Assembly (NCBI RefSeq): GCF_001542905.1
Contig: NZ_LOAJ01000001.1
Coordinates: 1,488,001-1,552,000, forward strand
Direction: 5' to 3'
DNA length: 64,000 nt
Origin: Halorubrum aethiopicum
GTDB taxonomy: Archaea > Halobacteriota > Halobacteria > Halobacteriales > Haloferacaceae
Of the stretch, positions 1 through 64,000 are shown in pieces; within the stretch, counting starts at the first letter, position 1; every line of letters starts with the position of its first letter. The position numbers and the translations under genes are program-made. The notes below the pieces were generated by a model. It was given only the letters and a program-made list of their open reading frames with translations. It ran no database searches and was not told the DNA's origin.

Positions 1-955
1 GGCCGACGACGACGCCGGGTCGTCCGCCGCGTCGTCGAGCGATTCCCCGGCCGCGTCGTCGAACCTCTCTTCCGCCTCCTCTCCTCCTTCCGAGCCGAAC
101 GAGGGCTCGGGAGGAACTGGGGGCGCCGGAGACGAAGCCGGAACGGCCGTCGGGGCCGGCGGATCGGACGGGGACGCGTTGCTCTCGGCGGTCGACGAGC
201 TCTCGTCGATCGAACCGCTCGGGTCCGTCGGCCCCCTCGCCGCGTACGCCGTCACCGACGAGCGGATCGACGGCGGCGACGGACGGGTCCTGGCGCTTCC
301 CGACGCCGCGGGAGGGGAAGACCTCGCGGAGCGGTTCCGCTCCGTCGCCACCGACTGGGGCAGCGTCAGCCACTACGACGGGATCGTCACGGTGTACGGG
401 TCGGGAACCGAGCCCTATCCGTGGGTGCTCACCGACCGGATCCGGGACGCCTCCACGCTCGGCGAGCACCTCGATGATCCGCCCGGAGAGCCCGCGGCCC
501 GGCTGTCGCCGGTCGTCGACGCGGCCGAGGCGATGTCGCAGGCCAGCCGCTACACGGTCAGACACTACTACCTCTCGCCCGAGACGGTCCGCGTCGTCGG
601 GTCGGCGGGAGATCCGACCGGACTCGTCGACGATTGGGGCCTCTCGGCGGTGCGGGACACGCCCGAACACGGCACGCGTGCGCCCTCCCCGTACACCGCG
701 CCCGAGCAGCTACCCGACTCGGAGGAGCCGCTCTGGCGGGGCAAGCCCGACACGTACGCGCTCGGCGCGCTCGCGTACCACGCCGCGACCGGGAGCCCGC
801 CAGCGGACCACCGGCCCGCGAAGCCGAGCGAGCACGCCGGCGTGCCGTCGGCGCTCGACCGACCGATAACCCGCGCCATCGACCCGGACCCGGACGAGCG
901 GTACGACTCGATCGGCGAGTTCGCGCGGGTGCTCAGGCTGGCGGCCTTCGACTGA
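1..955 (+). CDS. Protein kinase-like (probable pseudokinase) protein, 5' end missing
   Basis: The reading frame is open from base 2 to a TGA ending at 955, so the N-terminus lies outside the window. The first ~55 visible residues are a Ser/Ala/Asp/Gly-rich linker, followed by about 255 residues with a eukaryotic-type kinase fold signature: an N-lobe segment (PYPWVLTD), a DDWG in place of DFG, TAPEQ matching the APE motif, DTYALGALAYHAATG matching subdomain IX, and DERYDS for the late Arg. The catalytic loop reads HYYLSPETV where HRDLKPxN is expected, so the catalytic Asp and Lys are gone, and the VAIK lysine is not visible (VLALPD). I infer a pseudokinase or scaffold. It sits beside a tubulin-like/GTPase operon containing a second, broken copy of the same fold, which suggests a shared role. 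Upstream linker partners are unseen. Confidence 0.7.
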   Translation, partial: ADDDAGSSAASSSDSPAASSNLSSASSPPSEPNEGSGGTGGAGDEAGTAVGAGGSDGDALLSAVDELSSIEPLGSVGPLAAYAVTDERIDGGDGRVLALPDAAGGEDLAERFRSVATDWGSVSHYDGIVTVYGSGTEPYPWVLTDRIRDASTLGEHLDDPPGEPAARLSPVVDAAEAMSQASRYTVRHYYLSPETVRVVGSAGDPTGLVDDWGLSAVRDTPEHGTRAPSPYTAPEQLPDSEEPLWRGKPDTYALGALAYHAATGSPPADHRPAKPSEHAGVPSALDRPITRAIDPDPDERYDSIGEFARVLRLAAFD

Positions 956-1026
956 GCCCCCCACGTCGACGGAACGGTCCCGAACCGGTTCCGTTCGATA
1001 TCGACGATGAGAATAGATGGACAAGT

Positions 1027-1034
1027 GATATATC
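1027..1034 (+). promoter_or_regulatory. TATA box of the Tat lipoprotein gene
   Basis: GATATATC is centred about 28 bp before the ATG at 1059, the spacing expected for a leaderless haloarchaeal transcript. It supports 1059 as the start. Confidence 0.5.
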
Positions 1035-1058
1035 TGCCGCCGGAGAACGTGTCACCGT

Positions 1059-1727
1059 ATGTCATCACGTCGTCGATTCCTGGTTGCGGGGGCCACGGCG
1101 GGGACGATCGCCCTGAGCGGCTGTACCGACGCGGTCGAGATCGCGACACAGGAGGAGATCGAGCGGTCCGCGGAGCCGGCCGAGCCGGCGGAATCGAGCG
1201 TCGAGGAGACCGGCTTCGAGGAGGTTCGAAACGAGACGGTCGTCGTCGAGGAGGAGTTCGAGGAGTTCGGCCAGCGGCGGGAGTTCACCGCGCGCACCGA
1301 GGTCCGCGCGTACCTCCGTGAGATCGAGTCGGAGCTGACCGGCCAGGAGCAGTCGGTGTTCGCGGTCGTGAGCACGCCCGGCGTCTCCGCGGCCGGCCAA
1401 CAGCTCAGCCCGCTCGCGAACATGGACGAGGAGGAGCTGATCGACGAGGCGCGCGGCGAGATCAGCGCCGAGTACGAGGGCGAGATCCGCGACCCCGAAC
1501 TCGACGAGACGATCGAACAGGAGGTGTTCGGCAAGACCACCGAGGTGAGCGTCTACGAGGCGACCGTCGTCCTCCCCGACGGCACCGAGGAGCGAGGGTA
1601 CATTCACCTCACCATCGTCGAGCGCGGCGAGGACGTGGTCCTCGTCGCCGGCGCGTACCCTGCGGGCGTCGAGGGCGAACGCGAGCGGATCGAGCGGCTG
1701 TTCGAATCGTTGGAGGGAGACGAATAG
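1059..1727 (+). CDS. Tat-exported lipoprotein, haloarchaeal family of unknown function
   Basis: The 222-residue protein begins MSSRRRFLVAGATAG with a twin-arginine motif, a short hydrophobic stretch and the lipobox ending LSGC (Cys22), so it should be exported folded and lipid-anchored on the outer face of the membrane. The mature part is very acidic, with a Glu-rich stretch (residues ~27-75), and no catalytic motif is recognised. The general pattern resembles the haloarchaeal DUF6517-type lipoproteins, but this is from memory and not firm. The gene has its own TATA box and lies between two kinase-like sequences; whether it belongs to the tubulin-like system is unknown. Confidence 0.75.
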   Translation: MSSRRRFLVAGATAGTIALSGCTDAVEIATQEEIERSAEPAEPAESSVEETGFEEVRNETVVVEEEFEEFGQRREFTARTEVRAYLREIESELTGQEQSVFAVVSTPGVSAAGQQLSPLANMDEEELIDEARGEISAEYEGEIRDPELDETIEQEVFGKTTEVSVYEATVVLPDGTEERGYIHLTIVERGEDVVLVAGAYPAGVEGERERIERLFESLEGDE

Positions 1728-1756
1728 AGCTGTTCAGCGATCAAAGGAATGCCGCT

Positions 1757-2074
1757 TCAAGTGGTGGCCTCTGAACTCGACTGCTCGAATTCGCCGGGAA
1801 CGCATTCGACGGCGACCCACGGCTTGCGACCGATCTCCCAGTCGACGAGCGTTCTGACGGTCTCGGGACCGGAGACGTTCCGCTACTGTGCCGCGAGCGA
1901 GTCGAACCGGTCGTACTCGGCCTCCGGAATTCGGCCACGAGGCACTCTTATCGCGACGGGATCGCTGCCGTCGGCGGTTCGTCCGTCGAACGTCTCCCAG
2001 TGTGTGCTCGTCCCGATTCGCTCTCCGGCGGTGATCGTTAGGTCGCTCCCGGAGAGGGTTCGATCGGGACGCAT
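1757..2074 (-). pseudogene. Broken kinase-like gene: N-lobe only, with in-frame amber codon
   Basis: An ATG at 2074, 2 nt after the stop of the preceding operon gene, opens 63 codons ending in TAG at 1883-1885. Reading through that TAG in the same frame gives 41 more sensible codons to a TGA at 1757. The joined product looks like a kinase N-lobe (VAIRVPRG resembling the VAIK strand, then FDSLAAQ-stop-RNVSG and KPWVAVE). It aligns without gaps over 34 residues to the kinase-like protein at the left edge of the window (FRSVATDW, GSVS, YPWVLTD), and the stop falls exactly where that protein has Trp, so TGG to TAG is the likely lesion. No C-lobe follows the TGA. I read this as the decayed fourth gene of the tubulin-like operon. 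Pyrrolysine read-through is possible in principle, but no supporting genes are seen here. Confidence 0.65.
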
Positions 2075-2076
2075 GG

Positions 2077-3807
2077 TTACGACTGGGTCGGTTCGAGTTC
2101 GAAGTTCTCCTCGACGACTTGGTTCTCTCCGCTGAAGCCGACCTGTCGTGAGTCCGTCTCGTATCCGTCGGCGCGCACTTCTACTCGGTACTCACCACCC
2201 GATGGGATCCCGGTAATCTCGTACATTCCGAACTGGCTGGTCGTCGCATTGTACGTCTCCCCCGGCGCGACCGTCACTTCGACGGTCGCACCTTCGATCG
2301 CGGTTCCGTTCGAAGTGATCTCTCCTTCTAGGGCTACGCCCGTCGATTCCTCCTCTTCCTGGGCCCCGCCCGTCGATTCGAGTTCGATCGGTTCCTGCTC
2401 GCCAAACGATCCTACGGACCGCTCGGCCGACTCGTACCCGTCGGCGCTGGCGCGCAGCGTGTAGCTTCCGTCGAGGTCAACAGTGAACTCGTAGTTCCCG
2501 CCGGTCGCGGAGGCGACGGTCTCGCCAGCCCCATCGACGAGTTCGACTGACGCGTCGATCTCGCTGCCGTTATCGGTCGAGATCGGGTCGCCCGTCTCCG
2601 CGTCCACGACTTGGCCGCTCACGATCCCGCCCGCCGGCGAGATATTGAGACTGCTCGTGTTCCCGGGGACCTCGACCGTTTGGTTGTCGTACGCGAACCG
2701 CTCCGTCGACGCGATCGACAGGGTGTAGTTGCCGGCCGACACGTTCTGGAAGGCGAACTCCCCGCCCTCGGTCGTGACCGTCTCCGGTTCCGGCGCGGTC
2801 TCGTTCCCGGTGGGGGCGGCAGTCGGTTCGAGAGTGACCTCGGTGCCCGTCGTCAGCGGCTCGTCGTCGGTGCCGTAGACAGTCCCGTCGACTTGGGCGT
2901 CGCCGGGTCCACTCCCAGGGAGCAGCCCGAGCGCGCTCGCGCCGAAGAACCCGCCGATCAACACGATCAACACGACCGCGGCAATGGCGACGTACTTGCC
3001 GATCTCCGCCATGTCGAACCGGCTCGAGGAGCCGGACGTCGAGAGCCGGTCGGCCGTGGAGCCGCCCGAACTCGACGCGCTCAACGCCGGGACGCGCTGG
3101 CTCACGCGCCGCCGTATCTCCGAACTCGAGAGCCCGTGCTCCCGCGAGAGCGTCTGGACCGACTCGTTGATCGAGGCGATCTCCTCGTCGATGAGCCGGC
3201 TGCGGATCGACTCCTTCGTCGACTCCCACCGCTCCTCGGTGTCGCCGATCGGGGCGATGCCGCTCGACCCGTCGGGGGCGACGACCAGGTCGAAGTCGGA
3301 CAGCGCGTTCGACTCCGGCGAGTCGGCGACGGCGGCGCGGTTGTACGTGCCCATGAGTTCGTTGACGAGCCCGAGCGCGCTCTCGGCGTCGCGCACGCCG
3401 ACGGTCCCGCCCTGTCGCGACCCGACCAGCTCCTCGAGTATCGCTCTGTCCTGGTCGGAGCCCGGCAGCGAGGTGTTGCCGGCGTCGAGCGCCCGGAAGA
3501 CGCTCATGTCGTCCGCGGAGTCGTCTATCGTGTATCCCCACTCGGTCTCGATCCGGTCGCGCAACGCGTCGATGAACTCCCGCATCGAGCCGTCGCGCGT
3601 GGTGTAGACGGCGTAGAACTGCTCTGTGCGGGCGTTCCGGGTCTCTCGCGCCCGGAAGAACATCGTGAACTTGCGCTCGCGTCCCGCCTCGATCGCGAGT
3701 CTGACCCCGTCGTAAAACAGGTCCTTCACCCGTTCGTTCGACCGGCCGCCGCCGCCCGTCGGCGAGTGTTCGTTTCCTTTCGTGTCGTATACGCGTAGTG
3801 ATGGCAT
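2077..3807 (-). CDS. Single-pass membrane protein with extracellular carboxypeptidase-regulatory-like domains
   Basis: 576 residues. Residues 1 to ~265 form a soluble, probably cytoplasmic region of unknown fold (it contains ERKFTMFFRARET and ends in a helical segment and a Ser-rich linker). One transmembrane helix follows (GKYVAIAAVVLIVLIGGFFG, about 272-291). The exterior carries three successive beta-sandwich repeats of the carboxypeptidase regulatory type, each with a G-x-V-x-D/E start, a Gly-Asn-Y-T-L or G-E-Y-R-V strand and a D-G-Y-E turn (VSAGNYTLSI, DLDGSYTLRASADGYES, IPSGGEYRVEVRADGYET). The start is 6 nt after the stop of the GTPase gene, so the two are co-transcribed. I infer a link between the cell surface and the intracellular tubulin-like/GTPase components. 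The topology is an inference from charge and domain type. Confidence 0.75.
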   Translation of the reverse strand: MPSLRVYDTKGNEHSPTGGGGRSNERVKDLFYDGVRLAIEAGRERKFTMFFRARETRNARTEQFYAVYTTRDGSMREFIDALRDRIETEWGYTIDDSADDMSVFRALDAGNTSLPGSDQDRAILEELVGSRQGGTVGVRDAESALGLVNELMGTYNRAAVADSPESNALSDFDLVVAPDGSSGIAPIGDTEERWESTKESIRSRLIDEEIASINESVQTLSREHGLSSSEIRRRVSQRVPALSASSSGGSTADRLSTSGSSSRFDMAEIGKYVAIAAVVLIVLIGGFFGASALGLLPGSGPGDAQVDGTVYGTDDEPLTTGTEVTLEPTAAPTGNETAPEPETVTTEGGEFAFQNVSAGNYTLSIASTERFAYDNQTVEVPGNTSSLNISPAGGIVSGQVVDAETGDPISTDNGSEIDASVELVDGAGETVASATGGNYEFTVDLDGSYTLRASADGYESAERSVGSFGEQEPIELESTGGAQEEEESTGVALEGEITSNGTAIEGATVEVTVAPGETYNATTSQFGMYEITGIPSGGEYRVEVRADGYETDSRQVGFSGENQVVEENFELEPTQS

Positions 3808-3813
3808 CCGTGG

Positions 3814-5256
3814 TCACCCCATCTTCTCGAGGAGTTCGTCGAATCCGACCGTCATCACGTTCCCGTTGCGGTCGCGCATCGGGACGCGTTCGCCGTTCTC
3901 GTCGGTCGTCGTCTGGTAGTACACCGGGTGGATGTCCGACCCGGAGGTGTCCTGTACGAGCGTCCGAACCGTCTGGTTGTTCTCGATCAGCGTCTCGCTG
4001 ACGAACTCCTGGAACTCGTCGAAGTACTGGTGTGCCTCGAGCGCCTGCTTGTCGCGGAACTCCTCGGCGAGGATGTCACACTTCGTGGCGACCAACAGCA
4101 CGTCCTTGTTCGAGGCGACGTCCAGAATGTCGAAGTACGGCTCTATCTCCAGCGGCTCGTTGTTGTGGTACCGCTCGACGTCGATGATCAGGATCAGCGT
4201 GTTGGCGTCTCGAACCCGCTGGGCGAGCAGCCGGAGCGTCGAGTTGTCGATCTCGTCGTCCGGGCTCATGAGCGCGTTCGGCAGGCGTTCGAGGTACTCG
4301 CCCGCGTAGTCGAGGCTCGACAGCTGGATGTTCTTCGGGAACACCCGGCCGTCGACGAAGTTGAAGTTCAGGTCCTCGACGTCGGTCTGCCCGGTCGCGT
4401 CGAGCTTCCAGCCGGTGTCCTTCGACGCCGCGTCGAGCGACCCGACCAGCTCCATGAGGTCGCTGCTCGGGTTCAGTGGCGTGTCGGCCTCGCGGCCGAC
4501 CGCGTCGTCGAGCGCGGCCAGGTACTTCCCGACGAGGAACAGCGACTTCCCCGACCCCTGCGGACCCAACACGAAGAAGTTCTCCTCGGCGTCGTAGGTC
4601 ACGAACCGGCGCAGGGTGACCACGAACACCGCCGCCATGAGCGTGTTCACGCCGATGCTGGCCCACTCGACGCTCACGTTCGGGCTCGGCGGCACGATCC
4701 GTACGGTCTCGGCGGAGACCTGGAGGAACTGCGGGAAGTTGACGTGGTACTCGATCAGCCCGCCGACGACGATGGCGCTGATCAGGTAGAACAGGATCGT
4801 CGCGGAGCGGCGGAACTCGAGGGCGCTCGCCGTCCGGACCTCGAGCAGTTTGGGGCCGCCGCCGACGAGCCCGCCGCCGACGAAGCCGCCGAGGACCCAC
4901 ACGATGTTGGCCCCGAAGTCGATGTTCGGGATGAACAGCCCGATCGACAACAGCGCGACGAGCGCGGAGACGGTCCCCAGCCACAACAGGATCCCCTGGA
5001 CCCGCTTCTTCGGGTCGAGGGTCACGAGGACCAACAGCCCGACGTAGAGCCCGAACATCAGCGCGGAGAACTGCTCGAGGGTGACGCCCAAGAGCGGGTT
5101 CAACGCGAGGATCGCCGGCCTGACGATGTCCGACGCCTGCCACGCCTCCCCGAGCGAGAGGAAGAGCGGGCCGGCGACGATCACCATCACGGCGAAGTAC
5201 ACGACGAGAAAGACCTTCTCGCCGTTCTCCTCGAGGAACTCACCGATCGCCGTCAT
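3814..5256 (-). CDS. Polytopic membrane protein with C-terminal P-loop GTPase domain
   Basis: 480 residues. The first ~220 carry about six hydrophobic segments (roughly 15-36, 64-80, 88-108, 117-134, 152-169, 201-217). The rest is a P-loop domain: G1/Walker A GPQGSGKS (231-238), a DYAG that fits the G3 DxxG motif, a hydrophobic LILIIDVERY strand, and TKCD, which fits the G4 (N/T)KxD guanine-specificity motif. This set points to a Ras/SRP-receptor-beta-like GTPase rather than an AAA ATPase. It is the middle gene of the operon, 7 nt after the tubulin-like gene and 6 nt before the single-pass protein. I infer a membrane-bound GTP switch controlling or anchoring the tubulin-like protein. Nucleotide specificity and partner binding are not proven. 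Confidence 0.8.
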   Translation of the reverse strand: MTAIGEFLEENGEKVFLVVYFAVMVIVAGPLFLSLGEAWQASDIVRPAILALNPLLGVTLEQFSALMFGLYVGLLVLVTLDPKKRVQGILLWLGTVSALVALLSIGLFIPNIDFGANIVWVLGGFVGGGLVGGGPKLLEVRTASALEFRRSATILFYLISAIVVGGLIEYHVNFPQFLQVSAETVRIVPPSPNVSVEWASIGVNTLMAAVFVVTLRRFVTYDAEENFFVLGPQGSGKSLFLVGKYLAALDDAVGREADTPLNPSSDLMELVGSLDAASKDTGWKLDATGQTDVEDLNFNFVDGRVFPKNIQLSSLDYAGEYLERLPNALMSPDDEIDNSTLRLLAQRVRDANTLILIIDVERYHNNEPLEIEPYFDILDVASNKDVLLVATKCDILAEEFRDKQALEAHQYFDEFQEFVSETLIENNQTVRTLVQDTSGSDIHPVYYQTTTDENGERVPMRDRNGNVMTVGFDELLEKMG

Positions 5257-5263
5257 CTACCGA

Positions 5264-8200
5264 TCACTCCCCTCCGTCCGGCGTTTCGGAGGGCACGTCG
5301 GCCTCCGTTTCCTCGTCGGTGAAGGGAACGCGCTCGATGTGCTCGTTCAGGAGATCGTCTTTGATCTCCCCCTCGTCGCGGAGGAAGAACTGGGTGTCGT
5401 TGGGGTTCTCGAGGTTCAACACGTCGTTGCGGCGGACGTAGTGTCCCTCGTCGAGCCCGTAGGTGTGATGGACCAGGATGTCGGTGTCGTCGGACGCCTC
5501 CTTGGCCCGGTAGCCGGTCTGGTAGCCGTCGGCTTCGACTTCCGCGCGGAGGTTGTCCAGGAAGATCCCGTCGATGAAGATCCCGAGCCCGATGTCCCAG
5601 CTTCCGCCGGCCTCGACCGGGAACGACGCGAAGTTCTCGCTGCCGGCACCCAGGTTGTACGCGCCCTGGAAGACGGGCTTGAGGTCGGCCACGTCGCCGA
5701 TCTGGTTTATCGCTCGGCTCATCACCCCGACGACGATGTTCATGTCGTTGTAGCGGGACCGGTCGCCGCTGATCCGGCGTTTCCGGATCCCGGTGTACTT
5801 GGGGTTGTGCGCGTTCTTCGCGAGCTCCTCTAAGGAGCCGCGGAGCCGCTGGCGCTCCGTCTCGTCGTCGAACAGCTTGCTCTCCGCGATGTCCGAGTCG
5901 TCCCTGAGCTGGAGGATGTCGTGCGGTTTGACCGTCTTGACGTAGTGGTACTGTTCGTCCTCCGTCGAGACGGACGTCTCCCGGCTCTCGTTGTAGTTCT
6001 CCCGCAGGTTCCGGTACTCGTTTTGCGAGTTGATGAACGCGTCGCGCGGGCCGTTGAGCTCCTCGAAGAGGCTGACGGTCCCCTCGTACAGCTCGGCTTT
6101 GTGCTCCGCGTCCTCGAGCTCCGACCGTAGCTCGTCGCGACGGCGCTCGATGTCGTCGGTCTCGACGACCTCGTCTTTGATCAGCTCCTCGAACTCGCGG
6201 GCGATCTCGGAGAAGCCCGCGCCCGAGTCGAGCAGGCGTTCGATCTCGTCGAGCGCCCGCGGGTTGTCCGCCTCGAGTTCGGCGCGCGTCTCCGCGAGGA
6301 TGTCGCGGCGACGGTCCTCGAGCTCCTCGTCTATCGTCCGCTCGAGGGTGCCGGTGGAGAACTCCAGCTCGATCGACAGCGAGTCGCCCGCCCGGGAGAT
6401 CGCGAACACCTCGTTGTCGTCGAGCTGGTTCCGCTTCATCCGGTAGTTCTTCTGTGCCTGCTTGCGCTCCTCCTCGCCGGAGGTGTCCCACGGGAGGATG
6501 GACTCGATGGTGCCCTCCTCTTGGTTCATCTTGAGGAACGCCTCCTTCGCGTCCGCCAGGTCGGCGAGCGAGCCGTTTATCCGGCGCTCGGTGTCGGAGA
6601 TGTTGATCCCGATCCGGTCGAATTCGTCGGAGAGCTCGTTGAGGACGCTCCGAACGTCCCCGTCGCTGACCGCCTCGAGCTGGTCTTCGGTCTCCGCGTT
6701 CTTCACCTCGCGGACGTACGTCTCGAGGGCCATCTCGAGCTCGTCGCCCATCCCCCCGGCGTCGATCGAGCGGCACTCCTCGTACTCCTCGTAGATCGGC
6801 TGGACCGACCGCTCCCACTCGTCGACGCGGCGGTCGACCTCGTCCTGTTGGGACCGTCGCCGCTCTTCGAGCTCCTCGTCCGCGTCCTCCAGGTCGGACT
6901 GGAGCCGGTCCCGGCGCTCGGTGGCCTCGTCGAGTTTGGCCTCGAGCTGGTTGAGCCGGACGCCCGCGTTGATCCCCTCGTCCTCCAGCGCGAGAAGGTA
7001 GCTGATCGTGCTCTCGACGCGGTTGTCGTCGACCGCGCGGAGCCGCACGAGGAGGTCCTTCCGGTGGGCGAGCCGGTTCAGCTCGTCGCGGATCACGTCG
7101 CCGAGCTGCTTGTCGATGCTGTCGACGAACTGCTCGCCGTCGCTGCTCACCTCGGCGGTGCCGGCGCGGATCGAGCCGCCGATCACCTCGATGAGCTCGA
7201 CGATGTCGTCGGCCTCCATCTCCGCCTCCGAGACGATCTCGCGGTAGATCGAGACCGACTCGTAGTCGAGCTCGGTGAAGAGATCGAGGTCGAGCAGCGA
7301 CTTCACGTTGTTGAGCCGCGTCTCGAGGTCCGTCCGGTCGGAGTCGTGGAGCTCGCCGTTCATGCCGTCGGGGCTCCACTCGCGAGAGAGGAACCGGTCG
7401 ACGCCGGCGTAGATGTCCGCCTCCGCCTCGAGGGCGTCCTGTTTGGCGTTCAGGATGTCCTTCGTGACCGTCTTCGCGTCCTGTATCGCGTCGACGTTGT
7501 ACCGGAGGACCTGCGGTATCCCGATGATGAAGGGGGCGTAGGAGGGCGTGTCCGCGAACGGGTCCTCCATGTCCATCATGTTGTAGTAGGTCGCGATCAG
7601 GTAGATCGCCGCCCGGTCGAACTCGAGCAGGGCGTCCGAGCTCTGGAGGATGTTGGCCTTCTTCCCGCCGAACCCGGTGGGGTCGATGGGGATGAGGATG
7701 CGGTCCTTGAACAGGTCCTCGTCCTGGAGGCTGAGGTACTCCAGCTCGGAGAGCGCGGCGTGTGCGTTCGCGTTCTCGGCGTCGCCCTCGTCGTCGTTCG
7801 GCAACACGCCGAACAGCGTGATCTCCGCCGTCCGCTGGGTGCGTTTGAGGTGTTTGACCAGATCGATGAAGATCCCGGAGCCGGAGCCACCCCCCAAGCC
7901 GGCGATGACCGCGACCTTCCCGCGACCCGGGAGGTCGATGGCCGTGCGCACGTCGTCGTCCTCGGCGTACGCCTTGTAGTAGAGCCCCTTCCCCAGCCCG
8001 CGCTTCCGGACGACGCCGGTGGCGAAGTCGAGGTTCTCGTTGATGAACTCCGGTTTGAGCCACCAGTTCTCCTCCTCCATGCCGACGCCCGAGGCGATCC
8101 GCGGCACCGCCTCCTCGCCGATGAGGTCGTTCTGGTCGTGGAGCTGGATGTTCCGGGTAAGCGGGATGTACTCGATCGAGATCTCCCCCGGTCGGCCGGA

Positions 8201-8434
8201 GTGCTCCGAGCGGAGCCGGTCTTTGGTCTCTTTGATCTGCTGTTCGATCTCCTTGATCCGCTCGAGGTCACGGTTCTCCTCCTCCTCCGCCGTGTCTATC
8301 ACGGTCACGGTCAACGACTCGGGGTTCGGGCGGGGTCGCAGGACCGCCTCCTGGACCCAGTCGGCTTTCAGCAACTCGTACGTAATGGCCTTCCCAGCAC
8401 CCCCGATCGCAAATATCCTGCTTGGGAGATTCAT
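5264..8434 (-). CDS. Large tubulin/FtsZ-superfamily protein (Tubulin_2-like) with coiled-coil middle
   Basis: 1056 residues from the ATG at 8434 (an in-frame TTG at 8446 would add four). The N-terminal ~350 residues form a tubulin/FtsZ-type nucleotide-binding domain: IGGAGKA near residue 10, TVIDT for the ribose loop, and GLGGGSGSG (about 179-187), the T4 signature equivalent to GGGTGTG of FtsZ. The middle (about 430-860) is rich in charged heptads and reads as long coiled coils. A conserved-looking C-terminal domain (about 880-1000) ends in an acidic tail. FtsZ and CetZ are about 350-400 residues, so this is a different and much larger branch, like the bacterial Tubulin_2 proteins. It is first in the operon with a membrane GTPase and a single-pass protein. 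Polymerisation is inferred. Confidence 0.82.
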   Translation of the reverse strand: MNLPSRIFAIGGAGKAITYELLKADWVQEAVLRPRPNPESLTVTVIDTAEEEENRDLERIKEIEQQIKETKDRLRSEHSGRPGEISIEYIPLTRNIQLHDQNDLIGEEAVPRIASGVGMEEENWWLKPEFINENLDFATGVVRKRGLGKGLYYKAYAEDDDVRTAIDLPGRGKVAVIAGLGGGSGSGIFIDLVKHLKRTQRTAEITLFGVLPNDDEGDAENANAHAALSELEYLSLQDEDLFKDRILIPIDPTGFGGKKANILQSSDALLEFDRAAIYLIATYYNMMDMEDPFADTPSYAPFIIGIPQVLRYNVDAIQDAKTVTKDILNAKQDALEAEADIYAGVDRFLSREWSPDGMNGELHDSDRTDLETRLNNVKSLLDLDLFTELDYESVSIYREIVSEAEMEADDIVELIEVIGGSIRAGTAEVSSDGEQFVDSIDKQLGDVIRDELNRLAHRKDLLVRLRAVDDNRVESTISYLLALEDEGINAGVRLNQLEAKLDEATERRDRLQSDLEDADEELEERRRSQQDEVDRRVDEWERSVQPIYEEYEECRSIDAGGMGDELEMALETYVREVKNAETEDQLEAVSDGDVRSVLNELSDEFDRIGINISDTERRINGSLADLADAKEAFLKMNQEEGTIESILPWDTSGEEERKQAQKNYRMKRNQLDDNEVFAISRAGDSLSIELEFSTGTLERTIDEELEDRRRDILAETRAELEADNPRALDEIERLLDSGAGFSEIAREFEELIKDEVVETDDIERRRDELRSELEDAEHKAELYEGTVSLFEELNGPRDAFINSQNEYRNLRENYNESRETSVSTEDEQYHYVKTVKPHDILQLRDDSDIAESKLFDDETERQRLRGSLEELAKNAHNPKYTGIRKRRISGDRSRYNDMNIVVGVMSRAINQIGDVADLKPVFQGAYNLGAGSENFASFPVEAGGSWDIGLGIFIDGIFLDNLRAEVEADGYQTGYRAKEASDDTDILVHHTYGLDEGHYVRRNDVLNLENPNDTQFFLRDEGEIKDDLLNEHIERVPFTDEETEADVPSETPDGGE

Positions 8435-8463
8435 GCTGACACTCAACGATCCTTACAACTATC

Positions 8464-8472
8464 TATAAATTA
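8464..8472 (-). promoter_or_regulatory. TATA box for the tubulin-like operon
   Basis: TAATTTATA on the minus strand is centred about 33 bp upstream of the ATG at 8434, placing transcription start near 8441. This favours the ATG over the TTG at 8446 as the start. Confidence 0.45.
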
Positions 8473-8537
8473 TTCGATGGCTGGATATGTTTTTGACAGG
8501 TTCCGTAAACGAACGCGGACGGAATCGGCGGTCCGGG

Positions 8538-8546
8538 CTATATATC
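8538..8546 (+). promoter_or_regulatory. TATA box for the Fe-ADH-like gene
   Basis: CTATATATC faces away from the tubulin-like operon; the expected transcript start near 8569 lies about 30 nt before the ATG at 8599. Confidence 0.45.
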
Positions 8547-8598
8547 GGATCCCGCCGCTCCCCACAGGTACAAACCGGTCGCCGTGGTACGGGTGGGC

Positions 8599-9798
8599 AT
8601 GTTGCCGATCGCGGACCGATTCGAGTCGACGTACGACGGCTGTGACGTGCTGTACGGACGCGGGCGGGTCGCCGACCTCGAGGCGTCGCTCGCCGACCGG
8701 GGGATCGGCGACGCGCTCGTCGTCTGCGGCTCGAACGTCGGGGCAAACGACGACCTCATGGAGCCGATCCGGACCGGTCTCGGCGACCGACACGCCGGGA
8801 CCTTCGACGGGACGACCCCAGACAAGCGGGCGGAGACCGCCTTCGACCTGCTCGAGGCGGCCTCGGCGGCGGACGCGGACGCCCTCGTCGCCGTCGGCGG
8901 GGGAAGCAGCCTCGACGTCGCCAGACAGGCGTCCGTCCTCGCCGCCGACGGTCGCGACCTCGCGGCCCTCGAGGCGGAGGCGCGCGAGGGGTCGATCGAG
9001 CCGCCGACCGCGGAGCCGGCGTTCCCCGTGGTCGTCGTCCCGACCACGTTCGCGGGGGCGGACCTCTCCGCCGGCGGATCGCTCGAGGTGCTCCCGGCCG
9101 CCGAGTCGCCGACGGGCCAGCCGCTCACCGTGAGCGGCTCCGCCATGCCGGCCGTCGACCTGCTCGACCCCGATCTCTTCGAGACGACGCCCCGGTCCGC
9201 CCTCGCCGGTTCCGCGATGAACGGCTTCGACAAGGGGATCGAGACGACGTACGCCCGCGACGCCTCGCCGGTCAGCGACGCGACCGCGCTCCACGGGATC
9301 CGGCTCCTCTCCGGGTCGCTCCCGGTCGTCGCGGGCGACCGCGCCGGCGACGAGGCGGCCGCGATGGACCGGGCGGTCGCGGGCGCGCTCCTCGTCCAGA
9401 TCGACCGGAAGATCAGCGTCATCCACGCGTTCGGCCACGGCTTCGCCCGCCGGTACGACGTCCAACAGGGGGCGATCCACGCGGTCGTCGCCCCGCACGT
9501 CCTCGCGTACCTCTTCGAGGAGGCCGACGCGGGCCGCCGGGCGCTCGCCGCCGGGTTCGGCGTCGACGGCGAGGGGCGCGACGACGACGCGATCGCGGAG
9601 GCGGTCGTCGACGCGGTCGCGGACCTCCGCGACGCGCTCCCCGTGCCGAACCGCCTCCGCGACCTCGACGCCGTCCGCGAGGACGACCTCCCCGCCGTCG
9701 CGGCGTTCATCGCCGAGGACCCGCCGATGGAGCGGGCACCGGCCGGGATCGACGCCTCCCCGGAGCGGATCGAGGGCGTGCTCCGCGGGGCGTGGTGA
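8599..9798 (+). CDS. Iron-containing alcohol dehydrogenase family protein
   Basis: 399 residues from the ATG at 8599 (an upstream in-frame GTG at 8584 is less likely). The N-terminal Rossmann-like half has the family GGGSSLDVAR motif (GGGSxxDxAK), and PTTFAGADLS matches the conserved P-T-T-x-G/A-x-x-S/T region. The C-terminal metal-binding half has His residues in the expected spacing (SVIHAFGHGFARRYDVQQGAIHA). The family oxidises alcohols or reduces aldehydes with NAD(P), using Fe or Zn; the substrate cannot be told. Glycerol-1-phosphate dehydrogenase is a relative but lacks this pattern. It is transcribed divergently from the tubulin-like operon and alone. Confidence 0.82.
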   Translation: MLPIADRFESTYDGCDVLYGRGRVADLEASLADRGIGDALVVCGSNVGANDDLMEPIRTGLGDRHAGTFDGTTPDKRAETAFDLLEAASAADADALVAVGGGSSLDVARQASVLAADGRDLAALEAEAREGSIEPPTAEPAFPVVVVPTTFAGADLSAGGSLEVLPAAESPTGQPLTVSGSAMPAVDLLDPDLFETTPRSALAGSAMNGFDKGIETTYARDASPVSDATALHGIRLLSGSLPVVAGDRAGDEAAAMDRAVAGALLVQIDRKISVIHAFGHGFARRYDVQQGAIHAVVAPHVLAYLFEEADAGRRALAAGFGVDGEGRDDDAIAEAVVDAVADLRDALPVPNRLRDLDAVREDDLPAVAAFIAEDPPMERAPAGIDASPERIEGVLRGAW

Positions 9799-9819
9799 AC
9801 GCGGACTGTGGGGGTCCCG

Positions 9820-11265
9820 CTAATCGTCGGCGACCGCCGCGTCGGGGCGGTACGCCTGGCTTATCGCCTTCCACTTGCCCGAGCGGAACCGCCAGTAGTT
9901 GATCGCGGCCGGGATCGTCGTCTCGGCGAGGAACGCCAGGTAGAGCCCCCACAGTCCGAGCGCGGTGGTCGCGCCGAGGTACGCCAGCGGGATCGACACG
10001 AGGAACATCCCGACGAACTGGCTGGCGAAGGGTATCTTCGTGTCGCCGGCGGCGTCGAGCGGCCCCGCGGCCCCGCCGGAGATGCCCTGGAAGATCACCG
10101 CGACGCAGGCGGCATATACCAGGTTCACGGCGATCGGGACCTCGGGGCTCGCCGCGCTGTCGGCGAACAGCACCACGATGTCGCTCGCGAAGATCGCGAT
10201 GAGCGCCGCGCTCACGAGGTACGTCCCGACCGAGAACCGGATGATGTCGCGGGCGTACGCCTCCGCCTCTCCTGGGTCGTCGCCGCCGAGCTCCTGGCCG
10301 ACGAGGCTCGAGGAGGCGAGGCCGAAGCCCCATCCCGGCGTGTTCATGATCCCCCAGATCCGGCGGGCGATGACGAACGCCGCCACCGTGTTCTCGCCGA
10401 AGATGTCGAGAACGGCGAGCATGGGGAACTCCGCGGCGGTCCACACGAGGTTGCGGGCCCCGACGGGGAGCCCGATCTCGACGAGGTCGTGTAGCATCTT
10501 CGGGTTGAGGTACGACCCGAACGGGTCGATCGCGACCGGGAACGCGCCGAGCAACGGGAGCCGACCCCACGCGAGCCCGGCCGCGAACGCCGCGGTGACG
10601 ACGACGTTCGAGAGGACGGTCCCGAGCGCGGCCCCCTCGACGCCCCAGCCGAGCCCGAAGATGAACCCGGCGTTCAAGACGACGTTCGCGATCGCGCCGC
10701 CGGCGCGCAGCTGCATCGCGGTGTAGGCGTCGTCACACCCCACGAGCACCCGGCTCCCGACGAGATTGAGCCCGGCGAAGGGGACCCCGAGCCCGACGAT
10801 CCGCAGGTAGTCGGCCCCGAGCCGGATCGCCGCCTCGTTGCTGCTGATGAGCGAGATGAGTTCGGTCGGGTACGTCCAGAAGACGACCGTAACGGGGGCG
10901 CTTATGACGACCACGAGCAGGGTGCTGGCGCGGACCGCGTCGCCGAGCTCGCGGAACGACTCGGCCCCGTAGCGCTGTGAGACCAGCGCGATGGTCCCGC
11001 CGGCGACCCCGCCGCCGATGGCGAACGCGACGCCCCAGAAGGGCCCGGCGAAGCCGACGCCGGCGACCGCGCTGGTCCCGATGGCGACGCCGACCATCGC
11101 CACGTCGACGGCGTTCTTCGACATCCGGGCGATCCCCGTGACGATCCGCGGCCACGCCAGGTCCGTCGTCCGGACCACTCGGTGGCGGTCGATCAGCCCC
11201 AGGCGCGCGAGCCCGAAGCCGACGTAGAGGACGACGAGTCGGACGGGATTCGGAACGGAGGACAC
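9820..11265 (-). CDS. MATE-family multidrug/cation exporter
   Basis: 481 residues with about twelve membrane helices in two halves, an N-terminal P-R-I/V-x(n)-M-x-x-N-A-V-D region (RIVTGIARMSKNAVDVAMVG) and repeated LVSQRYGAE / LVGQELGGD segments, one at the equivalent point of each half, as is typical of NorM/DinF transporters. These exchange Na+ or H+ for drugs or organic cations at the cytoplasmic membrane. Translation starts at GTG 11265. The stop is 22 nt from the convergent Fe-ADH-like gene. The substrate is unknown. Confidence 0.88.
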   Translation of the reverse strand: MSSVPNPVRLVVLYVGFGLARLGLIDRHRVVRTTDLAWPRIVTGIARMSKNAVDVAMVGVAIGTSAVAGVGFAGPFWGVAFAIGGGVAGGTIALVSQRYGAESFRELGDAVRASTLLVVVISAPVTVVFWTYPTELISLISSNEAAIRLGADYLRIVGLGVPFAGLNLVGSRVLVGCDDAYTAMQLRAGGAIANVVLNAGFIFGLGWGVEGAALGTVLSNVVVTAAFAAGLAWGRLPLLGAFPVAIDPFGSYLNPKMLHDLVEIGLPVGARNLVWTAAEFPMLAVLDIFGENTVAAFVIARRIWGIMNTPGWGFGLASSSLVGQELGGDDPGEAEAYARDIIRFSVGTYLVSAALIAIFASDIVVLFADSAASPEVPIAVNLVYAACVAVIFQGISGGAAGPLDAAGDTKIPFASQFVGMFLVSIPLAYLGATTALGLWGLYLAFLAETTIPAAINYWRFRSGKWKAISQAYRPDAAVADD

Positions 11266-11352
11266 TGGAAGTACGGGCCTTTCCCCGGCAGCAATAAAGG
11301 CGTTTCCTCACGCGGCGGACGTTTCCGGATCGGCGTCGACCGATCGCGGCCC

Positions 11353-11784
11353 TCAGGTCCCGGAGACGAGGTAGACGGAGGCGACGGCAAAAACGATCCC
11401 GAGCGCCTTCCGCGCCGAGAACGACTCGCCGAGGAGGACCACCCCGATCAGCGAGGAGAAGACGAGGAAGGTCGCGAAGATCGGCGTCACGACGCTGACG
11501 GGGCCTAAAGAGAGCGCGCGGTACAGCGCGAGGATCCCGACGCCGAGGAAGACGCCGGCCGCGAGCACGTGGAGGAGCTTCGGGGAGGAGAGATGCGAGG
11601 TGAACCCCTGTCCGGTGTACCAGACGATGCCGACCGCCATCGAGACGAGGAGGGTGTTCGAGACGATGACGGCGACGTCGCTCGGGATCGCGTCGGGGCC
11701 GGTGGTCGCGATCCGCATGAGCGGCGAGACGAAGGTGTACGCGCCCATCGCGAGCAGCGCGTACGGGAGGTAGGTGGTGTCCAT
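11353..11784 (-). CDS. Half-size EamA (drug/metabolite transporter) membrane protein
   Basis: 143 residues from the ATG at 11784, a start preferred over upstream in-frame codons because it begins right at the first helix (MDTTYLPYALLAMGAYTF). It holds about five transmembrane segments and one EamA repeat with the typical ending (LRALSLGPVSVV-like, LGESFSARKALGIVFAVASVYL). Most DMT transporters carry two such repeats (~300 residues), so this one presumably works as a dimer, as small EmrE-like proteins do. A second half-size EamA gene lies near 32.8 kb. The substrate is unknown. Confidence 0.8.
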   Translation of the reverse strand: MDTTYLPYALLAMGAYTFVSPLMRIATTGPDAIPSDVAVIVSNTLLVSMAVGIVWYTGQGFTSHLSSPKLLHVLAAGVFLGVGILALYRALSLGPVSVVTPIFATFLVFSSLIGVVLLGESFSARKALGIVFAVASVYLVSGT

Positions 11785-11879
11785 GTCGAGAGGTCCGGCG
11801 GCGGCGACAAGTGTCTGCCGACCCACGGCGGAGGGAACGCCCCCGTTATCCCGCGAGTATGACAGGGAGTCCAGGTGGG

Positions 11880-12281
11880 CTACTCGGATTCGAGTTGATG
11901 GCGCTCGATGTCGGGGAGCGCGTCGTACGAGAGATCGGACCCGACGAGTACGCCCTCGTGTCGTATCGCCGCATGTGCGGCGTGAAGCGCATCAAACGGG
12001 GTGAGGTCGTGATCGTCGAGATACGTCGCCGCCGCCAGCAGGACCTCCTCGTCTTTCGCCGACGGTAACGGAACCATCTCGAGCATGTCGGCGACGAGCG
12101 GCGCGACCTCGAAATCGAAGCCCTCGCCCTCCGTGTAGGCGGCCACGAGAAACTCCGCGTACGCGAGGAGTGAGGTTTCGACCGTCCTTTCCCCGAGAAC
12201 CGCCTCGACTTCCTCGCTTAGCCAATCGTCGGGTTTCGCGACGGCGAAGAGGAAGTCCGTCTCGACGTACGTCGCCGTCAT
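11880..12281 (-). CDS. PIN-domain ribonuclease toxin (VapC-like)
   Basis: 133 residues with the acidic residues of the PIN nuclease fold in order: Asp9 (ETDFLFAVAK), Glu43 (AYAEFLVA), Asp97 (TPFDALHAA) and Asp116 (GSDLSYD). PIN toxins cleave RNA with Mg2+ or Mn2+. The ATG overlaps the stop of the upstream AbrB-type gene by 4 nt, the usual antitoxin-then-toxin arrangement. The RNA target is unknown. Confidence 0.85.
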   Translation of the reverse strand: MTATYVETDFLFAVAKPDDWLSEEVEAVLGERTVETSLLAYAEFLVAAYTEGEGFDFEVAPLVADMLEMVPLPSAKDEEVLLAAATYLDDHDLTPFDALHAAHAAIRHEGVLVGSDLSYDALPDIERHQLESE

Positions 12282-12535
12282 GCGTCGCTCTTTTTATTGG
12301 CCTCCTGACTGGACTCCTCCGCGATCGCCGTACGGGCGTCATCGCGAAGTTCGTCGATGGATTTCCCCTCGAAGGCGGCCCCCGCGCTCTCGCGGACCGC
12401 TCGAAGCGGATCGTCGTCGACGGGAACGAGCACGATCCGACTCGGGAGATCGACCACCCGGAACCGCTCACCATGACGATCCCGCAACTCCTTCGGGAGA
12501 TAGATCCTCCCTCGATCGTCGGTCTCGGTCACCAT
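12278..12535 (-). CDS. AbrB/SpoVT-type antitoxin (VapB-like)
   Basis: 85 residues from the ATG at 12535. The N-terminus has the swapped-hairpin DNA-binding pattern (DDRGRIYLPKELRDRHG, then FRVVDLPSRIVLVPV). The tail DPLRAVRESAG followed by ELRDDAR is the usual toxin-binding helix region of haloarchaeal VapB proteins. It should neutralise the PIN toxin encoded directly downstream and repress their shared promoter; a near-palindrome overlaps the TATA region upstream. Confidence 0.85.
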   Translation of the reverse strand: MVTETDDRGRIYLPKELRDRHGERFRVVDLPSRIVLVPVDDDPLRAVRESAGAAFEGKSIDELRDDARTAIAEESSQEANKKSDA

Positions 12536-12551
12536 GTCCCGATCGAGGAGT

Positions 12552-12573
12552 GGGAATATACATATATTTTCCC
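12552..12573 (-). promoter_or_regulatory. TATA box within a near-palindrome upstream of the toxin-antitoxin pair
   Basis: The 22-bp AT-rich element has arms GGGAATATA and TATTTTCCC with one mismatch, and contains the TATA box about 27 bp before the antitoxin ATG. Its position suits an operator for AbrB-type autorepression; this is inference. Confidence 0.45.
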
Positions 12574-12655
12574 AATCCCGTGAACTCTCCGTTCCGAAAC
12601 GGACGATCGGGGAGGCTTCAGTACGCTTTTGCGTCGAGCGGCCGAACGGACGGAC

Positions 12656-13423
12656 ATGGAGTCCACGTTCGACCACGTGATGATGCGCGTCGAGGACTTA
12701 GAGGAGAGCCTCGACTGGTACCGGACTCACCTGAACTACGAGGAGAAGGGACGCTGGGAGGCCGACACGTTCACGAACGTGTTTCTCGGTCCCGAGGACG
12801 TCCACGACGCGGGCGCGCTGCTCGAACTCACGTACAACCACGACGGCCGCTCCTACGAGATGGGCGACGCGTGGGGCCACATCGCGGTCCGCGTCCCCGA
12901 GGACGCGTTACAGGAGTCGTACGACCAGTTGATGGAGGAGGGCGTCGAGGACTACCGCGACCCCGAGTCCTGCGGGAACCGCTACGCGTTCGTGAAGGAC
13001 CCCGACGGGCACGAGGTCGAGATCGTCAAGCGCGACTACGGCGCGAAGTGGAGCCTCGATCACACGATGATCCGCGTCGAGGACGCCGACGAGGCGCTCG
13101 GCTACTGGACGCGCAAGTTCGAGTTCGGCGAGGCCCGCGACCGCTGGGAGGCCGACACGTTCGCGAACTACTTCGTCGCGCCGGAGGACGCCCCGAAGGA
13201 GGCGATGACGCTCGAACTCACCTACAACTACGACGGCCGCAGCTACACCATGGGCGACGCGTGGGGCCACCTCGCGCTCGAGGTCGACGACCTCGACGAC
13301 GCCTGGGAGCAGTTGATGGTCCGCGAGTCCGCCGACTACCGCGACCCCGAGTCGTGTGACAACCGCTACGCGTTCACCAAGGACCAGGACGGCCACGAGG
13401 TCGAACTGGTCACCGAGGACTGA
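12656..13423 (+). CDS. Two-domain VOC / glyoxalase-fold protein
   Basis: 255 residues from ATG 12656. The two halves (about 1-125 and 126-255) are clearly duplicated: both carry RWEADTF, a PED loop, LELTYN, DGRSY, MGDAWGH, YRDPESC, NRYAF and DGHEVE. The His of F/LDHxMxR, the Glu of LELTYN, the His of AWGH and the Glu of HEVE match glyoxalase I metal ligands, so a lactoylglutathione-lyase-like metalloenzyme is likely, although haloarchaea use gamma-glutamylcysteine or other thiols rather than glutathione. Methylglyoxal detoxification is inferred. It is transcribed away from the toxin-antitoxin pair. Confidence 0.82.
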   Translation: MESTFDHVMMRVEDLEESLDWYRTHLNYEEKGRWEADTFTNVFLGPEDVHDAGALLELTYNHDGRSYEMGDAWGHIAVRVPEDALQESYDQLMEEGVEDYRDPESCGNRYAFVKDPDGHEVEIVKRDYGAKWSLDHTMIRVEDADEALGYWTRKFEFGEARDRWEADTFANYFVAPEDAPKEAMTLELTYNYDGRSYTMGDAWGHLALEVDDLDDAWEQLMVRESADYRDPESCDNRYAFTKDQDGHEVELVTED

Positions 13424-13499
13424 GCCGGCCGTCCGGCTCCGCCGCGGTCCGGATCCACCCGCAGGGCCCTCCTCCGGGAGCGTTCACCGTCGTCCGTCA

Positions 13500-13622
13500 T
13501 CGTCGCCGTGATTCGTCGTCGTGATTCGTCGTCGCCGTGTTCCGTCGTCGTGATTCGTCGTCGCCGTGTTCCGTCGTCGCCGTGTTCCGTCGTCGTGATC
13601 CGCCGTCGCCGTCATCCGTCGT
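13500..13622. repeat. Imperfect 13/16-nt tandem repeat at the 3' end of a regulator gene
   Basis: Units of the form CGTCGTCGCCGTGTTC (16 nt) and CGTCGTCGTGATT (13 nt) alternate about eight times. The array starts in the last codons of the minus-strand winged-helix gene and extends past its stop. No ORF of its own is convincing. Confidence 0.7.
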
Positions 13623-14070
13623 CGCCGGCGAGCACCTTCGAGAGCGCGCCGCCGATAGCGAAGAGTATCCCGACGGGACCGACAGCGTGTGCGAACCGCT
13701 TGAATGCGGCGCGGAGCCCCGGCTCGTCGGACGACGTCCCCAGGAACACGAGGTACGGCTGCTCCGACGGACCGTACACGTCCATCTCCCTGCCCTTCTC
13801 GGAGTAACACGTGTCCAGGATGTCGATCAGCCCCGCGTCGCGGAGGTTGTCGAGGTGGTACGTGACGCCCTGAACGGAGGTGTCGAGCTCCCGGGCGAGG
13901 TCCGTCGCCGTCCGTGGCTCCTCGTTCACGTGGCGAAACACGGCCCGGCTCCGCTCCGAGGAGAGGCTGGCGAGGATCTCGGCCGTCCGTCCGTCGTCGA
14001 TACACAGTAGCTCGGCCTCCTCGGAGCGATCGACCGAGGCGTCCGGATCCGTGGGGAACAAACTCGACAT
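13612..14070 (-). CDS. ArsR-like winged-helix regulator with C-terminal hydrophobic segment
   Basis: 152 residues from the ATG at 14070. Residues ~25-100 form a winged helix of the haloarchaeal ArsR/helix-turn-helix type (TAEILASLSSERSRAVFRHV, ATDLARELDTSVQGVTYHLDNLRDAGLI). The C-terminus has a hydrophobic stretch (AVGPVGILFAIGGALSKVLAG) that may anchor it to the membrane. The last residues GDDG are encoded by the first unit of a tandem DNA repeat, so the exact C-terminus may vary between strains. The target is unknown; the divergent membrane-protein gene at 14212 is a candidate. Confidence 0.78.
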   Translation of the reverse strand: MSSLFPTDPDASVDRSEEAELLCIDDGRTAEILASLSSERSRAVFRHVNEEPRTATDLARELDTSVQGVTYHLDNLRDAGLIDILDTCYSEKGREMDVYGPSEQPYLVFLGTSSDEPGLRAAFKRFAHAVGPVGILFAIGGALSKVLAGDDG

Positions 14071-14211
14071 CGCTTCGATACCGCCGTGTGTGTACGGGCC
14101 GCGGATAGTGGTTCGGGTAACTGAAAGCCCGTTTTGAACGGTCGCGACCACTCACCCTCGGTCTGCCGTTTCAGGTAGACTCAACAGGCGGCCGTCCGTC
14201 GTACGAACGCG

Positions 14212-15069
14212 ATGGTCGCGGCGATCGAGCGGAGGGACGCGGTCGAGGGCTGTGGCTGTGTTCGGTGCCGAGACGTCGATCCGACGCTCCTCCGCCGATC
14301 GACTGCCGGCGACCTCCTGTGGAGCCTCCGGTTGTTCCGCCGTCGGCCGCGGCTGCTCGCCGTCGTTGCCGGACTGGCGCTCCTTCACCTCGGTCTTCCG
14401 TCCCTTATAGCGCCGGTAACGCCGGCGACGTGGCTGGGCGTTCGGACCACCGCGGTCGTACGGTACGCGGCGTCCGTCCTTCTGCTCGTCGTCGTCCTCC
14501 GTGGATTCTTCGGCGCGATCGTCGCGACCGAACTCACCGACGAGAACCCCGACGTCCGGCGGATCCTCGCGTACACGACCCGGCGACTCGTTCCGCTCGC
14601 TCTCACGGTCGGTGGGCTGTTCTCGATCCTGGGGGTCACGCTCGGCGTCTCGATCGCCGTCGTCTCCGTCCTCGTGTTCGATGTCGGTCTCTTTCGCCCC
14701 GCGATATTCGACGGGATCACGCCGACGCTCCTGTTCGGATCGATCCTCGCGCCGGTGTTCTACAAGTTCTGGATAGCCCCCGAGGTGTGCGTCGTCGGGA
14801 AGGAAGGGCCGCTAACGGCGCTCAAGGCCAGCTGGCGGATCACGACTACGCGTTGGCGACGGGTCTGTCTGCTCATCGTGAGTTTCACGGCGACGATCTC
14901 GACGCCGTACGTAGCGGCGGAGCTGCTCGCGCTCGTCGGTCGAGGCGGGATCTCCTCGGTTCCCGCGTTCTCCGTCCTCAGGGTTCAATTCCAGTGGATA
15001 ACCGCCGTCGTGTGGTACTGCGTCGGCACGCAGATCTACGTCCGGTCCGCCGTCGGCGAGGGTTCCTGA
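14212..15069 (+). CDS. Polytopic membrane protein of unknown function
   Basis: 285 residues. A charged N-terminus with three Cys (CGCVRC, residues 14-19) precedes about six hydrophobic helices (45-62, 78-100, 125-160, 175-195, 220-240, 260-275). The layout, with amphipathic segments between helices (TALKASWRITTTRWRRVCLL), resembles the haloarchaeal DUF7544/DUF7847 or glycerophosphodiesterase-membrane-domain type, but I cannot assign it. It lies upstream of two CPBP protease genes, separated by a 159-nt gap with no gene. Confidence 0.6.
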   Translation: MVAAIERRDAVEGCGCVRCRDVDPTLLRRSTAGDLLWSLRLFRRRPRLLAVVAGLALLHLGLPSLIAPVTPATWLGVRTTAVVRYAASVLLLVVVLRGFFGAIVATELTDENPDVRRILAYTTRRLVPLALTVGGLFSILGVTLGVSIAVVSVLVFDVGLFRPAIFDGITPTLLFGSILAPVFYKFWIAPEVCVVGKEGPLTALKASWRITTTRWRRVCLLIVSFTATISTPYVAAELLALVGRGGISSVPAFSVLRVQFQWITAVVWYCVGTQIYVRSAVGEGS

Positions 15070-15228
15070 CAGGCCTGAGGACGACCGACTGGTGGCTGCG
15101 TGGCGTTCAAACCTCGTTTTGAGCGTTCTACAGAGTAATACCGTCTCGAGTTCGATCGTCGGACCGAGATGCCCTCCGAATCGGTCCCCGATCGCGTATC
15201 CGGTCTCTCCACCCCTCGAGAGTAGCGC

Positions 15229-15903
15229 ATGTCTCAAGAGAAAACATCGTTTGGCGGTTGGACGGCGGAGATACCCCGACCGACGGTCGCGAACCTCGCG
15301 ATCGCGCTCTGCGTTCTCCCCCTGTTCGCGCTGCTGGAGCGGACGGTTCGCTTCCACCCCTCCCCCGTCGGCGAGATCGCGTTCCAATGGGGGTGCGTCG
15401 CGGCCGTCGTCGGCGTCGCCGTCGCGATCGAGGGGTGTTCACTCGCCGATCTCGGGGTTCGTCGACCGACGGCGACCGACCTCGCCTACGCGCTCGGAAC
15501 CGCGCTCGCGGCGTTTCTCGTGTTTGCCGGGACGGATCCGCTCGTCACGGCGCTCGGACTCCCGACCTCGGCCGGAGCGGGTGCGATGAGCACCGGCGTC
15601 GGGATCGGCCTCGCGCTCGTCCGCGCGGTGACCACCGGAGTCGTCGAGGAGGTGCTGTATCGCGGCTACGCGATCGAACGGCTGGCCGAGTATACGCCGC
15701 GTCCCGCGATCGCCGGGGGGATCTCCTGGGGCGCGTTCACGCTCGCCCACGCGGTCGTCTGGCCGATCGGGAACCTCCTTCAGGTCGCGGCCGTGTCGGC
15801 GGCGTTCACGCTCGTATACCTCCGCCGCCGGAGTCTGTTCACGGTGATCGGCTCGCACGTCCTCGTCTGGTGTCTCGCCGTGTTGGGGCACGCGTATGGT
15901 TGA
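15229..15903 (+). CDS. CPBP-family intramembrane metalloprotease (first of a tandem pair)
   Basis: 224 residues and about seven helices. The Abi/CAAX-protease motif 1 EExxxR is present (VVEEVLYRGYAIERL), as is motif 2 F-x3-H (FTLAHAVVW) and a His in the last helix (GSHVLVW), where the usual N/D four residues later is not obvious. The family includes Rce1-like prenyl-protein proteases and bacteriocin-immunity proteins. The gene overlaps the next by 8 nt. Confidence 0.83.
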   Translation: MSQEKTSFGGWTAEIPRPTVANLAIALCVLPLFALLERTVRFHPSPVGEIAFQWGCVAAVVGVAVAIEGCSLADLGVRRPTATDLAYALGTALAAFLVFAGTDPLVTALGLPTSAGAGAMSTGVGIGLALVRAVTTGVVEEVLYRGYAIERLAEYTPRPAIAGGISWGAFTLAHAVVWPIGNLLQVAAVSAAFTLVYLRRRSLFTVIGSHVLVWCLAVLGHAYG

Positions 15904-16570
15904 ACTCCGACGCACCACGGCCTCGACCGTCGCGATCCTCGTCGCCCTCGCCGGGATCCCGCTGGTCGAACTCGCCGCCGAACTCCGGCTCGGAGGCGAC
16001 GGCCTGCTCGCGCTCGCGGTCAGGGACCTCCTCGTCAAGTGGGCGTTCGCCGTCGCGATCGTGGCCGTCGTCGTGCGGGTCGAACGGCGCTCCCTCTCGT
16101 CCGTCGGCGTCGCCCGACCGGGATGGGGCGATATCGGCGCCGCAGTCCTCGTGTTCGTACTCGGTGCCGTGAGCTACCCGTTCACGACCCCGCTCTTGCG
16201 CTCGTTCGGCTTCGAAACGACGGTCGGCGGGATCGAACGGCTGGCCACGTATCCCCCGGCGTTCGTGCTCGCGCTCGCTCTCACGGCGGCGCTCACCGAG
16301 GAGCTCCTGTATCGGGGATACCCCATCGAACGGATCGCGGAACGGACCGGAAGCACCGCCGTCGCCGCGGGGGTTACCGTCCTCTGTTTCGTCGTCTTCC
16401 ACGTCCCGTACTGGGGAGTGGGCGGGACGCTACAGATCGGCGTCAACGCGGTCCTGTTGACGCTGCTCTACGTCTGGCGGAGAAACCTCGTCGCGTGCGT
16501 TCTCTCCCACGCGATCACCGACGTCTACGCGTTCATCGTCGTTCCGCGGTACCTCAGTCAGTACCTCTGA
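15896..16570 (+). CDS. CPBP-family intramembrane metalloprotease (second of a tandem pair)
   Basis: 224 residues, the same length as its neighbour and sharing the RGYxIER region. Motif 1 is TEELLYRGYPIER, motif 2 VFHVPYW, motif 3 SHAITD (H-x3-D). All three catalytic motifs are intact, more completely than in the upstream copy. The 8-nt overlap means translation coupling and suggests a tandem duplication that has diverged. The substrate is unknown. Confidence 0.84.
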   Translation: MVELRRTTASTVAILVALAGIPLVELAAELRLGGDGLLALAVRDLLVKWAFAVAIVAVVVRVERRSLSSVGVARPGWGDIGAAVLVFVLGAVSYPFTTPLLRSFGFETTVGGIERLATYPPAFVLALALTAALTEELLYRGYPIERIAERTGSTAVAAGVTVLCFVVFHVPYWGVGGTLQIGVNAVLLTLLYVWRRNLVACVLSHAITDVYAFIVVPRYLSQYL

Positions 16571-16586
16571 GCGTATCGGAGGATCG

Positions 16587-16610
16587 CTCGGCCGACACGT
16601 GCCGGCCGAG
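16587..16610. terminator. Hairpin between convergent genes
   Basis: A perfect 8-bp inverted repeat (CTCGGCCG / CGGCCGAG, 8-nt loop) lies 17 nt after the CPBP stop in the ~160-nt gap before the convergent OB-fold gene. Further GGCGGACGGATCG direct repeats follow at about 16660-16710. A terminator role is inferred; there is no T-run. Confidence 0.35.
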
Positions 16611-16730
16611 ACGCGTGGACCGCGACCCGAACGGAAGATCGAACGTCGACCCGGTCCGACCCGGCGGACGGATCGGGGGCACGATCCGGCGGACGGATCG
16701 AGGACCCGATCCGCCGGAGTCCCGCCCGCG

Positions 16731-17138
16731 TCAGGTCTCGACCGGTCGGAGGACGACGATCCGCCCGCCGTCGGTCTCGCGTTCGCCGACGCCGGCCTCG
16801 ACCGCGGTGCCGACCTCGATCGCGTCGCCGTCGCCGTCGTCGGCATCGGGGCCGACTCCCCGAACGATCCCCGTCAGCCGGACCGGTCCGAACCGGGCGA
16901 CGGCGGTGACGTAGGGGGCGTCGTCCGAGAACCGCGGCGAGGGGACGTGGACGACGGTGTACGTCTCGACGGTCCCCTCCGCCGGAAGCGGCTCCTCCGA
17001 GAGCGGGGACGACCCGCACTCCGGACACACGCGTCGCGGCGGCAGCGAGCCGTGGCCCTCCGGACAGACGAGCGCGTACCCCTCGCCCGCCGCGAGCGCG
17101 TCGATCCACTCGTCGTAGCCGGTGTTCCGGTCGCTCAT
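16731..17138 (-). CDS. Zn-ribbon/OB-fold (DUF35) acyl-CoA-binding protein
   Basis: 135 residues from ATG 17138. A rubredoxin-like zinc ribbon, with one normal knuckle CPEC and a changed first knuckle (VCPEGHG), is followed by an OB fold (VETYTVVHVPSPRFSDDAPYVTAVARF). The start overlaps the stop of the thiolase gene by 4 nt. In archaea such DUF35 proteins form a complex with thiolase, and with HMG-CoA synthase, and pass acyl-CoA between active sites. It therefore should be the partner of the thiolase encoded just upstream. Confidence 0.85.
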   Translation of the reverse strand: MSDRNTGYDEWIDALAAGEGYALVCPEGHGSLPPRRVCPECGSSPLSEEPLPAEGTVETYTVVHVPSPRFSDDAPYVTAVARFGPVRLTGIVRGVGPDADDGDGDAIEVGTAVEAGVGERETDGGRIVVLRPVET

Positions 17139-18301
17139 TCCGCCACCTCCAGCACGTGGACGACGGCGCTCGCGACCGTCCCGCCCGCGTTGTGGGCGAC
17201 GCCCACCTCGGCGTCCGGGACGTGCTCGCTGTTCGGGTGATCGCCGCGAAGCAGCCGCGTCACCTCGGCGATCTGCGACCCGCCCGTCGCGCCGACCGGG
17301 TGGCCCTTCGCCTTCAGCCCGCCCGAGAGGTTTACCGGCAGGTCGCCGTCGGCGGTCGTGCGTCCCTCGCGGGCGGCGGCGATCCCCTCGCCCGGATCGG
17401 CGAGCCCGAGCGACTCGATCGCGAGCACCTCGGCGATGGTGAAACAGTCGTGGACCTCCGCGAGGTCGACGTCGCCCGGCCCGATCCCGGCATCGTCGTA
17501 GGCGGCGGTCGCCGCGTCGGCGGCCGCGGGCGTCGCGGCGATCTCCGTCCGGTCCGCGAGCGCCATCCGGTCCGTCCCCTGGCCGGTGCCGGTCACGGCG
17601 ACCGGCGCGTCGAGGTCGTTGTCGGCGGCGTACTCCGCGGAGACGAACACGAGCGCGCTCGCGCCGTCGGTGATCGGACAGGCGTCGTAGAGGTGGAGCG
17701 GCTCCGCCACGGGCGGGGACTCGAGCGCCTCCTCGACGGAGACCTCGCTGCGGAACTGCGCGTACTCGTTCGGGAGGGCGTTCTCGTGGTTCTTCGCGGC
17801 GATATGCGCGAGGTCCTCGCGGCTCCCGCCGTGCGCCTCGAAGTAGGCGCGGGCCATCAGCGCGTACGCGCCGGGGAACGTGACCCCCGCCCGCACCTCG
17901 AAGAGGTCGTCCGCCGCGATCGCGAGCCCCTCCGTGGCCCCCTCGGTGTCGAGGTTCGTCATCCGCTCCATCCCGCCGGCGAGGACGACGTCCGCGTCGC
18001 CCGCCGCCACCGTCCGGACCGCCTCGCGGACCGCGACGCCCGCCGACGCGCACGCCGACTCGTAGCGGGTGGCCGGACAGCGCACGCCGGCGGCCTCCGC
18101 CATCAGCGGGGCCTGGTGGCCCTGGTGTTCCGCGAGCGCGCCCATGAAGTTCCCGTAGTTCAGCTCCTCGACGTCAGTCCGGTCGACGCCGGCGTCCGCG
18201 AACGCGCGGTCGGCCGCCTCCGCGAACAGGTCCCGACCCGTCCGCTCGGGGTGGCTCCCGAACCGCGTGAGTCCGACGCCGGCGACGCGTACCTCGGTCA
18301 T
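17135..18301 (-). CDS. Thiolase (acetyl-CoA C-acetyltransferase family, SCP2-like)
   Basis: 388 residues with the thiolase fold: nucleophile Cys in ESACASAG (about residue 83), His in EVHDCFTIAE, and the late GHPVGATGG and HNAGG motifs. The SCP2-thiolase type lacks the second catalytic Cys of classical thiolases, as here. It would condense two acetyl-CoA or cleave 3-ketoacyl-CoA; with its DUF35 partner it could supply acetoacetyl-CoA to the mevalonate pathway or act in fatty-acid or polyhydroxyalkanoate metabolism. First gene of a two-gene operon. Confidence 0.87.
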   Translation of the reverse strand: MTEVRVAGVGLTRFGSHPERTGRDLFAEAADRAFADAGVDRTDVEELNYGNFMGALAEHQGHQAPLMAEAAGVRCPATRYESACASAGVAVREAVRTVAAGDADVVLAGGMERMTNLDTEGATEGLAIAADDLFEVRAGVTFPGAYALMARAYFEAHGGSREDLAHIAAKNHENALPNEYAQFRSEVSVEEALESPPVAEPLHLYDACPITDGASALVFVSAEYAADNDLDAPVAVTGTGQGTDRMALADRTEIAATPAAADAATAAYDDAGIGPGDVDLAEVHDCFTIAEVLAIESLGLADPGEGIAAAREGRTTADGDLPVNLSGGLKAKGHPVGATGGSQIAEVTRLLRGDHPNSEHVPDAEVGVAHNAGGTVASAVVHVLEVAE

Positions 18302-18375
18302 ACACGATCGATGACCGGTGGCCGCGTTTAGCTCTGCCGGAAGCGGGGACTAGGGGGAGAAAACGCCGAGGCGAG

Positions 18376-19131
18376 CTACCCGATGTACCGCAGGTCGTCG
18401 TCGGGGACCGCCGGGCCGTCCTGCATCTCGCGGATCTTGCCGACGACCTCCTCCATCTCCTCGGCGCGGTCCTCGAGGGAGTCGTAGCCGAGCTCGAACT
18501 CGAGCAGGCTCTCGAGGACCTCGAGCACCGCCCGCGCGCTCTTCGGGTCGACGAGGTAGCCGCTCGTCTCGCCCATCAGGCAGGCCGCCTCGAGCCCGCG
18601 GCGGCCGCCGAGTCCGAGCACGAGCCCGGAGACGCCGACGATCCCGCCCGCCGGCTCGTCCGGCCGGAACTCGACGTCCGCCTCGCGGAGGTCGTCCGCG
18701 AGCGCCGACTCGGAGACCGCGCCGAGAACCGTGTACTCCTCGACGAGCTCGCCCGTCGGGACGCCGCCGAGCGCGAACGCGCGCTCCGTGCCGAACGACT
18801 CGGCGACGTCGAGGAACGTCGAGGTGAGCCGGTAGTGGCCCGCGTTCGATCCCGCCTGGTGGTCGCCGGTCAACACGAGCAGGTCGGCGCCGTCGGTCTC
18901 GACGGCGTGAAACTCCGCGCAGGTGAGTTCGGCGACCCCGTCCTCGCCGTCGACGCTCACCTGCGGCGGGAATTCCGTGGCGTACACGCGGCGGACCAGC
19001 TCCCCGTCGAACTCCTCGAGGAGGTGTTCGGCCGCGAGCTTTCCGACGTGGCCGACGCCCGGCAGCCCCTCGATCAGCACCGGGTCGTCGAGCTCCGGCG
19101 TCGCCACCTCGTCGATCTCGATGTCGTCCAT
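18376..19131 (-). CDS. PAC2-family proteasome-assembly-chaperone-like protein
   Basis: 251 residues. The N-terminus reads LDDPVLIEGLPGVGHVGKLAAEHL, the PAC2 family signature (V-L-I-x-G-x-P-G-x-G-x-V/G). A conserved middle (LLVLTGDHQAGS, ALGGVPTGE) and a C-terminal helical pair (about 205-240) follow. Archaeal PAC2 relatives (PbaB/PbaA type) assist proteasome assembly. It is the last gene of the L44e-S27e-aIF2-alpha-Nop10 cluster, a common archaeal order. Confidence 0.85.
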   Translation of the reverse strand: MDDIEIDEVATPELDDPVLIEGLPGVGHVGKLAAEHLLEEFDGELVRRVYATEFPPQVSVDGEDGVAELTCAEFHAVETDGADLLVLTGDHQAGSNAGHYRLTSTFLDVAESFGTERAFALGGVPTGELVEEYTVLGAVSESALADDLREADVEFRPDEPAGGIVGVSGLVLGLGGRRGLEAACLMGETSGYLVDPKSARAVLEVLESLLEFELGYDSLEDRAEEMEEVVGKIREMQDGPAVPDDDLRYIG

Positions 19132-19227
19132 ACGGTGTCCGTGCGGGCGGCGGTCACAAGAGGATGGCTATTCGGGCGTCACGGCCCAAGAACACGTCGG
19201 GGCGGTCGGGCGCTCACGAGTCCCGGT

Positions 19228-19410
19228 TCACTCCGGCCGGTCCGAGCGCGCCCGCCGGCGGTACTCGCCGTACCGGTCCGTCGGGTCGAACGGGGCGGGC
19301 GCGCCGTTCTCGGCGGGAGCGCCGCACTCCGGGCAGCGGTCGCCGAGCGTGTACACCGGCCGGTCGTGGATGGCTTCCGGGTCGGAACAGACGCGGATGT
19401 CGGAGCGCAC
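19228..19410 (-). CDS. nop10: H/ACA ribonucleoprotein component Nop10
   Basis: 60 residues, the normal length. The family zinc ribbon is reduced: CSDPEAIHD and CPECGAP, then the conserved P-x-x-PFDPTDRYGEYRR tail that wraps Cbf5. Nop10 supports box H/ACA guide-RNA pseudouridylation of rRNA. It is encoded 36 nt after aIF2-alpha in the usual archaeal order. Confidence 0.9.
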   Translation of the reverse strand: MRSDIRVCSDPEAIHDRPVYTLGDRCPECGAPAENGAPAPFDPTDRYGEYRRRARSDRPE

Positions 19411-19446
19411 GGGTCTGAGAGAGGGTACAGGAGACTGCGGCGCGGG

Positions 19447-20247
19447 TTACTCGTCGTCCTCGCGCCGCTCGCGGTGGAACGACCCGACGCCGCCGGCGGA
19501 CTCGATCGCCTCGCGGGCGCGCTCCGCGGCGGCCTCGAGCTCGTCCTCGGCCGTCTTGTAGTCGGGCGCGCGGACCTTGATCCGGTACTCGGGCGAGCCG
19601 ACGTAGCCCACGTCGAGCTCGACGCCGTCGGGGATCTCGCCGTTCCCCTCGGCCGCCTCCAGGGCGGCCTTGACGTCGTCGACGCCGTCGGCGGCGGCCG
19701 ACTCGAGGTCGACGTAGCCCGTGACGTCGACGTACGGGACCGAGACGTTCTCGCGGGCCGCGTCGACGATCGATTCCGCCGCGTCGTCGTCGAGATCGGC
19801 GTCCTCGAGCGCCTCGAGCCCGCGGATGGCCGACGCCTCGAAGGCGTCGTACAGCGAGTCGTACTCGCGGAGGAGGGCGTTGGCGACCGAGGTGTACCGG
19901 TCGTCGTCGACGTCCTCGCCGAGCGCGATCAGCATCCAGTTGTCGGCCTTGCGCTCGTTCTTCCAGTCCTGTATCGTCTCCTTGCGCTGGTGTTCGTTGA
20001 CGTCCTTGATCGACAGGTCGATCTGGTTGGAGGACTGATCGACCTCCAGCACCTTCGCGACGACCGTCTGTCCCTCGCGGACGTGGTCGCGGACGTTCTT
20101 GATCCAGCCGGAGGCGACCTCGCTGATGTGACACAGGCCGCGTTTGTCCTCGTACTGGTCGAGGTCGACGAAGACGCCGAAGTCGGCGATCTCGTCGATC
20201 TCGCCGACGACGAGCTCACCGGGTTCGGGCCAGCCGCTGTACTTCAT
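19447..20247 (-). CDS. eif2a: Translation initiation factor aIF2 subunit alpha
   Basis: 266 residues, standard length. The N-terminal S1/OB domain begins [17 protein letters not shown] and has [20 protein letters not shown]; the central helical domain includes the [20 protein letters not shown] region; an alpha/beta C-terminal domain binds the gamma subunit. It acts with aIF2-beta and -gamma to bring Met-tRNAi to the ribosome. It lies in an operon with the ribosomal proteins L44e and S27e. Confidence 0.95.
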
Positions 20248-20264
20248 GATAGGGGGCGAGGCGG

Positions 20265-20438
20265 TTACCGCGCCTCAACGGTTTCCACGACGTCGCCGGC
20301 AAGCTCGGCCTCCCCGCCGGTCGGGGTCGCGAGCGTGGTGCCGCAGACGGCACACGAGACGACCGAGGACGCCTTGCCGAAGACGACTTGTTCGTTCTCA
20401 CAGTCCCCACAGCGCACGCGGTGGAAGCTTCCCGCCAT
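20265..20438 (-). CDS. rps27e: 30S ribosomal protein S27e
   Basis: 57 residues from the ATG at 20438 ([13 protein letters not shown]). The C4 zinc finger is present as CGDC and CAVC with the family sequence [16 protein letters not shown] between them. It follows L44e by 2 nt and precedes aIF2-alpha by 17 nt. Confidence 0.95.
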
Positions 20439-20440
20439 GC

Positions 20441-20722
20441 TCACTCCTGGAAGGTGAGTCGGCCCGCGCGCCATCCCTCGCGCATGTGGGCCTTCCCGCA
20501 GTCGCTACAGCGGTACTTCAGGTGGGTCTTCTTGGTGGGTTTGTCCCCACCGGGCACCTTCGAGTACCCGCCGGCGTTGCCGATCGTCGCGAGCGCGCGG
20601 CGTCGCTGTCGCGCGTCGCGTTTCATGCCGGTCGCACGGCCCGATCGGACCTTCTCGACCTCGTGCTCCTGATGGGAGTCACAGTGAGGGCAGTACGTAT
20701 TGAAGCGGCGTGGCATTTCCAT
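20441..20722 (-). CDS. rpl44e: 50S ribosomal protein L44e
   Basis: 93 residues with the zinc finger of L44e split in two knuckles (TYCPHCDSH and [10 protein letters not shown]) and the basic core [17 protein letters not shown]. It lies near the E-site of the 50S subunit. It is the first gene of the translation operon; a second in-frame ATG two codons on (MPRRFNTY) could be used. Confidence 0.95.
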
Positions 20723-20822
20723 GGATATCTACCTTGGAAGCCGGTTCGACGCCGACGCTTAAAACGGGTTTGGTCTGTCGTTGACCGCGGGCGCGAGGCC
20801 TCGTCCCGCCTCGCGGTGCGCC

Positions 20823-21887
20823 CTACAGCGTGTAGTCGTGGTCGCCCGTCTCCGACTCGAGGAAGGCCGTCAACAGATCGGTCGCCGCCGCGACGTCGCC
20901 GAGGTTCGCGGTCTCCGTCACCGTGTGGAGGTACCGGGTGGGGATCGAGATCGCGCCGACCGGCTTCGCGCCGCCCGGCGTCTGGAAGCCGGCGGTGTCG
21001 GTGCCGCCCGCCGGCAACACCTCGTGTTGGTGGTCGATGTCGTTCGACTCCGCGACCTCGGTCAGCCGCCGGTGGACCTTCGGGCTCGTGATCACGGAGG
21101 AGTCCTTGAGCTTGATCGCCGCGCCCTCGCCGAGGCTCGTCACCGCGTCGGCCGCCTCGCCGATCTGCGGGACGTCGTTGGCGACGGTGACGTCGAGGGC
21201 GATCGCCAGATCGGGGTCGACGTCGACGCCGAGGGCGTGCGCGCCGCGGAGTCCGACCTCCTCCTGGACCGTCGCGGCGACGTGGATCGTGACGTCCGGC
21301 TCCGCGATCCGCCTCACGGCCTCGAGGGCCGCGAACAGGCAGACGCGGTCGTCGAGCGCCTTCCCGGTGACGCAGTCGCCCATCCGCGTCGTCGTCTGGT
21401 CGAGCGTGACGAGGTCGCCGACGCTCACCAGGTCCGCGACCGCGTCGGCGTCGCGGCCGAGGTCGATGAAGACGTCCGACACCTCGTCGTCCGCCTCCCG
21501 CTGCTCGTCGGTGAGCGTGTGGGGCGGGACCGATCCGATGACGCCCGTGAGGTCCTCCTCGCCGTGGACGGTCACGCGCTGGGCCCGAAGCACGCGCGGG
21601 TCGAACCCGCCGAGCGCGTCGACCCGGACGAACCCGTCGTCGTCGACGTGCCGGACCATGAACCCGATCTCGTCCATGTGGGCCGCCACCGCGACCGAGT
21701 AGTCGGGGTCCGCGTCGCCCTCGATCGTCCCGACGACGTTCCCCATCGCGTCCGTGCGGACGCGGTCGACCGAGTCGGCGAGCTCGCGGCGAACGATCTC
21801 GCGGACGCGGTCCTCGTACCCCGGAACCCCTCGGGCCTCGGTCAGTTCGTACAGCAGGCCCTCCTCGTCGTCGAACGCGGTTGACAT
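20823..21887 (-). CDS. M42-family metallo-aminopeptidase
   Basis: 354 residues from the ATG at 21887. Metal-site motifs of the family appear in order: AAHMDEIGFM (His-x-Asp), the DDRV segment, QEEVGLRGA (catalytic Glu pair), ALDVTVANDVP and a late HTVTE. M42 enzymes (TET/glutamyl aminopeptidase or endoglucanase-like) form dodecameric cages that trim peptides. The neighbouring proteasome and ribosome genes fit a protein-turnover role. Confidence 0.88.
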   Translation of the reverse strand: MSTAFDDEEGLLYELTEARGVPGYEDRVREIVRRELADSVDRVRTDAMGNVVGTIEGDADPDYSVAVAAHMDEIGFMVRHVDDDGFVRVDALGGFDPRVLRAQRVTVHGEEDLTGVIGSVPPHTLTDEQREADDEVSDVFIDLGRDADAVADLVSVGDLVTLDQTTTRMGDCVTGKALDDRVCLFAALEAVRRIAEPDVTIHVAATVQEEVGLRGAHALGVDVDPDLAIALDVTVANDVPQIGEAADAVTSLGEGAAIKLKDSSVITSPKVHRRLTEVAESNDIDHQHEVLPAGGTDTAGFQTPGGAKPVGAISIPTRYLHTVTETANLGDVAAATDLLTAFLESETGDHDYTL

Positions 21888-22019
21888 GGGATGAGCTGTC
21901 GGCCGCACGCTCAAAGTACTGTAGGATTCGGCGTCGGTACGCCCCGCGCCTGTATAAACGATAAATTCGTGTATCGTGGTTCCACAACGCTTTTGCGGCC
22001 CCTCCGGAGAGGTGGGGGC

Positions 22020-22277
22020 ATGACCGACGTCAAAGCGGAACTCCGCGAACAGTTCATGGACGCGTTCGGCGGTGCCGACTTCCCCGTACAGAACCAGATG
22101 GACCTCGTCCCCGCGCTGCCGAACGGCCCGGCGACGAAGTTCGAGGCGGGCGACGTGAGCTTCACGGCGATGGAACTCGCCGCCAAGCTCGGCAGCGCCC
22201 AGGACTTCCCGTACGACACGCCCGAGGAGCTCGTCGACGACGTCCTCGAGGCGCTCGAGTCGAAGGACCTGATCTGA
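22020..22277 (+). CDS. MTH865-like small helical protein
   Basis: 85 residues from ATG 22020 (MTDVKAELREQFMDAF). The conserved run PVQNQMDLVPALPNGPATKF followed by an F-T-A-M-E-L helix matches the archaeal MTH865 family (EF-hand-like helical fold, function unknown). A TATA-like sequence (CGATAAATTCG) ends near 21970. Confidence 0.8.
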   Translation: MTDVKAELREQFMDAFGGADFPVQNQMDLVPALPNGPATKFEAGDVSFTAMELAAKLGSAQDFPYDTPEELVDDVLEALESKDLI

Positions 22278-22410
22278 GGCGGGCGCCGGATCGGGTCGGA
22301 ACGCGCCGGGCGGGTCGATCCCTCACGTCCGTTGAGATCCGCTTTTCGCCCGGGAAGTCGGGAAAACGTCCGATCGTCCCGAGCGAACGATCGCCGTTCG
22401 GGGGGAGATC

Positions 22411-22650
22411 GTTGCCGGCGCGGTGAACACGACCGCAGAGAACATCTCCAAAGCCCCAGCCGCGAGGCGGGCACACGCTGGCTGCGCTCCTCGCTCGGTC
22501 GCTGTCGCTCCCTCACTCCGGTGCTTACGTCGCCTGTGCCCGCCTCGCGGCTGCCCCTTTGAGTCCCACCCCGCACAGCCCCGCACCTCACGCCTCCCCA
22601 GCCTCGCGGGCTGCTCGCGCCCTCCCGGGCGCTCGCAGGCGCGCCGACCG
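22411..22650. repeat. Dispersed non-coding element, copy 1 (perfect 18-bp stem)
   Basis: This 240-bp stretch shares blocks with a second copy at 31541-31810: GTTGCxGGCGCGGTGA at the left edge, ATCTCCAAAGCCCCAGCCG (22444), CTTACGTCG, TGCCCCTTTGAGTCCCACC (22552), GCACCTCACGCCTCCCCAGC, and a hairpin-like GC-rich right end finishing GGCGCGCC. Bases 22458-22475 pair perfectly with 22535-22552 (18 bp, 59-nt loop). No gene is visible here; the 130 nt between the MTH865-like gene and the element show nothing else. Confidence 0.75.
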
Positions 22651-22766
22651 CTCCGCCGATCGACGGTCCTCTCCGGCATCGCCGCCGGGACCCCGAAGCC
22701 GATCGGGGGCGGATCCACGCTCTCCGCCGGCGAGAGGTTGATAGGCACGCGGCCGTTAACTCGGCC

Positions 22767-23468
22767 GTGACCGTGGCCGCTACCGGCGTCGTCCCGCCGT
22801 GGGTGTTCTGGGGGGTCGCCCTCGGCGTCGCAGCGAGCGTCGTCGTCGCGATCGTCTTCTACCTCGGGCACCGGCTGTTCCCGGAGAAGGCGTCGTCCGT
22901 CGAGGGGACGCCGAACGGCGACGCGCGCCGTCGCGGCGAGATCCGCGCGTACCTGGCGGCGATCGGTGAGCGCTTCCTCGAGGACCACGCGGTCGCCGGC
23001 GTCGTCGTCCCCTTCTACCTCCCGGCCCGCGGGGTCGCCGTGACCTTCGACGCGCACGACTACTTCCGGCTCGAGGGCGAGAACGTCCACGCCGTGTTGT
23101 GCGAACACGAGATGCCCGGCCGCGGGCTCGGCCGCCGGCTCCCGTTCGACGTGACCGAGCCCGACTGGGGCTCCGACCCCGATCGGTCCCGGCGGGACGG
23201 CCGCGTCGCGGACGCGTACGCCGAGCTCGGTCTCCCGACCGACGCCGACGCCGACGCGGTGAAACGCGCCTACCGCGAGCGCGTCAAGGAGACGCACCCG
23301 GACCGCGGCGGCGACGAGGAGGCGTTCCGCCGGGTCCAGGAGGCGTACGCGACCGCCAGCGACCACGCCGACGGGGGCGCGTCCGCACCCGAGCGGTCCG
23401 GTCCGGCCGACCGGTCCGGTCGATCCGGCCGGGAGGGTCGTCGGGGCGGGTACGGGTTCGGGCGCTGA
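22767..23468 (+). CDS. Membrane-anchored J-domain protein
   Basis: 233 residues from GTG 22767. A single N-terminal transmembrane helix (about 11-33) precedes a ~90-residue linker domain and a C-terminal J domain (about 150-205) with helix II AVKRAYRERVKETHPD and the HPD motif (THPDRGGDEEAF). The tail is Ser/Gly/Arg-rich. It should recruit and stimulate DnaK at the membrane. A TTG-like or later start would lose the anchor, so the GTG is preferred. Confidence 0.83.
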   Translation: MTVAATGVVPPWVFWGVALGVAASVVVAIVFYLGHRLFPEKASSVEGTPNGDARRRGEIRAYLAAIGERFLEDHAVAGVVVPFYLPARGVAVTFDAHDYFRLEGENVHAVLCEHEMPGRGLGRRLPFDVTEPDWGSDPDRSRRDGRVADAYAELGLPTDADADAVKRAYRERVKETHPDRGGDEEAFRRVQEAYATASDHADGGASAPERSGPADRSGRSGREGRRGGYGFGR

Positions 23469-23564
23469 GACGCTCGCACGACCGCCTGTTGGCCGCTCTG
23501 CCGCGTTCGACGATCCCTCACGAACGAACGTTTATGTCAGTAGACACGCCAACTCGTACCACGC

Positions 23565-24605
23565 ATGCGCGCAGCCAGACTCCACGAGTACACCGACGAC
23601 ATGACGGAGGGGCTCTCGATCGACGAGGTCGACCGCCCGGCGGCGACCGGCGCGAGCGACGTGATAGTCGAGGTCGAGGGGGCGGGATGGTGTCAGACCG
23701 ACAACCACATCATCGAGGGGATGTGGACGGAGTACGTCCCGCAGGAACTTCCCCTCACCCTCGGCCACGAGAACGCCGGCACCGTCGTCGAGACGGGCGA
23801 GGACGTCGAGCTCGTCGAGCCGGGCGACCCCGTGATCTGCCACCCGGTCCAGACGTGCGGCACCTGCCGGCCCTGCCGGCTCGGCGAGACGATGTACTGC
23901 GAGAACGACGCGTTCAACGGGCTGACCACGGACGGCGGCTTCGCCGACTACCTCCACACGAGCGAGCGCTCGGTCATCCCGCTGCCCGACGGTGTCAGTC
24001 CGGTCGACATCGCGCCGCACGCCGACGCCGGGATCACGGCGTACCACGCCGCGAAGAAGGCGGTCGCCGAGTTGAACCCCGGCGACCACGCGGTCGTGAT
24101 CGGCATCGGCGGACTGGGCCACATCGGCCTCCAGTGTCTCGACGCGATGAGCGCCGCCCGGATCACCGCGGTCGACGTGAAGGCGTCCGCGCTCGAGTTG
24201 GCGGACCGGTACGGCGCGGATCACCTGGTCAACCCGGCCGAGGAGGACGTGCGCGCGGAGGTCGACGGGATCACCGACGGGACGGGCGCGGCGCAGGTGC
24301 TCGACTTCGTCGGCGAGGACGTCACCACGGCGTACGCGCCCGACGTCACCGCCGCCGGCGGCGACCACCACGTCATCGGCTACGGCGGGCACGTCCACGA
24401 GCCGGCACAGGCGCTGGTGAACGGCGAGTTCTCCTTCGTCGGCAACATCGTTGGTCGGTACGCGGAGCTCCAGGAGCTGGTCGCGCTCGTCGAGCAGGGC
24501 GACGTCGACCTCCACACGAGCCGGTACGACCTCGGCGAGGTCAACACCGTCGCGGAGAAGCTCGAACACGGCGAGATCGACGGCCGCGCCGTGATCACGC
24601 CCTGA
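23565..24605 (+). CDS. Zinc-dependent alcohol dehydrogenase (MDR superfamily)
   Basis: 346 residues. Catalytic zinc ligands appear as GWCQTDNH (Cys43), GHENAG (His66) and the structural zinc site as CGTCRPCRLGETMYC; the Rossmann motif is GIGGLGHIGLQ. An Asp-rich NAD-type loop (VDVK) suggests NAD preference. The substrate alcohol is not predictable. It stands alone. Confidence 0.88.
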   Translation: MRAARLHEYTDDMTEGLSIDEVDRPAATGASDVIVEVEGAGWCQTDNHIIEGMWTEYVPQELPLTLGHENAGTVVETGEDVELVEPGDPVICHPVQTCGTCRPCRLGETMYCENDAFNGLTTDGGFADYLHTSERSVIPLPDGVSPVDIAPHADAGITAYHAAKKAVAELNPGDHAVVIGIGGLGHIGLQCLDAMSAARITAVDVKASALELADRYGADHLVNPAEEDVRAEVDGITDGTGAAQVLDFVGEDVTTAYAPDVTAAGGDHHVIGYGGHVHEPAQALVNGEFSFVGNIVGRYAELQELVALVEQGDVDLHTSRYDLGEVNTVAEKLEHGEIDGRAVITP

Positions 24606-24669
24606 GGAAGGCTCAAGCCGGGGTTTCACCCACGAAAAGAGCTATCCGACGCGTCCGGGACGTTCGCGT

Positions 24670-25149
24670 ATGGACGTCGTCCCGTCCGCCTCTCGACTCT
24701 CGTCGTCGCAGCGATGGTCGCTTCTCGCCGGCGTCTACGCGTTCGGCTGTGCCACGCTGACGGCGGCCCTCCTCTCCGGCATGCTCGGGGTCTTCGCCGA
24801 GGTGATCGGACTGCCGCCGAGGGTGTCGATGGCGATCCTCGCGAGCCCGGCGTTCGTCGCCGGCGCGGGGATCTGGTGGGCGCTCGTCGAACGACGCGGT
24901 GCCTACACGTATCCGGCCGGGGCCGCGTTCGGGCTGCTCACCGCCCTCGCAACCGGAGCGGCGTGGACGGTTCGGTTCGTCTCCGTCTGGAGCCTCGAGA
25001 TGCTCACGGCCGGGCCCGTACCGCTGCTGGTCGGACTCGTGCTCGGGACGGCGGCGCTCGCGGGGACCCTCGTCGGCCTCCCGATCGCGTACGTCCGCCG
25101 GCGGAGCGCGAGCCGGCCGGGATCCGCCGCGACCGCTAACTCCTTGTGA
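24670..25149 (+). CDS. Small polytopic membrane protein of unknown function
   Basis: 159 residues with four hydrophobic helices (about 17-45, 54-72, 80-103, 112-142) and a basic C-terminal tail. No motif is recognised. The stop is 22 nt before the E1-alpha-like gene, so they may be co-transcribed. Confidence 0.6.
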   Translation: MDVVPSASRLSSSQRWSLLAGVYAFGCATLTAALLSGMLGVFAEVIGLPPRVSMAILASPAFVAGAGIWWALVERRGAYTYPAGAAFGLLTALATGAAWTVRFVSVWSLEMLTAGPVPLLVGLVLGTAALAGTLVGLPIAYVRRRSASRPGSAATANSL

Positions 25150-25171
25150 TCACGGAACACACCTGTCGGGC

Positions 25172-26374
25172 ATGGACGAGAGCGACGACGCCAGCGACGA
25201 CGCCTCCGTCGATGCCGCCGCCGCCCCCGCGGATCCGCTCGCCGACGAGGACGTCCACCGCGTGCTCGACCCGGACGGGCGACCGCTCCCGGACGCGACC
25301 GTGCCGGACCTCTCCGACGATCGGTTCCGGGCGATCTACCGCGACATGGTGGTCACCCGCCGGTTCGACGAGCGCGCCGTCAGCCTCCAGCGACAGGGTC
25401 GGATGGGGACGTACGCGCCGTGTGCCGGCCAGGAGGGGTCCGCCGTGGGGTCGACCCACGCGCTCGAGGACCGCGACCTGATCAGCTACCAGTACCGCGA
25501 GCACGGCGCGGTCGTCGTCCGCGACCTGCTCGCCGAGTACCTCCCGTACTGGATGGGCCACGAGTCCGGGACGGCGGCGATCGCCGAGGGGAACGTCTTC
25601 CCGCTCAACATCGGGATCGCGGCGCACCTCCCGCACGCGGTGGGGGCGGCGTGGGCGTTCGACCTCCGCGACGAGGACCGGGTGGTGGCGTGTCACTTCG
25701 GCGACGGCGCGACGAGCGAGGGCGACTTCCACGAGGCGCTCAACTTCGCGGGCGTCTTCGACACGCCGACCCTGTTCTGTTGTCACAACAACGGCTGGGC
25801 GATCTCGGTTCCACGGGAGCGCCAGACCGCGACCGCGACGCTCGCGGCGAAGGCGACCGCCTACGGCTTCGAAGGCGTCCGCGTCGACGGGATGGACCCG
25901 CTCGCGAGCTACGCCGTCACGCGCGAGGCCGCCGAGCGCGCCCGTGAAGCCGGTTCGGGATCCGACGCGGACGACTCGGGATCCGACGCGGCGGGGTCCG
26001 GATCTCCGGCCCGTCCGGTCCTGATCGAGTTCGTCGAGTACCGCTACGGCGCGCACACCACCGCCGACGACCCCACCGCCTACCGCGACGACGACGCGGT
26101 CGACCCCTGGCGGGCGATCGACCCGATCGACCGCATGGAGACGTTCCTCCGGGAGACGGGGCGGATCGACGACGAGGGCGTCGCGGCGGCCCGCGACCGC
26201 GCCGACGACCTCGTCGCGGAGGCGATCGACGCCGCCGAGGCGGTCGAGCCCGACCCGGCCGCGATGTTCGATCACGCCTACGCCGACCTCCCGCTCGAGC
26301 TCCGCCGGCAGCGCGACGAGCTGCTCGCGGCGATCGAGGAACACGGCGAGGAGGCGTTCGACGCGGGCGAGTGA
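25172..26374 (+). CDS. Thiamine-diphosphate-dependent 2-oxoacid dehydrogenase E1 alpha-like subunit, orphan
   Basis: 400 residues from ATG 25172. The ThDP-binding motif GDGATSEGDFHEALNFAG (from about residue 177) ends at HNNGWAIS (206-207 NN), and the E1-alpha regions GTYAPCAGQEGSAVGS and YQYREHGA are clear. An Asp/Ser/Gly-rich low-complexity insert (about 262-285) interrupts the C-terminal half. E1-beta, E2 and E3 genes are absent on both sides; normally they form an operon, so it either pairs with a beta subunit elsewhere or acts with a different partner. Confidence 0.85.
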   Translation: MDESDDASDDASVDAAAAPADPLADEDVHRVLDPDGRPLPDATVPDLSDDRFRAIYRDMVVTRRFDERAVSLQRQGRMGTYAPCAGQEGSAVGSTHALEDRDLISYQYREHGAVVVRDLLAEYLPYWMGHESGTAAIAEGNVFPLNIGIAAHLPHAVGAAWAFDLRDEDRVVACHFGDGATSEGDFHEALNFAGVFDTPTLFCCHNNGWAISVPRERQTATATLAAKATAYGFEGVRVDGMDPLASYAVTREAAERAREAGSGSDADDSGSDAAGSGSPARPVLIEFVEYRYGAHTTADDPTAYRDDDAVDPWRAIDPIDRMETFLRETGRIDDEGVAAARDRADDLVAEAIDAAEAVEPDPAAMFDHAYADLPLELRRQRDELLAAIEEHGEEAFDAGE

Positions 26375-26482
26375 GCGTGGATGGTTTATTAGGCGGAGTA
26401 AATATCGAAACGATCAGAAGACTTCATTTACATATTGTCAGTGATACGTTCTGAAAATTCAAAGAGACGTTCTGATAGCGCT

Positions 26483-26967
26483 GCGAGATACAGAGCGCGT
26501 AGGCAGCACGTGGCGACGATATTTTTCACGTCGCCATGCGAGGCGCTAGAGTATGGAACCACGAACGTTCTTACGCATCGAGGGGTTGGCTGCGGTGGGG
26601 CTCGCGTTGGGAGGCTATTTCACGCTTGATGGTCCGATCTGGCTGCTGGTTGTGCTGGCGCTGGCCCCTGATCTATCCATGCTCGGCTATCTTGTAGGCC
26701 CGAAGCTTGGAAGTCTAAGCTATAACATCGTCCATACGTACACACTACCGCTTACACTCGGAGGCTTTGGATTCTGGGTTGACGTTCAACTGGCGTTACT
26801 CGTCGCTCTGATTTGGATCGGACATATTGGAGCGGATCGGCTATTTGGTTATGGCCTCAAGTTCGAATCCGGATTCAAGAATACGCACCTCACTACCCAA
26901 CCAGCCCCAATTGAAGCCCTCACAACGTCTGACGAATGATCTGCTGGTTGAACGCTCTGTATCTCGC
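26483..26967. repeat. 15-bp perfect inverted repeats bracketing the DUF4260 gene
   Basis: GCGAGATACAGAGCG at 26483-26497 is matched by its exact reverse complement at 26953-26967. The pair encloses about 455 bp with one gene. The region is much lower in GC than its neighbours. A direct repeat ACGTTCTGA occurs twice just left of the first arm. It could be the ends of a small mobile unit. Confidence 0.6.
26553..26939 (+). CDS. DUF4260 small membrane protein
   Basis: 128 residues with four hydrophobic helices (about 8-27, 29-48, 60-76, 78-95). The motif set APDLSMLGYLVGPKLGSLSYN, HTYTLPL and WIGHIGADRLFGYGLK fits the DUF4260 family found in bacteria and haloarchaea, function unknown. Base composition is lower in GC than neighbouring genes, suggesting transfer. 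The gene is enclosed by 15-bp inverted repeats. Confidence 0.82.
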   Translation: MEPRTFLRIEGLAAVGLALGGYFTLDGPIWLLVVLALAPDLSMLGYLVGPKLGSLSYNIVHTYTLPLTLGGFGFWVDVQLALLVALIWIGHIGADRLFGYGLKFESGFKNTHLTTQPAPIEALTTSDE

Positions 26968-27265
26968 CCAGTATTCTTAGCAATTAGTGGTAGATCTCGT
27001 GAGTAGATCGATATGTGAGTCCCCTGAAATCCGTAATCACGGTTCTGAGTATGGGGTCGTTGGTGTAAAAGAGCGTATACCAGACGATACGCTTCAGATC
27101 GAAGGGCCTAGCCGTGGGGAGGACATCATGATATTGCTTCTCACTATGAGGACCCCCTCGAGAATTCGATACCACCTCTATTTCGGTGTGCTAACCGCTC
27201 TATGGCACCCTCTAGTACGTCAGATAAAACCCGGATTTTTAGGACAGTTATTATCTTGTGGACGT
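26968..27265. other. AT-rich spacer without a convincing gene
   Basis: About 300 bp of low-GC DNA between the inverted-repeat unit and the LamG lipoprotein gene. A 63-codon minus-strand ORF (27175 to 26984) has no recognisable motif or start signal, so I leave it uncalled. The upstream region of the lipoprotein gene lies at the right end. Confidence 0.4.
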
Positions 27266-28243
27266 ATGGATGACACCAAACGGAGGCGTGTACTCCAGTT
27301 AGGTGGGGCAGCACTCGTAAGCGGACTCGCAGGCTGTAATGGTATCTTAGGTAATGATATTCAGGATACGGACGGAGACGGTGTAATTGACAGTGAAGAC
27401 TATGCACCGCGTGACCCAGAGATACAGCGGGAAGAACAGGTGAAAGGGGAGGGATCGACAGAAACGGAGACAGAAACGCAGGCAGAAACGGAGACAGAAA
27501 CGGAGACAGAAACGCAGGCAGAAACGCCGGTAGCCGGAGAAGATTTGATCAGTTGGTGGCCGTTTAGTCAGAATGTCAATGATACAGCGGGGGACAATGA
27601 CGCGTCGGCTCCGATTGGAAACCCTCAAATCGAAACTGTGGCTGATCGGACTGCGGTCAGATTCGACGGCGACGATGGACTGCGAGTCGCCCGCGGCGGT
27701 AATGAGCCTGAACTGTCTCTTCTTGACCGAAATGATGGACCAGCCAGCATCACGATGCAAGTATATTTTGCGGAGCCAACCGGTTCTCAACCGTTCGAGG
27801 GCACGGGAACACCGCGTCACAGTATCTTGAGAAACGATACGGGCTACAATATCACAGCGAAGGGAGAATCAGGAGATTCAAGCGTCAATTTACGTTTCGG
27901 CGTCAGGCCGTATAGTGATACACCATCTCGGGGGTATAGCATGCCTGACGATGTACAGATCCCACTATCCGTACAGGAGTGGCACCAAATTTCGGTCGTG
28001 TTCAATTCTACCAAATATGTTCGAATTTACGTCGATGACGAGCGAGTCTTTGCCGACGATTCAATGCAGGGCTACAATAATGCTGCCTCGGACTTCTGGC
28101 CAGATATCACAATCGGGAGCTGGTATGGTGGAAATCCCGAAGAGTGGGCCAATTTGATGAACGGCGCTATCTCCGACCTACGTATGTATGGTACCGGCCT
28201 CACAGCTGAAGAGATCTCTCAGATATACACCAACACGAACTGA
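27266..28243 (+). CDS. LamG-type (concanavalin-like) lipoprotein in a low-GC island
   Basis: 325 residues from ATG 27266. The signal MDDTKRRRVLQLGGAALVSG with lipobox LAGC directs export and lipid anchoring (the RR-x-x-L pattern suggests Tat). A calcium-binding type-3-like segment (DTDGDGVIDSEDYAP) and an ETET/QAET spacer follow. The last ~210 residues form a LamG/jelly-roll domain (ISWWPFSQNVNDTAGDN start, HQISVVFNSTKYVRIYVDDE, ISDLRMYGTGLTAEEI end), which normally binds sugars or other ligands. Codon use is AT-richer than the chromosome around it, suggesting transfer. Confidence 0.8.
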   Translation: MDDTKRRRVLQLGGAALVSGLAGCNGILGNDIQDTDGDGVIDSEDYAPRDPEIQREEQVKGEGSTETETETQAETETETETETQAETPVAGEDLISWWPFSQNVNDTAGDNDASAPIGNPQIETVADRTAVRFDGDDGLRVARGGNEPELSLLDRNDGPASITMQVYFAEPTGSQPFEGTGTPRHSILRNDTGYNITAKGESGDSSVNLRFGVRPYSDTPSRGYSMPDDVQIPLSVQEWHQISVVFNSTKYVRIYVDDERVFADDSMQGYNNAASDFWPDITIGSWYGGNPEEWANLMNGAISDLRMYGTGLTAEEISQIYTNTN

Positions 28244-28420
28244 TCGGCCCCTTTCCCGATCTTGTACGGCAATTTTGATGAGTTCCTGATAGACTGTCGA
28301 GGCCGTCAATCACTGCGTCCACTACACTGAGCGATCACCGATGTGACGAACCATCGACCGGCGTGGATCTCGACGGAGCCTCCCGCGGGGTTTTTGCCCG
28401 CCCGTCTCCCGGTAGCGGAC

Positions 28421-29182
28421 ATGCGCATCGAGAACAGCTTCATCCCTGTGGAGGGAGTCGGCGAGACGACGGAGCGCCGGCTCTGGGAGCGGGGCGTCCG
28501 GACCTGGGACGAGTTCGACCCCGCCGTCGACGTCGCCGGCGTCGGCTCCACCACGGCCGACCGGATCGAGTCGTTCATCGCGGAGGCGCGCGCGCACCTC
28601 GACGACGGCGACGCCGCCTACTTCGACCGACGGTTCCCGAGCGGCGAGCGCTGGCGGCTCTACGAGGACTTCCGTGAGCGGACCTGCTTCTTCGACATCG
28701 AGACCACCGGCCTCGACGAGCACCGCGACCGGGTCACGACCGTCAGCTTCCATCAGGGCGGGGAGACGACGACCCTGGTTGCGGGCCGGGACCTCACCGC
28801 CGACCGGATCCGCGAGCGGTTTCGCGAGGCCGACCTCCTGGCGACGTTCAACGGGGCGCGGTTCGATGTGCCGTTCCTCGAGACCTCCTTCGGGATCGAC
28901 GTCGACACCCCGCACCTCGACCTCATGTATCCGGCGAAGCGGATCGGGCTCTCCGGCGGATTGAAGCCCATCGAGAAGCAGATCGGCATCGAGCGCGACC
29001 GCCCGGACCTGTCGGGGCGGGACGCGGTCCGGCTCTGGCGCGAGTACGAGCGCGGTGACGACGACGCCCTCGAGACGCTCGTCTCGTACAACCGCGAGGA
29101 CACGGAGAACCTCCGGGTCCTCGCCGACGCGGTCTGTGACTCGCTCCACCGCGACGTGTTCGAGCCGGCGATCGGGGAGTGA
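28421..29182 (+). CDS. RNase H-like (YprB/DnaQ-type) predicted 3'-5' exonuclease
   Basis: 253 residues from ATG 28421. The N-terminus carries two helix-hairpin-helix-like repeats (EGVGETTERRLWERG and AGVGSTTADRI). The nuclease part has CFFDIETTGLDEHRD (DxE), ATFNGARFDVPFLE (N-G-x-x-F-D) and YNREDTENL (late D), the set of catalytic acids of the RNase_H_2/YprB group. It should act on DNA or RNA ends; the substrate is unknown. Confidence 0.85.
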   Translation: MRIENSFIPVEGVGETTERRLWERGVRTWDEFDPAVDVAGVGSTTADRIESFIAEARAHLDDGDAAYFDRRFPSGERWRLYEDFRERTCFFDIETTGLDEHRDRVTTVSFHQGGETTTLVAGRDLTADRIRERFREADLLATFNGARFDVPFLETSFGIDVDTPHLDLMYPAKRIGLSGGLKPIEKQIGIERDRPDLSGRDAVRLWREYERGDDDALETLVSYNREDTENLRVLADAVCDSLHRDVFEPAIGE

Positions 29183-29247
29183 GCGGCGGAGCGGGCCATC
29201 ACCGCCGACGTGTTTTTCAGTTGTCACCGAGAAGGGCGAACGGGTCC

Positions 29248-29745
29248 ATGTACCGGGACATCCTGTACCCGACGGACGGGAGCACCGGGTCGGAAGCAGC
29301 GGCGGAACACGTCCAGGACCTGGCGTCGTCGTTCGGCGCGACCGTCCACGTTCTCCACGTGGTCGACACGCCTCACGGCGGACTCGGGAGGAGCGGCGGG
29401 TTCGTCTCCGACGAGTTCTCGTCGATGAGCGGACGGAGCGCCGAGACCGGCTACGAGGGGATGGAGATGTCCGACGTCGACGACGCACTCATGGAGGAAG
29501 CGGAGGCGGTCGTCGAGGAGTGGGCCGCGGCGCTCGGCGACGTCGAGACGGTGACCGAGGTCGAAGCGGGAAGTCCGTATTCGGAGATCCTGCGGTACGC
29601 CGACGAGCACGACGTCGACGCCATCGTGATGGGAACACACGGCCGCACCGGCATCGAACGATATCTCCTCGGGAGCGTCACGGAGAAGGTCGTTCGGATG
29701 GCGGATCGACCGGTGTTGACGATCCGCGGCAACGAGAGCGGGTGA
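29248..29745 (+). CDS. Universal stress protein (UspA fold)
   Basis: 165 residues from ATG 29248. The start MYRDILYPTDGSTGS and the ATP-binding end GTHGRTGIERYLLGSVTEKVV (G-x2-G-x9-G-S/T) are typical of ATP-binding Usp proteins. An inserted acidic/Gly-rich loop (about 47-85) is unremarkable for the family. It follows the exonuclease gene by 65 nt. Confidence 0.9.
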   Translation: MYRDILYPTDGSTGSEAAAEHVQDLASSFGATVHVLHVVDTPHGGLGRSGGFVSDEFSSMSGRSAETGYEGMEMSDVDDALMEEAEAVVEEWAAALGDVETVTEVEAGSPYSEILRYADEHDVDAIVMGTHGRTGIERYLLGSVTEKVVRMADRPVLTIRGNESG

Positions 29746-29806
29746 CTCCCCCGCTCGTCCCGCCCTCGCTCGGCTCGTCGCTCCGGGGACGCCCGTTCCG
29801 GAGCCG

Positions 29807-31081
29807 CTACTCTCGGTCCGTCCCCTCGTCGTCTTCGTCGGCTGGAGTACGCGGCTCGAGAGACTCCCCTTCCTCGACCGACTCCGTCTCCTCAAGCGTC
29901 GTGTGTAGCGATCCCGAGGTCGCGTCCTCGCGATCCTCGTTGGTCCCGGCTCCGTCGGCCCCGGATCCGTCGGCCGTCGCGACGGTCGGCTCCGCCTCCT
30001 CCGGTTCGTCCGTCTCCATCGGTTTCTCCGACTCTCTCGATTTCTTCGACTCCTCGGATTCCTCTGATTCTTCAGACTCTGCCGACTCCTCCGGATCGAT
30101 TCCCTCCTCGTCAGTCTCCGGACCCGTATCCTCGCCCGTCCCGGTATCGGGTTCCTGCTCGACGCCCGGTTCCGACTCGGTATCCGGCTCGTCGCCGTCG
30201 TCCTCCTTCTCCTCCTCGACCGACTGAACGAGTTTCATCTCGCCGCGGGCGCGCAGCGAGCCGTCGATCTCCGCGCCGTCGTGGATCACGAGGTCGCCGG
30301 CGGAGACGTCGCCGCGGACGTGGGCGTCCGCCTCGATCGTGACCGTCCCGCCGCGGGTGGTCACGTCGCCGTGGATCGTCGAGGCGGCCCCGACGGCGAC
30401 GTCCTCGCGGGCGCGCAGCGAACCGAACACCTCGTTGCGCTCGCCGACCGCGATCGACTCCGCCCGGAGGTTGCCGTGGAGCCGGCAGTCGTCGCCGACG
30501 GTCGCGGGCGTGGACACGCGCCAGGCGTCGTCCGAGACCTCGGCTCCGCGGGGGACGAGGAGCGGGTCGCGCACGTCGTCGCCGTCGGCGAGCGCCTCGG
30601 CCAGCTCGTCTGCCGCGTCGGTCTCGCCGACCCGCAACAGCTGGGAGAGCACGATGAAGTAGAAGACGAGCGTGGGGACCGGGTTCCGGATGACGATCCA
30701 GCCGTTGGCCTCGAACCCCTCCTCGATCTCCACGTCGTCGCCGATGTCGAGGTCGCCGGAGACCATGAGCCGGCCGGTGACCGTCACCCGCTCGCCGAGG
30801 TAGGCGTCCTCGCCGACGAGGACGTTCCCGTCGACGGAACACCAGGTGTCGAGCCGGCAGTCGCCGTCCGCCTCGATGTCGTCGCCGACGTCGACGCGCT
30901 CGCCGATCGCGACGTTGCGGCCGCGGATCCCGAACTCGACGGTCGACTGCCCGCCCACGAGCACGTCGCCGTCGACCACCACGTCGTGCTCCTCGACGGT
31001 GGTCCCCGACGGGACCGAGAGCTCGTCTATCGGACCGCTCCCCCTCAGTGACACACCCGTGGGAACTCCCTCGGGAGACAT
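29807..31081 (-). CDS. Bactofilin-like polymer-forming protein with acidic tail
   Basis: 424 residues. Two blocks of short beta-helix repeats are seen: about 20-125 (VVVDGDVLVGG, VDGNVLVGEDAYLGE, VSGDLDIGDDVEIEEG) and 190-275 (VGDDCRLHGNLRAESIAVGE, FGSLRAREDVAVG, IHGDVTTRGGTVTIE, VRGDVSAGDLVIHDGAEIDGS). Between them lies a hydrophobic segment (PVPTLVFYFIVLSQLL, about 134-149). The last ~140 residues are a disordered Asp/Glu/Ser tail. Archaeal bactofilins act as cytoskeletal polymers in cell-shape control. The hydrophobic insert suggests membrane contact. The upstream region has a 9-bp-stem hairpin and 18-nt tandem repeats. Confidence 0.8.
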   Translation of the reverse strand: MSPEGVPTGVSLRGSGPIDELSVPSGTTVEEHDVVVDGDVLVGGQSTVEFGIRGRNVAIGERVDVGDDIEADGDCRLDTWCSVDGNVLVGEDAYLGERVTVTGRLMVSGDLDIGDDVEIEEGFEANGWIVIRNPVPTLVFYFIVLSQLLRVGETDAADELAEALADGDDVRDPLLVPRGAEVSDDAWRVSTPATVGDDCRLHGNLRAESIAVGERNEVFGSLRAREDVAVGAASTIHGDVTTRGGTVTIEADAHVRGDVSAGDLVIHDGAEIDGSLRARGEMKLVQSVEEEKEDDGDEPDTESEPGVEQEPDTGTGEDTGPETDEEGIDPEESAESEESEESEESKKSRESEKPMETDEPEEAEPTVATADGSGADGAGTNEDREDATSGSLHTTLEETESVEEGESLEPRTPADEDDEGTDRE

Positions 31082-31093
31082 AAACGATAGGGG

Positions 31094-31115
31094 CCGTCCG
31101 ACGGGCGTCGGACGG
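31094..31115. promoter_or_regulatory. 9-bp-stem hairpin upstream of the bactofilin-like gene
   Basis: CCGTCCGAC and GTCGGACGG form a perfect stem with a 4-nt loop, 13-34 nt upstream of the minus-strand start at 31081. It could be an operator or a 5'-UTR structure; inference only. Confidence 0.35.
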
Positions 31116-31131
31116 CGATCCGGCGAACGGT

Positions 31132-31185
31132 GACGGCGACGGCAACGATGACGGCGACGGCAACGATGACGGCGACGGCAACGAT
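31132..31185. repeat. Three perfect 18-nt tandem repeats
   Basis: GACGGCGACGGCAACGAT is repeated three times without change between the divergent bactofilin-like and DUF5786-like genes. It is not in a called gene. Confidence 0.85.
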
Positions 31186-31274
31186 GATGCCGACCGACGC
31201 TTCCGCGCGTGCGGATCGCTCGCGAGGCGACCCGCGGTCACCGGGCTTTTCACTCCGGGCCCGGACCCTCGGGT

Positions 31275-31448
31275 ATGGGATTCGGATCGTACGACGAGAG
31301 CGAGCAGGGGGGACAGGAGGTCGAGACCGACGAGGACGGGGCCGTGAACGTCCACGAGCACGACCACGACGGCGACGTCTCCGTCGAGGGCGACGCCGAC
31401 ACGGACGAGCTCCTCGACCGACTCGGCGCGATGAAAGACGAGGAGTAG
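31275..31448 (+). CDS. Small acidic DUF5786-like protein
   Basis: 57 residues from ATG 31275 (MGFGSYDESEQ). The pattern VNVHEHDHDGDVSVEG followed by TDELLDRLGAMKDEE matches a very common small haloarchaeal family that I recall as DUF5786. It is fully acidic, without membrane segments; function unknown. Confidence 0.75.
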   Translation: MGFGSYDESEQGGQEVETDEDGAVNVHEHDHDGDVSVEGDADTDELLDRLGAMKDEE

Positions 31449-31540
31449 CGGTTCGGCTCGGAACGGACGGCGTACCCGTTCCGTAGGTCTGCTTGTAGTA
31501 CGGGTGTTTCAGTAGAGATTGCGGTGATGAGAACGGTGTC

Positions 31541-31810
31541 GTTGCTGGCGCGGTGATCACGATCACGAAGACCATCTCCAAAGCCCCAGCCGGCTCCGGT
31601 CGAGGGCCTCGCTGCGGTCCTCGTCGCTCACAGTGTTCGCTCCTGCGGTCCTTACGTCGGCCGTCTTCCCGGAGCCGACTGCCCCTTTGAGTCCCACCCC
31701 ACCCCGCACCTCACGCCTCCCCAGCCTCGCTGCTCGCGCGTTCCACGCGCTCGCAGCGTCCCTCGCGGACGGTTCGCGCCCTCTCGGGCGCTCACCGGCG
31801 CGCCACCGCA
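31541..31810. repeat. Dispersed non-coding element, copy 2 (variant stem)
   Basis: Related to the copy at 22411-22650 in all conserved blocks: ATCTCCAAAGCCCCAGCCG starts at 31574 and TGCCCCTTTGAGTCCCACC at 31680. Its terminal arms are different in sequence yet still pair: 31588-31599 with 31669-31680, 11 of 12 positions. The right end is longer (tandem CTGCTCGCGCG / CGCGCTCGCAG hairpin, then a second CGGGCGCTC-type segment). It lies 0.2 kb from tRNA-Thr in a gene-poor stretch; 31811-32043 holds nothing recognisable. Confidence 0.75.
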
Positions 31811-32043
31811 ATCGCTCGTTGTATCGCCTATACTGACCGAACCGAGTCGGAATCACTCAACTTGAGCGCATTTCGGCAGGGTCAAAATAACGTCTGAGCA
31901 CCGCTACCGGTCGTTCGTGCTCCCTTCCGGGAGAAGTGAAGTAGAGGAGCCGGACGAGGAGATCGCGGACCACGATCGGAGCGAAGCTCCCCGCTGATTC
32001 AGATCCCTCTCTCGGCTTTCAGCCTCACTACGTTCGGCAGGAA

Positions 32044-32116
32044 AGCCGGAGGAGGGATTTGAACCCTCGACCTATTCCTTACGAAGGAATCGCTCTGCCA
32101 GCTGAGCTACTCCGGC
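32044..32116 (-). tRNA. tRNA-Thr (anticodon CGU)
   Basis: The minus strand folds as a full cloverleaf of 73 nt: acceptor GCCGGAG / CTCCGGC with discriminator U, D-arm GCTC-AGCTGGCA-GAGC, anticodon arm ATTCC-TTCGTAA-GGAAT (anticodon CGU, decoding ACG), variable AGGTC, T-arm GAGGG-TTCAAAT-CCCTC. There is no intron and no encoded CCA. Confidence 0.96.
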
Positions 32117-32314
32117 GCGCATTCGTCCATGCGCCGATGACGAAAATAAGGGTTCCGAAACGGGTCCGCCGGCGCGCCCGCCGATCGCTCGAATCGACTC
32201 CGACTGGCCTCGGAAGACGCCGATCCTTTGTTTTTGATTCGTACAGGTATCGAGTATATCACTACCGGATCGTTTCGTAGTATCTCATATCTTGGTATCT
32301 GTATAAGGAAAAAG

Positions 32315-32323
32315 CATAAATAC
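32315..32323 (+). promoter_or_regulatory. TATA box with purine-rich BRE before the candidate ncRNA
   Basis: GGAAAAAG directly precedes CATAAATAC, a good haloarchaeal BRE/TATA pair. The predicted start, about 27 nt on, is near 32345, exactly where a run of hairpins begins and no ORF starts. Confidence 0.45.
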
Positions 32324-32343
32324 GTGGTCGTGTTCCGAACTGA

Positions 32344-32600
32344 CGCCGAAAGACATCGGCCGCCCCGAAGGCGGCGAGGTTCGGTCCCTCGACGGTGTCT
32401 GCCCGATCGGAGCCCGTATCGGGCGGCGACGACCGCGCCGGCAGCGTGGCGCTGCGCGCCACCGGCTACGTCCCCAGGAGTCGCCGGCGACCGGTCATCG
32501 GCTGTCAGCAACGACCGCGGTCGACGTGTGATCCACGTCTTCGACGTGCCAAGCGCGAGGTCGCCTCTGGCCCCGACGGTCCACGACCGCGGACTCTTGT
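32344..32600 (+). ncRNA. Candidate structured non-coding RNA
   Basis: Successive hairpins are visible after the TATA box: GCCGA/TCGGC (32345-32360), GCCGCC/GGCGGC with loop CCGAA (32359-32375), GCCCGAT/ATCGGGC (32401-32424), and a nested GCCGG-CAGCG-TGG-CGCTG-(7 nt)-CCGGC (32437-32466); CGACGTG/CACGTC follows near 32523-32540. No reading frame in either strand looks coding. It does not match what I remember of RNase P RNA or 7S SRP RNA. Boundaries are guesses; it may be a regulatory RNA or an inert GC-rich spacer. Confidence 0.35.
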
Positions 32601-32616
32601 CATGTGACGGGCCATG

Positions 32617-32651
32617 GCCGTCCGCCCCGACCGTCGCTCGGGACGGACGGC
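32617..32651 (+). terminator. Strong hairpin after the candidate ncRNA
   Basis: GCCGTCCG and CGGACGGC pair perfectly, extended inward by CCCGA/TCGGG, with a short loop. It lies between the candidate ncRNA and the half-size EamA gene; a terminator or processing role is inferred. The rest of the gap to 32840 shows nothing else. Confidence 0.3.
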
Positions 32652-32840
32652 GTTCTCCACGCGGATCCGACCCGGTTCGGCGATCGCGCACACTCCGTTC
32701 CCGGACCGGATCGCGGCCGTTTTTCACGCCGCCGGTTTCAGTCGACGTATGTCACGCACACCGCCGACCGCGCCGGCGACGACCGCGTACCGCCCACGAA
32801 CGGGACCCGATCACGACGGTTCGAGGGGTAACCCGCGTCG

Positions 32841-33254
32841 ATGAACCAGGTCGTCCTCCTCGCCCTGATTGGCGCGATCGCGTGGGGGTTCTGGGCCCTG
32901 TTCGCCGACGTGGCGACCCGATCGATGCCGCCGGAGGTCGCGATGATCGTCTCCTACTCGGTGGCCATCGGCGTCGCCGTCGTCTATGCCTGGTATCGCG
33001 GGACGGCGTTCCTCGGAAACGACCCGACCGCGCTCTGGTTCGCGGGGCTCGCCGGCGTCGCCTCCGGCGTCGGGGCGGTCGCCTACTACGCGGCGCTCCA
33101 GGTCGGCTCCGCGGGAATCGCGACGACGATCACGGCGATGTACTTCGTCGTCGCCGCGGCGCTCGGCTTCCTCCTCTTCGGCAACACCCCCGCGATCAGC
33201 GACCTGGCGGGGATCGCGGCGGCCGTCGTCGCGGTCGCGCTGATCGCCTACTGA
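32841..33254 (+). CDS. Half-size EamA (drug/metabolite transporter) membrane protein
   Basis: 137 residues with five helices and one EamA repeat (ALIGAIAWGFWALFADVATR, GAVAYYAALQVGSAGIATTI, LLFGNTPAISDLAGIAAAVVAVALI). Like its counterpart near 11.4 kb it has half the usual length, so it probably dimerises. No neighbour suggests the substrate. Confidence 0.8.
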   Translation: MNQVVLLALIGAIAWGFWALFADVATRSMPPEVAMIVSYSVAIGVAVVYAWYRGTAFLGNDPTALWFAGLAGVASGVGAVAYYAALQVGSAGIATTITAMYFVVAAALGFLLFGNTPAISDLAGIAAAVVAVALIAY

Positions 33255-33275
33255 CGGCGGTCACACGGACCGCGT

Positions 33276-34265
33276 TCACACGCGGGTCAGTCGGACGTCG
33301 AGACAGACGTTGTACTCGTGGGGGGCGTACGACCGGACGACGCGCTCGGTCTCCACGGCGACGTCGTAGGCGTCGCCCGCGGCCGCGCGGATCGCCCGCT
33401 CGCCGGGGCCGAACGGGTCGTCCTCGTGTTGGATGTCGTAGTAGTGGACCACGCAGTCGTCGCCCGCGAGCGCCACCGCGGTCTCGAGGAACTCGTCAGC
33501 GGAGTGCGGCAGGTTCATCACGAGCCGGTCGGCCGCCCCCGCGTACGACCCGGTCGTCTCGCGCACGTCGCCCGCGATCGCGGTCACCCGGTCTTCCACC
33601 CCGTTGCGCGCGGCGTTCTCCTCGAGGTACGCGATCGCCGTCTCGTTGAGGTCGCAGGCGACGACCTCGGCGCCGCGGGCGGCCATCGGGACCGCGTACG
33701 GGCCGACGCCCGCGAACATGTCGACGACCCGCTCGTCCGGGTCGACCTGCTCGACCACGCGGTGGCGCTCGGTCGCGAGCCGCGGGGAGAAGTACACCGC
33801 GGCGACGTCGAGGGCGAACTCGTGGCCGTACTCGCGGTGGACCGTCTCCGTGCCGTTTCCGGCGAGCACGTCCCACTCGCGGACGCGCAGCTCCCCAGCG
33901 ATCGGCGACGCGCGGTTGAGCACGGTCGCACACGGGAGGTCGGAGGCCATCACGGCGTCGGCGATCTCGCGGGCGCGCTCGTCGTCGTCCTCGTCGAGGA
34001 TGACGATGTCGCCGAGCCGCTCCAGCGACGGCTCGTAGCCGAGCAGGTCCGCGGGCGTCCGCGGCCGGTCGCGCTCGGCCGCGTCGCGCTCGACGATCCG
34101 GTCGGCGAGGTCGGCGGGGACCGCCGACGGATCGGTGACCGGGACGTAGATGGTCCCGTCGTCGACGGCGATCTCGTGGTCGCCGTCGAGGAGGTCGGCG
34201 TCGGCGAGCCGCGCGCGGACGGCCTCGCCGCGCTCGCGCTCGACGGCGACGCAGGGGACGCTCAT
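33276..34265 (-). CDS. trm5: tRNA (guanine37-N1)-methyltransferase Trm5
   Basis: 329 residues. The N-terminal part is the D1/D2 tRNA-recognition region; the catalytic class I domain has the SAM-binding DMFAGVGPYAVPMAARG, VVACDLNETAIAYLEENA, and the NLPHSADEFL motif typical of Trm5 (N-L-P). It methylates G37 next to the anticodon, which prevents frameshifting; paralogues can make wyosine intermediates. Sequence alone does not separate Trm5a, b and c. Confidence 0.88.
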   Translation of the reverse strand: MSVPCVAVERERGEAVRARLADADLLDGDHEIAVDDGTIYVPVTDPSAVPADLADRIVERDAAERDRPRTPADLLGYEPSLERLGDIVILDEDDDERAREIADAVMASDLPCATVLNRASPIAGELRVREWDVLAGNGTETVHREYGHEFALDVAAVYFSPRLATERHRVVEQVDPDERVVDMFAGVGPYAVPMAARGAEVVACDLNETAIAYLEENAARNGVEDRVTAIAGDVRETTGSYAGAADRLVMNLPHSADEFLETAVALAGDDCVVHYYDIQHEDDPFGPGERAIRAAAGDAYDVAVETERVVRSYAPHEYNVCLDVRLTRV

Positions 34266-34321
34266 TGCCGGACGGAGGGGGGCGGTCGGATAAAGCGTGA
34301 CGCTTCGCGGGGGCGAGCCGA

Positions 34322-35647
34322 CTACGTCGATCCGGGCGGCTCGGTCCCCGCGGACGGCTCGGTCCCCGCGGCCGGCTCGGTCGCCACCGCGGCCAGCAGC
34401 TCCCCGCCGTCGACGTCGCTCGGAACCTCGACGACCCGATCCGCCGCGTTCGCGATCCGACCGCGTGCGTCCGGCCCCTCGGTTCCGTCGGTGCGGTCGT
34501 CCCCGTCCGTCCGGTCGGGACCCGTCCCGTCACCGCCGACGACGACCGCGACGTCGGCGGCGGCGGCCAGTTCGCGCGCCGCCGCCAGCGACTCGGCGTC
34601 GACGGGCGCGAAGGGCGGGACGGTCACCGCCCTCGCGCCCGCGTCTGCGGCGGCCACGGCGGCGGCGTCGCCCTCGGGGACGACGCCGAGGGTGGTCGCG
34701 TGGCCGGCGGCCGCGAGCCGGGCCACGACCCGCGCCGCGTCCGGACCGGTGCCGACGACGTGGACCCGACGGGGGTCGGCGTCCGACCGCGGGAAGGCCG
34801 TGACCGCGGGCGTCCCGGTCGCCGGGTTCCGGCCGACGAACGCCTCCGCGTCGAACGCCTCGTGGACCGTCGCGGCGTCGAGCACGTCCGCCGGCGGGCC
34901 GTCGGCGCGGACCCGGCCGCCGGCGATGACGACGATCCGGTCGCAGTAGCGGGCCGCCATGTCGAGGTCGTGGATCGCCGCGATCGCGGCGCGGCCGTCG
35001 TCGGCGATGTCGCGGACGCGCTCCATCGTCGCCACGGCGTGGTTCACGTCGAGGCTCGCGGTCGGCTCGTCGAGCAGCAGCGCCGGCGTCTCCTGGGCCA
35101 GCGCCCGCGCGAGGAGGACCCGCTGACGCTCGCCGCCCGACACCTCGGTTATCGACCGATCGGCGAACCGCTCGACGCCGGCGGCGGCCATCGCCTCGTC
35201 GACCGCGGCCGCGTCCTCGGCGTCGTGGCCGTCGAACCGCCCGAGGTACGGGGTTCGGCCCATCTCGACGACGTGACGAACCCGGAAGTCGAAGGAGAGC
35301 CCCGTCTCCTGTGGAACGCTCGCCACGCGCCGGGCGACCTCGCGGGCGGACAGGTCGGCCGTCGGGTCGCCGTCGAGACGGACGGTGCCCCCGTCGGGCT
35401 CGATCGCGCCGGTCATCGCCCGGAGCACCGTCGTCTTCCCCGCGCCGTTCGGGCCGACGAGACCGACGAGCGTCCCCGGCTCGACGACGAGGTCGACCCC
35501 GGAGACCGCCTCGAGGTCGCCGAAGGAGACGGTCAGATCGCGGACGGCGACGAGCGGGTCGGCGGTGGAGGAGGGGTCGACGTCGGCGGGGGAGCGACCG
35601 GGGGCGGCGTCGTCGGCGTCGACCGCGGGAGCGGCGTCCCCGCTCAC
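34322..35647 (-). CDS. btuD: ABC transporter ATP-binding protein, corrinoid type, with C-terminal extension
   Basis: 441 residues from a GTG at 35647 whose TGA-overlap with the permease stop (GTGA) signals translational coupling. The ATPase domain (about 30-265) has Walker A GPNGAGKTT, signature VSGGERQRVLLARA, Walker B ALLLDEPT and the H-loop IHDLDMAARYCDR. The C-terminal ~170 residues (DPRRVHVVGTGPDAARVVARLAAAG onward) form an extra Rossmann-like domain with a low-complexity end, seen in haloarchaeal BtuD-type proteins; its role is unknown. It works with the adjacent permease and the divergently encoded binding protein. Confidence 0.83.
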   Translation of the reverse strand: MSGDAAPAVDADDAAPGRSPADVDPSSTADPLVAVRDLTVSFGDLEAVSGVDLVVEPGTLVGLVGPNGAGKTTVLRAMTGAIEPDGGTVRLDGDPTADLSAREVARRVASVPQETGLSFDFRVRHVVEMGRTPYLGRFDGHDAEDAAAVDEAMAAAGVERFADRSITEVSGGERQRVLLARALAQETPALLLDEPTASLDVNHAVATMERVRDIADDGRAAIAAIHDLDMAARYCDRIVVIAGGRVRADGPPADVLDAATVHEAFDAEAFVGRNPATGTPAVTAFPRSDADPRRVHVVGTGPDAARVVARLAAAGHATTLGVVPEGDAAAVAAADAGARAVTVPPFAPVDAESLAAARELAAAADVAVVVGGDGTGPDRTDGDDRTDGTEGPDARGRIANAADRVVEVPSDVDGGELLAAVATEPAAGTEPSAGTEPPGST

Positions 35648-36786
35648 AGCTCGTGCACCTCGCGGTTCATGAGCAGGTAGACGAAGAAGGGCGCGCCGAC
35701 GGCGGCGGTGACGACGCCGACCGGGAGCTCCGCGGAGCCGGAGCGGGCGGCCGTGTCGGCGGCGACGAGGAAGGTCCCGCCGGAGAGCGCGGCGGTCGGG
35801 AGCAGTATTCGGTGGTCGGGGCCGACGACGAGCCGGAGCATGTGCGGGACGATCAGGCCGACGAATCCGATTATCCCCGCGAACGCGACGCCCGCGGCCG
35901 TGATCAGCGCGCTCGCCGCGAGCAGGATCCGCTTCGTTCGCTCGACGTCGATCCCGAGCCCGTGCGCCTCCTCCTCGCCGAGCAGGAGGACGTTGAGGTC
36001 CCGGGCGTACACGAGAAGCACCGTGAAAAGCGGCGGGACGACGAGCATGGTGACGCCGACCTCGCTCCAGGCGGCCCCCGAGAGGTGGCCCATCAGCCAC
36101 GCGACGATCCGGCGGAGCGACTCGCCGGCCTGTAACTGGAGGTACGAGATGACCGCGCCGAGGAACGTCTGGACGGCGACCCCCGCCAGGAGCAGCGTCG
36201 CGACCGGCGTCCGGCCGTGTCGCGTCGCGATGGCGTAGACGCCGAACGCCGCGATCAGCGCGCCGACGAACGCGAACAGGCTCACGCCGGTCCCGTAGGA
36301 GACGCCCACGTCGACCGCGCCGAGAAGCGGGAGCGTCAGCGTCGTCGACAGCGCGGTCGGGAAGACGATGAACGCGACCGCGCCGACGGCCGCGCCCGAG
36401 GAGACGCCGATGATCGAGGGGTCGGCCATCGGGTTCCGGAAGAACCCCTGCATCACGGTGCCCGCGGCCGCGAGCGAGAATCCGACGAGCGCCGCGAGGA
36501 GGATCCGCGGGAGCCTGACGAGCAACACGATCCGGCGGTGGACGTCGTCGACGGGGAAGGCGAACGGCGACCGGTAGGCGAACTCCACGCCGGGGAGCGC
36601 GAGCGGACCCGCGCCCGCCGTCCCGAACTCCACGCCCGCGGGCACGACCGCCGCGTTCAACACGATCTTCGCCACCTCCGCGGGCGGGATGGAGACGGGA
36701 CCGATCCCGGCGCTGACGACGACGACGGCCGCCAGCGCGGCCGCTAGCGCGGTCGACCACGCGACGGCCCGACGCCGGACTCGCAT
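35644..36786 (-). CDS. btuC: FecCD/BtuC-type ABC transporter permease
   Basis: 380 residues from the ATG at 36786, the start that sits about 27 nt from the TATA region. About nine to ten transmembrane helices and the FecCD signature LPRILLAALVGFSLAAAGTVMQGFFRNPMADPSIIGVSSGAAVGA are present (residues about 90-130). It forms the membrane channel for vitamin B12 or a ferric siderophore; the corrinoid call follows from the operon and family annotation. Confidence 0.86.
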   Translation of the reverse strand: MRVRRRAVAWSTALAAALAAVVVVSAGIGPVSIPPAEVAKIVLNAAVVPAGVEFGTAGAGPLALPGVEFAYRSPFAFPVDDVHRRIVLLVRLPRILLAALVGFSLAAAGTVMQGFFRNPMADPSIIGVSSGAAVGAVAFIVFPTALSTTLTLPLLGAVDVGVSYGTGVSLFAFVGALIAAFGVYAIATRHGRTPVATLLLAGVAVQTFLGAVISYLQLQAGESLRRIVAWLMGHLSGAAWSEVGVTMLVVPPLFTVLLVYARDLNVLLLGEEEAHGLGIDVERTKRILLAASALITAAGVAFAGIIGFVGLIVPHMLRLVVGPDHRILLPTAALSGGTFLVAADTAARSGSAELPVGVVTAAVGAPFFVYLLMNREVHEL

Positions 36787-36800
36787 TCGATAGGCAACAA

Positions 36801-36825
36801 AACTTGTAGTAGGTAAATACTTATT
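36801..36825. promoter_or_regulatory. Overlapping divergent promoters of the BtuCD and BtuF genes
   Basis: The 62-bp gap holds one AT-rich patch. AAATACTTATT sits ~27 bp before the BtuF ATG at 36849, and the same patch read on the other strand (GTATTTACC) sits ~27 bp before the BtuC ATG at 36786. Both genes would be leaderless, and one regulator bound here could control both. Confidence 0.5.
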
Positions 36826-36848
36826 GGACCGGCCGTGTCGATACATCG

Positions 36849-38036
36849 ATGCGAGACAGCTTCGCGGTCGCGGTCGCCCTGCTCGTGACGACCGCCCTCG
36901 TGGGCGGCGTCGCGGTCGGGGCGGCGGGCGCACAGCCGACGACCGAGACGGGCGACGCTCCGGAGATCCGCGGGACGGGGCCCCACCAGGCGGACGATGC
37001 GGAGTGTTCGTTCCCGCTCACCGTCACCGACGCGACGGGAATGGAGATCACTCTCGAGGAGCCGCCGGAGCGGATCACGACGACGAACCCGTCGGCCGCA
37101 CAGACGCTGTGGGAGATCGGCGCGCGCGACCGCGTCGTCGGCGTGACCCAGTACGCCGCGTACCTCGACGGGGCGGGAGAGCGAACGAATGTCTCCGCCG
37201 CGGGCCTCGGCGTCGACGTCGAGAAGGTCGTCGGGACGGACCCGGACCTGGTGTTGGCCCCGAACGCCTCCGCCGACGACGTGGAGCCGCTCCGGAACGC
37301 CGACCTCACCGTCTACCACTTCTCGGAGGCGACCGACGTCGACGACATCGCCGAGAAGACGACGACCGTCGGCCGGCTGGTCGGCGCGTGTGACGCCGCC
37401 GCCGAGACGAACGAGGAGATGATGACCGCGGTCGCGGAGACGCGAAACCGGACCGCCGACCTCGACCGCCCGGACGCGCTCTACCCGCTGGGGAGCGGCT
37501 TCGTCGCCGCCGGTGACACCTTCATCGACGAGCTCATGACGATCGGCGGGGTCGAGAACGTCGCCGCCGCCGAACACGAGGGGTACCCGCAGCTCTCGGC
37601 CGAGGTCGTTCTCGAGCTGGATCCCGAGCTCATCCTCGTCAACGGTCCCGACGCGCCGATCATGGACGAGGAGCCGTACGCGAGCACGACCGCCGGCCGG
37701 GAGGGGAACGCGGTCGTCGTCGAGGTCCAGTGGCTGAACCAGCCGGCGCCGCGCAGCGTGATCGTGGCGACGTCGACCATCGCGGACGCGGTCGAGGAGT
37801 ACAACGCGGCACAGGGGAGCGACGACGGGAGCGAGAGCGCCGACGACGGCGAAAGCGGGACGGAGAGTGACGCTGGCGGGAGTGACGCCGACGACAGCGA
37901 CGGCGACGCCGGCGGGAGCGAGTCCGACGACGCCGGATCGGCCGGGACCGGCGACGAGGCTCCCGGGTTCGGGGTCGTCGCCGCGGTGCTGGCCGTGCTC
38001 GCGACGCTCGCCGTCGGCGTGACTCGCCGGCCGTAG
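36849..38036 (+). CDS. btuF: Corrinoid ABC transporter substrate-binding protein with PGF-CTERM tail
   Basis: 395 residues. A Sec-type signal (to about residue 28) precedes a BtuF/FhuD-like bilobed domain (RITTTNPSAAQTLWEIG, VVGVTQYAAYL, TDPDLVLAPN, YPLGSGFVAAGDTFIDELMTIGG, QLSAEVVLELDPELILV). An Asp/Ser/Gly linker follows, then PGF and a hydrophobic helix and RRP, the PGF-CTERM signal handled by an archaeosortase that leaves the protein lipid-anchored outside. It delivers the ligand to the BtuCD membrane complex encoded divergently. Confidence 0.87.
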   Translation: MRDSFAVAVALLVTTALVGGVAVGAAGAQPTTETGDAPEIRGTGPHQADDAECSFPLTVTDATGMEITLEEPPERITTTNPSAAQTLWEIGARDRVVGVTQYAAYLDGAGERTNVSAAGLGVDVEKVVGTDPDLVLAPNASADDVEPLRNADLTVYHFSEATDVDDIAEKTTTVGRLVGACDAAAETNEEMMTAVAETRNRTADLDRPDALYPLGSGFVAAGDTFIDELMTIGGVENVAAAEHEGYPQLSAEVVLELDPELILVNGPDAPIMDEEPYASTTAGREGNAVVVEVQWLNQPAPRSVIVATSTIADAVEEYNAAQGSDDGSESADDGESGTESDAGGSDADDSDGDAGGSESDDAGSAGTGDEAPGFGVVAAVLAVLATLAVGVTRRP

Positions 38037-38054
38037 GGAACCGTCGCGCCCGCC

Positions 38055-39281
38055 TCAGATCCCCTGACCCATCAGGTGGCTGCGCAACACGTCGGGGGTC
38101 TTGAGCCCGGCGTCGGTGTTGAGCAGGACGACGGTCTCGTCGCCCTCGAAGTACCCCTCCTCGGCGAGTTCCCACGCGCCCGCCGGCGCGGCCCCGCCCG
38201 CGGCGCCCGTCTCGATCACCTCGTTCTGGGCGACGGCGACCGCGCTCGCGAGGACGTCCTCGTCGTCCGCGGTCACCGCGGTCCCGCCGCTCTCCTCGAT
38301 GGCCTCCAGGGCCTCGCGGCCGCCGGCGGGGTCGGGGATCTCCAACTCGCCGCAGATGGTGTCGGGCGTCGACCACGGCTCCGGCTCGTCGAGCCCGCGC
38401 TCGAGCGCGGCCGCGATCGGGGCACAGCCGCTCGCCTGGGCCGCGACGAGCCGGGGCACCGCGTCGATCGCGCCGATCCGCGCCAGCTCGGCGAAGCCCT
38501 TGTGGATCCCGGCGAGCACCTCGCCGGTGCCGGTCGGGACGACGACGACGTCGGGTGCGCCGCCGAGGTCCGCGACGAGCTCGAACGCGACCGTCTTCAC
38601 CCCCTCGTGACGGTAGGGAGTCGTAAACTCGTTGAGGTCCATGTACTCCGTCTCCAGCTGTTCGTCGACGGCGGCGGCCGCGTCGGGGTAGCGCCCGCCG
38701 ACGACCCGCATGTCGCCGCCGTGGACGTTCGTCATCGCCTTGTTCGAGAACGCGCAGCGCGAGGGGACGAACGCGTACGAGCGCAGCCCCGCCCGTCCGG
38801 CGTACGCGGCCATCGACTGGCCGGCGTTGCCGGGGCTCGCGCACGCGAGCGGCTCCACGTCGCGGTCGTCGGCGACCCCCGCGACCGCGGTCATCGCGAC
38901 CGAGAGCCCGCGGTCGAGGACGGTCCCCGTCGGGTTCCGCCCCTCGTCTTTGACGTAGACGCGCTCGACGCCGAGCTCTCCGGCCAGGCGGTCGGTCGGC
39001 ACGAGCGGGGTCGACCCCTCGCTCCCCGAGAGCGCGGCGGCCGCGGGGAACGGCAGGAGCGCGTCGTACCGCCAGTGGCCCAGCGCGCGTGCGCGCTCGG
39101 CGTCCCCCTCGCCGGCCGAAGCGGCTCCCGCGCCGAACAGCGCGTCGGGGTCGACCGCGTCGTAGTCGTAGGTCGGCTCGACGCGCCCCGTCTCCTCCGG
39201 GAGCTCCGCCGGGTCGGCCGTCTCGTACACCCGACCGGACGCGCGACTCTCCAGCCCGCGGAACGTCTCCGTCGTCTCCAT
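38055..39281 (-). CDS. Threonine-synthase-like PLP-fold protein lacking the catalytic lysine
   Basis: 408 residues from ATG 39281. The fold type II motifs are visible: substrate-start TPLVPTDRLA, VYVKDEGRNPTGT, the phosphate-contact loop SPGNAGQS, VVPTGTGEV and NTDAGLKTPD. The threonine synthase signature NPTGSFKDRG here reads NPTGTVLDRG, so Leu122 replaces the Lys that holds pyridoxal phosphate. I infer that it either does not catalyse a PLP reaction in the usual way or has a regulatory or altered role. It overlaps no neighbour; canonical thrC would be elsewhere. Confidence 0.8.
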   Translation of the reverse strand: METTETFRGLESRASGRVYETADPAELPEETGRVEPTYDYDAVDPDALFGAGAASAGEGDAERARALGHWRYDALLPFPAAAALSGSEGSTPLVPTDRLAGELGVERVYVKDEGRNPTGTVLDRGLSVAMTAVAGVADDRDVEPLACASPGNAGQSMAAYAGRAGLRSYAFVPSRCAFSNKAMTNVHGGDMRVVGGRYPDAAAAVDEQLETEYMDLNEFTTPYRHEGVKTVAFELVADLGGAPDVVVVPTGTGEVLAGIHKGFAELARIGAIDAVPRLVAAQASGCAPIAAALERGLDEPEPWSTPDTICGELEIPDPAGGREALEAIEESGGTAVTADDEDVLASAVAVAQNEVIETGAAGGAAPAGAWELAEEGYFEGDETVVLLNTDAGLKTPDVLRSHLMGQGI

Positions 39282-39418
39282 ACGCGACCTTGCGGCGGGC
39301 CCGACTAATCGCTTCGCTTCCCGCCCGCGCCGAATCGACAAACCTACCGACCGGCACGCCGCGTCCCGGTCGACCCGTCCCGCGGCCGCTTATTACCCGC
39401 CGGCCCGATACGACGCTC

Positions 39419-40741
39419 ATGGACGCAGACGCCATCGTCGTCGGCGGCGGGCTGGCCGGGCTCGTCTCGGCGGCCCGGCTCGCGGAGGCGGGCGCGGACG
39501 TGACGCTCCTCGAACGGCGGCCGCGCGTCGGCGGCCGGGTCCGTTCCCGCGAGGTCGACGGATTCACGCTCGACCGCGGGTTCCAGGTGCTGTTCACGAG
39601 CTACCCGGCCGTGGCGCGCGAGATCGACGCGGACGCGCTGGACCTCCGGCGGTTCTCGCCGGGCGCGACGATCTGTCGGCCGGGATCGCGGGCCGTCCTC
39701 TTGGACCCCCTCCGCGAGCCGACCGCCGCGGTCGAGTCCGCGCTCAACCGCGAGGTGCCCTTCTCCGACAAGCTCCGCACGCTCGCGCTCCGATACGACC
39801 TCTCGAAGCGCGGAGAGAACGAGTTCTTCGCGGACGCCGGCTCCGCCGCCGACGCCTCGATCCGCGAGTACCTCGCGGACTGGGGTTTCTCGAGCGACTA
39901 CGTCGCGAACTTCGTCGAGCCCTTCTACGGCGGGATCACCCTCGACCGGTCGCTGTCGACTTCGAAGCAGGTCTTCGAGTACACCTTCCGCGCGATGAGC
40001 CGCGGGTCGATCGCGATCCCCGCCGACGGGATGGCGGCGATCCCCGACCAGTTGGCCGAGCGCGCCGCGGACGCCGGCGTCGAGGTCCGCACCGGCGAGG
40101 ACGTCGAGGCGGTCGACGTCGGATCCGGCGGCCGGTTCCGACTCGGCTCCGGCGGCCCCGCCGACGGCGCGCGCGTCGAACTCGCGGACGGGGAGACGCT
40201 CGACGCGGACTGTGTCGTCGTCGCGACCACGCCCCCGGAGGCGCGGCGACTGACGGGCGTCGAGTCGATCCCCGAGTCGGGAGTTCCGAACGTCACCGCG
40301 TGGTTCGCGCTCCCCGAACGGTCGTCGTTTTCGACCGGAAAACGGATCCTGCTCAACGCGGCCGGCGAGTCGCCGAACGCGGTCGTGCCGATCTCGGAGG
40401 TCGCCCCCGAGTACGCGCCCCGGAACCGCCCGCTGCTCGCGGCGACGTTCCTCGGCGAGACGGCGCTGGAGCTCGAGGCGGCCGACCTCCGCGAGGAGAC
40501 CCGCGAGGCGCTCTCGGCGTGGTATCCGGAACGGGGGTTCGAGAGCCTCGAGACCGTCGCCGTCGACCGGATCCCCTTCGCGCAGTTCGCCCAGCCGTCG
40601 GGCGTCCACGCGACGCTTCCCGACCCGGACGACCCCGAGGGGCCGGTGGTGCTCGCGGGCGAGTACACCGAGTGGTCGTCGATCCAGGGCGCGCTGGAGA
40701 GCGGGCGGGCCGCGGCGGAGGCGGCGAGCGAGTACCGCTAG
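39419..40741 (+). CDS. FAD-dependent amine-oxidase/phytoene-desaturase-like oxidoreductase
   Basis: 440 residues from ATG 39419. The dinucleotide motif IVVGGGLAGLVSAARLAEAGADVTLLERRPRVGGRVRS, the ATTPPEARRL region and the C-terminal FAD-contact GEYTEWSSIQGALESGRAAAEAA place it in the protoporphyrinogen oxidase/phytoene desaturase superfamily. The substrate (carotenoid, quinone or amine) is not determined. The stop TAG shares bases with the stop of the convergent gene. Confidence 0.83.
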   Translation: MDADAIVVGGGLAGLVSAARLAEAGADVTLLERRPRVGGRVRSREVDGFTLDRGFQVLFTSYPAVAREIDADALDLRRFSPGATICRPGSRAVLLDPLREPTAAVESALNREVPFSDKLRTLALRYDLSKRGENEFFADAGSAADASIREYLADWGFSSDYVANFVEPFYGGITLDRSLSTSKQVFEYTFRAMSRGSIAIPADGMAAIPDQLAERAADAGVEVRTGEDVEAVDVGSGGRFRLGSGGPADGARVELADGETLDADCVVVATTPPEARRLTGVESIPESGVPNVTAWFALPERSSFSTGKRILLNAAGESPNAVVPISEVAPEYAPRNRPLLAATFLGETALELEAADLREETREALSAWYPERGFESLETVAVDRIPFAQFAQPSGVHATLPDPDDPEGPVVLAGEYTEWSSIQGALESGRAAAEAASEYR

Positions 40742-42027
40742 TCGCCCGGATCGTCGCGCCCGGGGTCGGTCGTGTCGCCCCCGTCGCCCCTGTCGCTCGA
40801 GTCCTCGTCCGGCAGCGTGAGTACGTTCTCGCGGCCCAGCCGGAACCCTTCCAGGTCGCCCTCGTCGCGGAGCCCGGTCACCACCTGGCTCGTTTTGGCG
40901 GCCGTCCAGTCGAGCTCCTCGGCGACCCGTTTCTGTTTCATCCGGCCCCCTTCGTGCTCAACGAGCCGCAGCACCTGCTCCTCGTTGCTCAAGAGATCCG
41001 CGTCGACGGGCGGGGCGTCCGCGTCGTCGTCCGTCGAACCGTCGTCCGTCGTGTCGTCGTCCATCGAGCCGTCCTCGGTCGACTCGTCGTCCGCGTCGTC
41101 GCGCTCCTCGGGCGCGTCGGTCGCACCCGGCTCCGTCGACGATCCGCCGCCCGCGGCAGCGCCGGTCGCCGCGGCTCCCGTCTCGGCCGGCGTCGGTTCC
41201 GCCTCCGCCGAGGGCGACTCCCGATCGCGCCGGGAGTACGCCAGGGCTCCGCCGAGGACGACGAGGAGGCCGACGGCGGCGAGGATCGGCAGCCCGCTCG
41301 GGATCGAGTCCACCACGGAGTCGGGGACCATCGAGACCCGCGGTTCGCCTCCGGCGAAGTCGACCGGACCGACCCAGACGACCGACCCGTCTCGCGTCTC
41401 CGCGGGTTCGGGGGAGGCCGCATCCAGCTCGTGGGAGTCCGGCCACGAGACGATGAGCGAGCTCTCCTCGTCGAGGAACATCCCGTCTATCGCGTCGCCG
41501 GCCGCGATCCGGCCGTCCTCGACGGTCGCGAACCCGCCCCAGCGGAACCGGTAGGTGACGACGCCGTACTCCTGGGGGATCTCCCGGCGCTCGGCGGTCA
41601 CCGACACGTTCGAGACGTTCATCTCGCGGCCCGTCGCGTTCGCCGCCTCTCCGACCGTCGTCTCCATCCGCCCGCGGAACCGGTCGGTGTACGCCTCGGG
41701 GTTCGCCTCGAGGTCCGTCCGGAACTCCTCGAAGGCCCGCTCCTCGTCGCTCGTCGAGAGCCGCACCCGGTACTCGATCGTCCAGACCGCGTCGCCGTCG
41801 GCGTCGACGTCGACGGTGATCAACACGTCGTCGGGGTCGATCTCCTCCTGTTGGGCGAAGGGGTCCCCGGCGACGCCCGCGACGCCGGCGGACGCGCCGA
41901 CGAGGAGGCCCGCCACGAGAAGGCCGACGACGAGGATCGGACTGACGAGACGCCAGTCGAGCGTCGAGAGCGCCGTCGTTCGCTGCACGGACGACACGAC
42001 ACGCGGACGCGCTAAATCGCTTCTCAT
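40738..42027 (-). CDS. Membrane protein with exterior domain and cytoplasmic winged helix
   Basis: 429 residues. A first helix (about 26-50) is followed by an exported acidic domain (~55-245, with VDVDADGDAVWTIEYRV and N-glycosylation motifs NVS), a second helix (about 246-266), a long acidic low-complexity linker, and a C-terminal winged helix (about 350-405: LSNEEQVLRLVEHEGGRMKQKRVAEELDWTAAKTSQVVTGLRDEGDL). It has the arrangement of haloarchaeal DUF7345/DUF7343-type membrane regulators. It may sense an outside signal and act on DNA. TAG stop codons of this gene and the convergent oxidoreductase overlap in a CTAG. Confidence 0.72.
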   Translation of the reverse strand: MRSDLARPRVVSSVQRTTALSTLDWRLVSPILVVGLLVAGLLVGASAGVAGVAGDPFAQQEEIDPDDVLITVDVDADGDAVWTIEYRVRLSTSDEERAFEEFRTDLEANPEAYTDRFRGRMETTVGEAANATGREMNVSNVSVTAERREIPQEYGVVTYRFRWGGFATVEDGRIAAGDAIDGMFLDEESSLIVSWPDSHELDAASPEPAETRDGSVVWVGPVDFAGGEPRVSMVPDSVVDSIPSGLPILAAVGLLVVLGGALAYSRRDRESPSAEAEPTPAETGAAATGAAAGGGSSTEPGATDAPEERDDADDESTEDGSMDDDTTDDGSTDDDADAPPVDADLLSNEEQVLRLVEHEGGRMKQKRVAEELDWTAAKTSQVVTGLRDEGDLEGFRLGRENVLTLPDEDSSDRGDGGDTTDPGRDDPGD

Positions 42028-42069
42028 GTCCGCCGTGGGCCTCGGGCGGCCGCCGTCGGAGCGAGCACG

Positions 42070-43374
42070 CTACGGGCCACCGCGTCCGCCGCCGCTCGCT
42101 CCGTCTCCCGCACCCGAGCCCGGATCGCCCTCGGACCCCGAGTCGGAACCGCTTCCGGCGTCGTCGCCGGTGTCTCCAGCGTCGTCGTCGCCGGCGTCGT
42201 TCCCGCCGTCACCGGCGTCGCCAGCGTCGCCAGCGTCCCCGCCGTCGCTTCCGGGGTTGTTCCCGCCGCCACGGTCGCCGTCGCTTCCGCGCGCTCCGTC
42301 GCTCTCGGACCCCTCGCCGCCCGACCTCTCGCCGCCGTTCCCGTCGGTGACGTTCCCCCGGGTGCCCGCCCCGTCGCGATTCGGTCCATCGCGCGCCGAG
42401 CCGTCGGCTACGGACCCGTTTCGCGGGCCGGTGTCGTCGGCTCCCGGTTCGGAGACGTTACTTCCCGGAGGGCCGCCTCCGGGGAGGTCGTCGATCGGAC
42501 CGCCACCGCCCGGCGCGTCGGGACCGCCCGGGGCATCACCGCCCGGAGTGCCGGGACCACCTGGGGAATCACTGCCCGGAGTGCCGGGACCACCTGGGGA
42601 ATCACTGCCCGGAGCACCCGGACCGCCCGGAGCGTCACCGCCCGGTGCGCCGGGACCGCCCGGTGCGCCGACCCCGGATCCGGGAGGGCCGCGGCGGTCC
42701 GGCCCCATCGGCGCGCCGGTCCGGTTCCCGCCGATCTCCCGGGCGATCGCCGCGACCTCCGGACCGCTCAGCTCGCTCGCGCGCTCGCGAAGAGCCCGGA
42801 TCCGGTCGGCGTCGACCCCCCGTTCGGCGAGCGTCTCGTCCGGCAGGCCCGCCGCGACCTCGACGCTCCGGTTCGTCGTCCGGTTCACCGTCGCCACCCG
42901 CGTCCCGATCGCCGCCTGCCGAGCGGCGTACGCGCCGGGACTCACGTTCCCGGCCTCGCGGCGTTCACGGAGCTCCCGCTGCCGCTCCCGCAGCTCCGCG
43001 AGCCGCTCCTCGTTCCGCTCGAGCTGGGCCGCGATCACCGCCGCGCGCTCCTCGTCGGTCTCCGCCTCCGCGAGCCGGATCTCGAAGGTGCGCGAGGACA
43101 CCTCGCCGTCGACTTCGGCCCCCTGGACGCCGATGACGCCGGAGAGCCGTTCGCCGGGGCTGAGGTCGCTCGTGTCGTTCGCGGCGGTCTCCGATCCGAC
43201 CTGTGGCCGCTCGTCGGTGTCCCCGGAGACGCTCGCGTCGCCACCGGCGCCCGCGCCGTCGCCGATCGCGGGCGACCCCCCGGGATCGCCGGTCACCGCG
43301 GCTCCGAGCGGGACCATCGCGATCAGCCCCGCGACCGTCAGGGCCGCGACGAGCAACGTGATCCGTCGAGTCAT
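42070..43374 (-). CDS. Secreted or anchored protein with 11-residue Gly/Pro repeats and disordered acidic tail
   Basis: 434 residues from ATG 43374. A signal or anchor (MTRRITLLVAALTVAGLIAMVPLG) precedes a charged coiled-coil part (EERLAELRERQRELRERREAG near 130-150). Then Gly/Pro/Ser/Asp repeats of about 11 residues (GSDSPGGPGTP type) occupy about 230-285, encoded by 33-nt DNA repeats, two of them perfect (42541-42606). The last ~130 residues are Gly/Asp/Ser-rich and disordered. N-glycosylation sequons (NRT, NVS, NGS, NVT) occur. Extracellular surface role inferred; family not recognised. Confidence 0.65.
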   Translation of the reverse strand: MTRRITLLVAALTVAGLIAMVPLGAAVTGDPGGSPAIGDGAGAGGDASVSGDTDERPQVGSETAANDTSDLSPGERLSGVIGVQGAEVDGEVSSRTFEIRLAEAETDEERAAVIAAQLERNEERLAELRERQRELRERREAGNVSPGAYAARQAAIGTRVATVNRTTNRSVEVAAGLPDETLAERGVDADRIRALRERASELSGPEVAAIAREIGGNRTGAPMGPDRRGPPGSGVGAPGGPGAPGGDAPGGPGAPGSDSPGGPGTPGSDSPGGPGTPGGDAPGGPDAPGGGGPIDDLPGGGPPGSNVSEPGADDTGPRNGSVADGSARDGPNRDGAGTRGNVTDGNGGERSGGEGSESDGARGSDGDRGGGNNPGSDGGDAGDAGDAGDGGNDAGDDDAGDTGDDAGSGSDSGSEGDPGSGAGDGASGGGRGGP

Positions 43375-43540
43375 ACCTCCCGATCGGCGACCGACGCCTA
43401 AATACTCCCACACCCTTCGTTCCGGATCAAGCCCGATCAAGCCCGATTAAATCGGATGACCGCGTCGAGTCGGTCGAGTACCGTCGCGAGCGACACGACC
43501 GCGGTTCGAGTGAGGTCGAGCGAGGTTGAGCGGAGGTCGT

Positions 43541-45067
43541 TCAGTACGACTTCGCGAAGTACGCGGTCCGCTCCGCGGGGTCGCCGCAGATCGCGCACGT
43601 CTCCTCGTGGTTCGCGTCGCCGTCGCGGTCGGCGGCGTCGGTGTCGTCGGTGTCGTCGTCTCCCTCCCCGACGAGCGGGTCGTCGTCCTCGAAGGGGACC
43701 ATGACGATCTCGGCGGCCATCGGCTCCTTGATCGGCTCCTCGCAGGCCTCGTCGCCGCACCACGGCGTCTTCACGTACCCGCCGTGCTGGCCGAGGGTGC
43801 CGAGGATCCCGGCGCGGTCGTCCGCCTCCCGGACCTCCCCGTCGAGGGTGTCCTCGGCGGCCGCGTACAGCTTCGCGTACACCGTATCGAGGTGGTCGCG
43901 GACGGTGTCTGCGACGTCCTCCCGGTCCTCGACGTGCTCCTCGCCGTCGGGGCGGTGGTTCAGCGTCAGCTCGTCGTCCTCGACCTCGTAGGGGCCGATC
44001 TCGATCCGCAGCGGGATCCCGTTCAGCTCGTGTTCGTTGAACTTGAACCCGGGGTTGCGCTCGTCGCGGTCGTCGAGTTCGACGCGGATCCCCGCGTCCT
44101 CGAGGTCGTCCGCGACCCCCTCCGCGTAGTCGAGCACGTCGGCCTTGGTGTCCTCCTGCCAGATGGGAACGACGACGACCTGCGTCGGCGCGACCGTCGG
44201 CGGGAGCACGAGCCCCTGCTCGTCGGAGTGGGTCATGATCAGCGCGCCGAGCGCGCGCCAGGAGAGCCCCCACGAGGTCGTGTGGGCGGTCCGATCGTTC
44301 TCATCGGCATCGGAGAAGGTGATGTCGAACGCCTCCGCGAACGACTTTCCGAGGTGGTGGGAGGTCGCGCCCTGGACGGACTTCCCGTCGGGCATCAGCG
44401 CCTCGACGGTCGTCGTCGTGTCGGCACCGGGGAACGTGTCGTGGTCGGGCTTCTGGCCCTTGAGGACCGGGATCGCGAGGAAGTCCTCGTAGACGGACTC
44501 GTACTGGTCGAGCCGGGTCATCGTCTCCTCCCAGGCGTCCTCGCTCGTCGCGTGGGCGGTGTGGCCCTCCTGCCAGAGGAACTCCTTCGTCCGGAAGAAC
44601 GGCTTCGTCTCCGTCGCCTCCCAGCGCACGACCGAACACCACTGGTTCACCCGCAGCGGGAGGTCGCGGTGGCTCCGCACCCACTGGGAGATGTACGGCG
44701 TGATGATCGACTCGGAGGTGGGCCGCACCGCGAGCCGCTCCTCGAGCTCCTTCGTGCCCGCCTCGGTCACCCACGCGACCTCGGGATCGAACCCCTCGAC
44801 GATGTCCTTCTCGCGTTCGAGATACGACTCGGGGATGAACATCGGGAAGTAGGCGTTCCGAACGCCGGTGTCCTTGAACTTCGCGTCGAGAAAGCCCTGG
44901 AGCCGCTCCCAGACCGCGTACGCTCGCGGCCGCGTGACGATGAAGCCGCTCATGCCCTCGGGGCCGTAGTCCGCGAGTCCCGCCTTCCGCACGACCTCGG
45001 CGTACCACTCGCCGGTGTTGTGTGACTTGGACTCGGTGATGCCGAGCTCCTGGTCGTCGTCGCTCAT
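43541..45067 (-). CDS. proS: Prolyl-tRNA synthetase
   Basis: 508 residues. Class II motif 1/2/3 features are present (FPMFIPESYLER, RVNQWCSVVRWE, LVLPPTVAPTQVVVVPIW anticodon-domain start), plus the archaeal/eukaryotic-type C-terminal zinc cluster (PWCGDEACEEPI, CAICGD) and the final aromatic Tyr (YFAKSY). It aminoacylates tRNA-Pro. An acidic low-complexity loop near residues 455-480 is typical of halophile adaptation. Confidence 0.95.
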   Translation of the reverse strand: MSDDDQELGITESKSHNTGEWYAEVVRKAGLADYGPEGMSGFIVTRPRAYAVWERLQGFLDAKFKDTGVRNAYFPMFIPESYLEREKDIVEGFDPEVAWVTEAGTKELEERLAVRPTSESIITPYISQWVRSHRDLPLRVNQWCSVVRWEATETKPFFRTKEFLWQEGHTAHATSEDAWEETMTRLDQYESVYEDFLAIPVLKGQKPDHDTFPGADTTTTVEALMPDGKSVQGATSHHLGKSFAEAFDITFSDADENDRTAHTTSWGLSWRALGALIMTHSDEQGLVLPPTVAPTQVVVVPIWQEDTKADVLDYAEGVADDLEDAGIRVELDDRDERNPGFKFNEHELNGIPLRIEIGPYEVEDDELTLNHRPDGEEHVEDREDVADTVRDHLDTVYAKLYAAAEDTLDGEVREADDRAGILGTLGQHGGYVKTPWCGDEACEEPIKEPMAAEIVMVPFEDDDPLVGEGDDDTDDTDAADRDGDANHEETCAICGDPAERTAYFAKSY

Positions 45068-45210
45068 TGTTCCTCACACGGCGGGTCGCGGGCTTAAAAG
45101 GTCCGAAGGCGCGTGCGGGAGCGGGGGAGGAACACGCACGCAGGGGTGGACGCGTGCGGGAGCGGCGGATCGGAGAAAGGTTAACTCCCCCGCAGGTCCT
45201 ACGCTCCGGC

Positions 45211-45810
45211 ATGGACCTGTCGGGGCTCCGCCGTCACGCGTCGCGGTCGCTCGCGGGCCGCCGCGAGGCGGCCGTGTTGGCCCCGGTGATCGAACGCGAC
45301 GGCGACGCCCACCTGCTTTTCACGAAGCGGGCCGAACACCTCGGGGAACACCCCGGGCAGATGAGCTTCCCCGGCGGCGGCCGCGAGCCGGTCGACCGGA
45401 CCCTCACCGACACCGCGCTCCGGGAGGCGAACGAGGAGGTCGGCATGCGCCCCGACGAGGTCGACGTCGTCGGCCGCATCGACGACACGCGGACCAGCAG
45501 CGCCTACGCGGTCCGGCCCTTCGTCGGGGTCGCCCCCGACCGCGAGTACGTCCCCGACGAGTCGGAGGTCGCCGAGGTCGCCGTCCTCCCGGTCGCGGCC
45601 CTCACGGACCCCGCGAACTACGAGTCCGAACGGCGGCTCGGCCACCCGGAGTACGGCGACCACCGCGTCCACTACTTCCACGTCGACGGCTACACCGTCT
45701 GGGGCGTGACGGGGCGGATGGTCGTCCAGATCCTCGAGCGCACCACCGACTGGCGCGCGCCGCCCGAGCCCGACCGCGTCGTCGGCCCCGAGGCCGACTT
45801 CCCGATCTGA
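45211..45810 (+). CDS. NUDIX hydrolase, CoA-pyrophosphatase type
   Basis: 199 residues from ATG 45211. The CoA-ase extension LLFTKRAEHLGEHPGQMSFPGG is followed by the NUDIX box (GGREPVDRTLTDTALREANEEVGM), matching Nudt7/YeaB-type enzymes that cut CoA or its derivatives to phosphopantetheine and 3',5'-ADP. Another phosphorylated substrate is possible. Confidence 0.86.
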   Translation: MDLSGLRRHASRSLAGRREAAVLAPVIERDGDAHLLFTKRAEHLGEHPGQMSFPGGGREPVDRTLTDTALREANEEVGMRPDEVDVVGRIDDTRTSSAYAVRPFVGVAPDREYVPDESEVAEVAVLPVAALTDPANYESERRLGHPEYGDHRVHYFHVDGYTVWGVTGRMVVQILERTTDWRAPPEPDRVVGPEADFPI

Positions 45811-45889
45811 GCGGGAGACGACGGGCGACTCCGGTCGCCCCCGACCGCGAACGGCTGGATTCAAGTCCGCCGACCCGGAACCGGAGGGC

Positions 45890-47197
45890 ATGCAACCCGG
45901 AGATCGCGTCCGCGTCGACCGCGGGGACGTCACGAACGAGGGCGTCCTGTTGCCCTCGACGACGCGCGACCACCTCGTCGTCAAGCTCGACGGCGGGTAC
46001 AACGTCGGCATCGACCGCGACGCGGCCGACGTCGAGGTGCTGGAGTCGGGCGCGCGCGACGTCGACGACGCCGGCGACGCCGCGGGCGAGGCCAGCGAGA
46101 TCACCTTCGACGACGACCTCCCGACGGTGGCGCTCATCTCCACCGGCGGCACCATCGCCTCGACCGTCGACTACCGAACGGGCGCGGTCACGGCCCGGTT
46201 CGACGCCGAGGACGTGTTGCGGGCGGTCCCCGACCTCGCCGGCCGCGCGAACTACCGCGGGCGCGTCGTCGCCAACATCCTCTCGGAGAACATGGAGCCC
46301 GACATCTGGCGGGACCTCGCCGAGGCGGTCCGCGAGGAGGTCGAGGCCGGGGCCGACGGCGTGGTCGTGATGCACGGGACGGACACGATGCAGTTCTCCG
46401 CGTCCGCGCTCGCGTTCGTCCTGGACGTTTCCGTCCCGATCGTGTTCACGGGGAGCCAGCGCTCCGCGGATCGGCCCTCCTCGGACAACGTGATGAACGC
46501 GGTGTGTGCCGTGGAGGCCGCGAAGGCCGACCACGCCGAGACGCTGGTGTGTATGCACGCGAGCCCCTCGGACGACGTCTGCGCGCTCCATCGCGGAACC
46601 AGGGTCCGGAAGAACCACACCTCGCGGCGCGACGCCTTCGAGACGGTCGGCGCGGAGCCGCTCGGCCTCGTCGACTACGAGGCCGCCACCGAGGCGGGAG
46701 CCGACGGCGACGTCGCGGAGGAGGCCATCACGTGGAACCGCGATCCCGCGCCGCGGGGCGGCGAGGACGGCGAGGAGGACGAGGGAGCCGATCCCGCCAT
46801 CGCGGCCGATCTCGAACCCGAGGTCGAGCTCGCGAAGTTCACGCCGGGGATGGACCCCGCGGCGTGGGACTACCTGGAGGGGAAAGCCGGCGTCGTGATC
46901 GAGGGGACGGGGCTCGGCCACGTCCACACCGACCTCATCCCGCGGGTCGAGTCGCTCGTCGAGGGCGGCACGGTCGTCGTCATGACGAGCCAGTGTCTCG
47001 AGGGGCGGGTGTGCGACCGCGTCTACGACACCGGCCGCGACCTCCTCGATGCCGGCGTGATCGAGGCGGGCGACACCCTCCCCGGCACCGCGAAGGTGAA
47101 GCTGATGTGGGCGCTCGCGAACCTCGACGACTCCGCGGCGGCGATGCGCCGCGACCTCGCGGGCGAGCTCACCGAGGAGTCGCGGCCCTGGCGGTGA
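45890..47197 (+). CDS. gatD: Glu-tRNA(Gln) amidotransferase subunit D
   Basis: 435 residues. The N-terminal SH3-like beta domain (MQPGDRVRVDRGDVTNEGVLLP) precedes an asparaginase-like domain with STGGTIAST (catalytic Thr), MHGTDTMQFSA, ASPSDDVCALHRGTRVRKNHTS (catalytic Lys) and TSQCLEGRV. GatD supplies ammonia from Gln or Asn to GatE, which converts Glu-tRNA(Gln) to Gln-tRNA(Gln). GatE is not in the window. It is followed by a GNAT gene 10 nt on. Confidence 0.94.
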   Translation: MQPGDRVRVDRGDVTNEGVLLPSTTRDHLVVKLDGGYNVGIDRDAADVEVLESGARDVDDAGDAAGEASEITFDDDLPTVALISTGGTIASTVDYRTGAVTARFDAEDVLRAVPDLAGRANYRGRVVANILSENMEPDIWRDLAEAVREEVEAGADGVVVMHGTDTMQFSASALAFVLDVSVPIVFTGSQRSADRPSSDNVMNAVCAVEAAKADHAETLVCMHASPSDDVCALHRGTRVRKNHTSRRDAFETVGAEPLGLVDYEAATEAGADGDVAEEAITWNRDPAPRGGEDGEEDEGADPAIAADLEPEVELAKFTPGMDPAAWDYLEGKAGVVIEGTGLGHVHTDLIPRVESLVEGGTVVVMTSQCLEGRVCDRVYDTGRDLLDAGVIEAGDTLPGTAKVKLMWALANLDDSAAAMRRDLAGELTEESRPWR

Positions 47198-47207
47198 GCG
47201 GCGAGCC

Positions 47208-48239
47208 ATGAACCGGATCGCGGTGCGGGAGGCCCGCCCCGCCGACGTTGACGCGGTCGTCGCCTTCACCGGCGACACGTGGGTCGACCGCTCCGACGAC
47301 TACGTCCCGCGGGTGTTCGCCGACTGGGTCGCGGCCGACGACGACGCGCGGCGGACGCTCGTCGCGACCGTCGCCGCGGACGATCCGGCGCTCCCCGCAG
47401 ACGACGCCCCGTTCGTGACCGGCGACGGGACCGGCGCGGCCGCCCCCGGCGAGCCGGAGGCGGTCGTCGGCTGTATCCAGGGCGTCCGCCTCTCCGAGTG
47501 GGAGGCGTGGGCCCAGGGGATCCGCGTCCGCCCCGCCGTCCGCGGGCTCGGCGCGGGCACCCGCCTCACGCGGGCCGTCCTCCGGTGGGCGCGAGACGCG
47601 GGCGCGACGGTCTGCCGCAACATGGTGTTCTCCTGGAACGTCGCCGGCCTCGGGCAGTCGCGGGCGGCGGGGTTCGAGCCGACGACGTCGTTCCGGTTCG
47701 CCCACCCCGATCCGGACCCCGTGTCCGACCGGGACGACGGTCGGGTCGCGGCCGTCGACGACCCGGACCCCGACGCGGCGTGGGCCTTCTGGCGGGGCAG
47801 CGACGCCCGCGCCCACCTCGACGGGCTCGCGCTCGACCCGACCGAGTCGTGGGCGTGTTCGGAGCTCACCCGGGAGCGGCTGGCCGCGGCGGCCGCGGAG
47901 GGGCGACTGATCGCGGTCGCGGACGGCGGGATCGCGGGGATCGCGGTCCACGCCCGGATCACGGAGTACGAGTCGATCACGGAGGACCACGCCGACGGCG
48001 AGACCGACCGGACGGCGGTCTACGGCGTCGCGGCGTGGCGGGACGCGGCCGCCGCCGGCGGGCTGTTCGGGGCGATCGCCCGCGACGCGGCCGGGCGCGA
48101 CGCCACGGCCACCCGCGTGCTCGTCCCGGAGACCGTCGAACACGTCAGCGACGCGGCCGCCAACCGCGTGCGCGTCGCGGCGGAGCCGGACTTCGTGACG
48201 AGCGCGGACCTCACGGACCCGACGGTCGGCCGCGACTGA
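47208..48239 (+). CDS. GNAT-family N-acetyltransferase
   Basis: 343 residues. The N-terminal GNAT domain has the acetyl-CoA loop region VRPAVRGLGAGTRLTRAVLRWARDAGA (Q/R-x-x-G-x-G/A) followed by the N-x-A-G strand; the C-terminal half (~175-343) is a second, more divergent GNAT-like or accessory domain. It begins 10 nt after gatD, so it is probably co-transcribed. The acceptor is unknown. Confidence 0.8.
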   Translation: MNRIAVREARPADVDAVVAFTGDTWVDRSDDYVPRVFADWVAADDDARRTLVATVAADDPALPADDAPFVTGDGTGAAAPGEPEAVVGCIQGVRLSEWEAWAQGIRVRPAVRGLGAGTRLTRAVLRWARDAGATVCRNMVFSWNVAGLGQSRAAGFEPTTSFRFAHPDPDPVSDRDDGRVAAVDDPDPDAAWAFWRGSDARAHLDGLALDPTESWACSELTRERLAAAAAEGRLIAVADGGIAGIAVHARITEYESITEDHADGETDRTAVYGVAAWRDAAAAGGLFGAIARDAAGRDATATRVLVPETVEHVSDAAANRVRVAAEPDFVTSADLTDPTVGRD

Positions 48240-48316
48240 GCCGCCTCGGCCGATCACGACCGACCGCGACCGACCCGGACCGCTACGCTCTTTTCTCCCG
48301 CTCCCCCAGAGCGCGT

Positions 48317-48568
48317 ATGGACCCGGCTCTGCTCCAGTTCGCGACGCTCCGGTCGGTCCTCTACTACGGCGCGGTGTACGGGATCGTCCTCGCCGTCGCG
48401 GTCTGGATCTACCGGGACGCGAAGGCGCGCGGCAGCGACCGGGCGCTGGCGTGGTTCCTCGCGACGCTCGTGTTCACCATCCTCCCGGTGGTGGCGTACA
48501 TGTACCTCCACCGCGACGTGGGGCCGGTGGGGCCGGACGGACCGAACGGCCCCGGCGGGTCGGAGTGA
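48317..48568 (+). CDS. Small two-helix membrane protein
   Basis: 83 residues from ATG 48317 with two helices (about 15-31 and 44-62) and a Gly/Pro tail. YRDAKARGSDRALAWFLATLVFTILPVVAYMYLHRD is the kind of segment found in PLDc_N-like or small 'membrane' proteins. Function unknown. It lies between the GNAT and prepilin-peptidase genes. Confidence 0.6.
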   Translation: MDPALLQFATLRSVLYYGAVYGIVLAVAVWIYRDAKARGSDRALAWFLATLVFTILPVVAYMYLHRDVGPVGPDGPNGPGGSE

Positions 48569-48649
48569 CGCGACCGGTCTCGCCCGTCAGGTATCGATCG
48601 CGATACTCGAACCCGAACGCCTAATTTCCCCCGTCCCGGCCGTCTCGAC

Positions 48650-49624
48650 ATGTTCGCGATCCTGCCGGACGCGCTCCGACTGATCGTCGTCCCCGTCTTC
48701 TGCTGGGCGGCGGTCCGGGACGTCCGGACCCGGCGGCTCCCGAACCGGGTCTGGCCGCCGCTGTACGCGTTCGGCGCGCTGCTGCTGCTCTGGGACGCCG
48801 CCCTGCTGTTCCCGTTCGCGGGCCTCGAGGGGCGGCTGTTCCTCGTGCGGGCCGCCGTCAGCCTGCTCTTCGTCGCGCCGCTCGGCTACGCGTTCTGGTA
48901 CCTCGGCGCGTTCGGCGGGGCCGACGCGAAGGCGCTCATCGCGCTCGCGATCGTCTTCCCGACGTTCCCGAGCTACGAGGTCGCCGGCCTCTCGCTCCCG
49001 CTCGTCGAGACCGCCCTCGGCGTCTTCTCGCTCACGATCCTCACGAACACGGTGCTCCTCGGGTTGGCCTACCCGGTCGGACTGGGCCTCGCCAACCTCG
49101 CTCGCGGCCGCGTCTCGCCGACGATGTTCCTCGCCCGCCCGGTGGCGACCGACTCGCTGCCCGAGCGACACGGCCGGCTGTTCGAGGACCCGGAGGGAAC
49201 GACCCGGAGCGGGCTCGACCTCGACGCCCTCCGGATGTACCTCCGGTGGCGGGGACTGACGCTCGCGGAGCTCCGGAGCGACCCCGACCGCCTCCGCGAC
49301 CCCGAGAGCGTCGGCGAGACGTTCGACCCGACCGACGGCGGAACCCACGTCGGCCTCGCCACCGACGGCGGCACCGCCGTCGAGCCGGCTCCCGATCTCG
49401 ACGACCCGTGGGCCGCGGAGCGGTTCCTCGCCGAGATCGACCGCGGCGCGTACGGGACCGACGCCGAGACGCTCCGCGGGGGACTGGAGGTCGTCGCGGC
49501 CCGCGAGACGGTCCGCGTCTCGCCGGGGATGCCGTTCGTCGTGCCGATGGCGGCAGGGCTGGTCGTCTCGGTCACCTACGGCGACGCGCTGTTCGCGCTG
49601 CTCGGCGCGTTCGGAGCGGTGTGA
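48650..49624 (+). CDS. pibD: Type IV prepilin peptidase (A24 family)
   Basis: 324 residues. The two catalytic Asp sites are AVRDVRTRRLPN and GGADAKALIA (a G-G-x-D variant of GxGD) in a protein with about six to seven helices and a long cytoplasmic insert (about 165-290). The family cleaves the signals of archaellins and pilins before assembly. The insert is typical of haloarchaeal PibD. Confidence 0.85.
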   Translation: MFAILPDALRLIVVPVFCWAAVRDVRTRRLPNRVWPPLYAFGALLLLWDAALLFPFAGLEGRLFLVRAAVSLLFVAPLGYAFWYLGAFGGADAKALIALAIVFPTFPSYEVAGLSLPLVETALGVFSLTILTNTVLLGLAYPVGLGLANLARGRVSPTMFLARPVATDSLPERHGRLFEDPEGTTRSGLDLDALRMYLRWRGLTLAELRSDPDRLRDPESVGETFDPTDGGTHVGLATDGGTAVEPAPDLDDPWAAERFLAEIDRGAYGTDAETLRGGLEVVAARETVRVSPGMPFVVPMAAGLVVSVTYGDALFALLGAFGAV

Positions 49625-49669
49625 GTCGAGAACGACGCGGACCGCGAACCCTCCCGAGCGACGACCCGG

Positions 49670-51241
49670 TCAGGCCTCGATCGGCAGGTCGCCGACGGTC
49701 GAGACCCGCGTGCCGATCGGCCGTTTGACGAACTCGCCGAGCTCGACGCCGAACAGCCGGCTCACGCCGCGCTGGGCGGCGACGTCGAGCAGCCGCTGGT
49801 CGATCCGGCCGTCGACGACGACCGCGTGGGGCGGCTCGGACGCCTCCTCTATCGCGTCGAACGCGCCGTCGGCCTCGACCTCCTCGATGACCCCGAGGTC
49901 GTCGTCGAGCAGCCTCGCGAGCCCGCTCTCGCGGTCGACGATCTCCTGGACGTGCTCCTCGAGCGACCGGGGCTCGTCGTCGATGAGTTCCGAGTCGCTC
50001 GCGTCGGTCGCGTCGAAACCGTCGTCCGCGTCGTCCACGTCGTCGTCGCTCTCGGTGTCGTCGGTGGCGGCATCGCTCTCGGCGGGGTCGCTCCCGGCGG
50101 CAGCGTCATCGGCGCCGTCGGCGGGATCCGCGGTATCGACCTCGGCCCCGTCGGCGGCGTCGCCATCGACGTCGCCGTCGTCCTCGACCGCCTCGACGGC
50201 GGCAGCGGAGTTGGCGGCCTCGGCTCCGTCAGCGGAGTTGGTGGCGTCAGCGGAGTCGGCAGCGTCGGCCCCGTCGGCGTCGGACTCCGTGTCGCTCCCC
50301 GGATCGTCGCCGGCGGCGTCCTCGGCGGAGGGGTCGCGGTCCGCGTCGGGATCGGTCCCTCCGGCCTCGATCGCCCCGTTCTCGTCGGTCGGGTCGGCCG
50401 TCGGGGCGCTGCCGGCGGCCTCCCGCAGGTTCGGCGCGTCCGCGAGCGTCTCGTAGGGGACCTTCCCGCGGAGCGCCTCGAAGACGGCCCCGCGGTCGAG
50501 GTCCTCGACGGACTCGCCCGGCGGCGCGAACGCGACGTAGTCGACCTCGCCGACCTGCGCGAGCTCGCGGAGGATGAGCTCTCCGCCGCGGTCGCCGTCG
50601 AGGAAGGCGGTGACCGTGCGCGACCGCGTGAGGTCCGCGACCGCGTCGGGGACGTTCGTCCCCTCGACGGCGACCGCGTTCTTGATCCCGCACTCGAGCA
50701 GCGTCGAGACGTCCGCGCGCCCCTCGACGACGATCACGGCGTCGGAGTCGCCGACGCGCGGGCCGGCGGGGAGCCCCTCGTAGTCGACGATCCCCTCGAC
50801 GCGGGCGGCGTCGCGGACCTCCTCCAACACGTCGTCGCTCGCGAGGCTCGTCTCCTCGAAGCCGCTCGCGACGAGCTCCTTGGCGCGCTCGACGACCTCG
50901 CGGCGCTTGGCCGCGCGCACGTCCTCGATGCTCGTCACCTCGACGGCGGCCCCGCAGGGGCCGATCCGGTCGATGGTCTCGAGCGAGGCCGCGAGGATCG
51001 CGGTCTCGACCTTGTCGAGGCTCGATGCGACGGTCACCTCGCCGAATGACTGGCCGTTCTCCGACCGTATCTCCACGTCGATCCGGCCCACCTTCGAGGA
51101 CTCCTGGAGGTCCCGCAAGTCGAGCTCGTCGCCGAGGAGCCCCTCGGTCTGCCCGAACACCGCGCCGACGACGTCGCTCCGCTCGACGACGCCGTCGGCC
51201 GCGATGGTGGCCCGGATCAGGTATTTGGCTGTGTCGTTCAT
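49670..51241 (-). CDS. dnaG: Archaeal DnaG-type primase (TOPRIM)
   Basis: 523 residues. The TOPRIM domain carries VIVVEGRADVSTLLECGIKNAVAVEG and FLDGDRGGE (E and DxD metal ligands). A long Asp/Ala/Ser/Gly-rich insert (about 270-420) separates it from the C-terminal domain (LLDVAAQRGVSRLFGVELGEFVKRP). Archaeal DnaG associates with the exosome in RNA processing as well as having primase activity. The insert is a halophile-type expansion. Confidence 0.92.
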   Translation of the reverse strand: MNDTAKYLIRATIAADGVVERSDVVGAVFGQTEGLLGDELDLRDLQESSKVGRIDVEIRSENGQSFGEVTVASSLDKVETAILAASLETIDRIGPCGAAVEVTSIEDVRAAKRREVVERAKELVASGFEETSLASDDVLEEVRDAARVEGIVDYEGLPAGPRVGDSDAVIVVEGRADVSTLLECGIKNAVAVEGTNVPDAVADLTRSRTVTAFLDGDRGGELILRELAQVGEVDYVAFAPPGESVEDLDRGAVFEALRGKVPYETLADAPNLREAAGSAPTADPTDENGAIEAGGTDPDADRDPSAEDAAGDDPGSDTESDADGADAADSADATNSADGAEAANSAAAVEAVEDDGDVDGDAADGAEVDTADPADGADDAAAGSDPAESDAATDDTESDDDVDDADDGFDATDASDSELIDDEPRSLEEHVQEIVDRESGLARLLDDDLGVIEEVEADGAFDAIEEASEPPHAVVVDGRIDQRLLDVAAQRGVSRLFGVELGEFVKRPIGTRVSTVGDLPIEA

Positions 51242-51428
51242 GTGATGAGTGATGGTGATGTGAACGGACGGCGAGTCGCCGTCCCGTTTCGAGTAGGATC
51301 GGTCCGGAAAAATACCTGTCGACCCGCGGACCCTCGCCGCGAGCGGGAGACGAGTCGACGGACCGATGCGACCGCCGCGGGGTCGACTGGAGGTATTAAC
51401 GGGATCGGTCCCCTACGTGTCCCCACCG

Positions 51429-51692
51429 ATGCGAGTTCGGAGAGACCTCGTCTGGATCCCGGTCTTCGCGGCCCTCGTCGCCTTCGCCGTCCCGTGGCCG
51501 CTGTGGGGCGTCGACCGCGTCGTCGCCGGGTTGCCGGCGTGGATCTGGTGGCACGTCGGCTGGCTCGTGCTGTGTTCCGCCGCGTTCCGGCTGTTCGTCC
51601 GGAGCGGCGCGTGGGAGCGCGGGATGGGGCTCGACTCCCCCGGTGGGGCGGGCGGAACCGACGCGTCGGCCGGGAGGGGTGATCGGCGGTGA
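51429..51692 (+). CDS. DUF3311 small membrane protein
   Basis: 87 residues from ATG 51429 (MRVRRDLVWIPVF) with two helices (about 8-25 and 36-55). The family is typically encoded directly before sodium:solute symporters; here the TGA stop overlaps the GTG start of the symporter (GTGA). It is probably an accessory subunit. Confidence 0.82.
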   Translation: MRVRRDLVWIPVFAALVAFAVPWPLWGVDRVVAGLPAWIWWHVGWLVLCSAAFRLFVRSGAWERGMGLDSPGGAGGTDASAGRGDRR

Positions 51693-53191
51693 CCGCCCCG
51701 ATCGGGCTCGGCCTCGGCGTCGTCGTCGGCTACCTGCTCGTCGCGCTGACGATCGGGCTCGTCGCCTACCGGCTCACGGAGACGACCGCCGAGGACTACT
51801 ACCTCGCGAACCGGTCGATCGGCACGGTCGTGCTGCTCTTCACGACGTTCGCCACGCTGCTCTCGGCGTTCACCTTCTTCGGCGGGCCGAACCTCGCGTA
51901 CGCGGCCGGCCCGGAGTGGCTGATCGTGATGGGGACGCTCGACGGCGTGCTGTTCGCGGTGTTGTGGTACGTCGTCGGCTACAAACAGTGGCTGATCGGC
52001 GACCGGCACGGCTACGTCACGCTCGGGGAGATGCTCGGCGACCGCTTCGGCTCCCCGGGGCTCCGCGCGCTCGTCGCCGGGGTCAGCCTCCTGTGGCTGT
52101 TCCCGTACGTCATGCTCCAGCAGATGGGCGCCGGCGAGGCGCTCGTCGGGCTGACCGGCGGCGCGGTGCCCTACTGGGGCGGCGCGGCGCTGATCACCGC
52201 GTTCATGATCGCGTACGTGACCCTCGCGGGGCTGCGCGGCGTCGCCTGGACCGACACGATACAGGGGCTGTTCATGCTCTCCGTCGTCTGGGTCGCCGCC
52301 GCCTGGGTCGTCTCGGCCGTCGGCGGCGTCGGCGCGGCGACCGGGTCGATGGTCGCCGCTCGCCCCGAGTTCGCGAGCTTCGGCGGCGGCGTGTACACCC
52401 CCGGGTTCATCGTCTCCACGGCGATCACCATCGCGTTCGGCGTGACGATGTTCCCGCAGATCAACCAGCGCTTCTTCGTCGCGGAGTCGGGGATGGTGTT
52501 CAAGCGCTCGTTCGCGCTGTGGCCCGTCCTCGTGTTGCTCCTCTTCGTTCCCGCGTTCCTGCTCGGCGCGTGGGCCGTCGGGATGCCGGTCGACGTGCCC
52601 GAGGGGGCGAACGTGCTCCCGGTCGTGTTGAACGCGTACACGCCGACCTGGTTCGCCGCGCTCGTGATCGCGGGCGCGATGGCCGCGATGATGTCCTCGT
52701 CGGACTCGATGCTGCTCTCGGGCTCGTCGTACTTCACGCGCGACCTCTACCGGCCGTTCGTGGCCCCCGACGCCTCCGAGCGCCGCGAGGCGTGGGTCGC
52801 CCGGACCGGCGTCGTCGCCTTCGCCACGCTCGCGTTCCTCGCGAGCCTGCTCCGGCCCGGCACGCTGATCCAGGTCGGCGACACCGCCTTCTCCGGGTTC
52901 GCGCTGCTGTCGCTTCCCACCCTCTGTGCGCTCTACTGGGACCGCACCACCCGCGACGGGATGGCCGTCGGGATCGCCGTCCCGCAGGCGATCTACCTGC
53001 TCGTGGTGCTGTCGTCGGTGCTCCCGGTCGTCCCGACGCTCCCGCGGACGATCTCCGTCGCCGGATCCGGCGGGTGGGACGTCGCGCTCGGGTTGATGGT
53101 CCTCTCCGCCGTGCTCACCGTCGGCGTCTCGCTTCTCACCGCGCCGACCGCCGAGAGCGACGCCTCCCGGTTCGCGGTCGCGGGCGACTGA
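51689..53191 (+). CDS. Sodium:solute symporter (SSS family)
   Basis: 500 residues with about thirteen helices. Family features include TAEDYYLANRSIGTVVLLFTTFATLLSAFTFFGGP near the start, GVTMFPQINQRFFVA and IAGAMAAMMSSSDSMLLSGSSYFTRDLY. It would import an organic solute with Na+; the substrate is unknown. The start is GTG at 51689, coupled to the DUF3311 gene. Confidence 0.88.
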   Translation: MTAPIGLGLGVVVGYLLVALTIGLVAYRLTETTAEDYYLANRSIGTVVLLFTTFATLLSAFTFFGGPNLAYAAGPEWLIVMGTLDGVLFAVLWYVVGYKQWLIGDRHGYVTLGEMLGDRFGSPGLRALVAGVSLLWLFPYVMLQQMGAGEALVGLTGGAVPYWGGAALITAFMIAYVTLAGLRGVAWTDTIQGLFMLSVVWVAAAWVVSAVGGVGAATGSMVAARPEFASFGGGVYTPGFIVSTAITIAFGVTMFPQINQRFFVAESGMVFKRSFALWPVLVLLLFVPAFLLGAWAVGMPVDVPEGANVLPVVLNAYTPTWFAALVIAGAMAAMMSSSDSMLLSGSSYFTRDLYRPFVAPDASERREAWVARTGVVAFATLAFLASLLRPGTLIQVGDTAFSGFALLSLPTLCALYWDRTTRDGMAVGIAVPQAIYLLVVLSSVLPVVPTLPRTISVAGSGGWDVALGLMVLSAVLTVGVSLLTAPTAESDASRFAVAGD

Positions 53192-53293
53192 GGAGCCGCC
53201 GGCAGAGGCGACCGGCTCCGCGAGGGGGCAGCGACCCTTCAGGTTTCTCCGGAAGCCGTGCGCCTTTAGGCGTGCCCGGCGACCGGGAGCGCG

Positions 53294-54256
53294 ATGACAA
53301 GACGATGGAACGTGCTTCTGCCCCCGACCATCGATCCGGTCGGGCCGGAGTCGCTCGCCGACGTCGCCGACTGTACGAGCCGCGCGGACTACGCCGACGA
53401 GGACGAACTGCTGGCCGACGTCGACCGATACGACGCGATCGTCACGCGGACGCAGCCGGTGACCGCGGAGCTGATCGCGGCCGCCGACCGGCTGAAGGTG
53501 ATCGCCAAGCACGGGACCGGCGTCGACAACGTGGACATCGACGCCGCGACCGACCGCGGCGTGGTCGTCGCGAACACGCCGGGAGAGAACACGAACTCCG
53601 TGGCCGAACACGCCGTGACGCTGCTTTTGGCCGCGAAGCGGAACGTCGTCCGCGCGGACCGCGCGACCCGGGAGGGCGACTGGCGACGCGAGGACTTCCG
53701 CGGCCGCGACCTCTCCGGCCGGACCCTCGGGCTGTTCGGCGCGGGCAACGCGGGCCGGCGGGTCGCGACGCTGCTGTCCGGCTTCGGCGTCTCCTGCGTG
53801 GCGTTCGACCCGTACGTCGACCCCGCCGACCTCCCCGAGAACGTCTCGCTCGTCGACGACCCGATCGACCTCTTCGAGCGCGCCGACGACGTGAGCGTCC
53901 ACGCGCCGCTGACGGACGAGACGTACCACGCCGTCGGCGCCGAGGAGGTCGGCGCGCTCCCCGCGGACGCCGTCCTCGTGAACACGGCCCGCGGCGGCGT
54001 CGTCGACGAGGACGCGCTCGTCGCCGCCCTCCGGGAGGGGACGATCGCCGGCGCGGGCGTCGACGTGTACGAGACGGAGCCCCCGGAGCCCGACGACCCC
54101 CTCCTCGAGTGCGAGTCGGCCGTGTTCACCCAGCACAACGCGGGCGTCTCCGTCGACGCGCTCGAGAACATGAGCCGGGCGGCCGCCGGCATCGTCCGGA
54201 CCGTCCACGAGGGCGGCGTCCCCGAGACGACGCTGAACCCCGACGCTCTCGAATAG
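53294..54256 (+). CDS. D-2-hydroxyacid dehydrogenase (phosphoglycerate-dehydrogenase-like)
   Basis: 320 residues. The catalytic dimer domain contains IVTRTQPVTAELIAAA and HGTGVDNVD. The Rossmann part has LGLFGAGNAGRRVATLL, the Arg of NTARGGVVDE, the Glu of DVYETEPPEPDDPLLE and a His in TQHNAGVS (R-E-H triad). It lacks the ACT and ASB regulatory domains of long 3-phosphoglycerate dehydrogenase, so the substrate could be another 2-oxo acid. Operon: stands alone. Confidence 0.87.
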   Translation: MTRRWNVLLPPTIDPVGPESLADVADCTSRADYADEDELLADVDRYDAIVTRTQPVTAELIAAADRLKVIAKHGTGVDNVDIDAATDRGVVVANTPGENTNSVAEHAVTLLLAAKRNVVRADRATREGDWRREDFRGRDLSGRTLGLFGAGNAGRRVATLLSGFGVSCVAFDPYVDPADLPENVSLVDDPIDLFERADDVSVHAPLTDETYHAVGAEEVGALPADAVLVNTARGGVVDEDALVAALREGTIAGAGVDVYETEPPEPDDPLLECESAVFTQHNAGVSVDALENMSRAAAGIVRTVHEGGVPETTLNPDALE

Positions 54257-54266
54257 GTTTTATCCG
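54257..54266 (+). promoter_or_regulatory. TATA box of the DUF6498 gene
   Basis: GGTTTTATCC is centred ~26 bp before the GTG at 54287 and directly follows the stop of the dehydrogenase gene. It supports GTG as a leaderless start. Confidence 0.4.
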
Positions 54267-54286
54267 AAGACGCACATAGCCGGGCC

Positions 54287-55588
54287 GTGGTCGCCCTCCA
54301 CCGACCCGCGGGCTCGAACCGATCCGAGGCGATCGCCGTCGCGGTCGCGAACCTCCTGCCGCTCGTCGGCGTCGTCGCGCTCGGCTGGAACGCCGCGGCG
54401 CTCGTGACCCTCTACTGGTTCGAACTCGGCATCGCCGCGTTCTTCGCCGTCGTCCGCGGCCTGTTCGCCGGTCGCCCGAGCGACCTCGACGCCGACGCGC
54501 TGGTGTTCGGCGCACTGGCCTCGAAGCCCCTGGCGCTCTCGGTCCCCCGGACCGGCGTTCGGATCCACCTCTCCTCCGTCCTCTCCCTCGCGATCGTCGC
54601 GCCGATCCTCGCCGGGACGTGGATCGTCCTCGGCGGCGTCGTGTTGGGGTTCGTCGGGGCCGACTCGCTCTCCGATCCCGCCCTCGAGACGGTCACGATC
54701 GCCGTGGCCGTCGTCCTCCTCTCGGAGGCCGGGACGACCGCCGTCGACTACTTCTACCGCGGCGGCTACCGCGAGGAGAGCGCGGGGACGGCGGTCTCGG
54801 GCGTCTTCTTCCGGCTCGCGACGGTGCTCGTCGGCGGGATCATGACGGTGACCGTCGTCGCGGAGGCGGTCGGCGTCGACGGCGACGCGACCCCGACTGA
54901 AGCGGCCGACCCGGTCGCGTTCGGGGTGCCGGTCCTCGTCGGGGCGGTGTGCGTCAAGTTCGCGTTCGACCTCGCGGGGCTGTACCGTGACCGGCTCGCC
55001 GCGCTCGACGAGTCCTCGGGCGGGCTCCTCGGCTGGTCGCACGAGCCGCCCGCGCGGGATCCGGTCGAGGACGACCTCACGGACGCCGACCGCCGGATCC
55101 GGCCCTCGCTCGCCGGCCGGCTGTTCGGCGAGCCGGTCTCGCCCGCGGCGCATCCCGGGCCGTGGTACCTCTCGGTCCTCGCCCTCCTCGTGGCGCTCCT
55201 CTTCGCGCTCGGGCAGGCGTGGGGGATCGTTGCCGGGTTCGTCGCCCTCGCGGTCGCGGTCCCGCCGGTCGCCGTCGCGGTCGACTCGCTGATCCGGTAC
55301 GGGCCCGTCGAGTACCGCGTCGCCGACGGCGAGGGGGCCGCGGGCGGTCCCGCGATCGTCGGGTACGACCGGCTCTGTGGGGCCGCGCTGTGGCGGATCG
55401 AACCGTGGGACGAGGAGGCGCTGCGGGTCGAACGCGACCGCCTCGACGGGCGGGTCGGCACCGAGACGATCGCGGTCGAGCTGCGGGACCGCGAGGTTCG
55501 GATCCCGCGGCTCGCCGCCGCGGACGCGGACGCCGTGATCGACGTCTTCGACCGGCGACCGGAGCGTTCCGATCGATCCGACGGGTGA
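54287..55588 (+). CDS. DUF6498-like polytopic membrane protein
   Basis: 433 residues from a GTG. Ten or so helices include NLLPLVGVVALGWNAAALVTLYWFELGIAAFFAVVRGLF at the N-terminus, a W-x-A/L-Y-W-F-E pattern typical of the DUF6498 family; the C-terminal ~100 residues are soluble. Function unknown. Confidence 0.72.
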   Translation: MVALHRPAGSNRSEAIAVAVANLLPLVGVVALGWNAAALVTLYWFELGIAAFFAVVRGLFAGRPSDLDADALVFGALASKPLALSVPRTGVRIHLSSVLSLAIVAPILAGTWIVLGGVVLGFVGADSLSDPALETVTIAVAVVLLSEAGTTAVDYFYRGGYREESAGTAVSGVFFRLATVLVGGIMTVTVVAEAVGVDGDATPTEAADPVAFGVPVLVGAVCVKFAFDLAGLYRDRLAALDESSGGLLGWSHEPPARDPVEDDLTDADRRIRPSLAGRLFGEPVSPAAHPGPWYLSVLALLVALLFALGQAWGIVAGFVALAVAVPPVAVAVDSLIRYGPVEYRVADGEGAAGGPAIVGYDRLCGAALWRIEPWDEEALRVERDRLDGRVGTETIAVELRDREVRIPRLAAADADAVIDVFDRRPERSDRSDG

Positions 55589-55662
55589 GCGCGGGGATCG
55601 GGATCGAACGATGATCCCGATATCGATTTTCGTGTACGGCGTTTCCCGTATTCGTGGATAAC

Positions 55663-55671
55663 CTATATAAC
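55663..55671 (+). promoter_or_regulatory. TATA box of the aminotransferase gene
   Basis: CTATATAAC is centred ~27 bp before the ATG at 55694, giving a leaderless start there. This is the reason to prefer 55694 to the in-frame codon at 55682. Confidence 0.5.
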
Positions 55672-55693
55672 GACCACCGCCGTGGATGGACGT

Positions 55694-57075
55694 ATGACGG
55701 CAGGACCACCGATCGAGGAGATCCACTTCGATGACGCGCCGGACGTCGACTCGGTTCCCGGCCCGAAGGGTCGAGAGCTGCTCGAGAAACAGGAGCGCAT
55801 CGACAGCAGCGCGGTCAAGTACCCCGGCGACATCCCGATCGCGTTCGATTCGGGGAAGGGCGCGACGGTCCGCGACGTCGACGGCAACACCTACATCGAC
55901 ATGTTCGCCGGCATCGGCGTGTTGAACGTCGGCCACTCGAACCCGTACGTGCTGGAGGCGGTCAGGGAACAGACCGACAAGCTCGTCCACACCGTCGACT
56001 TCCCGACCGAGGCGCGGCTCGACCTGATCGAGAAGCTCGACGAGATCGCGCCGGCGGGGCTTCGAGGCGAGAACCGGGTCGTCTTCGGCGGCCCCACGGG
56101 CAGCGACGCGGTCGAGGCCGCGATCAAGCTCGCGAAGTACAACACCGGTGGCGACGGCCTGATCGCCTTCCGCGGGAGCTACCACGGCGCGACCTCCGGC
56201 GCGATGGCGCTCACCGCGAACAAGGGATTCAAGGACGACTACACGCCCCTGATCCCGGACGTGGTCCACGCGAAGTACCCCTCGCCGTTCATCGACCGCG
56301 ACGAGTCCGGCGACTCGTGTGCCCGCGCGCTGAAGGAGGTCGAGGAGATCATCGAGGACCCCTACGGCGGGCTCGCGAACCCGGCCGGCATCTTCGTCGA
56401 GCCGATCCAGGGGGAAGGCGGCGTCATCGTCCCGCCCGAGGGCTTCCTGAAGGGGCTCCGGGAGATCGCCACCGAGAACGACATCCCGCTGATGTTCGAC
56501 GAGATCCAGAGCGGGCTCGGCCGCTCGGGGAGTGGTGGGCCAGCGAGTGGCACGGCGTCACGCCCGACATCATGACGACCGCGAAGGCGCTCGGCGGCGT
56601 CGGCTTCCCGCTGTCGGCGACGATCTACCACGAGGACCTCGACACGTGGGACGCCGGCGGCCACGCCGGCACCTACCGCGGACACACCGTCGCGATGCGC
56701 GCCGGCACCCGCGCGATCGAGTACATCCAGGAGCACGACCTCCTCGCGCACGCCCGCGACCTCGGCGAGCACGTCCGGGACCGGCTCCGGACCGCGGGCG
56801 AGGGGAACGACCGCCTCGGCGAGGTCCGCGGCCGCGGGCTGTTCATCGGCGCGGAGTTCGTCGACGAGGACGGCGACCCCGACGGCGACGCGGTCGAGGC
56901 GATCCAGCAGTACTGCTTCGAACACGGCGTCTTGGTCTGGACCGCGGGCCGCCACGGCAACGTCCTCCGCCTGCTGCCGCCGCTCGTGTTGACCCGGGAT
57001 CTGGCCGACACCGCCGTCGACGTGATCGTCGACGCGATCGACCACGTCACCGCCGAGACGGCCGCGTCGCGGTAG
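55694..57075 (+). pseudogene. Class III aminotransferase with a single-base frameshift
   Basis: From ATG 55694 the frame encodes an N-terminal half ([75 protein letters not shown]) and then leaves sense at a GGGG run (56527-56530). In the next frame the protein continues at [22 protein letters not shown] (catalytic Lys) and RGRGLFIGAEF, to a TAG at 57075. One missing G (GGGGG expected) restores a full ~460-residue ORF. The family is diaminobutyrate/4-aminobutyrate transaminase-like. It is either a real loss or a sequencing error; both halves still look functional. The amidohydrolase gene follows after its own promoter. Confidence 0.75.
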
Positions 57076-57146
57076 CGCGCCGGCCTCGAACGCGCCGGCC
57101 CCGCGGCGGGGAAACCGCCGCGGGCGAACGCCCCGCGACTAAACGA

Positions 57147-57155
57147 CTTATATAC
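57147..57155 (+). promoter_or_regulatory. TATA box of the M20 amidohydrolase gene
   Basis: CTTATATAC is centred ~31 bp before the ATG at 57182. Confidence 0.45.
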
Positions 57156-57181
57156 GCTCGCAGTATACCACCGCAGAACCA

Positions 57182-58462
57182 ATGTCCCACGACGTGCGGA
57201 ACCGACTCCCGTCGATCCGACGAGCGTTCCACAGACACCCGGAGCCCGGCTGGTGTGAGTTCCGCACGACCGCCCGGATCGTCGAGGAGCTGCGCCGGAT
57301 CGGCGTCGACGATCTGGCGATCGGTCGGGAGGCGCTCTCCTCGGACCACCGGATGGCCGTCCCGCCGCCGGAGACGCTCGAGGAGTGGCGCGACCGGGCG
57401 GCCGAGGCGGGCGTCGACCCCGGCGTGCTCGAGGCGACCGCCGACGGCCACACCGGAGCCGTCGCGACCGTCCGGAACGGCGAGGGACCGACGGTCGGCC
57501 TGCGGGTCGACATGGACGGCGTCTCGATCCCGGAGTCCGACGCCGCGGGCCACCGCCCCGCGGACGAGGGGTTCCGCTCGGAGACCGACGGGTACATGCA
57601 CGCCTGCGGCCACGACGCGCACGCGACGATCGCGCTCGGCGTGCTCGAGGCGGTGAAGGCGAGCGACTTCGAGGGGACCTTCAGGGCGTTCTTCCAGCCC
57701 GCCGAGGAGGTCGCCGGGGGCGGCAAGCCGCTCGCCGAGGGGGGATACGTCGACGACGTCGACGAGCTGCTCGCGTTCCACCTCGGGCTCGGTCGGCCGA
57801 CGGGGACGGTCGTCGCGAACGCGACCCGGCCGCTCGCGATGGCGCACATCAACGCGACCTTCGAGGGGGCGAGCGCGCACGCCGGCAAGGAGCCGAGCGG
57901 CGGGACGAACGCGATGCAGGCGATGACGACGGCGGTCCAGAACGCCTACGGGATCGCCCGCCACGGCGACGGGCTCACCCGCGTGAACTTCGGGCGCGTC
58001 GAGGGCGGGAGCGCGAGCAACGTGATCGCCGAGGAGATCACCCTCGACGGCGAGGTCCGCGGCGAGACCACGGCGCTGATGGAGTACATGCGGACGGAGC
58101 TCGAGCGGGTCCTCTACGCGGCCGCGGAGCTCCACGAGTGCGACGTGGTGATCCGCCGGATCAGCGAGTCGATCCGGGTCGACGGCGATCCGACGCTCGC
58201 GGACCTCGTCGCGGGCGTGGCCCGGACGGTCCCGTCGATCGGCGAGGTGGTCCCCGAGGCCCCGCTGGAGGCGAGCGAGGACGCGACGTTCCTGATGGAC
58301 CGCGTCCACCGGAACGGCGGGCGGTCGCTGTACCTGGTCGTCGGCGCGGACCACCCGACCAGCCACCACACGCCGACGTTCGACCTCGACGAGCGGGCGC
58401 TCGACGTCGGGGTCGAACTCCTGACCGAGGTCGTCGAGGCGTTGGGTGCGGACCGGTCGTAG
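57182..58462 (+). CDS. M20-family amidohydrolase
   Basis: 426 residues. Metal-binding motifs of M20D: VGLRVDMDGVSI, the second motif CGHDAHATIALG, FFQPAEEVAGGG (catalytic Glu) and a late SHHTP. The middle contains a lid/dimerisation domain (about 225-335). Substrates in this group are N-acyl amino acids, aminobenzoyl-glutamate or related amides. Proximity to the aminotransferase suggests a shared amino-acid pathway, though each has its own promoter. Confidence 0.87.
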   Translation: MSHDVRNRLPSIRRAFHRHPEPGWCEFRTTARIVEELRRIGVDDLAIGREALSSDHRMAVPPPETLEEWRDRAAEAGVDPGVLEATADGHTGAVATVRNGEGPTVGLRVDMDGVSIPESDAAGHRPADEGFRSETDGYMHACGHDAHATIALGVLEAVKASDFEGTFRAFFQPAEEVAGGGKPLAEGGYVDDVDELLAFHLGLGRPTGTVVANATRPLAMAHINATFEGASAHAGKEPSGGTNAMQAMTTAVQNAYGIARHGDGLTRVNFGRVEGGSASNVIAEEITLDGEVRGETTALMEYMRTELERVLYAAAELHECDVVIRRISESIRVDGDPTLADLVAGVARTVPSIGEVVPEAPLEASEDATFLMDRVHRNGGRSLYLVVGADHPTSHHTPTFDLDERALDVGVELLTEVVEALGADRS

Positions 58463-58604
58463 CGGTCCGCCGGCTCCGGCGGCGAGAACCGCGCCGACCG
58501 AACGCGGCCGATATGGGCCTCGGACGCGGCGGAACGCCGACGTCGGCGCGTCGAACGCTTCTCCGACCACAACCATTAATCCGCTGAGCCCCCGGTTTCC
58601 GGGT

Positions 58605-59264
58605 ATGTCCGAAGACGAGCTGCCCCCGTCGCTCGAAACGGCGGCGGACGCCGACCGACCTCGCGGGATCTTGACGCCCTCGGACCGCGATTTCCTCCTC
58701 GGTCGAAAGACCGACTACACCGAACACTCCCGGAAACAGAAGCGCAACCGGATCCGCCGGCGGGTTCGCAACGCGGTCCTCGATTTCAGCATCCTCTACG
58801 AGTGTCTGGAGGACCGCGACCGGAAGACCGTCTTCGACCCCGACGACGAGGACCGCGAGGCGTACACGCGGGGGATAACCGACATGCTCGCGTTCCTCCA
58901 CCTGGGGACCATGGGGTACGTCACCCCGTTCAAGGACATGCTCTCGCAGGGCGTCGCGAAGTCCGAACAGCGGCTCGCGGGGTCGGACTACCGGATGGTC
59001 CGCGTCGAGTTCAACGTCGACCCCGTCGGCCAGATCGACGTCGACGAGGTGATAGCGAAGATCGAGGCCGACGAGTTCGAGCGCATAACGGACGAGGAGC
59101 TGCGGGCGTTCGTCCGTCTGCTGTCAATGTCCGAGGAGTTCGCCCCCGACGACGTTCGCGACGGGCTCAAGGCGAACGTCGACGAGTTCGTCGCGGAGAT
59201 CCGCGAGAGCGAGGAGCGCCGCGACAGGGCCGTCGAGGAGCTGACGACGCGGGACGGTCGCTGA
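58605..59264 (+). CDS. Conserved-looking soluble protein of unknown function
   Basis: 219 residues from ATG 58605. A basic RKQKRNRIRRRVRNAVLDFSIL helix (about 44-65) and acidic, helical remainder are visible. No membrane segment or known motif. Transcribed between the amidohydrolase and the NarO-like gene. Confidence 0.6.
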   Translation: MSEDELPPSLETAADADRPRGILTPSDRDFLLGRKTDYTEHSRKQKRNRIRRRVRNAVLDFSILYECLEDRDRKTVFDPDDEDREAYTRGITDMLAFLHLGTMGYVTPFKDMLSQGVAKSEQRLAGSDYRMVRVEFNVDPVGQIDVDEVIAKIEADEFERITDEELRAFVRLLSMSEEFAPDDVRDGLKANVDEFVAEIRESEERRDRAVEELTTRDGR

Positions 59265-59367
59265 AACGCGGGTCCCCGTCGCGGCGTCGGATCGGGGATC
59301 GTCGCGTGCGACGCGGCCGTCGACCGGTGTCAACCTTTTTGCCGCGCTCGCCGTACGTGCCGCCGTC

Positions 59368-60075
59368 GTGACCGCCACGATCCAGGTGTGCGTCGCCGTT
59401 CCGACGTGTGCGCGCTGTCCGGTGGGGTCGCTCTCGGAGCGGACGCCGGTGCGTGAGGTCCGCGTCGACCGCGCCCGCGACCGGATCGACTTCGTCGCGG
59501 AGGAGACGCCCGCGGACCCGCCCTCGGAGCTGGAGTTCGTGGAGTTCGCAGATCGGGCGCACGGCCGATACGACCTCGACGACGGGACGGCCGACTGCTC
59601 GCCGGAGACCGCCGACCCTCCCCGAGAGGCGTCCGGGAGCGACGCGGCGGACGGGTCGCCGGACCGATCCGGATGCGGGTGCGACGGGTTCCCGCCGGCG
59701 TTCACGGAGCTGCCGGTGTCCCCCCGCGAAACCCGGGTCGAGGACGGCGAGCTGGTGGCCTCGTTCGTGCTGGCCGGCTACGCCGAGCTGCGGACGGTCC
59801 TCGATGCGTTCGGCGGTGCCGACGTCAGACACGTCCTCGTCGACGGCGACCGGATCGACGGGGGACCGGACGTGGTTCCGGTCGACCTCGGCGAGGTGAC
59901 GGAGCGACAGGCGTCGGTGGCCGCCGTCGCGGTGAGCCGAGGGTACTTCGACCCCGACGGTGCCTCCACCGAGGAGATCGCGGAGGAGCTCGGACTGGCG
60001 AAATCGACCGTCTCCGAGCACCTACGGCTGGTGACCGCGACCGTTCTCTCGCAGATCTTCGACGACCGCACTTAA
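59368..60075 (+). CDS. narO: NarO-like redox regulator with bacterio-opsin-activator-type HTH
   Basis: 235 residues from GTG 59368. The N-terminus has Cys8, Cys14, Cys17 (VCVAVPTCARC), and a second cluster at Cys77, Cys103 and Cys105 (GCGC), fit for an iron-sulfur or redox-sensing site. The C-terminal HTH_10 module is clear (LGEVTERQASVAAVAVSRGYF, STEEIAEELGLAKSTVSEHLRL). NarO of Haloferax activates denitrification genes in anaerobiosis; the adjacent nar operon supports the assignment, which remains by similarity and context. Confidence 0.75.
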   Translation: MTATIQVCVAVPTCARCPVGSLSERTPVREVRVDRARDRIDFVAEETPADPPSELEFVEFADRAHGRYDLDDGTADCSPETADPPREASGSDAADGSPDRSGCGCDGFPPAFTELPVSPRETRVEDGELVASFVLAGYAELRTVLDAFGGADVRHVLVDGDRIDGGPDVVPVDLGEVTERQASVAAVAVSRGYFDPDGASTEEIAEELGLAKSTVSEHLRLVTATVLSQIFDDRT

Positions 60076-60079
60076 AACA

Positions 60080-60145
60080 CCGAATAGTTCGGGAGTAGCT
60101 AATTGTTCGTTTCCGGTCAACCGTACCGAACGTGCTACTCGTTCG
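60080..60145 (+). promoter_or_regulatory. Semi-palindromes before the nar operon
   Basis: CCGAA-TAG-TTCGG (60080-60092) and CGAACG-(7 nt)-CGTTCG (60127-60145) stand between the NarO-like gene and the first nar gene. From memory, CGAA-N-TTCG type half-palindromes are linked to NarO-regulated promoters. The ~200 nt from 60146 to the ATG at 60349 are GC-rich and show no gene, so a long leader or a start closer in is possible. Confidence 0.4.
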
Positions 60146-60348
60146 CTCACGCTGACCGCGACGTGGAACCCGCGTACCGCCGGGAGCGCCCGCCAACTCG
60201 ACCGCCGTGGACCCGCCGCGGACGGTTCGAGGCGCGCGGGCGTCCCGGGCGCGGCGACCGCGAAGGCACCGTCGCGAGAGAACGCGAGTCGGGGTCGCCG
60301 GGACCCCGCCCGACCCGCCGAGACGAGAACCCACTCACACACCACACA

Positions 60349-60999
60349 ATGGACCGACGAACGACCGTCGTGCTCCTCGTCGTGCTCGCCGTGTTGCTCC
60401 CGACCTGGTACGTCGGCTCACACGGGGAGCCGTCCTCCGAGGAGATCAGGATCGACCAGAGCGTCAGCGAGATGCAACCGCTGGAGGGAGTCGTCGACGC
60501 GCCGACCAAGCTGTCGCCGAGCCAGGTCGGCGTCATCGTCTGGATCGCGCTTCTGGCGCTTCTCGGCGCGGTGGCCTTCTTCCACCGCTTCATGAACCGG
60601 GCGGCGCGTCCCGACGAGCCGGATTCCGCCGAACCAGGGTCCGACGAACCGGGCTCCGGGAGGGCCGACTCGACGGCCACCGACGGAGGGGAGCTTCGGA
60701 CTCCTCCCGGACGGTCGGCCGGCCCGACCTTCCCGTGGCTGGAGACCGACGACCGGTGGATAGTCGAGTACAAGGAGGCCAGCGACGCCATCGAGGGGCT
60801 CGTGGCGATGGGGGGGCTCACCGTCCTTGCCATCGTCTTCGCGGCGCTCTTCACCGCCGAGTACCTGACGCTCGCGCGCACCCAGTACTTCGGGCTCTAC
60901 ACGTTCGGGCTGTTCATGTCGCTCCTCGGCTCGACGGTCTCCTACTACGCCTGGTTCATGCCACACGTCGAGGTCGCCGAACGGAGGGACCACCGATGA
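60349..60999 (+). CDS. narA: NarA-like membrane protein of the nitrate reductase operon
   Basis: 216 residues from ATG 60349. Four helices: about 6-20, 62-82, 150-172, 182-205, with an acidic low-complexity loop between the second and third. It lacks heme-binding CxxCH and Fe-S motifs. It occupies the position of the first gene of haloarchaeal nar operons. The role in electron transfer or assembly is unknown. The TGA overlaps the next ATG. Confidence 0.65.
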   Translation: MDRRTTVVLLVVLAVLLPTWYVGSHGEPSSEEIRIDQSVSEMQPLEGVVDAPTKLSPSQVGVIVWIALLALLGAVAFFHRFMNRAARPDEPDSAEPGSDEPGSGRADSTATDGGELRTPPGRSAGPTFPWLETDDRWIVEYKEASDAIEGLVAMGGLTVLAIVFAALFTAEYLTLARTQYFGLYTFGLFMSLLGSTVSYYAWFMPHVEVAERRDHR

Positions 61000-61682
61000 G
61001 CGGGGACGCGCCCGCGCCCGACGCCGACGGCGGGGACGCCGGGAGCCGGGACCGGTGTGACGCCTGTCCCGACGGCGACGGCCCGACCGTCGACGCGAGC
61101 ATCTACGGGGCGTTTTGGCGGAACGCGCGCGCCGAACTGGAGCGGCGCGACTACGCGAAGGTGCTCGCCACGGTCGGCGGGCTCACCGCGGTCGGCAGCC
61201 TCGCGGCACCCGTCGCGGGACTGACGCGCGTCTTCGACCGCAAGTACGAGGGGCCGGTGTACACCGACGGGGTGCCGCTCGTCGACGGGGCGGGAGAGCG
61301 GATCGCCGAGGACCGGCTCGCCCCGGGCGAACAGCTCACCGTCTTCCCGGAGCCGCGCCCGGGGATCGAGGACGCGCCGACGCTCCTGGTCCGGTTCGAG
61401 GAGTCGGCGTACGCGAGCGAGGTGCGCGACGAGTACGTCGTCGGCGGCTACGCCGCCTTCTCGAAGGTGTGTACCCACGCCGGCTGTATGGTCGCCGACC
61501 GCGACGGCGACGTGTTGGTCTGCCCGTGTCACTCCGGCCGTTTCGACCCGACGAGCGGGGCGCGAGTCGTCGGCGGGCCGCCGCCGCGGTCGCTCCCGCA
61601 GCTCCCGATCACGGTGTCGAGCGAGGGGTATCTCGTCGCGACCGGCGACTTCCAGGGACCGGTCGGCGCGGGGGGCGAGTGA
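60996..61682 (+). CDS. narB: Rieske [2Fe-2S] protein of the nitrate reductase operon
   Basis: 228 residues. A membrane anchor (about 57-76) is followed by the Rieske domain with CTHAGC and CPCHSG, which provide two Cys and two His to the cluster; the sequence [25 protein letters not shown] is a Rieske end. It would accept electrons from quinol via the cytochrome b encoded next. Confidence 0.9.
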
Positions 61683-62455
61683 TGTCCCGGACCGACGCCG
61701 CGGCGGAGCGCGCGCGGGACGCCTACGAGTGGGTCGACTCGCGGCTTGACCTGGAGGACGCGAGCGACTTCCTCGGGAAGGCGTTCCCGGCGGAGGACTC
61801 CTTCCTGCTCGGCGAGGTGGCGCTGTTCTGTTTCGTCGTCCTCGTGTCGACGGGCACCTTCCTCGCGTTCTTCTACGAGCCGAGCACGGCCTCCGTCGAG
61901 TACGCGGGCAGCGTCGTCCGGTATCAGGGCCGGGACCTCCCGGCGGCGTACAAGAGCGTCCTCAACATCACCTACGACGTTCCCTTCGGGATGTTCCTCC
62001 GGCGCATGCACCACTGGGCGGCGCACCTCTTCGTCGCCGCCATCGCGCTCCACATGCTCCGCGTGTTCTTCACGGGCGCGTACCGCAACCCGCGCGAGCC
62101 GAACTGGCTCGTCGGGACGGGGCTCGCCGGGCTGGCGATGTTCGCCGCCTACACCGGGTACTCGCTGCCGTACGACGAGTTCGCGAGCACGGCCGTCGGG
62201 ATCGGCTACAACGTCGCTGCCTCGATCCCGATCGTCGGCGACCCGGTCGCGAGCATCGTCTTCGGCGGCCAGTTCCCGACGAGCGCGACGATCCCCCGGC
62301 TGTTCTTCCTCCACGTCTTCCTCATCCCGGCCGCGATCGCCGGGCTCATCGCCGTCCACATGGCGATCCTCCTCCGACAGAAACACACCGAGAGTCCCCG
62401 CGACGGCGACGTCCCGCCGGCGTCGGCGGGCGGCGACGGGGGGTGGGGGAGATGA
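61682..62455 (+). CDS. narC: Cytochrome b N-terminal (b6-like) subunit of the nitrate reductase operon
   Basis: 257 residues. Four helices bear two bis-His heme pairs: H-x13-H ([16 protein letters not shown]) and H-x14-H ([17 protein letters not shown]). The 14-residue spacing of the second is b6-type. The ATG shares one base with the stop of the Rieske gene. It matches narC of Haloferax mediterranei in position. Confidence 0.88.
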
Positions 62456-62492
62456 GGCGGTAGGGAGAGACGAGGCGGTGAGGGGCGACGAG

Positions 62493-63221
62493 ATGGGGCG
62501 GAGCGACGACCCCGCGGGCGACCCGTCCGGCGCGGCGGACGGGGGGCGGACCGTGATCGACCGCGACGACGACGACGTCGTGATCGGGCTCCCCGCCTTC
62601 CCGAACCAGACCGCGGTGAGCGCGGCGGTGTTCTTCCTCACCATGGCCGTGCTCTCGCTTCTCGCCGGACTGCTCCCCGTCCACAACATCGCCGCCTACG
62701 GGCCGAACGACCCGGCGTCGACGCCCTCGCTCATCATGCCGGACTGGTTCCTGATGTGGGGGTACGGCTTCCTGAAGCTCACCCCCTCCTGGATGAGCGT
62801 CGACGTGCTCGGGATCCACGTCAGCTCCGAGTTCGTGGGCGGGGTGTTGCTCCCGGGACTCGTGTTTCTCGCCGTCGCGGTCTGGCCGTTCGTCGACCGC
62901 GCCGAGGAGCCGGAACACTTCACGCGGAACCCCCTCGATCGGCCGTTCCCGACGGCGGTCGGCATCGTCGGCGTCACCCTCGTGATGGTCGCCTCCATCG
63001 CCGGGATGGACGTGATCCTCGCGGAGATCCTCGGGACGTCGACCGCCGTCCTGCGCCCGTACCTGACCGCGGCGCTGATCCTCGTCCCCGCCGCCGCCGG
63101 GACGATCACGTACGGGGTCCTCGGCGGGTTCGGCGGCTCCGGCGGGACGGAGGCCGAGGAGACGAAAGCGGAGACGGATCCCGACGACGAGACCGGACCG
63201 ACGGAGGCGGAGAACCGATGA
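62493..63221 (+). CDS. Cytochrome b C-terminal (subunit IV-like) protein
   Basis: 242 residues from ATG 62493 (an in-frame GTG at 62478 is possible). Three to four helices and [14 protein letters not shown], corresponding to the PEWY quinol-site motif, give the second half of a split cytochrome b. The acidic tail follows. It pairs with the N-terminal subunit encoded just upstream; in haloarchaeal nar operons the b gene is split in this way. Confidence 0.82.
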
Positions 63222-63418
63222 CCGACTCGGATCCCGCCGTCGGACTCTCGCTGTCGCCGCGGCGGTACCGGTGGGCGGATCGGCTGACGAAACTGACCGG
63301 CGTCGGGCTGATCGCCGCCGGCCTCGACGCGGGGGGCGGCACGCCGACGGGGATCGCGCTCGCGGTCGTCGGCGTCGCGCTCGGCCTCGCGACCGTACTC
63401 ATCGACAAACATGACTGA
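63218..63418 (+). CDS. Small membrane protein of the nar operon
   Basis: 66 residues with two hydrophobic stretches (about 23-38 and 44-62). Its start overlaps the previous stop (ATGA) and its end overlaps the narG start by 8 nt, which signals tight coupling. Function unknown; it is a conserved small ORF between the cytochrome and narG. Confidence 0.7.
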
Positions 63419-64000
63419 CACGACGGACACCACGGACGAACGGACTCGAAACGACGTCGCCGCCGCCCGCCGCGACTTCCTGAAGGGGGTCGGGGCGGCC
63501 GCCGCCGTGGGGGCGACCGGCCTCGGGAGCGCACAGGACCTCACGGAGATGAACGCCCTGGAGGTCGTCGACGACCCGATCGGCGACTACCCCTACCGGG
63601 ACTGGGAGGACCTCTACCGCGAGGAGTGGGACTGGGACGGGAAGGCCCGCTCCACCCACAGCGTGAACTGTACGGGGAGCTGCTCGTGGCAGGTGTACAC
63701 CCGCAACGGGCAGGTGTGGCGCGAGGAGCAGGCCGGCGACTATCCCCGGTTCGACGAGTCGCTGCCGGACCCGAACCCGCGCGGCTGTCAGAAGGGCGCG
63801 TGTTTCACGGACTACGTGAACGCCGAACACCGCGTCACCCACCCGCTCCGCCGGACCGGCGAGCGCGGCGAGGGGAAGTGGGAGCGTGTCTCGTGGGACG
63901 AGGCGCTCACGGAGATCGCGGAGGAGGTGGTCGACGCGGTCGAAGACGAGGAGTACGACGCGATAAGCGGCTTCACCCCGATCCCCGCGATGAGCCCCGT
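63411..64000 (+). CDS. narG: Respiratory nitrate reductase alpha subunit, 3' end missing
   Basis: The first ~196 residues are visible. A Tat signal (ARRDFLKGVGAAAAVG) indicates export, so the active site faces outward as in other archaea. The FS0 iron-sulfur ligands appear as His in HSVNCTGSCSW with its two Cys and the last Cys in GCQKGACF, identical in pattern to E. coli NarG, followed by the molybdopterin domain start (HPLRRTGERGEGKW). Mo-ligand Asp lies beyond the window edge. narH and narJ should follow. Confidence 0.94.
   Translation, partial: MTDTTDTTDERTRNDVAAARRDFLKGVGAAAAVGATGLGSAQDLTEMNALEVVDDPIGDYPYRDWEDLYREEWDWDGKARSTHSVNCTGSCSWQVYTRNGQVWREEQAGDYPRFDESLPDPNPRGCQKGACFTDYVNAEHRVTHPLRRTGERGEGKWERVSWDEALTEIAEEVVDAVEDEEYDAISGFTPIPAMSP

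Follow-up and report, generated by a model that had tools for sequence, protein, structure and literature searches.

A selectively maintained threonine-synthase-like protein of Halobacteria that has lost the Schiff-base lysine at its original locus

A gene of Halorubrum aethiopicum encodes a protein of the threonine synthase fold that carries leucine instead of the lysine on which the pyridoxal phosphate (PLP) chemistry of its relatives depends, and orthologues with and without this lysine occupy one locus in different families of Halobacteria. An essential catalytic residue has thus been lost in an enzyme homologue while selection retains the gene, two of the features that characterize a pseudoenzyme, and on balance we favour the reading of a cofactor-free pseudoenzyme, that probably binds a ligand or a protein partner. 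That the cofactor site as a whole is lost in the lysine-less forms is well supported, whereas the function that replaced catalysis is what we infer from the pattern of conservation.

The gene was analysed in a window of 64,000 nucleotides (assembly GCF_001542905.1, contig NZ_LOAJ01000001.1, positions 1,488,001–1,552,000), and all coordinates given here are window positions. Its open reading frame (38055–39281, minus strand) starts at a METT conserved among orthologues and encodes 408 amino acids running from METTETFRG to LRSHLMGQGI. The motif NPTGTVLDRG (residues 116–125, 38907–38936, minus strand) aligns to NPTGSFKDRG of threonine synthases, and codon CTC (38916–38918, minus strand) places Leu122 opposite Lys61 of Thermus thermophilus, the Schiff-base lysine of PLP fold-type II enzymes, so that the leucine reported by the first-pass annotation is borne out. 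NPTG and DRG are retained, as are Asn152 of the SxGN motif (38826–38828, minus strand), the counterpart of Asn87 that presumably contacts O3' of PLP in threonine synthase, and Thr389 (38115–38117, minus strand), the counterpart of Thr317, which we take to contact N1. The same annotation held the other loops of the PLP fold to be kept, which does not apply to the phosphate loop: residues 251–255 (38517–38531, minus strand), aligned to Thermus G187–N191 and assumed by us to contact the PLP phosphate in threonine synthase, read GTGEV versus GGGVG in lysine-bearing orthologues. The C-terminal tail DVLRSHLMGQGI (residues 397–408, 38058–38093, minus strand) is common to the lysine-bearing orthologues, and its end MGQGI is missing in the alignment from a second type of paralogue represented by L002 of the same genome.

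Assignment to the fold is supported by several lines of evidence. The Pfam PALP domain matches residues 85–390 with 220 bits (cut-off 35), and the AlphaFold model (mean pLDDT 83, pTM 0.88) retrieved threonine synthases in all of the best 21 Foldseek rows, with a TM score of 0.73 normalized to the query and 0.85 to the target for the fold-type II structure 2zsj_A. The closest matches of a PDB sequence search were the threonine synthases of Aquifex, Thermus and Mycobacterium. Threonine synthase (ThrC, EC 4.2.3.1; PDB 1uim/1v7c, 2zsj, 2d1f, 6nmx) and the window protein share the fold, the PALP domain, the NPTG..DRG frame and counterparts of R160 and T317, whereas the window protein differs in the missing Schiff-base lysine, the altered phosphate loop, the replacement of K116 by N180 and the additional C-terminal tail. 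Also close are lysine-bearing haloarchaeal orthologues that match the NCBIfam threonine synthase model NF006050 (PRK08197), such as L151 and L164, which score 383.5 and 380.4 bits and have the tail in common with the window protein, L151 also the locus; they carry K122, GGGVG and K228, positions at which the window protein differs. The window protein itself scores 264 bits, under the cut-off of 303 bits, and lysine-less relatives fall on either side of it (L161 330, L139 299, L187 191). As the lysine-less L161 exceeds the cut-off, some family members are probably misannotated as threonine synthases.

The absence of the lysine is not peculiar to one genome. At 45 out of 45 haloarchaeal orthologue loci (L009–L053) the lysine is missing, with Leu at 41, Phe at two and Tyr and His at one each, which rules out a sequencing error or a chance substitution and bears out the first-pass annotation in its mention of such variants elsewhere among the haloarchaea; the 46th locus among the named genomes, L054 from a gammaproteobacterial relative, has Lys. 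The change is at the same time broader than the exchange of Lys for Leu that had first been described, since 175 distinct family sequences hold many residues at site 122 (70 L, 43 K, 13 V, 12 T, nine R, nine A, five Y, five H, three F, three I and one each of E, Q and D), with at least 35 changes of the site residue on the family tree. Once the lysine was lost the site is thus close to unconstrained, and no replacement residue has taken over. This set left out L007, L008, L212, duplicates and sequences shorter than 280 amino acids, including L045, L193, L194, L195 and L196. L193 (G316), L195 (G037), L196 (G173) and L045 show stops (G316) or a split over two frames, which may reflect recent decay or assembly errors.

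On the DNA level, a degenerate pattern (NPTG, a Ser/Thr-type codon, any residue, a codon starting with C or T, DRG) was detected among 391 genomes of Halobacteria in 130, of which 122 are within the 135 genomes of the taxonomic family that includes the window. One outside hit, in G234, is likely due to chance, because no match to the protein family was obtained at its locus L213. When 120 genomes of the phylum were sampled, the best match outside the class reached 262.8 bits, the level of an ordinary threonine synthase. L212 (G285:C5) is a distant family match of 138 bits with the motif NPTGSVHDRG and may represent another lysine-less PALP lineage.

Loss of the lysine is accompanied by erosion of the surrounding cofactor site. 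In the alignment, loop 251–255 reads GGGVG in nearly all lysine-bearing orthologues and is worn in nearly all lysine-less ones. Counted over 85 rows, which are the 93 rows of the tree minus eight outgroup rows, G252 of this loop is present in 26/28 lysine-bearing versus 2/57 lysine-less rows and K228 in 25/28 versus 0/57, while N152 (27/28 versus 37/57) and T389 (28/28 versus 38/57) are lost less completely. A different set, also of 93 rows, all of them lysine-less and with the Halorubrum/g1 rows thinned to three, was compared at 144 positions that are nearly invariant in 26 lysine-bearing rows (L148, L149 and L174 excluded). Nine PLP-site positions have a mean entropy of 1.76 bits here versus 0.83 bits for the others, with a permutation p of 0.00045, or 0.0024 without position 122, in a test that ignores relatedness; a tree-aware pair test offers three independent pairs, too few for significance.

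A few rows depart from this coupling of lysine and loop. L148 (G307) and L149 (G142) have Lys (NPTGTSKDRG) within the otherwise lysine-less clade of family f4 and a worn phosphate loop, apparently a reversion of the letter without the cofactor site. L174 and L176 (G155 and G276) form a sister pair in which L174 has Lys together with the loop EGTEG and L176 has Leu, which suggests that erosion of the loop can precede loss of the lysine. L085 has Arg in place of the lysine, yet retains the loop GGGVA. As N152, T389, NPTG and DRG are retained in the window copy, it may still bind PLP weakly and non-covalently.

The lysine-less gene is nevertheless kept by selection. The collection of homologues and the selection test that had been proposed as a check were carried out, and the median dN/dS (Nei-Gojobori) is 0.207 over all 861 of 861 Halorubrum pairs, indicating purifying selection, with 0.166 over 28/28 lysine-bearing pairs and about 0.19–0.25 in the lysine-less groups, so that constraint on the lysine-less form is perhaps slightly looser. 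In the 93 lysine-less rows, 44 positions have an entropy below 0.15 bits, among them R124, R175, K181, M183, N185, G188, R197, R224, Q282, C286, P288, P306, D307, T308, G311, E314, R400, S401, L403, M404 and G407, and the C-terminal LRSHLMGxG tail is near-invariant. R197, P306–D307, G311, E314 and the MGxG end of the tail are common to the lysine-bearing orthologues and for the most part lacking in the L002-type paralogue. The model places R175 and R197 after strands 168–173 and 190–194; because both strands belong to one beta-alpha-beta unit, we predict that the two arginines lie on the side of the cleft that faces the substrate.

The genes next to the lysine-less gene tie both forms to a single locus. 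Its commonest neighbour in the protein family is a divergent FAD-dependent amine-oxidase-like gene (39419–40741, plus strand; Pfam Amino_oxidase 184.5 bits), whose cluster comprises 86 loci under 44 genus labels; a DtxR-type regulator comes next with 54 loci, and the other clusters include a LysE-type exporter at 37 loci. At least one of the three accompanies lysine-bearing genes in families f2, f3, f6, f7, f8 and f9 and lysine-less genes in f1, f2, f3, f7 and f10 and, with the FAD gene as the one neighbour, also in f4 (L097); LysE lies directly 3' of the lysine-bearing L092 and of the lysine-less L110, L112, L176, L184 and L185. A missing neighbour says little, because flank lengths vary among the loci. 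As both forms are found at one locus in different families, the lysine was lost within an orthologous gene. Of the regulatory paralogue proposed initially, the non-catalytic, possibly regulatory role fits, with an eroded site in a gene under purifying selection, whereas it is not simply a lysine-less paralogue, given the lysine-bearing orthologues at the same locus. The three neighbours recur, yet they point to no named function.

How often the lysine was lost was assessed with free and constrained trees. Without constraint, the main lysine-less rows form one group (SH-aLRT 97), from which L176 stands apart. Keeping family f7 in one piece, its lysine-bearing and lysine-less rows alike, lowers the likelihood by 2.0 lnL (AU p 0.481), and doing so for the f4 rows raises it by 0.9 lnL (AU p 0.515). 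Among quick LG+G4 trees, the one with a single lysine-less clade is 68 lnL worse and is not rejected (AU p 0.067), nor is the one in which f1, f4, f6, f7, f8 and f9 each form a clade, at a cost of 6.3 lnL (AU p 0.504). The tree that makes a clade of each and every family, the one test in which the f2 rows were constrained, is rejected (AU p 0.0004). The minimum number of changes between Lys and non-Lys is four on the free tree, three with a single clade and six and seven with families held; the trees with six family clades imply six changes, or five with the loop as an additional requirement. Since the trees show the loss in L176 as a separate one, the lysine would have been lost in place at least twice, perhaps five times. 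A single main loss, after which the lysine-less gene was transferred into the same locus of other lineages, would be a less natural account.

These data show the following course of events. The ancestor in haloarchaea was a fold-type II PLP enzyme of the NF006050 type that lost the Schiff-base lysine in place. In the lysine-less forms the phosphate loop, the nearby K228 and partly N152 and T389 drifted as well, and purifying selection kept the protein at the original locus. Such a protein would no longer hold PLP covalently and probably uses no PLP. What stayed fixed from R175 onwards (R175, K181, M183, N185, G188, R197, R224, Q282, C286, P288, PDT 306–308, G311, E314 and LRSHLMGxG) resembles, judged by alignment and secondary structure, the substrate-facing half of the cleft together with a family-specific surface. 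The most likely role would hence be the binding of a small anionic amino-acid-like ligand and/or of a protein partner without chemistry, and the protein would act as a sensor or as a regulatory subunit. The lysine-bearing ancestor probably had this second role already, which would have made repeated loss of the lysine possible.

A more far-reaching version of this proposal, which we advance tentatively and hold to be somewhat less than an even bet, assumes parallel conversions across Halobacteria at one locus, with the same non-cofactor residues and the tail kept each time. The ancestor would then have had a selected function independent of PLP, and the present protein would be a receptor or scaffold for an amino-acid metabolite, which perhaps acts in connection with one of its neighbours, the LysE-type exporter or the amine-oxidase-like flavoprotein.

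The other readings depend in part on the paralogues of the protein. The window genome contains nine PALP-family matches including the window protein; L002 (NPTGTFKDRG) and L003 (NPTGSFKDRG) have the family motif with lysine, and L004, L005 and L006 have lysine at the motif site as well. Because lysine-bearing threonine-synthase-like genes coexist with it in the genome, the lysine-less protein need not make threonine. In Haloferax volcanii, a transposon mutant of the gene designated thrC3 (HVO_2969) is rescued by Gly, Ser and Thr in combination (PMC4300041). Part of f1 has an additional lysine-bearing copy, represented by L002 and its relatives L211, L209, L182, L208 and L178. This copy is missing the end of the C-terminal tail and groups with lysine-bearing genes of f2 and f6, a possible re-acquisition of the enzyme.

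Fold-type II enzymes are dimers as a rule, and LCB1 of serine palmitoyltransferase is a PLP-fold protein that, like the window protein, lacks the lysine; unlike it, LCB1 is of fold type I and an obligate heterodimer with LCB2. The lysine-less protein could by analogy be a non-catalytic subunit that activates or stabilizes a lysine-bearing PALP paralogue, for which eight further family matches in the window genome are candidates, including the lysine-bearing L002 with 48 % identity. For another enzyme, the trypanosomatid deoxyhypusine synthase, such activation of a live partner by a dead paralogue is documented (PMC3663545). An L002-type partner is not general, however, as a single family match at E≤1e-95 was found in 14 of 46 genomes of the same genus and in 60 of the 89 other genomes of the same taxonomic family with the lysine-less pattern, so that the role of partner would fall to a different paralogue, for example the true threonine synthase. 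We regard this subunit reading as unlikely.

Still more doubtful is a working enzyme that proceeds by another route, either with PLP or PMP held non-covalently and another base or in a cofactor-free reaction. The protein does retain the fold, NPTG/DRG and what is probably the substrate half of the cleft, and His occurs at the site in five of the 175 family sequences, which recalls ColD, a PMP enzyme with His for Lys in another fold. Against this mechanism, that had also been raised at the outset, stand the changes at site 122 on the tree, at least 35 without any single conserved substitute, and the loss of the phosphate loop as well. A column table of the alignment showed no lysine that is fixed in the lysine-less rows and missing from the lysine-bearing ones, and a substitute catalytic residue was rejected as the main reading for want of a conserved replacement at the site.

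A decaying gene on its way to loss is the least probable reading, since the three in-frame stops in G316, the split over two frames in G037 and G173 and the longer branches of the lysine-less rows compared to the lysine-bearing ones are outweighed by the low dN/dS of the lysine-less groups, the 44 near-invariant positions and the absence of internal stops among the matches listed.

Returning to the cofactor-free pseudoenzyme, comparable cases are found among PLP enzymes. The ornithine decarboxylase antizyme inhibitors (AZIN1/ODCp) belong to a different PLP fold. They are inactive homologues of a PLP enzyme with a regulatory role (PMC2748086). Unlike the window protein they are eukaryotic and their partner is known. 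A search of one open-access library found no description of lysine-less haloarchaeal threonine synthases. Pseudoenzymes as such are already known; in the present case a single locus within one class is occupied by orthologues with the lysine as well as by orthologues without it, so that the change from an enzyme to a cofactor-free protein can be traced stepwise, possibly in replicate. As genetically tractable haloarchaea exist, what remains of the protein after loss of PLP is a directly testable question.

Two features distinguish the Halorubrum-type loci. By reading, and by Pfam for 36849–38036, a BtuD/BtuC/BtuF-like transport cluster (34322–38036) adjoins the gene at these loci only; its convergent BtuF-like periplasmic binding protein (36849–38036, plus strand; Pfam Peripla_BP_2 82 bits) belongs to a neighbour cluster of 35 loci with three genus labels, likewise confined to Halorubrum-type loci. 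Furthermore, an N-terminal CxxC...CxxC ribbon, corresponding to the part of the coding sequence at about 39190–39250, is missing in 42 of 42 Halorubrum-type lysine-less rows, whereas nearly all lysine-bearing rows have it, as do most of the lysine-less rows from other genera.
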